A stretch of DNA of 24,697 nt from a virus: positions 1 to 24,697 of IMG/VR virus record IMGVR_UViG_3300031841_001534, one strand, 5' to 3'. Numbering within the stretch: position 1 is the stretch's first letter; the number at the start of each line of letters is the position of its first letter. Under the pieces are notes generated by a model. The model did no database searches, was not told the origin of the DNA, and was given only the letters and a program-made list of their open reading frames with translations. Position numbers and translations under genes: made by a program. Below are positions 1-24,697 of the stretch, one piece after another.

Positions 1-27
1 ATGAGTTTGACCACATTGCGTGGGTGA
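1..27 (+). CDS. C-terminal end of an upstream gene (partial)
   Basis: Frame 1 is open from the window edge to a TGA at 25-27, giving a tail that ends in TTLRG. The TGA overlaps the GTG start of the next gene as GTGA. This is the same 4-nt stop/start overlap seen at several junctions further along this operon, which is the only reason to think this frame is the end of a real gene. Only eight residues are visible, so no function can be given. Confidence 0.3.
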   Translation: MSLTTLRG

Positions 28-476
28 TTAATTTGATTTTGTTCATAGATAAGTTATTTAAGAATTGTGGTATGGGTGCAAGTCATGTTATTAACAAAGA
101 CAATCAAGTGTGTATAAAAAGATGGGGGATATGGACTTCATACTTTACTATTTTCTTTTCTAAAATATTACCTCTAAAAGAGATGTATGACATAGAACAA
201 TTATTTCATTCACACCAAGCTAACTTTGTATCTTTTATTTTAAAAGGAGTTTATTTAGAAGATGTATTAAAAGGTGATGTAATAACTCGTAAAGAACATA
301 AGTGGTTTAATCATCTTACTTATGATTGTCATCATAGAGTGATTTGTTATGAACCTGTTTATACATTAATGTTTATGGGTAGAAAAAAATCAAACACTAC
401 TGTAAGACTAAAATCAAAAGGTAGTAAATTAAAATACGATAGATTTTTTAAATTAAATGATGAAGAAAAAATATGA
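24..476 (+). CDS. Small cupin-fold protein, copy 1
   Basis: This 150-residue protein carries a cupin-like core: His62-Ser-His64 followed by NFVSFILKGVY, an acidic residue at Glu79, and a second histidine pair at 103-104. These match the two metal-binding cupin motifs (HxH...E and a distal His). It is a clear paralogue of the protein at 1338-1811; the two share HSHxxNFVSFI.KG.Y, a KWFN motif and HR(I/V).C. The frame stays open back to the window edge, but I chose GTG at 24 because it gives about the same length before the shared G-x-G motif as the paralogue and overlaps the upstream TGA. The role is unknown; a metal-dependent dioxygenase, isomerase or sugar-binding protein are all possible. 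The start is less certain than the fold. Confidence 0.7.
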   Translation: MINLILFIDKLFKNCGMGASHVINKDNQVCIKRWGIWTSYFTIFFSKILPLKEMYDIEQLFHSHQANFVSFILKGVYLEDVLKGDVITRKEHKWFNHLTYDCHHRVICYEPVYTLMFMGRKKSNTTVRLKSKGSKLKYDRFFKLNDEEKI

Positions 477-1366
477 TTTATTTACATAGAGTGATTGTTG
501 AAGATAGTGAGGCAACATGGAAAATTTATTGGTTTAATCCTGGCATATTATCTCATAGAAGACACATAAAGAAAATACAAGATGAGATATATAAAGTTTT
601 TCCTAATGAAACTTATAGTTGGGCAGACCCTGCTCATCAATGTTTTGGATATCATTTAAAAGATAATATTATTGTTACTAATGTATGTGGTTCTAATGAT
701 GAGAACTTACATAAAAATAAAAGGTATGTAGAACTTAAAGACCAAAATGAAATATATTATAATAAAGACTTTGTTTGTTTTTATTATGATTTAGATAATA
801 AGAAAAAATGGAGTGAGGTATATTATAGGAGAGATGATAACCCTCAGATAATAACTAAAACAGAATTAGATGATGGATTAAATGTAGAATGGATATCAGA
901 ATATTACAATGATAAGTTTGAAAAGACAGGTCAAAATTTATTTATAACTGGCGAGTGTGAAGATATCTATAAATGGATTGATAAACAAAATGCAGACATA
1001 CCCAAACCATTTAAAAATCCTATTAAAATGGATATGGATGATAGACCAATAGTTGACCACATCAATACTAAAAATGCAATTAAATGTGAATATGATATTG
1101 AGGGTAATTTAGTTAAACTAAAATTCTTTGGTTGTGTTCTAAGAACTAAGATGAAAGTAGAAGGTAAGTTTTCTCACTTAGAATTAAGCTCTGATTATAT
1201 AAGTAGTATAAATAATAGTGAACAAACAGAAATCGTTGAATATAATTATGATGATTATGGAAATCGTATTCCATCTACAATCATAAAAAAAATTGATGAT
1301 TATATTTTCTTTCCTAAAGCAAGGGAGAATGGTGAATATGAAAGAGTTTTACTCAAAGATATGTAA
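473..1366 (+). CDS. Unrecognised 297-residue protein
   Basis: I do not recognise a family. The protein is rich in Asp, Asn, Lys and Tyr, is predicted soluble, and has no signal peptide or membrane segment. It has clusters of aromatics (around residues 100-120) and a C-terminal half that looks beta-rich, with alternating charged and hydrophobic residues. The start overlaps the upstream stop as ATGA (473-476), and its last 29 bases overlap the second cupin gene. It sits between two paralogous cupin genes, which suggests that a cupin-X-cupin block arose by duplication or is kept as a unit. No catalytic motif is visible. Confidence 0.75.
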   Translation: MIYLHRVIVEDSEATWKIYWFNPGILSHRRHIKKIQDEIYKVFPNETYSWADPAHQCFGYHLKDNIIVTNVCGSNDENLHKNKRYVELKDQNEIYYNKDFVCFYYDLDNKKKWSEVYYRRDDNPQIITKTELDDGLNVEWISEYYNDKFEKTGQNLFITGECEDIYKWIDKQNADIPKPFKNPIKMDMDDRPIVDHINTKNAIKCEYDIEGNLVKLKFFGCVLRTKMKVEGKFSHLELSSDYISSINNSEQTEIVEYNYDDYGNRIPSTIIKKIDDYIFFPKARENGEYERVLLKDM

Positions 1367-1811
1367 AAAACTTAAAATAGGTTTTGGGCCTAATCATGTT
1401 GTTGCCAACAATGGTGTAACAGCATTATCTCGTTGGGGTTTCTGGTCGCCTTTCTTTACTGTTCTTGTATCTCGTGTGCATCCTATTGACCACGATAAGA
1501 TGTTTAATAATACAAGAGTAGATGCTAGAGTAATTTATCATAGTCATGAAACTAACTTCGTATCTTTTATATTTAAAGGAAAGTATACAGAGGAAAGAAA
1601 TGTTGATGGTAAAATTATAGTCAAAGAACGAAAGTGGTTTAATTATGTAAAGCGTGATACCTTTCATAGGATAAAATGTGATGACTATGCTTGGAGTATT
1701 CAAGCAGGGTTTACTAGAGATGAAAAAGTCAAAGTAAAAATTAATAATAAAATATATCCACATAGAAGATTATTTACTATGGGTGGTAGGAGTGATGGAA
1801 CTTTAGGATGA
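1338..1811 (+). CDS. Small cupin-fold protein, copy 2
   Basis: This 157-residue paralogue of the protein at 24-476 has His68-Ser-His70 followed by ETNFVSFIFKGKY, acidic residues at 85-86, and a distal His at 110 in DTFHRIKC, the expected cupin metal ligands. The start is ATG 1338, because AAGGGAGA at 1321-1328 lies at a workable distance from it; ATG 1329 would almost touch the ribosome site. The first 29 bases overlap the upstream gene, and the end overlaps the next gene as ATGA. Its placement directly ahead of a run of 2OG/Fe(II) oxygenases, which share the double-stranded beta-helix fold, suggests a related oxidative or metal-binding job. Substrate unknown. Confidence 0.75.
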   Translation: MKEFYSKICKKLKIGFGPNHVVANNGVTALSRWGFWSPFFTVLVSRVHPIDHDKMFNNTRVDARVIYHSHETNFVSFIFKGKYTEERNVDGKIIVKERKWFNYVKRDTFHRIKCDDYAWSIQAGFTRDEKVKVKINNKIYPHRRLFTMGGRSDGTLG

Positions 1812-2500
1812 TAAAAGTATTAAATGATGTAGACAGCACCGAAGTGAAAAATTATTGGAAGGTAACAGGAACAAATGATGAAACATTTCCTTACTTACTT
1901 ATTGATAAGTGGTACAACCCAGAAGAACTAGAGGGAATCTGGAAAGAACTGGATTTCTATCAGTCTTGCCCTGACCATCATCAAGTAAGAACAGAAGATG
2001 CAGAAACACCTGTTGCTAGAGAGCCAGGCGGTTTAGCAAGAAGTAGTGCGTTTAGATTTCATCTATGGGATGTGTATTCTCAAAACAGTAAAGGATATCA
2101 CTACTCACATATTTTAAGATGTAGGTATAAACAAAGGTCGCCAGAGTTTCATAACTTAGTGAAGAAACATTTACCCATACACTTTTTAAGTTTTGCTGGC
2201 ACAAACACAGATGGTACAATGGTATCGTACTATGAAGATGGTGATTACTATAAACCACATATTGATAGTATGATGTTTACTTGTTTGATATGGATTTTCA
2301 AAGAACCAAAACAATTTAAAGGTGGTGAGTTTGTTTTACCACAAGCTGGTGTTACGATACCCATGAAGAATAATCGTATGATATTGTTTCCTAGTTACTA
2401 CACTCATGCAGTAAATCCTGTTAAGTTTGATGGTGAAAAAAATCAAGGATTAGGTAGACACACTATAACACATTTTTATAATTGGGAGGGCGGAAATTGA
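1808..2500 (+). CDS. 2OG-Fe(II) oxygenase, prolyl-4-hydroxylase-like
   Basis: This 230-residue protein has the complete facial triad of a 2-oxoglutarate/Fe(II) dioxygenase: His151-x-Asp153 in YKPHIDS, a distal His200 in YYTHAV, and Arg217 in GRHTITHF, which would bind the 2OG carboxylate. The segment FKGGEFVL and the RMILFPS strand before the distal His are typical of the prolyl-4-hydroxylase-like phage proteins. The family couples decarboxylation of 2OG to hydroxylation of a protein, nucleotide, sugar or lipid substrate; which one cannot be told here. It overlaps its neighbours by 4 nt on both sides (ATGA at the start, TTGA at the end), so translation is probably coupled. It is expected to be cytoplasmic. 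Confidence 0.9.
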   Translation: MIKVLNDVDSTEVKNYWKVTGTNDETFPYLLIDKWYNPEELEGIWKELDFYQSCPDHHQVRTEDAETPVAREPGGLARSSAFRFHLWDVYSQNSKGYHYSHILRCRYKQRSPEFHNLVKKHLPIHFLSFAGTNTDGTMVSYYEDGDYYKPHIDSMMFTCLIWIFKEPKQFKGGEFVLPQAGVTIPMKNNRMILFPSYYTHAVNPVKFDGEKNQGLGRHTITHFYNWEGGN

Positions 2501-3033
2501 ATAAACAAATAAAAATATATGATAATATTTTTGATGTGCAGATGTTAAATTATCTAGACAACTATATTCAAGAATTGCCATATTACCCACATTCATCTAG
2601 CACACCAGATAAGAATAATTTTTTTGGTACTGAAAATCTTTATGGTGGTCATAATATTATTAATTTTATATCAGATGTGATAACTGAATATAATGGTAAA
2701 CAATTATTTAAAGAAACACCTACTGTAACTAGAGCATATGCAAACGCACATAACTATGGAAAACATAATGGTGGTCGTTGGCATACTGACGAGGGTGATA
2801 ATGGAAATGGTTGGTGTAGTGTAACTATGTTACTTTATTTACAAGAGTGGAATGGGAAATGGTTGGGTGGCACAATGTTTAAAGATGGTGAAGAAGTTGA
2901 TACAGTACCTTATGTTAGAAATCGTATGGTTGTATTTCCTGCTAACATTCCACACAAAGCAGAGTATCATTTAAATAAAGATTTTATGAGATTTAGTTTA
3001 GCATTTAAAATGTCAGGAAAACTTGATGTCTAA
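2497..3033 (+). CDS. 2OG-Fe(II) oxygenase
   Basis: This 178-residue protein has His96-x-Asp98 in GRWHTDEG, distal His153 in NIPHKAEY, and Arg165 in FMRFSLAF, so all iron and 2OG ligands are present. I place the start at TTG 2497: it overlaps the upstream TGA as TTGA and lies seven bases after a strong GGGAGG ribosome site (2484-2489). An earlier TTG at 2482 in the same frame would sit on top of that site. Between triad residues the protein has MLLYLQEWNGKWLGG, the hallmark strand pair preceding the distal His. It is poorly conserved against the other oxygenases here beyond the ligands, so it is probably not a recent duplicate. Substrate unknown. Confidence 0.88.
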   Translation: MNKQIKIYDNIFDVQMLNYLDNYIQELPYYPHSSSTPDKNNFFGTENLYGGHNIINFISDVITEYNGKQLFKETPTVTRAYANAHNYGKHNGGRWHTDEGDNGNGWCSVTMLLYLQEWNGKWLGGTMFKDGEEVDTVPYVRNRMVVFPANIPHKAEYHLNKDFMRFSLAFKMSGKLDV

Positions 3034-3733
3034 TTTAACAGGAAAAACAATATTAGTTACAGGTGCGACAAGTGGTATCGGTAATGCGATTGCAAACAAA
3101 CTAAAACAAAGTGGTGGAAATGTCATTGGTGTTTCTAGAAGAAAAGAAGATGTGAATAACTTTGATGGTAAGTGTATTGTTATAGAACTAACTAATGAAG
3201 AACAAATAAAAGAAGAACTTGCAAAGATAGAGAAACCAGACATACTAATTAACTGTGCTGGTTTAGGTATAGATGAAAAAGAGTTAGTAGAAACAACAAC
3301 AGAAGAATGGAATATGATGATTGATTGTAATTTAAAATCTATGTATCTACTTACAAGAGAACTTGTTCCTCACATGAAAGAAAATAATTGTGGTGTGATT
3401 GTAAATATGTCATCAATTTTTCATAAAGGTGAACAAGGTCAATGTTTATATTCAACTTGCAAATCAGCAGTCTTAGGTTTTACTAATTCACTTGCAAAAG
3501 AACTAGGACAATATAATATAAGAGTACACGCAGTAGCTCCAGGCTATACAAGAACTGCTATGACACAAAGATGGATAGACAAAGGTGTTGAACCACAAAT
3601 TATGGAAAGAACACCATTAAGAAAAATTGGTATGCCAGATGATATTGCAAAGTTAGTAAATTTTTTATGTTCAGATGAATCAGATTTTATGACAGGACAT
3701 GTAACTTATATTGATGGTGGTTTAGGATTATGA
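3026..3733 (+). CDS. Short-chain dehydrogenase/reductase (SDR), FabG-like
   Basis: This 235-residue classical SDR has the nucleotide-binding TGATSGIG at 12-19, NCAG at 76-79 (NNAG in most members), Asn102, the catalytic Ser in NMSS (127-130), Tyr142-x-x-x-Lys146 in YSTCK, APGYTRT near 171, and a C-terminal DGG. Length and motif spacing are those of a complete, probably active, NAD(P)-dependent oxidoreductase. SRR at 37-39 after the second strand hints at NADP preference. ATG 3026 is preferred over TTG 3023 because AGGA lies about eight bases upstream. It is embedded between two 2OG oxygenase genes and overlaps both, so it may oxidise or reduce a product of theirs; that is inference. Confidence 0.93.
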   Translation: MSNLTGKTILVTGATSGIGNAIANKLKQSGGNVIGVSRRKEDVNNFDGKCIVIELTNEEQIKEELAKIEKPDILINCAGLGIDEKELVETTTEEWNMMIDCNLKSMYLLTRELVPHMKENNCGVIVNMSSIFHKGEQGQCLYSTCKSAVLGFTNSLAKELGQYNIRVHAVAPGYTRTAMTQRWIDKGVEPQIMERTPLRKIGMPDDIAKLVNFLCSDESDFMTGHVTYIDGGLGL

Positions 3734-4479
3734 ATTTACATTATCAATATTATTGGTTCAAAGAAGTAATCCCACATGATGTGTGTGATAAAATAATTAA
3801 AATGGGAAATGAACAAATAGAATTAATTAGAAAAGATGGTGGTGATACATCTGGAACAACAAGAGGTGGTGGTGAAAAAACAAAGGATGATAAAAGGGTT
3901 AGTGCAAAAGAACTAACACCAAAGGAACAAAGTAATGGTGATTATTATGCTAGGGATTGTCAAGTTGCATGGTTTAATAATCAATGGTTATATGATTTAG
4001 TTTGGCCCTACTTAGAAGAGGCAAATGAAAGTTCTGGATGGAAGTGGGATATTGATTGGGCAGAAAGTTTTCAGTTTACAAAATATACTAAAGATGGATT
4101 ATACAACTGGCATAATGATGGTGGTTCTGACCATCATGGGAAATACATTCTTGCTGATGATGAACTAATAGAAAAATGTAAAAAAGAAAAAGTTGGTTTA
4201 CCTAACCTATATACAGAAGATAAAACTTTTGAGGGTAAGGTTAGAAAGATTAGTATGACAATGAACTTAACTGACCCTAAAGAATATGATGGTGGTAAGT
4301 TAAAATTTGATTTAAGTAAGACACATGATTCTGGAGTAGATATCATGGAAATAGAGGAGATAAATAGAAAGGGTTCTATTGTGTTTTTTCCTTCTTTTAT
4401 GTCGCACACAATAACACCCATAACTCGTGGTACACGATACTCGTTAGTGTTATGGGCACTAGGACAGCCTTGGAGATAA
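3730..4479 (+). CDS. 2OG-Fe(II) oxygenase, PKHD-like
   Basis: This 249-residue protein has His128-x-Asp130 in YNWHNDGG, distal His226 in FMSHTITP and Arg236 in GTRYSLVLW, the full 2OG/Fe(II) site. The strand MTMNLTDPKEYDGGKLKF and the KGSIVFFPSF segment before the distal His match the PKHD-type hydroxylase group (2OG-FeII_Oxy_3), a type common in marine myophages. A Gly/Thr/Asp-rich loop at 38-55 looks flexible. It begins with an ATGA overlap with the SDR. Target not predictable; protein hydroxylation is the usual guess for this group. Confidence 0.9.
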   Translation: MNLHYQYYWFKEVIPHDVCDKIIKMGNEQIELIRKDGGDTSGTTRGGGEKTKDDKRVSAKELTPKEQSNGDYYARDCQVAWFNNQWLYDLVWPYLEEANESSGWKWDIDWAESFQFTKYTKDGLYNWHNDGGSDHHGKYILADDELIEKCKKEKVGLPNLYTEDKTFEGKVRKISMTMNLTDPKEYDGGKLKFDLSKTHDSGVDIMEIEEINRKGSIVFFPSFMSHTITPITRGTRYSLVLWALGQPWR

Positions 4480-4481
4480 TG

Positions 4482-5171
4482 ATGGCAATTAGAAAACAAG
4501 AAAATGAAATATTTAATAAAAATGGTTTTGTCGTTCTTGACAAATTCATTGAGTATGAAACAAGTTTAATTTTGTTTCATCATGTAATGATGTCAGCAAG
4601 AAAAGCAAATTATGTTCAAGTGAATGAACCAGATTTATTTGATGATGAAAAACAACACTATGGTTACTTTGATAAATGTGGTTGTTTAAGTAAACCTGTT
4701 TGGAACAAATATGCTGATGGTGTAATTGAAACTGTATTAAGTTTAGCAACGCCTATGATTGAAGAAGTCGTTGGTAAAAAACTTATGCCGACATATAGTT
4801 GGGCAAGATTGTATGAACATGAAACTGCAATGGATAGACACATTGATAAAAGTGAGTGTGATGTAAGTGCAACTTTAACTTTAGGTTATGAGTTACACAA
4901 CATGAGTGATAAAGATAAAGAAACTTATTGTTGGCCCATATTCTTTGGTGATGCAAATGGAAGAAAAGGAACTAAAGGAACACCAATACAATTATTGCCA
5001 GGGCAACTATGTGTATATCAAGGAACTAAAGTAGAACATTGGAGAGAACCTTTTAGAGGGGTTCATCACGCACAAGTCTTTTTACATTGGGTAGAAAAGA
5101 AAGAAGAAAACGAACACTTGTATATTGATAGTAGACCTATGTTAGGATTAAATTCTGACTTTACAAAATGA
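4482..5171 (+). CDS. 2OG-Fe(II) oxygenase-like protein, unusual 2OG-binding residue
   Basis: This 229-residue protein has His120-x-Asp122 in MDRHIDKS and a distal His186 in KVEHWREPF. After the distal His the usual Arg-x-Ser of the 2OG clamp is replaced by VHHAQVFLHW (His195, His196, Gln198), although Arg188 and Arg192 lie close by and could take its place. The start is the second of two ATGs (4482): GGAG at 4472-4475 is six bases ahead of it but only three ahead of ATG 4479. An ATGA overlap joins it to the next gene. Length and the PGQLCVYQG strand fit the double-stranded beta-helix fold. Probably an active iron enzyme, with less certainty about cosubstrate than its neighbours. Confidence 0.82.
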   Translation: MAIRKQENEIFNKNGFVVLDKFIEYETSLILFHHVMMSARKANYVQVNEPDLFDDEKQHYGYFDKCGCLSKPVWNKYADGVIETVLSLATPMIEEVVGKKLMPTYSWARLYEHETAMDRHIDKSECDVSATLTLGYELHNMSDKDKETYCWPIFFGDANGRKGTKGTPIQLLPGQLCVYQGTKVEHWREPFRGVHHAQVFLHWVEKKEENEHLYIDSRPMLGLNSDFTK

Positions 5172-5875
5172 CAACAAATGATATTTGCTACACACCACTA
5201 GATGTATCTAACGCACCAGACTATTCTATTGATGATGTAAAAACATGGATAACCGAAAACACAGAAACTTTACAACAATGTGTAGATGATTTATGTAAGA
5301 GAGGTTTATCTGGACAAAAAGATGTTGACAAATATCCTTGGCAATTAGTTTTTGCATATTGGAATGAGTATGGTGGTTGGTTAAATGACTTTGATAAGAA
5401 GTTTCCAGAGTTATCAAAATACATGCACGAAGCATTTAATTTAAAAGAAGATGAATTGGAATCTATACTTTTATTACCTATGAATAATAATGTTACAGGA
5501 TATGGGTTTTGGCATAATGATGGCGATAGAGCAGGATATAGAATGTATTTAAATAATGATGTGGGTTCTTTGTTTCTTAGAAAAACTAAAAAACCTTATG
5601 ACAATAATCATTGGGTAAAGATAAAAGAATGTGATGACACATGGAATGATAGTGAGTTAGAAAGAACTGAACATGAATGTAAACTACTATCATCAAATCA
5701 ATGTTTTTATCTCAACAACTTTCGTTCAGCACATGCAACTTATGTAGAGGAACAACCAAAAGATTTACCTAGAATTGCTGTAATTATAAATCCAAAAGAA
5801 GTTCCTACTGATGATAGTTTAGTTATTAATTCAGCAAAAAAATATAAAGACTATGCGATAATGTATTATGAATAA
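5168..5875 (+). CDS. 2OG-Fe(II) oxygenase, beta-hydroxylase-like
   Basis: This 235-residue protein has His116-x-Asp118 in YGFWHNDGD, distal His189 in FRSAHATYV and Arg202 in PRIAVIIN. The metal and 2OG ligands are thus complete. The LNNFRSAHA stretch and short spacing to the Arg resemble aspartyl/asparaginyl beta-hydroxylase-like and related phage proteins more than the PKHD group. The N-terminal hundred residues are mostly helical and not recognisable, and could form a substrate-binding cap. It starts with an ATGA overlap and its end overlaps the next gene by 8 nt. Confidence 0.82.
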   Translation: MTTNDICYTPLDVSNAPDYSIDDVKTWITENTETLQQCVDDLCKRGLSGQKDVDKYPWQLVFAYWNEYGGWLNDFDKKFPELSKYMHEAFNLKEDELESILLLPMNNNVTGYGFWHNDGDRAGYRMYLNNDVGSLFLRKTKKPYDNNHWVKIKECDDTWNDSELERTEHECKLLSSNQCFYLNNFRSAHATYVEEQPKDLPRIAVIINPKEVPTDDSLVINSAKKYKDYAIMYYE

Positions 5876-6458
5876 AATGATGTTTCAAAAAAAAGAAAAA
5901 CAGTTAATGAAGTTTATACAGAACTTTAATATTAACATAACCGAAGATGATATGTTTAATCTGTTGAAGATTAAAAGAAGGTGGCCCTATTATCACCCAA
6001 CACAAAATGATAAACAACCAACTGTTGAAGTCATCTCTATGTATGGACAAAAACATAATTATCTAAATGATGATACAGGTTATCTTGACTTTGATAAAAT
6101 GAAATCTTTTTATGATAAAGGATTTACCATATTGATGGCAGATGTTTTAGATTTAACAGAGGAACTAAGAGAACTAGAAAAAGAATTAATTGCAAGAACA
6201 GGACTAGGTAATATTAGAGGTAACTTTTATTTTGGAAATGGTAAGCCTGGCATACACCCTAGTTTTAATTTACATTCTCATGGATATAATGTCATACAAA
6301 AACAAATCTATGGAACAAACTATTGGACTATAAATGACCAACAGTATGAAATACACGAACAAGAAATTATTATGATACCAGCACAAGCTTGGCACGAAGT
6401 TTATAAATCAGATGGAAAAAGACTTTCCCTAACTATCAATCTTGGTTATGGAGATTAA
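5868..6458 (+). CDS. JmjC/cupin-like iron oxygenase candidate
   Basis: This 196-residue protein has His136-Ser-His138 in FNLHSHGYN, then IYGTNYWTI, a distal His176 in AQAWHEVYK and Arg185 in KRLSLTINL. The HxH...H pattern and the short beta strands fit a cupin or JmjC-like fold rather than the HxD oxygenases around it. The N-terminal third is basic and helical. ATG at 5868 overlaps the upstream stop; a second ATG pair follows a few codons later, and no clear Shine-Dalgarno distinguishes them. A His in place of Asp/Glu is tolerated in cupins but not in most JmjC hydroxylases, so a cupin function is equally possible. Confidence 0.72.
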   Translation: MNKMMFQKKEKQLMKFIQNFNINITEDDMFNLLKIKRRWPYYHPTQNDKQPTVEVISMYGQKHNYLNDDTGYLDFDKMKSFYDKGFTILMADVLDLTEELRELEKELIARTGLGNIRGNFYFGNGKPGIHPSFNLHSHGYNVIQKQIYGTNYWTINDQQYEIHEQEIIMIPAQAWHEVYKSDGKRLSLTINLGYGD

Positions 6459-7014
6459 GGTATATGATAATTTTCTAGATGACAAATATCTAGACGAACT
6501 AAATGATTATAACATTTGGCAGTTAGTTGCAAAACAAGATGTGAAATGGGTGGACATACATAGTGAACCCACAAATGTATTTGAAAGAATAATCAAAAAA
6601 GAGTATCATAGAATATCGCCAACATATAACACATTCAAAGGATATGAATATTGGAGAGTTACTTTAAATTCATTTAATAATCCAACACTATCTTTACATC
6701 AAGACCTAGATGAAATTTTAGAAGAAAGAGAAGGTATAAAAAAACCTGCTAGTTTGAGTACAGTTTTGTATGGTTATCCACATCATGTGAAAGGTGGTAA
6801 TTTACAAATACAAGAAAATGAAATACAAGAATACGAACCGAAGTATAATAGATTAATTTGTTTTGATTCAAACTTACATCATCAAGTTTTGCCAGTAACT
6901 TTGGGAGTGAGAGTTGCACTTTCTGTAAACTTTTGGACTGAAAAACCTATTGGGTATCAAAGTAGTAATTTTAGGGTAAAAAAAAGAGGGGTTTCCCCCT
7001 CTAATCAATTCTAA
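6448..7014 (+). CDS. 2OG-Fe(II) oxygenase, 3' end overlapped by an opposing terminator
   Basis: This 188-residue protein has His84-x-Asp86 in LHQDLDE, His144/His145 in NLHHQVLPV and Arg155 in GVRVALSVNFW, the expected iron and 2OG ligands. YGYPHHVKGGNL is the strand pair between them. ATG 6448 is chosen; TTG 6442 in the same frame has no better ribosome site. The last residues (VKKRGVSPSNQF) are encoded by the A-run and GC-rich hairpin that act as the terminator of the opposing alkB-like gene, so this C-terminus is probably not conserved. It is the last gene of the long + strand oxygenase operon. Confidence 0.85.
   Translation: MEIKVYDNFLDDKYLDELNDYNIWQLVAKQDVKWVDIHSEPTNVFERIIKKEYHRISPTYNTFKGYEYWRVTLNSFNNPTLSLHQDLDEILEEREGIKKPASLSTVLYGYPHHVKGGNLQIQENEIQEYEPKYNRLICFDSNLHHQVLPVTLGVRVALSVNFWTEKPIGYQSSNFRVKKRGVSPSNQF
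6978..7002 (-). terminator. Rho-independent terminator for the alkB-like gene
   Basis: On the - strand a stem AGAGGGG/CCCCTCT (arms 6985-6991 and 6996-7002) with a 4-nt loop is followed by eight U residues (A-run at 6978-6985 on +). On the + strand there is no U-run after the hairpin, so it should act only on transcripts coming from the alkB-like gene. It lies within the last codons of the opposing oxygenase gene. Confidence 0.85.
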
Positions 7015-7069
7015 GGTGTCTAGCGTGGTCAATATTGAGTTTTGTTACTTTCCCTAGTGTTTGTATTAA
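7001..7069 (-). pseudogene. Possible C-terminal relic of a lost - strand gene
   Basis: Between the alkB-like stop and the terminator, one - strand frame is open for 22 codons and encodes a tail ending KLNIDHARHLRID before a TAG at 7001-7003. Upstream it is closed by an in-frame TAG at 7070-7072. The stop lies immediately before the terminator hairpin, exactly where the end of the gene that originally owned that terminator should be. The peptide is charged and regular, like a phage tail-protein C-terminus, but the family is not established. A short chance frame cannot be excluded. Confidence 0.3.
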
Positions 7070-7112
7070 CTACCCTGTAAAAACTCGTGTATGACCCCTT
7101 TAAGACCTAGTT

Positions 7113-8204
7113 TTATTGTGAATATCCTGCTATAGCATTCATATCCTTTGCAATCTTTAATTCACCTTCTGATGCTTCTTCTTCATCCCATTTTGCTAAT
7201 TGTTTCTCCATGTACTTATGGAAAAGTGGTGGAATAAGTGCTAAAGCAAATAATGTGAAATATCCATTGCCACAATTTGGTGCTCCCACTTCATCTAATT
7301 CCCAGAAATGAGTTTCACCTCTATCGTGATGGTCTGCCTGTCTTCCTATTTCTATGAAGAACCAACTTGTGAACATTGTAGAATTATCCCACGAATGTCT
7401 GTAGTCAATTGGCGAACCTGTTTCTCTAATTAAACCATAGTGCTCTAAGTAGTTTAATGCTTCTAACTCAAAGTTAGAGATTAACCACAACATAGCCATA
7501 CATGCGATACCTGTCCAAGCACCAGCAAACCAGAATAAAGCGATTGTTGGTAATGACATTGCATAACCTCTAATCCATCTGTTCTGCCATGATAGGAATG
7601 GTACACCTAATCTTTTTAATCTTTGTTTTTCCATTGTGTATAGGAATTTACTCTGACCAAAATATGACTTAGGTAGATGTGCATATAAACTTCTACCTCT
7701 TGGAGCTGTTGCTGGGTCGTTTTCACAACCTAACTCTAAGTGGTGATTGTATACATGTGCATAACAGAAGTGTGAAGAACCACTTAACGCCATCATCCAT
7801 CTAGCGATTAAGAAACTAAATCCTTTAGTATGTGCTAACTCGTGTCCATAGATAATTCCTATACCAGCGAATATACCAGATGACACAACTGCACCTAATA
7901 GTTCAACACCTGCCATACCATTGTATATTTGATATGCAAGCACACATTGTAGAGCAATGAATACAGGTAACATAGCATACATTGTTAAATTCATTAACAA
8001 TGGATTTGCATTTAGTTCACCTTCATCATCAAATCCAGCACCCATAGTTTGTTTAGTATATAGAGTATCAATGATGATACCTACACCTAATAAAAATACC
8101 CCTGTCCATACCCAAGGCCCACCTGCTAATACACCGAACAAAGTCGCAAGTATTAATAGTGGTGCAATAAAGTATCGGGCATTTACTGCTATTTTCTTGA
8201 ACAT
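7113..8204 (-). CDS. alkB: AlkB-type integral-membrane di-iron monooxygenase (alkane 1-monooxygenase family)
   Basis: This 363-residue protein has the signatures of membrane alkane hydroxylases: HELAH at 121-125, H-x3-HH at 150-155 followed by ENDPATAPRG, NYLEHYG at 251-257, and RQADHH at 288-293. Hydrophobic segments near 11-30, 32-48, 70-93, 102-120, 213-230 and 231-246 fit the six-helix inner-membrane fold. The family hydroxylates terminal methyl groups of alkanes or related chains using O2 and electrons from rubredoxin or ferredoxin; no donor is encoded nearby. One classical ligand is changed: the first His of the third box is Gln289. AAAGGAGG lies five bases before the ATG. Sampled lines have about 42% G+C against about 31% in the adjacent genes. 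The substrate could equally be a fatty acid or other lipid. Family assignment is firm; substrate is not. Confidence 0.93.
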   Translation of the reverse strand: MFKKIAVNARYFIAPLLILATLFGVLAGGPWVWTGVFLLGVGIIIDTLYTKQTMGAGFDDEGELNANPLLMNLTMYAMLPVFIALQCVLAYQIYNGMAGVELLGAVVSSGIFAGIGIIYGHELAHTKGFSFLIARWMMALSGSSHFCYAHVYNHHLELGCENDPATAPRGRSLYAHLPKSYFGQSKFLYTMEKQRLKRLGVPFLSWQNRWIRGYAMSLPTIALFWFAGAWTGIACMAMLWLISNFELEALNYLEHYGLIRETGSPIDYRHSWDNSTMFTSWFFIEIGRQADHHDRGETHFWELDEVGAPNCGNGYFTLFALALIPPLFHKYMEKQLAKWDEEEASEGELKIAKDMNAIAGYSQ

Positions 8205-8209
8205 AAAAG

Positions 8210-8217
8210 CCTCCTTT
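8210..8217 (-). promoter_or_regulatory. Strong ribosome binding site of the alkB-like gene
   Basis: AAAGGAGG on the - strand, five bases before the ATG at 8204. It is closer to the full anti-16S complement than most other ribosome sites in the window and fixes the start codon. Confidence 0.85.
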
Positions 8218-8242
8218 AGTTAGTTAACTTATTTTCAAGTTA

Positions 8243-8259
8243 CTGATATTATTTATCAG
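8243..8259 (-). repeat. Small hairpin in the alkB-like leader
   Basis: CTGATA (8243-8248) and TATCAG (8254-8259) form a perfect 6-bp stem with a 5-nt AT-only loop. It lies about 10 bases downstream of the predicted -10 box and so near the 5' end of the leader mRNA, where it could protect the transcript or serve as an operator. Confidence 0.4.
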
Positions 8260-8268
8260 ATTACAATT

Positions 8269-8298
8269 ACTATACCACACCATATCAGGTATAGTCAA
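8269..8298 (-). promoter_or_regulatory. Sigma70-like promoter of the alkB-like gene
   Basis: On the - strand, TTGACT (8293-8298) and TATAGT (8269-8274) are separated by 18 bases, with TGG directly ahead of the -10 (extended -10, TGn). This is a near-consensus host-type promoter, unlike the TATAAATA late promoters of the + strand genes, and implies early expression. Confidence 0.7.
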
Positions 8299-8300
8299 TG

Positions 8301-8333
8301 TGTACATATCTTGTACAGAAAAACCTATACAAG
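8301..8333. repeat. Inverted repeats upstream of the alkB-like promoter, operator candidate
   Basis: TGTAC (8301-8305) and GTACA (8313-8317) are separated by 7 bases, and an overlapping pair CTTGTA (8310-8315) and TACAAG (8328-8333) is separated by 12. They sit just upstream of the predicted -35 box and before the divergent late promoter at 8355. Dyads of this size in this position often bind a regulator, but none is identified. Confidence 0.35.
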
Positions 8334-8354
8334 CAATATCATACATATAACTCT

Positions 8355-8362
8355 TATAAATA
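8355..8362 (+). promoter_or_regulatory. T4-type late promoter of the GNAT gene (leaderless arrangement)
   Basis: Exact TATAAATA preceded by CTCT. Five bases separate it from the ATG at 8368. T4 late transcripts start about six bases after the octamer, so the predicted first base is the A of the start codon. Confidence 0.85.
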
Positions 8363-8367
8363 ACTGC

Positions 8368-9057
8368 ATGACAACATATTTATCTAAAAACGAATTATCC
8401 TACGATATAGACTTTGCCGAAAATGACGACTATCTAGAAGTCGCCCAACTCTTTGACGAAGCATCTGAGGGTCTAGTCAAATATTATCATGATGATATAT
8501 TTAACACATCTGGCAACATATCAATTCCAAGCACAGGTATCGTAGAGTTTGCAAAATACATGAGAACAGATGTTACTGATATTACAGATGTCTATTCTGC
8601 TGGTGTAGATTTTGATAATGGTTATCATTACAAAATTACAAATACTGTCAAAGCAACTCACAGAGATAAAATAGTTGGAGCTGCTATATGTCTACCACAT
8701 AATAATGTTACCACGACCACATTTATGACAAATGAATGGAATACTGAAAAGAAAGCACATATACAAGTTTATTTTGATAACAAAGTTGCTGATGCTTGGT
8801 TCATAGAACAATTCATTGTTAAAGCACCATTCACTCGTCAAGGTATGGGAACACAAATATTAAATAAAGTTAAAGCACATGCCTCTGATAATAGTTATAG
8901 TAAAGTAAGTATTTTTTGTTACGATAAAAATACAGGTTCAAAAACATTTTTAGAAAGTCAAGGATTTAGTGTAACTAAAACTATTGATGTTAGTTCACAT
9001 CCTTTCTTTCAAAGTATATCAGTTGATAATCTTCATCAAATGGTTTGCACACTTTAG
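8368..9057 (+). CDS. GNAT-family N-acetyltransferase
   Basis: This 229-residue protein has the acetyl-CoA pyrophosphate-binding motif A near 155-175: FIVKAPFTRQGMGTQIL, containing the R/Q-x-x-G-x-G/A signature. It is followed by NTGSKTFLESQGF, the helix-loop expected of motif B. The N-terminal half is longer than in minimal GNATs and probably forms a substrate-specific extension. ATG 8368 is chosen because the late-promoter octamer ends five bases upstream; upstream in-frame starts lie before the promoter. It is a single-gene late transcript placed between two oppositely transcribed operons. Its stop overlaps the stop of the convergent gene. The acceptor (protein N-terminus, lysine, small amine or antibiotic) is unknown. 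Confidence 0.85.
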   Translation: MTTYLSKNELSYDIDFAENDDYLEVAQLFDEASEGLVKYYHDDIFNTSGNISIPSTGIVEFAKYMRTDVTDITDVYSAGVDFDNGYHYKITNTVKATHRDKIVGAAICLPHNNVTTTTFMTNEWNTEKKAHIQVYFDNKVADAWFIEQFIVKAPFTRQGMGTQILNKVKAHASDNSYSKVSIFCYDKNTGSKTFLESQGFSVTKTIDVSSHPFFQSISVDNLHQMVCTL

Positions 9058-9674
9058 AAGTCTATACATCTTCCTTTCATTTCCCAATCATCATATCTAG
9101 TAGGTTCTAATCCTTCTGTTCTTCCACCTATCTCTTTTACCTTTTCATTATAATAAACATTACCAGCAATACATATTCTATTACTATCTGTTAAGTTTTC
9201 TGGAACTTCATGTTTCAACCAAGATGGGAAAAATATTAACTCACCTTCTTTTGGTTGTATTTCTAAATCACTATCAGTAAATATTAAAGGTGGATTATTT
9301 TCTGGTAATTCTAGATGATAAACAAAAGTAAATATGCCAGGCCAATGATTATGTGGTGTTGCAAGTCCACTTGGTTCTGAAACTATACCCCATAGTTCAC
9401 TCACAAAAAATTCACCCCTAACCTCTCTCTTAAAATGTTGTTCGGTATAATTCTTTGCGATAATAGAAATCATTGAAACAAAATCTTCAAAGTCATCACC
9501 ATAACTTTTATAGAGTAACCAATTAGTCATTCCATATTTTTTAAATGCATTTTCTTTGTCTTGCATTTCTAATTCAATTCTAGGTTCTATATTATGAGCA
9601 CAGATTCTTTTTAGTCTTTCCTCAACACCAATATTATATCTTTCTATAATGTATTTGTTTTTGCCGTAATTCAT
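9054..9674 (-). CDS. 2OG-Fe(II) oxygenase (2OG-FeII_Oxy_5 / TIGR02466-like)
   Basis: This 206-residue protein has His108-x-His110 in ATPHNHWPG, then FTFVYHLELPE, GELIFFPSWL (144-153), distal His155 and Arg166 in NRICIAGNV. This arrangement fits the 2OG-FeII_Oxy_5 group, in which HxH replaces HxD and the PSWL strand leads to the distal His. The start is ATG 9674, which overlaps the upstream TGA as ATGA with GGAG a few bases before; TTG 9701 has no ribosome site. It is the last gene of the YtoQ-led - strand operon. It shares the G-x-LIF-x-PSWL strand with the gene before it, which lacks the iron ligands. Confidence 0.82.
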   Translation of the reverse strand: MNYGKNKYIIERYNIGVEERLKRICAHNIEPRIELEMQDKENAFKKYGMTNWLLYKSYGDDFEDFVSMISIIAKNYTEQHFKREVRGEFFVSELWGIVSEPSGLATPHNHWPGIFTFVYHLELPENNPPLIFTDSDLEIQPKEGELIFFPSWLKHEVPENLTDSNRICIAGNVYYNEKVKEIGGRTEGLEPTRYDDWEMKGRCIDF

Positions 9675-10138
9675 AAATGCTCCAATGGTATCGTGCAACA
9701 ACCTTGCCTCATTTCAACATCAAATCTACCCTCTACTGTAATTCTGGCATTATCTAACCAACTAGGATAAAAAATTAAACCACCAACATCACAAGTAATT
9801 TTTTTCTCACCAGCATGAAAATTAAATTTATTATTATCACAATATACCCAAGAAACTAAATGTGGAAAATTAATAGGTAGATTGTAACCATCTTTTTTAT
9901 CCACCATGATTATATTATCTTCCACAAGAACAGGCATAGCAACTTTAGTGTAAGATTGAACATATGTATTAGTTCCTCTTACAAACATTTGTGCAGAAAA
10001 TAGTTTTGCAGAACTTTTAAAATTCATATTAAAGTCGTCTTTTACTATTGTATACACAAAAGGATATTCTTCATTGATATCTACTTCTACAGAATATTTA
10101 ATATCACTTTCTTTTATTGGATTTAATTCTATTGACAT
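9671..10138 (-). CDS. Degenerate oxygenase-fold protein without visible iron ligands
   Basis: In this 155-residue protein the C-terminal GGLIFYPSWL (119-128) is nearly the same as GELIFFPSWL in the next gene, but the distal His is replaced (PSWLDNARI), and no HxD or HxH is visible in the expected place; only isolated His93 and His108 precede it. Arg132 or Arg138 could still bind a carboxylate. It therefore looks like a paralogue that kept the beta-helix fold and lost catalysis, perhaps as a partner subunit or binding protein of the adjacent oxygenase. It overlaps its neighbours by 10 nt (upstream) and 4 nt (downstream). An unrelated structural protein remains possible. Confidence 0.65.
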   Translation of the reverse strand: MSIELNPIKESDIKYSVEVDINEEYPFVYTIVKDDFNMNFKSSAKLFSAQMFVRGTNTYVQSYTKVAMPVLVEDNIIMVDKKDGYNLPINFPHLVSWVYCDNNKFNFHAGEKKITCDVGGLIFYPSWLDNARITVEGRFDVEMRQGCCTIPLEHL

Positions 10139-10632
10139 ATTGATTTCATCACCGATATAACTTGTTCATAATTTTGACACCATGCTAAAGCATGAGAATC
10201 AATCTCTTTTAGTGGATGTATAAGTTTTTCTGGGTGTACCACAATGAAAGGTTTATTGTTTGCATGTAAACAACCAGCTTCAAATGCAACATTCCATTGA
10301 CGATAGTAGTCTAACTCACCACCTATTCCAAAAGTAACAACTGCAAAATCACATTCTTTGATTAGAGATTGTATTCTAGTTTGATTGATTTTAGCAGATT
10401 TAATACCTCTGAAAAAATACTTCTTGTCATTTTCACCCATGTGCATAGGTGGTTCTGGTATTGGTTCTTCACAAACAGGTTCTAATATATCACCAACAGC
10501 ATCAGATTCCTCATGATTACAATTAGGTGAAGTAAACTGAATAGGTAATCCTTCATTCATTACCATTCCATTTAATAACTTTCGCCAGTTGGTGTGAATT
10601 TCACCACTACAATAGACATTCCAAGTTTTCAT
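10129..10632 (-). CDS. YtoQ-like protein (nucleoside deoxyribosyltransferase superfamily)
   Basis: This 167-residue protein matches the YtoQ family across its length: WNVYCSGEIHTNWR at 4-17, GLPIQFTSPNCNHEESDAVG, an FRGIKSAKINQTR segment, FAVVTFG, QWNVAFEAG with Glu118, NKPFIVV and HPLKE. The fold is that of nucleoside 2-deoxyribosyltransferases, and Glu118 sits where their catalytic Glu lies; the reaction of YtoQ itself is not settled. A 25-residue Glu/Pro-rich insertion (around 50-70) is not usual. ATG 10632 is chosen: the predicted transcription start near 10652 rules out ATG 10671, and GAG lies seven bases ahead of it. First gene of a three-gene operon. Confidence 0.82.
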   Translation of the reverse strand: MKTWNVYCSGEIHTNWRKLLNGMVMNEGLPIQFTSPNCNHEESDAVGDILEPVCEEPIPEPPMHMGENDKKYFFRGIKSAKINQTRIQSLIKECDFAVVTFGIGGELDYYRQWNVAFEAGCLHANNKPFIVVHPEKLIHPLKEIDSHALAWCQNYEQVISVMKSICQ

Positions 10633-10658
10633 ATTCATCTCATAACTAATTAATAGAC

Positions 10659-10688
10659 ATAATAACAGCACTCAACATACTTTGTCAA
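10659..10688 (-). promoter_or_regulatory. Sigma70-like promoter of the YtoQ operon
   Basis: On the - strand, a perfect TTGACA (10683-10688) and TATTAT (10659-10664) are separated by 18 bases, with TGT ahead of the -10 (extended -10). It has the same layout as the alkB-like promoter. It lies back to back with the late promoter at 10723. Confidence 0.75.
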
Positions 10689-10722
10689 GTCTTATTTACT
10701 AAGTATTTAGATAGATTTTTCT

Positions 10723-10730
10723 TATAAATA
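10723..10730 (+). promoter_or_regulatory. T4-type late promoter for gp13-gp17
   Basis: Exact TATAAATA in CTTATAAATACTAG, 21 bases before the gp13 ATG, with AGGA at 10741-10744 as ribosome site. It should drive the neck and terminase genes. Confidence 0.88.
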
Positions 10731-10751
10731 CTAGAAAAACAGGAATGGAAT

Positions 10752-11564
10752 ATGGCGATACCAACAAGTAAATCAACATTTGCATCATATTGTAAAAGAG
10801 CTCTAGGTTTTGGAGTGATTGATATCAATGTATCTGATGACCAAGTAGACGATAGAATAGATGAGGCATTACAATACTTTGCTCAATATCACTATGATGG
10901 TATTGAAAAAATGTATCTGAAACACAAAATTACCCAAGATACTATAGACAGATGTCGTACAAACGCAACTACATCAGCGACTGATAAGGTGGATAGTTCT
11001 GTATCTGCAAGTTTTGAAGAAGGAAAAAACTTTATTCCTGTTCCAGATAGTATAGTATCAGTAACTAATATATTTCCTTTTAGTAATGCTCAAACAAATA
11101 GTATGTTTGATATTCGTTATCAATTAAGATTAAATGACTTGTATGATTTTTCATCTACATCTATTATACATTATCAAATGACTATGCAACAACTAGATTT
11201 ATTAGAACATGTATTAGTTGGTGAAGTACCTATTCGTTTCAATCAACATCAAAATCGTTTATACTTAGATATGGATTGGGAACAAATGCCAGCAGATGAA
11301 TTTATAATTATAGAATGTTATCGTAAAATAGACCCAGCAACATACACAGATATCTTTGATGATATCTATTTAAAAAGATATGCAACTGCATTAATTAAAA
11401 AACAATGGGGTGCAAACCTCTCTAAATTTAACGGCGTAGCAACATTAGGTGGGGTAACAATGAATGGTGAACAAATTTATTCTCAAGCAATAGAAGAAAT
11501 ACAAAGACTAGAGGAACAAATTCAATTATCATTTGAAACACCTATAGACTACATGATAGGATAA
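10752..11564 (+). CDS. gp13: Neck protein gp13
   Basis: This 270-residue protein corresponds to T4 gp13 (309 residues), which with gp14 forms the neck that closes the filled head and joins it to the tail. Position as first gene before gp14, size, and the N-terminal ALGFGVIDINVSDDQVDDRIDE segment with the DRI.EAL.....YHYDG pattern, typical of marine T4-like gp13, support this. The C-terminus has a long amphipathic helix (EEIQRLEEQIQLSFE). It starts a five-gene run through gp17 under the promoter at 10723. No oddities. Confidence 0.9.
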   Translation: MAIPTSKSTFASYCKRALGFGVIDINVSDDQVDDRIDEALQYFAQYHYDGIEKMYLKHKITQDTIDRCRTNATTSATDKVDSSVSASFEEGKNFIPVPDSIVSVTNIFPFSNAQTNSMFDIRYQLRLNDLYDFSSTSIIHYQMTMQQLDLLEHVLVGEVPIRFNQHQNRLYLDMDWEQMPADEFIIIECYRKIDPATYTDIFDDIYLKRYATALIKKQWGANLSKFNGVATLGGVTMNGEQIYSQAIEEIQRLEEQIQLSFETPIDYMIG

Positions 11565-11568
11565 AGTA

Positions 11569-12585
11569 ATGGCAGTCAATAAGGCGTTCCATACAAGTAA
11601 TAGCACCGCTATTCAAACAGAGAAAAATCTGTATAGCGATTTAGTAAAAGAAGCTATACAAATTTATGGTCATGATGTTTATTACATAGACAGAACAACT
11701 GTTGCCATTGATAATGTTTTAGGTGAAGATTCACTTAGTAAATTTACCACACAAGTTCCTATTGAGATGTATGTGGAAAATGCAGAGGGTGGATATCAAG
11801 GTGAAAAAGAATTAATGTCGCAGTTTGGTTTAGAAAACAGAAACGAATTAACTTTAGTAGTACACCGAGATAGGTTTCAAGATTTAACAAAACAAGTAAG
11901 ACTAGAAAGTGGAACAGACACTACAGGTGGTTCTATACTTTTAGAATCTGGTACAATAGACCAAACAGGTAATTCATCTGAATTAGAAACTGTAACAACA
12001 GGTAGTGATTTTTATATACTAACAGAAACAGATGCAGTAAATACAGATAGACCTTATGAGGGCGATTTAGTTTATCACCCTATATTAGGTAAAATATTTG
12101 AAGTTAGTTTTGTAGACCATGATGAACCATTTCATCAGTTGGACAACAATCCTGTATTTAAATTAAGTTGTAAACAATTTGAGTATGGTTCAGATACACT
12201 TGATACAGGTATCTCAACCATTGATGATATAGAAGATGAACTAAGTGTAAACACTCATGATTATCAATTTACATTAGAACAATCAAGTGCTCAAAATGAG
12301 GAGATAAATATACAACATGCAAGAAGTAATTTTGGTTTACTACTTGAAGAAACAGATGGTGATAACATAATCGGTGAAGACGATTCAACATCTGTTGGTG
12401 AAAGTATAATATTAGAAAATGATGCTGATTCAGGGGATACAGCATATCTATTAACAGAAGACTATATAGTGGGTGATGCTGTACAAGATAAGACTGCACA
12501 AAATGAATTATTTGATAGATTAGATAATTCTGTGTTAGACTTCTCAGAAAGTAACCCATTTGGAGATGCTGGAGTAAGTGCGTAA
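11569..12585 (+). CDS. gp14: Neck protein gp14, with acidic insertions
   Basis: This 338-residue protein is about 80 longer than T4 gp14 (256). The N-terminal half (NKAFHTSNST..., YGHDVYYIDR, LGEDSLSKF) and the EGDLVYHPILGKIFEVSFVDH segment are those of the neck protein that partners gp13. Extra length lies in two stretches: one around 125-160 (SILLESG, LETVTTGSDFYILTE) and one at 260-310 (LLLEETDGDN, IILENDADSGD, YLLTEDY). These acidic LLLE-like motifs recur and look like inserted beta-hairpin repeats. The stop overlaps the gp15 start by one base. Confidence 0.88.
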   Translation: MAVNKAFHTSNSTAIQTEKNLYSDLVKEAIQIYGHDVYYIDRTTVAIDNVLGEDSLSKFTTQVPIEMYVENAEGGYQGEKELMSQFGLENRNELTLVVHRDRFQDLTKQVRLESGTDTTGGSILLESGTIDQTGNSSELETVTTGSDFYILTETDAVNTDRPYEGDLVYHPILGKIFEVSFVDHDEPFHQLDNNPVFKLSCKQFEYGSDTLDTGISTIDDIEDELSVNTHDYQFTLEQSSAQNEEINIQHARSNFGLLLEETDGDNIIGEDDSTSVGESIILENDADSGDTAYLLTEDYIVGDAVQDKTAQNELFDRLDNSVLDFSESNPFGDAGVSA

Positions 12586-13406
12586 TGTTAGGAAATAGAC
12601 AATTTTATCACGAAACTGTTAGGAATATTATTATAGGGTTTGGTACTCTATTCAATGATATCCATGTGGTTCGTAAAAACAATAGTGGTGTAATTACACA
12701 ATCTATGAAAGTTCCATTGGCATATGGGCCAAAACAAAAATGGTTAACAAGACTTGACCAAGACGCTGGACTAGATAGTAAAGTTGCAATTACTTTACCA
12801 AGATTAGGTTTTGAAATACAAAATCTAACATATGACCCAGCAAGAAAATTAAATCGTGTACAAAAATTTAAGAAAGTAAAATCAAGTTCAAGTAATGCTA
12901 ATAAATTAGATACACAGTTTATGCCTGTTCCTTATAATTTAAATATTCAATTATATGCAATGGCAAAACAATCAGATGATGCGTTACAAATGGTGGAACA
13001 AATACTTCCATACTTCCAACCAGATTATACTTTAACAATAAAAGATATGGAAGAAATGGGTATCGCAAGAGATATTCCTATTGTATTAAACAGTATTAAT
13101 TATGAAGATAGTTATCGTGGTGATTATACAGAAAGAAGAGCAATTATGTATACTTTAGATTTCACTACTAAGTTTTATCTATATGGGCCTGTTACATCTA
13201 GTAAAGTTATTAAGACTGTACAGGTTGACCAATATACAGACTTACCAAGTGCTGCTCCGAAAAGAGAACAAAGGTATACTGTTACACCTAATCCAACATC
13301 AGCAGATGCAGATGACGATTTTGGATTTAACGAAACAACATCTTTCTATCAAGATGCAAAAAATTATGATGAAGAATCTGGCGAAGATAAACTGAATCAG
13401 GACTAA
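12585..13406 (+). CDS. gp15: Tail terminator / sheath stabiliser gp15
   Basis: This 273-residue protein is almost the length of T4 gp15 (272). It caps the contractile tail as a hexamer and connects it to the neck. The N-terminal YHETVRNIIIGFGTLFNDIHVVR and VPLAYGPKQKWLTRL, and the LPRLGFEI motif, are strongly characteristic. The last 40 residues are Asp/Glu-rich and probably disordered. It follows gp14 with one-base overlap (TAATG). Confidence 0.92.
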   Translation: MLGNRQFYHETVRNIIIGFGTLFNDIHVVRKNNSGVITQSMKVPLAYGPKQKWLTRLDQDAGLDSKVAITLPRLGFEIQNLTYDPARKLNRVQKFKKVKSSSSNANKLDTQFMPVPYNLNIQLYAMAKQSDDALQMVEQILPYFQPDYTLTIKDMEEMGIARDIPIVLNSINYEDSYRGDYTERRAIMYTLDFTTKFYLYGPVTSSKVIKTVQVDQYTDLPSAAPKREQRYTVTPNPTSADADDDFGFNETTSFYQDAKNYDEESGEDKLNQD

Positions 13407-13412
13407 AATATT

Positions 13413-13829
13413 ATGAGTAATAAAACAAAAGATATCCTAGATGAAATTCTGGATATTGAAGAAACAACAGGTGAACTTGTAAAAGAAAAACCAAAAGATA
13501 TAATCGTAAGAGATGATACTCTTGACGATATTGATAGTGATTACAAATTTCAAAGAGATAACTTCTATGATTTAATTGCAAGAGGTCAAGATGCGATTGA
13601 TGGTATACTAGAAGTTGCTAAACAATCTGACCACCCTAGAAGTTACGAAGTAGCTGGTAATCTCATATCACAAGTTGCAGAGGTAACAGAAAAATTATCT
13701 CGTCTGCAAAGTTCTATGAAACGATTAAAAGAAGTTCCTAATAACGCACCCAAAAATGTAACAAACGCATTGTATGTTGGTTCTACTGCTGAGTTACAAA
13801 AACTATTAAAAGGAGATAAAGGAAAATAA
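13413..13829 (+). CDS. gp16: Small terminase subunit gp16
   Basis: This 138-residue protein (T4 gp16 is 164) lies directly before gp17. It is highly charged, with the DNA-recognition and oligomerising helices expected: YKFQRDNFYDLIARGQDAID followed by a long coiled helix (VAEVTEKLSRLQSSMKRLKE). It would bind the concatemeric genome and stimulate gp17 ATPase and nuclease during packaging. Its last base is the first base of the small membrane-protein gene that follows. Confidence 0.87.
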   Translation: MSNKTKDILDEILDIEETTGELVKEKPKDIIVRDDTLDDIDSDYKFQRDNFYDLIARGQDAIDGILEVAKQSDHPRSYEVAGNLISQVAEVTEKLSRLQSSMKRLKEVPNNAPKNVTNALYVGSTAELQKLLKGDKGK

Positions 13830-13951
13830 TGGATTTAAGATTTATAACACCAGATTTATTAAATGACATCTCGTGGTTTGATGGTATCATGTATATCATA
13901 TTAGGTTTAGTGGTATACGCTATAATTAGATATATCAATAAAAAAATATAA
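13829..13951 (+). CDS. 40-residue single-span membrane protein between the terminase genes
   Basis: ATG at 13829 opens 40 codons ending in TAA at 13949-13951, whose last A is the A of the gp17 ATG. The ribosome site AGGAG/AAGGAAA precedes it. Residues 1-18 are polar, residues 20-34 (IMYIILGLVVYAIIR) form one hydrophobic segment, and the tail NKKI is basic, giving an N-out/C-in type small protein. One-base overlaps on both sides argue that it is translated. Function unknown. Its place between gp16 and gp17 might only reflect tight packing. Confidence 0.72.
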   Translation: MDLRFITPDLLNDISWFDGIMYIILGLVVYAIIRYINKKI

Positions 13952-15594
13952 TGGCAACTGATGTTAATCAATATCTAGGTAATCCAAACCTAAAGAAAAC
14001 GAATGTTCCTGTAGAGTTCACAAAAGAACAAATAAAGGAATATCAAAAATGTATGGATGACCCCATATATTTTATACAAGAGTATATGAAAATTGTATCT
14101 CTTGATGAAGGTCTTGTGCCATTTGATATGTATGACTTTCAAAAGAACATGGTACAGACATTCCATGATAATCGTTTTACCATATGTAAACTTCCTAGAC
14201 AGTCTGGTAAGTCAACAACAATTATTGCATACCTTTTACATTATGTTTTATTTAATCAAAATGTAAACATCGCTATACTTGCAAACAAGTCATCTACTGC
14301 AAGAGATATTTTAGGTAGATTACAATTAGGATATGAGAACTTACCCAAGTGGTTACAACAAGGAGTTGTATCATGGAACAAAGGTAGTTTAGATTTAGAA
14401 AATGGTTCAAGTATTCTCGCAGCTTCAACATCAGCAAGTGCGATTCGTGGTGGTTCTTATAACATTATATTCCTTGACGAGTTTGCGTATGTACCATCAT
14501 CATTAGCAGAAGAATTTTTTAGTTCTGTATATCCTACCATATCATCTGGTAAATCTACAAAAGTAATGATAGTATCAACACCACATGGTATGAATATGTT
14601 CTATAAACTATGGACAGATGCACAAAGTAAAAAGAATGATTATGTTCCAATAGAAGTGCATTGGTCAGAAGTGCCAGGCAGAGATGAAGTATGGAAAGAA
14701 GAAACAATCAGAAACACATCTCAATCTCAATTCAACTCAGAGTTTGAATGTGAGTTCTTAGGTTCTATTGATACTTTGATTGCACCACACAAGTTAAAAG
14801 TAATGCCTTATGTTGACCCAATACAATCTCACGCTGATTTAGATATCTTTGAAAAACCAGACCCAAAGAAAACTTACTTTCTTACTGCTGATGTTTCACG
14901 AGGAACATCACAGGATTACTCAGCATTTGTAGTTTTAGATGTAACAGAAATGCCATATAGAGTGGTTGCAAAATATAGAAACAACGAAATCAAACCTCTA
15001 ATATTCCCACAGAAAATACACGAAGTTGCAAAAGCATATAATGAGTGTTTTGTATTGGTAGAGGTAAATGACATAGGTGAACAAGTTGCAAACGCATTAC
15101 AGTTTGATTTGGAATATGATAACTTAGTTATGGCGTCTATGCGTGGTCGTGCTGGACAAATACTAGGGGCTGGATTTTCTGGTGGAAAGGCACAGTTAGG
15201 AGTTAGAACAACAAAAGCAGTTAAGAGAGTAGGTTGTTCTAATTTAAAACAATTAATAGAATCAGATAAACTACTAATACCAGACTATGATATGATGAGT
15301 GAACTATCCACATTTGTAGTCAAAGGTTCTTCGTGGCAAGCTGATGATGGTTGCACAGACGATTTAGTTGCATGTTTATTTTTATTTGCATGGGCAGTAG
15401 ACCAAACATACTTCAAAGAATTAACTGATAATGATATTCGTGAAAGAATGTACGCTGAACAGAAAGAACAACTAGAACAAGATATGGCGCCTTTTGGATT
15501 TATTGATAATGGAATAGATGACCCAGAAGAAGAAGTAGATGAGTATGGAACTAGGTGGACTACTGTAGTTAGAGATTTTAATTCTGATTGGTAG
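13951..15594 (+). CDS. gp17: Large terminase subunit gp17 (packaging ATPase-nuclease)
   Basis: This 547-residue protein (T4: 610) has Walker A PRQSGKST around 82-89, Walker B IIFLDE at 172-177 and the coupling motif STPHG at 209-213 in the N-terminal motor domain. The RNase H-type nuclease begins near 305, with the first acidic residue Asp314 in TADVSRG and another acidic pair in VEVND (Asp374). It pumps DNA into the prohead through gp20 and cuts it when full. The N-terminal PRQSGK with Gln replaces the T4 SRQLGK. The final stop abuts the stop of an antisense gene at 15595. Confidence 0.96.
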   Translation: MATDVNQYLGNPNLKKTNVPVEFTKEQIKEYQKCMDDPIYFIQEYMKIVSLDEGLVPFDMYDFQKNMVQTFHDNRFTICKLPRQSGKSTTIIAYLLHYVLFNQNVNIAILANKSSTARDILGRLQLGYENLPKWLQQGVVSWNKGSLDLENGSSILAASTSASAIRGGSYNIIFLDEFAYVPSSLAEEFFSSVYPTISSGKSTKVMIVSTPHGMNMFYKLWTDAQSKKNDYVPIEVHWSEVPGRDEVWKEETIRNTSQSQFNSEFECEFLGSIDTLIAPHKLKVMPYVDPIQSHADLDIFEKPDPKKTYFLTADVSRGTSQDYSAFVVLDVTEMPYRVVAKYRNNEIKPLIFPQKIHEVAKAYNECFVLVEVNDIGEQVANALQFDLEYDNLVMASMRGRAGQILGAGFSGGKAQLGVRTTKAVKRVGCSNLKQLIESDKLLIPDYDMMSELSTFVVKGSSWQADDGCTDDLVACLFLFAWAVDQTYFKELTDNDIRERMYAEQKEQLEQDMAPFGFIDNGIDDPEEEVDEYGTRWTTVVRDFNSDW

Positions 15595-15903
15595 TTATAG
15601 AAAGGTTGGGTCTAGTAAATCGTTTTCTATTTTAATCAAACAGTTAGAACAAACTATCTTAGATGAATCCACTAGTCTTTTGACAGTTTTCCTACTAGTG
15701 CTATTCATTCCTACTCTTTTAATAGTCTTTCTTATCTCTTTATCATGGGGGTAAAATTTTAAACAAGCTATCTCTGATTCATCACAATGTACACATTTAT
15801 TATTTTCTAAATATTGGTTCAAAGAAGAAACTCTTTTACGATAATTTCGTTTTGTAACCTCTTTAATAGTTTCTTTATACTTTTTGTAATGACTACTTGA
15901 CAT
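15595..15903 (-). CDS. HNH-like zinc-finger protein lacking the final catalytic His
   Basis: This 102-residue protein has CVHC at 37-40, His53 in FYPHDKE and CSNC at 85-88, the zinc-ribbon and first His arrangement of small phage HNH endonucleases (CxxC, DH, CxNCH). The residue after CSNC is Leu rather than His, so the last catalytic/metal His is missing. The N-terminus is basic (KKYKETIKEVTKRNYRKR) and could bind DNA. ATG 15903 is chosen because a - strand TATAAATA ends five bases before it; longer frames start upstream of that promoter. It is encoded antisense between gp17 and gp18, a typical site for free-standing homing endonucleases. May be a decayed nuclease or a small DNA-binding protein. 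Confidence 0.7.
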   Translation of the reverse strand: MSSSHYKKYKETIKEVTKRNYRKRVSSLNQYLENNKCVHCDESEIACLKFYPHDKEIRKTIKRVGMNSTSRKTVKRLVDSSKIVCSNCLIKIENDLLDPTFL

Positions 15904-15908
15904 AATTT

Positions 15909-15916
15909 TATTTATA
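15909..15916 (-). promoter_or_regulatory. T4-type late promoter of the HNH-like gene (leaderless arrangement)
   Basis: Exact TATAAATA on the - strand, five bases (AAATT) before the ATG at 15903. The predicted transcript start coincides with the start codon. It diverges from the gp18 promoter at 15960. Confidence 0.78.
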
Positions 15917-15934
15917 TGTTCTAAAACATATAAA
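15911..15934. repeat. Perfect 10-bp inverted repeat between divergent late promoters
   Basis: TTTATATGTT (15911-15920), loop CTAA, AACATATAAA (15925-15934). All ten pairs match and all but one are A-T. No U-run follows in either direction, so it is not a standard terminator. It overlaps the upstream part of the - strand late promoter. Confidence 0.6.
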
Positions 15935-15959
15935 AACACAAACTGTAATATAAGTTTTT

Positions 15960-15967
15960 TATAAATA
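15960..15967 (+). promoter_or_regulatory. T4-type late promoter for gp18-gp19
   Basis: Exact TATAAATA, 36 bases before the gp18 ATG, with AGGAG at 15993-15997 as ribosome site. Confidence 0.88.
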
Positions 15968-16003
15968 AATGAAAGACAAAGAAATACACAATAGGAGTAT
16001 GAC

Positions 16004-18010
16004 ATGGCGTTTTTAGTATCACCAGGCGTACAAGTAAATGAAATTGATTTAACTAATGTAGTTCCTGCCGTTGCAACAAGTATTGGTGCAATCGCTGGTG
16101 CTTTCCAAAAAGGTCCTGTATCTTCGGTAGTTAATATTTCTAGTGAAGAAGAACTAGTAGAAATATTTGGTAAACCAGTTACTACAGGTAATCAGTTTGA
16201 AACATTTTTTAGTGCTGCCAACTTTTTAAAATATGGAAACTCATTAAAGGTCGTTAGAGCAGAAAGTGCAATCACAAATGCTGGAGCAAACTCTGGTGTT
16301 TTAATTAGAGATGATGACCATTATTTAGCAAGTTTCTCAACAGGACAAGGTTCTAATGGAGAGTGGACTGCTAGAACAGCAGGAACATGGGCAAATGGAA
16401 TCAAAGTAGAAATTTGTGCTACAAGCACAGGATACGAACAAGATTTAAGTACAAATAACTTAGTAAACCAAGCAGATGTTGCTGTAGGTGATACAACAAT
16501 TGTAGTAGATGACGCTGATGCATCTGGTTATGCATTTAATGTAGGAGATTTAATCTCATTCTATTCAGACACATCAAACACAACTTCTGTAGATGACTTT
16601 AACGAATATCAAGTTACTGCAATCAATACATCAACTAATGCATTAACAGTTAGATTAAAAGATGACCCTAATGGTGCTGGTTTACAAACTGCAATTCCAA
16701 ACGATTCTAAAATTAAAAGACGCTGGAAATATGCTGACTTATTTTCAGGCCCACCAGGCACATCACAATATAATACAGACAATGGTAAAGGTGCTGGCGA
16801 TGAATTACATGTTGTCGTTGCTGATGGTACAGGGGATATAACAGGTTTTGATACAGATACTGCTGGTAATAGAACAAAAGCAGTAATAGAAACATTTGGA
16901 TTTATGTCTAAAAACTCATCTGCTAAATCACCACAAGGTGATAGTATTTACTACCCAGATGTACTCTTTAGACAATCATCATTTATTTATTGGACAGACC
17001 ACATATCAGCTGGTAGTAACTGGGGAACAGATACTACATCAACATATACTGCTGTAGATACAATAACTATTGATGAACTAACAGGTGGAACAGATGATTT
17101 CTCTACAACTGCTGGAGAAATTGAACTTGCATATGATAAGTTTAAAAATGCAGACACAGAAGATATCAACTTAGTAATCGGTGGTTCATCAAGTATCGTT
17201 GGAGATACTGCCGCTGCTCAAGATACTCATGTAACTATGTTAGTAAATCTTGTAGAGGGTAGAAAAGATTGTGTTGCGTTTGCATCACCATATCGTTCTG
17301 CTACAGTAGGGGTTACAACATCTACTCAACAAGCAAAAAATGTTGAGGTTGCTGCTGACTTAATACCAAGTTCATCTTACTTAGTATTAGATAGTGGATA
17401 TATGTACATGTATGACAAGTACAATGATGTATATAGATTTGTACCACTTAATGGTTCAGTCGCTGGATTGTGTGCAAACACAGACCAAGTTGCTGATGCA
17501 TGGTTCTCACCTGCTGGATATACTAGAGGTAATATCAGAGGTGCGATTAAATTATCATTTAATCCTGACCAAGCAGATAGAGATGTTTTATATCAATCAA
17601 GAGTTAACCCTGTTGTTAACTTCCCAGGCCAAGGCGTGGTATTGTTTGGTGATAGAACTGCGTTAACTAAACCAAGTGCATTTGATAGAATCAATGTAAG
17701 AAGATTGTTCTTAGTATTAGAAAAAGCAATCGCTACTGCTGCTAAGTTTCAACTCTTTGAATTCAATGATGAGTTTACAAGGGCACAATTTAGACAATTA
17801 ATTGAACCTTTCCTAAGAGATGTTCAAGGTCGTAGAGGTATTACAGACTTTTCAGTAGTTTGTGATACATCAAACAACACAGGAAGTGTTATTGATAGAA
17901 ACGAATTTGTTGCAGATATATTTGTAAAACCAAATCGTGCTATTAACTTCATCACATTAAACTTTGTCGCAACTCGTACAGGGGTGGCATTTTCTGAGGT
18001 AGGAGGCTAA
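16004..18010 (+). CDS. gp18: Contractile tail sheath protein gp18
   Basis: This 668-residue protein (T4: 659) starts with AFLVSPGVQVNEIDLTNVVPAVATSIG, the classic gp18 N-terminus. It ends with the conserved domain RRLFLVLEKAIATAAKFQLF..., FNDEFTRAQFRQLIEPFLRD and NRAINFITLNFVATRTGV, which forms the inner sheath layer around the tube. The middle (about 130-360) is the variable outer domain, rich in Thr, Asp and Gly. Hexameric rings of this protein contract to drive the tube through the host envelope. One base separates it from gp19. Confidence 0.96.
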   Translation: MAFLVSPGVQVNEIDLTNVVPAVATSIGAIAGAFQKGPVSSVVNISSEEELVEIFGKPVTTGNQFETFFSAANFLKYGNSLKVVRAESAITNAGANSGVLIRDDDHYLASFSTGQGSNGEWTARTAGTWANGIKVEICATSTGYEQDLSTNNLVNQADVAVGDTTIVVDDADASGYAFNVGDLISFYSDTSNTTSVDDFNEYQVTAINTSTNALTVRLKDDPNGAGLQTAIPNDSKIKRRWKYADLFSGPPGTSQYNTDNGKGAGDELHVVVADGTGDITGFDTDTAGNRTKAVIETFGFMSKNSSAKSPQGDSIYYPDVLFRQSSFIYWTDHISAGSNWGTDTTSTYTAVDTITIDELTGGTDDFSTTAGEIELAYDKFKNADTEDINLVIGGSSSIVGDTAAAQDTHVTMLVNLVEGRKDCVAFASPYRSATVGVTTSTQQAKNVEVAADLIPSSSYLVLDSGYMYMYDKYNDVYRFVPLNGSVAGLCANTDQVADAWFSPAGYTRGNIRGAIKLSFNPDQADRDVLYQSRVNPVVNFPGQGVVLFGDRTALTKPSAFDRINVRRLFLVLEKAIATAAKFQLFEFNDEFTRAQFRQLIEPFLRDVQGRRGITDFSVVCDTSNNTGSVIDRNEFVADIFVKPNRAINFITLNFVATRTGVAFSEVGG

Positions 18011-18011
18011 T

Positions 18012-18545
18012 ATGGCGCAAATAGACGACTTTAAATCCAATCTGATTGGTGGTGGTTTTAGACCCAATGCATTTCGTGTAACAATTACCCCACCTGCTGG
18101 AATTGCAATAGGACTAGATGTAAGAAGAGCATCCTTTCTATGTTATGCAACTGATGTACCAGATATAACTTTAGGAACTATTGAACTAAAGTATAGAGGT
18201 AGAAGTATACAGATGGCAGGTGATAGAGATACTACAGGTGATTGGAAAACTAGTTTTTACATGGACACAGACATGATGATTTTCAATGCATTACAAAGAT
18301 GGTCAAATGGTATCAATGACTTTGATGAAAATACAGGTGTTAACTCATTAGCAGATTATGCAACAGACTTAACTGCTGAAATGTTAGACAGAGATGACAC
18401 AGTATTAAAAACATACATCTTTAAAAATGCATGGCCTATGACTGTAGGTGGAATTGCCATGAATACCGAAGAACCAAGTGATATTGGTAAATTTGACTGT
18501 ACATGGAAATATCAAAACTACTCTATTAGTGGAGTGAACTTCTAA
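18012..18545 (+). CDS. gp19: Tail tube protein gp19
   Basis: This 177-residue protein (T4: 163) has the marine T4-like gp19 pattern: QIDDFKSNLIGGGFRPNAFR, then LDVRRASFLCYATDVPDITLG, KYRGRSIQMAGDR, SFYMDTDMMIFNALQRWSNG and a C-terminal DCTWKYQNYSISG. It polymerises into the inner tube through which DNA passes. It is cotranscribed with gp18 and is followed by the gp20 promoter. The partial gene at 24514 appears to share its fold. Confidence 0.94.
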   Translation: MAQIDDFKSNLIGGGFRPNAFRVTITPPAGIAIGLDVRRASFLCYATDVPDITLGTIELKYRGRSIQMAGDRDTTGDWKTSFYMDTDMMIFNALQRWSNGINDFDENTGVNSLADYATDLTAEMLDRDDTVLKTYIFKNAWPMTVGGIAMNTEEPSDIGKFDCTWKYQNYSISGVNF

Positions 18546-18564
18546 AACTAGTCTTTTTTTTCCT

Positions 18565-18572
18565 TATAAATA
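18565..18572 (+). promoter_or_regulatory. T4-type late promoter for gp20 and the head-core genes
   Basis: Exact TATAAATA in CCTTATAAATATAGG, 33 bases before the gp20 ATG, with GGAG at 18594-18597. A T-run (18554-18561) precedes it, but no hairpin was seen there. Confidence 0.87.
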
Positions 18573-18605
18573 TAGGAACAATAAAGATTAATTGGAGAAT
18601 ATATT

Positions 18606-20210
18606 ATGGCAGAACTATTTGGTTTCAAGTTCGGAAGAACAACAGATTCCAAAAGTCAAGAAAAATTCACAGTACCACCAGCAGATGACGGCGCAGTTGA
18701 AATCGCTGGTGGTGGTTTCTTTGGTCAAGTATTAGATACTGATGGCAGAGAAAGGTCAGAAGTTGACTTGATTCGTAGATATCGTGAAGTATCACAACAA
18801 CCTGAATGTGATAGTGCGATTGAAGACATTGTGAATGAAGCAATTGTATCAAATGAAAAAGACCAAGCAGTTTCAATAGAACTTGACAGATTGGATTATC
18901 CAAAAAGTATTAAAAATAAAATTCGTGCAGAATTTGACCACATATTAACACTTCTAGATTTTGATGTAAAAGGACATGATATTTTTAGAAGATGGTATAT
19001 TGATGGTAGAATTTTTTATCACAAAGTTATAGATAAAAAAAATCCTAAAAAAGGTATCGTTGAAGTAAGATACATTGACCCTAAAAAAATTAGAAAAGTA
19101 AGACAGGTTAACAAAGATAGAAAGCCTGGCACTTCTTTAGATATCGTAAAAGGTGTAGAGGATTACTTCATCTATAATGATAAAGGATTAAACTCTGGAC
19201 AAATAAGTGAAGGTGTTAAGATTGCTGATGATTCTATTACATATGTAGTATCTGGTTTGATAGACCAAAACAAAGGACATGTGCTTTCACATTTACACAA
19301 AGCAATCAAACCTGTTAATCAATTAAGAATGATTGAAGATTCTGTTGTGATATACAGAATATCAAGAGCACCAGAAAGAAGAATATTTTATATTGATGTT
19401 GGTAATCTTCCTAAAATAAAAGCAGAACAATATCTAAAAGATGTTATGAATCGTTATCGTAACAAATTAGTTTATGATGCATCTACAGGTGAGATTCGTG
19501 ATGACAGAAATCATATGTCAATGTTAGAAGATTTCTGGTTACCTCGTAGAGAGGGTGGTCGTGGTACAGAAATTACGACATTGGCAGGTGGTTCTAACTT
19601 AGGTGAGATAGAAGATATAAAATATTTCCAAACTAAATTGTATCGTTCATTGAATGTTCCTATTTCTAGAATGGAGGCTGAAAGTGGTTTTAGTTTAGGT
19701 CGTTCTACAGAGATTACCAGAGATGAATTAAAATTTACTAAGTTCGTACAAAGATTAAGAAAAAGATTTACACCACTCTTTACTGATATGTTAAAAGCTC
19801 AGTTAATACTAAAAGGTATTATCACCATAGAAGATTGGGATAAAATGAAAGAACATATTCAGTATGACTTTTTACAAGATGGTCATTTTGCTGAATTGAA
19901 GAAAGCAGAATTAATGCAAGATAGATTAAATGCATTACAATCTATTGAAACATACATTGGAACATTCTATAGTAAAGAATGGGTACAGAAAAATGTACTA
20001 AATATGACTGATTCTGAAATAGATGCAATGCAAGACCAGATTAATAGAGAAGCAGGTATAGATGTTGAAGATGGCGGTGTTGATATGCCAGATAATACAG
20101 ATGGTATTACAAGATACCCACAAGATGGCGATGGTGGATATATATCCCCAGATGATATGATGCCTTCTGATGGAGTAAAAAATAAAGGAGAAGATGATGG
20201 CGGAAACTAA
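18606..20210 (+). CDS. gp20: Portal vertex protein gp20
   Basis: This 534-residue protein (T4: 524) has the conserved RRYREVSQQPECDSAIEDIV..., RRWYIDGRIFYHKVID, DPKKIRKVR, YRISRAPERRIFYIDVGNLP, AEQYLKDVMNRYRNK and FWLPRREGGRGTEI motifs used as gp20 markers in marine surveys. The dodecamer forms the channel for DNA entry, nucleates the prohead and docks gp17. The Asp/Gly-rich C-terminus is probably disordered. Its last 14 bases overlap the gp67-like gene. Confidence 0.96.
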   Translation: MAELFGFKFGRTTDSKSQEKFTVPPADDGAVEIAGGGFFGQVLDTDGRERSEVDLIRRYREVSQQPECDSAIEDIVNEAIVSNEKDQAVSIELDRLDYPKSIKNKIRAEFDHILTLLDFDVKGHDIFRRWYIDGRIFYHKVIDKKNPKKGIVEVRYIDPKKIRKVRQVNKDRKPGTSLDIVKGVEDYFIYNDKGLNSGQISEGVKIADDSITYVVSGLIDQNKGHVLSHLHKAIKPVNQLRMIEDSVVIYRISRAPERRIFYIDVGNLPKIKAEQYLKDVMNRYRNKLVYDASTGEIRDDRNHMSMLEDFWLPRREGGRGTEITTLAGGSNLGEIEDIKYFQTKLYRSLNVPISRMEAESGFSLGRSTEITRDELKFTKFVQRLRKRFTPLFTDMLKAQLILKGIITIEDWDKMKEHIQYDFLQDGHFAELKKAELMQDRLNALQSIETYIGTFYSKEWVQKNVLNMTDSEIDAMQDQINREAGIDVEDGGVDMPDNTDGITRYPQDGDGGYISPDDMMPSDGVKNKGEDDGGN

Positions 20211-20376
20211 AGATATAATAGATGCGTTACAAAGTGGTGATAATCTAGGTGCTGAACAAGCATTCAAAGATACAATCTCAACAAAAGTTGGTGATGCATT
20301 AGAAATGAAAAGAAAAGAAGTAGCTAATACTTTTGTTAAGTCAACTAAGGTTGAGGAAGATGGCGAAGAAATTTAA
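20197..20376 (+). CDS. gp67: Prohead core protein gp67-like
   Basis: This small acidic protein of 59 residues lies directly after gp20, where T4 has gp67 (PIP). ATETKDIIDAL-type N-terminus (AETKDIIDALQSGD) and VGDALEMKRKEVANTF resemble gp67 of marine T4-like phages. The second ATG (20197) is preferred because GGAG at 20187-20190 is six bases ahead of it. It is an internal core component of the prohead, normally cut to peptides by gp21. It overlaps gp20 and the next gene. Confidence 0.78.
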   Translation: MAETKDIIDALQSGDNLGAEQAFKDTISTKVGDALEMKRKEVANTFVKSTKVEEDGEEI

Positions 20377-20608
20377 TTCTTTCTATAGACCTTTTTTAGA
20401 GAAAGACGAACATAAGAAATCTAGGGAGTATAAAAAACTTACCCCCAAGATGAAAGGTGCAGTAGACGATATATTTAAAATAATGGATGCTAAACCTTCG
20501 GATTTCCTAAATACTTTTGAAAAAACTATAAAAGACATAAGTAAGAAGAAAAGGGTTCGTGAAAAAGACCTTCTTTCTTATTTTGAAAAAGAAGTCTTAT
20601 CAATATAA
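20360..20608 (+). CDS. gp68: Prohead core protein gp68-like
   Basis: This basic 82-residue protein lies in the gp68 position. It begins MAKKFNSFYRPFL and contains KKLTPKMKGAVDDIFKIMD, DFLNTFEKTIKDI and a KKRVREKDLLSYFEKEV tail. Such short lysine-rich helical proteins after gp67 are internal core proteins that influence head length in T4. ATG 20360 is chosen because GAGGA directly precedes it; a frame extension back to 20333 would lie within gp67 without a ribosome site. Confidence 0.72.
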   Translation: MAKKFNSFYRPFLEKDEHKKSREYKKLTPKMKGAVDDIFKIMDAKPSDFLNTFEKTIKDISKKKRVREKDLLSYFEKEVLSI

Positions 20609-20621
20609 GGAATAAAAGAAC

Positions 20622-21044
20622 ATGGCAATTGCAACAAGAACACTTAAAGATACAGTCGTAAACGCATCTGGTGCTGGCGGTAAAGTTACAGTATTAGTGA
20701 ATATGGATGATAATACTACTGCTAACTCAAACATATTAGATGCAAGTGGTCTTGATGGTCATGCTAATGGTGCAAAATTAGACATTACTAGAGTATGGTG
20801 GCAGTTGGTACAAGGAACTGCTGATGATAATACAGGTCATGTACAAATACAATTTAAAGGTGCTTCATCTGATACGACAGCGATTCAACTTGCTGGTACA
20901 GGTCATTATGATGGTACTGCTGGAGCGATTACAAATAATGCTACAAATACTGGTGCAACATCTGGTGATTTAGAGTTAAGTGCTTTTGGTACTTCTGGTA
21001 GTGTTATTATAGAATTAAGAAAAGACGAGAACTTCACAAGTTAA
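20622..21044 (+). CDS. 140-residue beta-rich virion protein candidate
   Basis: This 140-residue protein is very rich in Gly, Ala, Thr and Asn with few charges. It alternates short beta strands (VTVLVNMDD, ITRVWWQLVQG, HVQIQFKG, SVIIELRKDE) with Gly/Asn loops, and has no signal peptide or membrane segment. It lies between gp68 and gp21, where T4 has no such gene. Composition and site suggest a head decoration or other structural protein made in bulk with the capsid. A tail or neck component is the alternative. The ATG follows AAGGAA. Confidence 0.68.
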   Translation: MAIATRTLKDTVVNASGAGGKVTVLVNMDDNTTANSNILDASGLDGHANGAKLDITRVWWQLVQGTADDNTGHVQIQFKGASSDTTAIQLAGTGHYDGTAGAITNNATNTGATSGDLELSAFGTSGSVIIELRKDENFTS

Positions 21045-21049
21045 AAACT

Positions 21050-21712
21050 ATGAATAAAGTAAAATTAATATCTGAATGTATGGAACAAGATGTAGAATAC
21101 ATCACAGAAGAAAAAGAAAACGGCAAAAAGAATTACAAGATTAAAGGTATCTTTATGCAAGCTGGTATCAAGAACAAAAATGGTCGTGTATATCCAGAAG
21201 AAATACTTCAAAAAGAAGTTGCAAGATACAACAAAGAATTCATTAATGAGAACAGAGCGTATGGTGAGTTAGGACACCCAGAGGGTCCTACAATCAACCT
21301 AGAAAGAGCTTCTCACATGATTACTGCATTATATCCAGATGGTAAAAACTTTATAGGTGAAGCAAAGATATTATCTACACCTATGGGTGAGATTGTAAAA
21401 ACCCTTATGGATGAAGGTGCTAAACTCGGTGTTTCTTCAAGGGGAATGGGTAGTTTAGAACAAAAGAAAGATGGTGCTAGTTATGTGAGAGATGATTTTT
21501 ATCTCGCTACTGCCGCTGATATCGTATCCGACCCATCTGCTCCAAGTGCTTTCGTAGAAGGTATTATGGAAGGAAAGGAATGGGTATGGAATCATGGGGC
21601 ATTAATGGAGGCTGAGTTGGTTGATATGAAGGAAAGAATCAATCAAAGAGCTCGGAAGAAAAAAACATTAGAGGAATCTTTGGAGTTCGCAAAGTTCTTG
21701 AAAATGTTATAA
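21050..21712 (+). CDS. gp21: Prohead core protease gp21
   Basis: This 220-residue protein (T4: 212) has the catalytic-site motifs AYGELGHPEGP (His76) and LGVSSRGMGS (Ser129/130), spaced as in T4 gp21, plus AADIVSDPSAPSAF after them. IKGIFMQAGIKNKNGRVYP is the conserved N-terminal strand region. It processes gp23, gp22, gp67 and gp68 during head maturation by cutting after (L/I)-x-E. The lysine-rich C-terminal tail with TLEESLEF could hold a self-cleavage site. No good ribosome site precedes the ATG, only five bases after the previous stop, so translation may be coupled. Confidence 0.93.
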   Translation: MNKVKLISECMEQDVEYITEEKENGKKNYKIKGIFMQAGIKNKNGRVYPEEILQKEVARYNKEFINENRAYGELGHPEGPTINLERASHMITALYPDGKNFIGEAKILSTPMGEIVKTLMDEGAKLGVSSRGMGSLEQKKDGASYVRDDFYLATAADIVSDPSAPSAFVEGIMEGKEWVWNHGALMEAELVDMKERINQRARKKKTLEESLEFAKFLKML

Positions 21713-21714
21713 TG

Positions 21715-21722
21715 TATAAATA
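21715..21722 (+). promoter_or_regulatory. T4-type late promoter for gp22
   Basis: Exact TATAAATA directly after the gp21 stop and 40 bases before the gp22 ATG, with AGGAG at 21750-21754. Confidence 0.86.
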
Positions 21723-21762
21723 AATGTTAATATAACAATAGATTCAATTAGGAGATATTCCG

Positions 21763-23076
21763 ATGGCAAATGAAATAGAGAAAACTATTGAAGAATTAGA
21801 AGCAGAAGTGCTTAGTGAGTTAGAAGAACAAGCGGCGGATGCTCCTAAGAAAGGTGCTGCTCCAGCAGAACCTCAGTTAAAAGCTTCTGATGCTTCAAGT
21901 GTAACACCTGGCGGAGAAGTCCAAGATATGGGCGCTGCTGTAACATCACCTACTGACAAATCTGGGCCTGGCACACAAGCTGGTAAGAAAGCAAAAGAAG
22001 CATCTGGTGATGCTGCTCAGAAGAAAGAAGGTAAACCAGATTCAATGGATACACCAAATGACGGCAATAAAAAGGTTGCAAAACCTCTTGCTGCTGGCGA
22101 CCAAGTAGAAATGGAAGATGACCAAGAAGTAATTGCTGAAAAAGAAGAAGTCAAAGAAATGGATAAGATGGAAATGATTAAGGCAATGAAAGACATGGAA
22201 ACAGAAATGAAAGATATGCCTGTTGAAATGGTTAAAGCTACTTACGACAAAATGAAAGAAATGATGGCAAAAGAAATGTCGCATGAGGAAAAAGAAAAAG
22301 AAGCATTAAAGAAAGAAGCAGTTGAACAAAGAATTAAAGAGATTGATGTTCAAGAACATGTTGACGCTTTAATGAGTGGTGAAGGTGATTTATCAGAAGA
22401 CTTTAAGAAAAAAGCTGCAACAGTTTTTGAATCAGCAGTTAAATCTAAAGTTCGTGATGAAGTTACTAGACTACAAGAGAACTACGAAAACGAAATAGAA
22501 GAAGGTATTAAGTCTAACAAAGCTGAACTAACAGAAAAAGTAGACACATACATGAACTATGTCGTTGAAGAATGGATGAAGGAAAATGAACTTGCAATTG
22601 AAAGAGGTCTAAAAGGAGAAATCGCTGAAGACTTTATTGCTGGTTTGAAACAACTGTTTGAAGACCATTATGTTGACATCCCTGATGAAAAATATGATGT
22701 GTTACAAGCACAATCCGACAAAATCGCTGAGTTAGAAGAAAAAGTTAATAAGACTTTAGAAGAATCAATTAACTTCAAAAAGGCTAATGATGACCTAACT
22801 CGTGAGAAAGTTATATCAGAATCAACTTCTGATTTAGCTGACACAGAAATTGAGAAGTTTAAAGAACTTACAGAAGATGTTGACTTTGGTAACGAAGAAG
22901 ATTTCAGAAGTAAACTTGAAACTTTAAAAGAAAGTTATTTCCCTAAAGTTAAAAAGGAAACAACCGAAAATATAGATAATGTAGAAACTGGCCCTGCACA
23001 GGACATTGACCTATCAGGTTCAATGGCTGCTTATAGTAAAGCTATTGGAACTGCTGTCAAGGGTGCAACTAAGTAA
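21763..23076 (+). CDS. gp22: Scaffolding prohead core protein gp22, enlarged
   Basis: This 437-residue protein lies between gp21 and gp23. It is much longer than T4 gp22 (269) but has the same character: Lys/Glu-rich, helical, coiled-coil (roughly 125-380) with MKDMETEMKDMPVEM-type repeats. An Ala/Pro/Gly-rich low-complexity part at 25-105 is probably disordered and accounts for some of the extra length. The C-terminal SGSMAAYSKAIGTAVKG is the conserved gp22 end in marine T4-like phages. It assembles inside the prohead and is digested by gp21. Confidence 0.9.
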   Translation: MANEIEKTIEELEAEVLSELEEQAADAPKKGAAPAEPQLKASDASSVTPGGEVQDMGAAVTSPTDKSGPGTQAGKKAKEASGDAAQKKEGKPDSMDTPNDGNKKVAKPLAAGDQVEMEDDQEVIAEKEEVKEMDKMEMIKAMKDMETEMKDMPVEMVKATYDKMKEMMAKEMSHEEKEKEALKKEAVEQRIKEIDVQEHVDALMSGEGDLSEDFKKKAATVFESAVKSKVRDEVTRLQENYENEIEEGIKSNKAELTEKVDTYMNYVVEEWMKENELAIERGLKGEIAEDFIAGLKQLFEDHYVDIPDEKYDVLQAQSDKIAELEEKVNKTLEESINFKKANDDLTREKVISESTSDLADTEIEKFKELTEDVDFGNEEDFRSKLETLKESYFPKVKKETTENIDNVETGPAQDIDLSGSMAAYSKAIGTAVKGATK

Positions 23077-23079
23077 ATA

Positions 23080-23087
23080 TATAAATA
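23080..23087 (+). promoter_or_regulatory. T4-type late promoter for gp23
   Basis: Exact TATAAATA four bases after the gp22 stop and 25 bases before the gp23 ATG. AAGGAG at 23098-23103 is the ribosome site. A dedicated promoter fits the large amount of capsid protein needed. Confidence 0.9.
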
Positions 23088-23112
23088 GTAGACAATAAAG
23101 GAGAAAACTAAA

Positions 23113-24435
23113 ATGTTTCAAACAGAAAATCTACAAGAGAAGTGGTCGCCAGTCCTTGCACATCCTGATTTACCAAAAATTGAGGATTCATATAAAAGGG
23201 CAGTAACTACTGTAATTCTTGAAAACCAAGAGAAAGCAATAAGAGAAGATAGAAGTTTCTTACAGGAAGCAGCTCCAACAAACAGCACAGGTGCTGATGT
23301 TGAGAACTGGGACCCAATTCTAATATCTTTAGTAAGACGCTCAATGCCAAACTTAATCGCATATGATATATGTGGTGTTCAACCAATGACAGGTCCTACA
23401 GGACTTATCTTTGCAATGAGAGCTAGATTCGCATCACAAGATGGTGATGAAGCACTCGGTGATGAAGCAGATTCTGGATTCAGTAATGATGACGCTGCTG
23501 GAGATTTAACATCATCTGCAATGACAGGTTCTAACCCTGCTACACTTAACGATTCACCATCTGCTGGTCAATACCTATCACCAACAGGTATGACTACTGC
23601 ACAAGGTGAGGCTTTAGGTGATGCTTCAGCAAATGCTTTCGCTGAAATGGCATTCAGTATAGAAAAAACAACAGTTACCGCTGTTACTCGTGCTTTAAAA
23701 GCTGAGTACACAATGGAACTTGCACAAGACCTTAAAGCAATTCATGGTTTAGATGCAGAAACAGAACTTGCTAATATATTATCAGGTGAAATTCTTGCTG
23801 AAATCAACCGAGAAGTAGTAAGAAGTATATATCTTTCTGCTGTTGCTGGTGCTCAAGTAAACACAACAACTGCTGGTATCTTTGATTTAGATACTGATTC
23901 AAATGGTCGTTGGTCTGTTGAGAAATTTAAAGGTTTAATGTTCGCTCTAGAAAGAGATGCTAACGCAGTCGGACAACAAACTCGTAGAGGAAAAGGTAAT
24001 ATAATCATCTGTTCTGCTGATGTTGCATCTGCACTTCAAATGGCTGGAGTTTTAGATTATACACCTGCTCTAAACAACAACTTAAATGTTGATGATACTT
24101 CTACAACATTCGCTGGTGTTATGAACGGCAGATTTAAAGTATATGTTGACCCATATGCTGCTAATGTCGCTGCTTCACAATACTATGTTGTAGGTTATAA
24201 AGGTACTTCACCTTATGACGCTGGTGTCTTCTACTGCCCATATGTTCCACTACAAATGGTTCGTGCAGTAGGCGAGAATACTTTCCAACCAAAAATTGGA
24301 TTTAAAACTCGTTATGGTATCGCTGCTAACCCATTCCACACAGGTGTGATTAGTGCTGGTACTGCTGAGAACACAAGTATCACAGCAAATACTAATAAGT
24401 ATTACAGACGAGTTAAAGTAACAAACTTAATGTAA
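23113..24435 (+). CDS. gp23: Major capsid protein gp23
   Basis: This 440-residue protein (T4: 521) has the diagnostic gp23 motifs: ENWDPILISLVRRSMPNLIAYDICGVQPMTGPTGLIFAM (split region about 62-100), AFSIEKTTVTAVTRALKAEYTMELAQDLKAIHGLDAE, GKGNIIICSADVASALQMAG, YYVVGYKGTSPYDAGVFYCPYVPL and GFKTRYGIAANPF. The N-terminus holds FLQEAAP, so gp21 probably cuts after Glu52. The shorter length than T4 is usual for marine phages lacking part of the insertion domain. It forms the hexamers of the head; no gp24 is visible in the window. Confidence 0.97.
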   Translation: MFQTENLQEKWSPVLAHPDLPKIEDSYKRAVTTVILENQEKAIREDRSFLQEAAPTNSTGADVENWDPILISLVRRSMPNLIAYDICGVQPMTGPTGLIFAMRARFASQDGDEALGDEADSGFSNDDAAGDLTSSAMTGSNPATLNDSPSAGQYLSPTGMTTAQGEALGDASANAFAEMAFSIEKTTVTAVTRALKAEYTMELAQDLKAIHGLDAETELANILSGEILAEINREVVRSIYLSAVAGAQVNTTTAGIFDLDTDSNGRWSVEKFKGLMFALERDANAVGQQTRRGKGNIIICSADVASALQMAGVLDYTPALNNNLNVDDTSTTFAGVMNGRFKVYVDPYAANVAASQYYVVGYKGTSPYDAGVFYCPYVPLQMVRAVGENTFQPKIGFKTRYGIAANPFHTGVISAGTAENTSITANTNKYYRRVKVTNLM

Positions 24436-24463
24436 AATTAAGGTTACTATAACCAAACGAATT

Positions 24464-24486
24464 AGGACACTTCGGTGTCCTTTTTT
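24464..24486 (+). terminator. Rho-independent terminator after gp23
   Basis: AGGACAC (24464-24470), tetraloop TTCG, GTGTCCT (24475-24481), then an uninterrupted T-run to 24486. The UUCG loop and seven-pair stem make it a strong, textbook terminator. Confidence 0.93.
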
Positions 24487-24500
24487 GTTTCTGAAACTCT

Positions 24501-24508
24501 TATAAATA
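24501..24508 (+). promoter_or_regulatory. T4-type late promoter of the tail-tube-like gene (leaderless arrangement)
   Basis: Exact TATAAATA preceded by CTCT, five bases (CTAGT) before the ATG at 24514, the same spacing as at 8355. Predicted transcription start equals the start codon. Confidence 0.85.
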
Positions 24509-24513
24509 CTAGT

Positions 24514-24697
24514 ATGACAACATCAACATCACCACTAAACAGACAACCATCTAAGTTAGACTATACAAGTCCTACACAGTTTCGTTTTGTAATTAATCAG
24601 TTACCGAAAGTAGAATACTTTACTGTTGCTGGTAATATTCCAGGCATAACTTTAGATGAAATAGAACTTGGCACACCACTAAAAAACATTCCATTAA
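24514..24697 (+). CDS. Tail-tube-like structural protein, partial (3' end outside window)
   Basis: The visible 61 residues begin MTTSTSPLNRQPSKLDY, then TQFRFVINQLPKVEYF and VAGNIPGITLDEIELGTPL. The order (FRF/FRV-x-I, then F-x-x-x-A-x-x-x-PxITL-x-x-IEL) parallels gp19 at 18012, so it probably shares the tail-tube fold, like T4 gp19 and the tube-base proteins. It has no Shine-Dalgarno sequence; the late promoter lies immediately before the ATG. Which T4 gene it equals cannot be decided from a third of the protein. Confidence 0.65.
   Translation, partial: MTTSTSPLNRQPSKLDYTSPTQFRFVINQLPKVEYFTVAGNIPGITLDEIELGTPLKNIPL

Follow-up and report, generated by a model that had tools for sequence, protein, structure and literature searches.

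A predicted leaderless class of T4-type late genes in marine phages, with the promoter octamer five bases before the ATG

What kind of message would be made from a gene whose late promoter ends almost at its start codon? The question is raised by a GNAT acetyltransferase gene in the virus record IMGVR_UViG_3300031841_001534, a genome fragment of 24,697 bases that was analysed whole (the window), in which the octamer TATAAATA ends exactly five bases before the ATG. A first-pass annotation had claimed that this exact spacing (N5, where Nn denotes n bases between octamer and start codon) occurs three times, and that gp13, gp18, gp20, gp22 and gp23 carry leaders instead. Both claims were confirmed: all three N5 repeats are present, and the five other octamers stand at longer distances, each with a ribosome site (Table 1). 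The terminase of the window is closest to those of the marine phages Melnitz (host Methylophilales), Mosig and HTVC008M (host Pelagibacter).

Table 1. Late promoters, predicted leaderless genes and associated features of the window, with bS21 genes of three isolates (SD, Shine-Dalgarno site)
Feature	Position	Strand	Remarks
Late octamer TATAAATA of GNAT gene	8355..8362	+	predicted -13 to -6
GNAT five-base spacer ACTGC	8363..8367	+	predicted -5 to -1, pyrimidine at -1
GNAT acetyltransferase gene, predicted leaderless	8368..9057	+	A of ATG = predicted +1; Pfam PF00583, E 4e-8
Leadered late promoter, gp13-like gene	10723..10730	+	N21, SD
HNH-endonuclease-like gene, predicted leaderless	15595..15903	-	PHROG 2255, E 5.8e-5; homologue in Melnitz
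HNH-like gene five-base spacer AAATT	15904..15908	-	
Late octamer of HNH-like gene	15909..15916	-	exact TATAAATA
Leadered late promoter, gp18	15960..15967	+	N36, SD
Leadered late promoter, gp20	18565..18572	+	N33, SD
Leadered late promoter, gp22	21715..21722	+	N40, SD
Leadered late promoter, gp23	23080..23087	+	N25, SD
Terminator after gp23	24464..24487	+	AGGACACTTCGGTGTCCT then T-run
Late octamer of gene after gp23	24501..24508	+	exact TATAAATA
Five-base spacer CTAGT, gene after gp23	24509..24513	+	
Tail-tube-fold (tail completion) gene, predicted leaderless	24514..24697	+	cut by window end; PHROG 45
bS21 gene, HTVC008M	91228-91431		
bS21 gene, Mosig	9983-10132		
bS21 gene, Melnitz	35461-35619		

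Three octamers at a five-base spacing

The octamer occurs ten times in the window relative to an expectation of 4.5, a number attained by 1 of 100 shuffles. Two copies (939, minus strand; 1207, plus strand) lie inside a coding ORF, and three of the ten are followed, after exactly five bases, by a gene-opening ATG. For ten octamers and the window's ATG frequency, the chance of at least three N5 sites at one preset spacing is p = 0.0013, a value that does not include the requirement for a real gene.

The three genes differ in their surroundings. The GNAT gene has no same-strand neighbour, being flanked by one divergent and one convergent gene, and a scan for sigma-70 promoters near it returned background only (7 found vs 6.2 expected). 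All four of its relatives are at N5. The HNH-like gene is the sole minus-strand gene between terL and gp18, and all 60 of its relatives are at N5, with 41 different spacer sequences among them and a constant spacer length. It is at N5 in all 47 loci, in 46 of which the divergent gp18 of the same intergenic region is found at N32-N60. Finally, the gene after gp23 was assigned to the tail-tube fold from a full-length copy in source L009 (PHROG 45, E 2.5e-36), and 34 of the 45 members of its family are at N5. It is preceded by a terminator, AGGACAC-TTCG-GTGTCCT plus a T-run, whose stem ends 19 bases before the octamer. Such terminators lie just upstream of 23 of the 34 N5 sites in this family, nearly all of them 6-20 bases before the octamer and with differing hairpin sequences, although they are not general to N5 sites, being confined to the tail-tube family and a few others. 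Where a terminator is present in this family, little RNA from upstream would read through; the octamer is then the sole promoter in evidence, and there is next to no room for a leader.

Spacing and gene starts among relatives

Relatives were collected around terL, GNAT, gp23, gp2 and gp25 and, together with seven whole isolates, gave 284 sources and 3.5 Mb of sequence, in which unique octamers TATAAATA followed by an ATG with an ORF of at least 50 codons were counted. The enrichment of N5 over N4 and N6, which had been proposed as a check, was borne out at 146, 0 and 9 sites, respectively. The N5 sites represent 19 protein families, although a few families supply many of them and the relatives were gathered around chosen genes. 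Spacings N0 to N3 returned 0, 1, 2 and 2 sites, N7 to N9 returned 3, 14 and 1, and N10 to N14 a total of 6; beyond these, a broad spread extends from N15 to N58, where the non-N5 octamers mostly stand. No spacing below 15 other than N5 covers more than five protein families. In the terL-based set plus the window, 76 sites are at N5, none at N4 and one at N6, terL itself not being an N5 gene.

It might be argued that the prominence of N5 reflects chance, or the common descent of a handful of genes in AT-rich sequence, as the three sites of one window are only modest evidence when taken alone (p about 0.001) and a few families weigh heavily in the count. This explanation deserves almost no credence, because 19 unrelated protein families stand at N5 and the spacer bases vary while the spacer length does not. 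In addition, ATGs that open short ORFs have no N5 peak (6 at N5 vs about 8 per spacing), indicating that the fixed spacing is a property of real genes. A chance origin of the peak was ruled out by this control and by the variable spacer bases at constant length.

The spacing is not absolute, as the gp25 family mixes N5 (20 sites) with N6 (5), N7 (1), N8 (12) and N9 (1). Across families, 27 sites at N6-N9, mostly of gp25, resemble the N5 sites in having a pyrimidine before the ATG and no Shine-Dalgarno site. At these, either initiation is displaced or the message can carry a leader of one to four bases.

Misplaced gene starts were also considered as a source of the pattern and ruled out. An in-frame stop lies upstream in all 146 N5 ORFs (at a median of 36 bases), an upstream start preceded by a Shine-Dalgarno site is available in just five of the 146, and the N-terminus is unchanged between N5 and Shine-Dalgarno-led orthologues of the portal, gp25, tail-tube and other proteins. 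With octamer position 1 left free, 19 of 21 N5 sites in HTVC008M, Melnitz and Mosig are exact annotated starts, including those of gp2, gp25, CsgF, a baseplate protein and the Mosig tail-tube gene.

Start codons at N5 comprise 141 ATG, one GTG and no TTG, such that non-ATG starts are essentially absent at this spacing. In source L011, an HNH homologue (near 4038, minus strand) has GTG in place of ATG at N5 and may represent a leaderless GTG start. In Melnitz (129242-129285), L209 (near 9792) and L222 (near 1887), the N5 ATG opens an ORF of 8-9 codons that overlaps a Shine-Dalgarno-led tail-tube start, as if these loci were caught between both start modes. These few side cases resemble the 5'-terminal AUGs described on Shine-Dalgarno-led mRNAs of E. 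coli (PMC4965119).

Promoter, transcription start and leader

Single-base variants of the octamer with a clear N5 peak are those at position 1 (G 28, C 16, A 7) and position 2 (C 11), each with no sites at N4. The tolerated changes thus fall mainly at -13 and -12 and match the late promoters of T4 and Aeh1, which vary at the same two positions (PMC2988020). Homologues of the late sigma factor gp55 are encoded by HTVC008M, Melnitz and Mosig (E about 1e-20). The N5 sites therefore resemble the T4 late promoters of the gp55/gp33/gp45 system (PMC2988020) in their octamer, in its tolerated positions, in a predicted +1 about six bases downstream, and in the gp55 homologues of related isolates; we infer the late timing of the N5 genes from the octamer alone. 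Unlike the N5 class, the late genes of T4 have leaders and Shine-Dalgarno sites, with no annotated gene start at N5.

The Shine-Dalgarno site, which had been described as missing from the three genes, is found at just 1 of the 146 N5 sites, vs 264 of 324 leadered genes (126 of 171 at N15-30 and 138 of 153 at N31-60). Moreover, a pyrimidine immediately precedes the ATG at 145 of 146 N5 sites, compared with 186 of 324 leadered genes. RNA polymerase prefers a pyrimidine at -1 and a purine at +1, and the bias therefore fits a transcription start at the A of the ATG. The leadered late promoters point to the same base: their A fraction rises from 0.33 at base 5 after the octamer to 0.67 at base 6, and the pyrimidine-purine step is maximal at bases 5/6 (0.48, vs 0.12-0.35 elsewhere), which would put +1 at base 6, corresponding to the A of an N5 ATG. 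The numbering used in a review of T4, in which the first octamer base is -13, results in the same +1 (PMC2988020).

Taken together, these observations make it very probable that, in marine phages of the HTVC008M/Mosig/Melnitz kind, the N5 genes form a class of T4-type late genes with leaderless messages. In this reading, the late RNA polymerase, made up of the host core and the phage gp55 sigma, would bind TATAAATA at -13 to -6 and initiate the transcript at the A of the start codon, set exactly at +1 by the spacer of five bases. The resulting mRNA would begin with 5'-AUG, having neither leader nor Shine-Dalgarno site, and ribosomes, probably as 70S particles, would start translation by recognising this terminal AUG; both the position of the RNA 5' end and the mode of ribosome binding are inferred. 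The separate leaderless late class proposed by the first-pass annotation is thus supported by the N5 peak in unrelated families, the lack of Shine-Dalgarno sites, the -1 pyrimidine, the terminators of one family and the +1 estimate from leadered promoters. The proposal also needed refinement, since a minority at N6-N9 look alike, octamer positions 1 and 2 are changeable, and the pattern characterises one marine group, not the T4-like phages as a whole.

Two other readings of the same sites have to be weighed. At -13 to -6, the octamer stands where a Shine-Dalgarno site would normally lie, and some N5 genes (CsgF, HTVC008M) closely trail a same-strand gene, as would be expected if it were an AU-rich translation signal in longer transcripts from upstream and not the promoter of these genes. 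This is improbable, given that the identical octamer serves Shine-Dalgarno-led late genes from 15-58 bases away, that its tolerated variants are those of late promoters, and that the -1 pyrimidine rule fits transcription initiation; the HNH-like gene, alone on its strand, and the closely spaced terminators of the tail-tube family likewise argue against it. Slightly less probable still is a start inside the spacer, or within one or two bases of the ATG, that would yield a leader of one to four bases or an ATG that is partly missing. Bacterial transcription starts often spread across neighbouring bases, and the N6-N9 sites would suit such a start, but the empty N4 class and the exclusion of purines at -1 of N5 sites suggest that initiation has been sharpened onto the A.

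Distribution and known systems

Thirteen other T4-like genomes (T4, RB49, 44RR, KVP40, Acj9, phiM12 and seven cyanophages; about 2.5 Mb) contain five exact N5 sites, with no peak and no more than at N1, indicating that the leaderless class is concentrated in the HTVC008M/Mosig/Melnitz group. N5 as a general feature of the T4 superfamily was thereby ruled out. When four of the five sites were looked up, just two proved to be annotated starts, both in the cyanophage P-SSM4 (AY940168, 107316 and 172881), where they open a plastoquinol terminal oxidase gene and a hypothetical gene. The single N5 ATG of T4 (131167, minus strand) lies between genes 31 and rIII. In Acj9 (HM004124, 164065-164138), an N5 ATG stands in frame with holin t, 60 bases ahead of its annotated start, and initiation there restores residues that align with T4 t; this upstream ATG is probably the true start.

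The ribosomal protein bS21 is encoded by all eight near-complete or large genomes of the N5 class (three isolates and five contigs of at least 80 kb), vs none of the 13 other T4-like genomes; psbA was not found in the five bS21-bearing large contigs. It is tempting to suggest a translational switch with the leaderless late class as one of its arms, in which phage bS21 could alter late ribosomes and thereby make them discriminate between leaderless and Shine-Dalgarno-led messages. This is a long shot, as common descent alone may account for the link and P-SSM4 has its two N5 gene starts without bS21.

Leaderless mRNAs are known from several systems. In Deinococcus-Thermus, a -10 element adjacent to ORFs gives rise to leaderless mRNA (PMC12340547), and there, as in the N5 class, a -10 type element just before the start codon takes the place of the ribosome-binding site. 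The element of that class is, however, the host sigma motif TANNNT, 6-7 bases before the ORF, whereas here it is a phage late octamer with a fixed five-base spacer; the N5 class works in a like manner but, lacking TANNNT, is no member. Natural leaderless mRNAs such as phage lambda cI (PMC9031893) also share a start codon at the 5' end, the absence of a Shine-Dalgarno site and a preference for AUG, although cI is a single repressor and the N5 class is made up of late genes of lytic growth, some of them coding for virion proteins. A passing remark in the literature describes phage transcripts as often leaderless (PMC5312081), and in a survey of pelagimyophages the prediction of middle and late promoters was unsuccessful (PMC7029224). 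While leaderless mRNAs and T4 late promoters are each known, a rigid fusion of both was not found in the literature searched, the coverage of which is incomplete, and priority is uncertain.

If the class is as predicted, one structural rule would split the late genes of a widespread marine phage group into those with a promoter fused to the start codon and those with a promoter and a ribosome-site leader. The N5 rule would also serve as a sharp handle for locating late promoters and gene starts in these phages, and leaderless translation would become testable in SAR11 and OM43 hosts. The pattern also raises the question why virion genes such as gp2, gp25 and the tail-tube-fold gene should use N5 starts.

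Other genes of the window also merit mention. On the minus strand, positions 7113-8204 encode a 363-aa protein resembling fatty-acid desaturases and alkane monooxygenases (PF00487, E 3e-27), here in a T4-like phage, and this gene adjoins a run of 2OG-Fe(II) oxygenase genes (1808-7014 and 9054-9701). A YtoQ-like nucleoside 2-deoxyribosyltransferase (PF11071, E 1e-39) is encoded on the same strand at 10132-10671.
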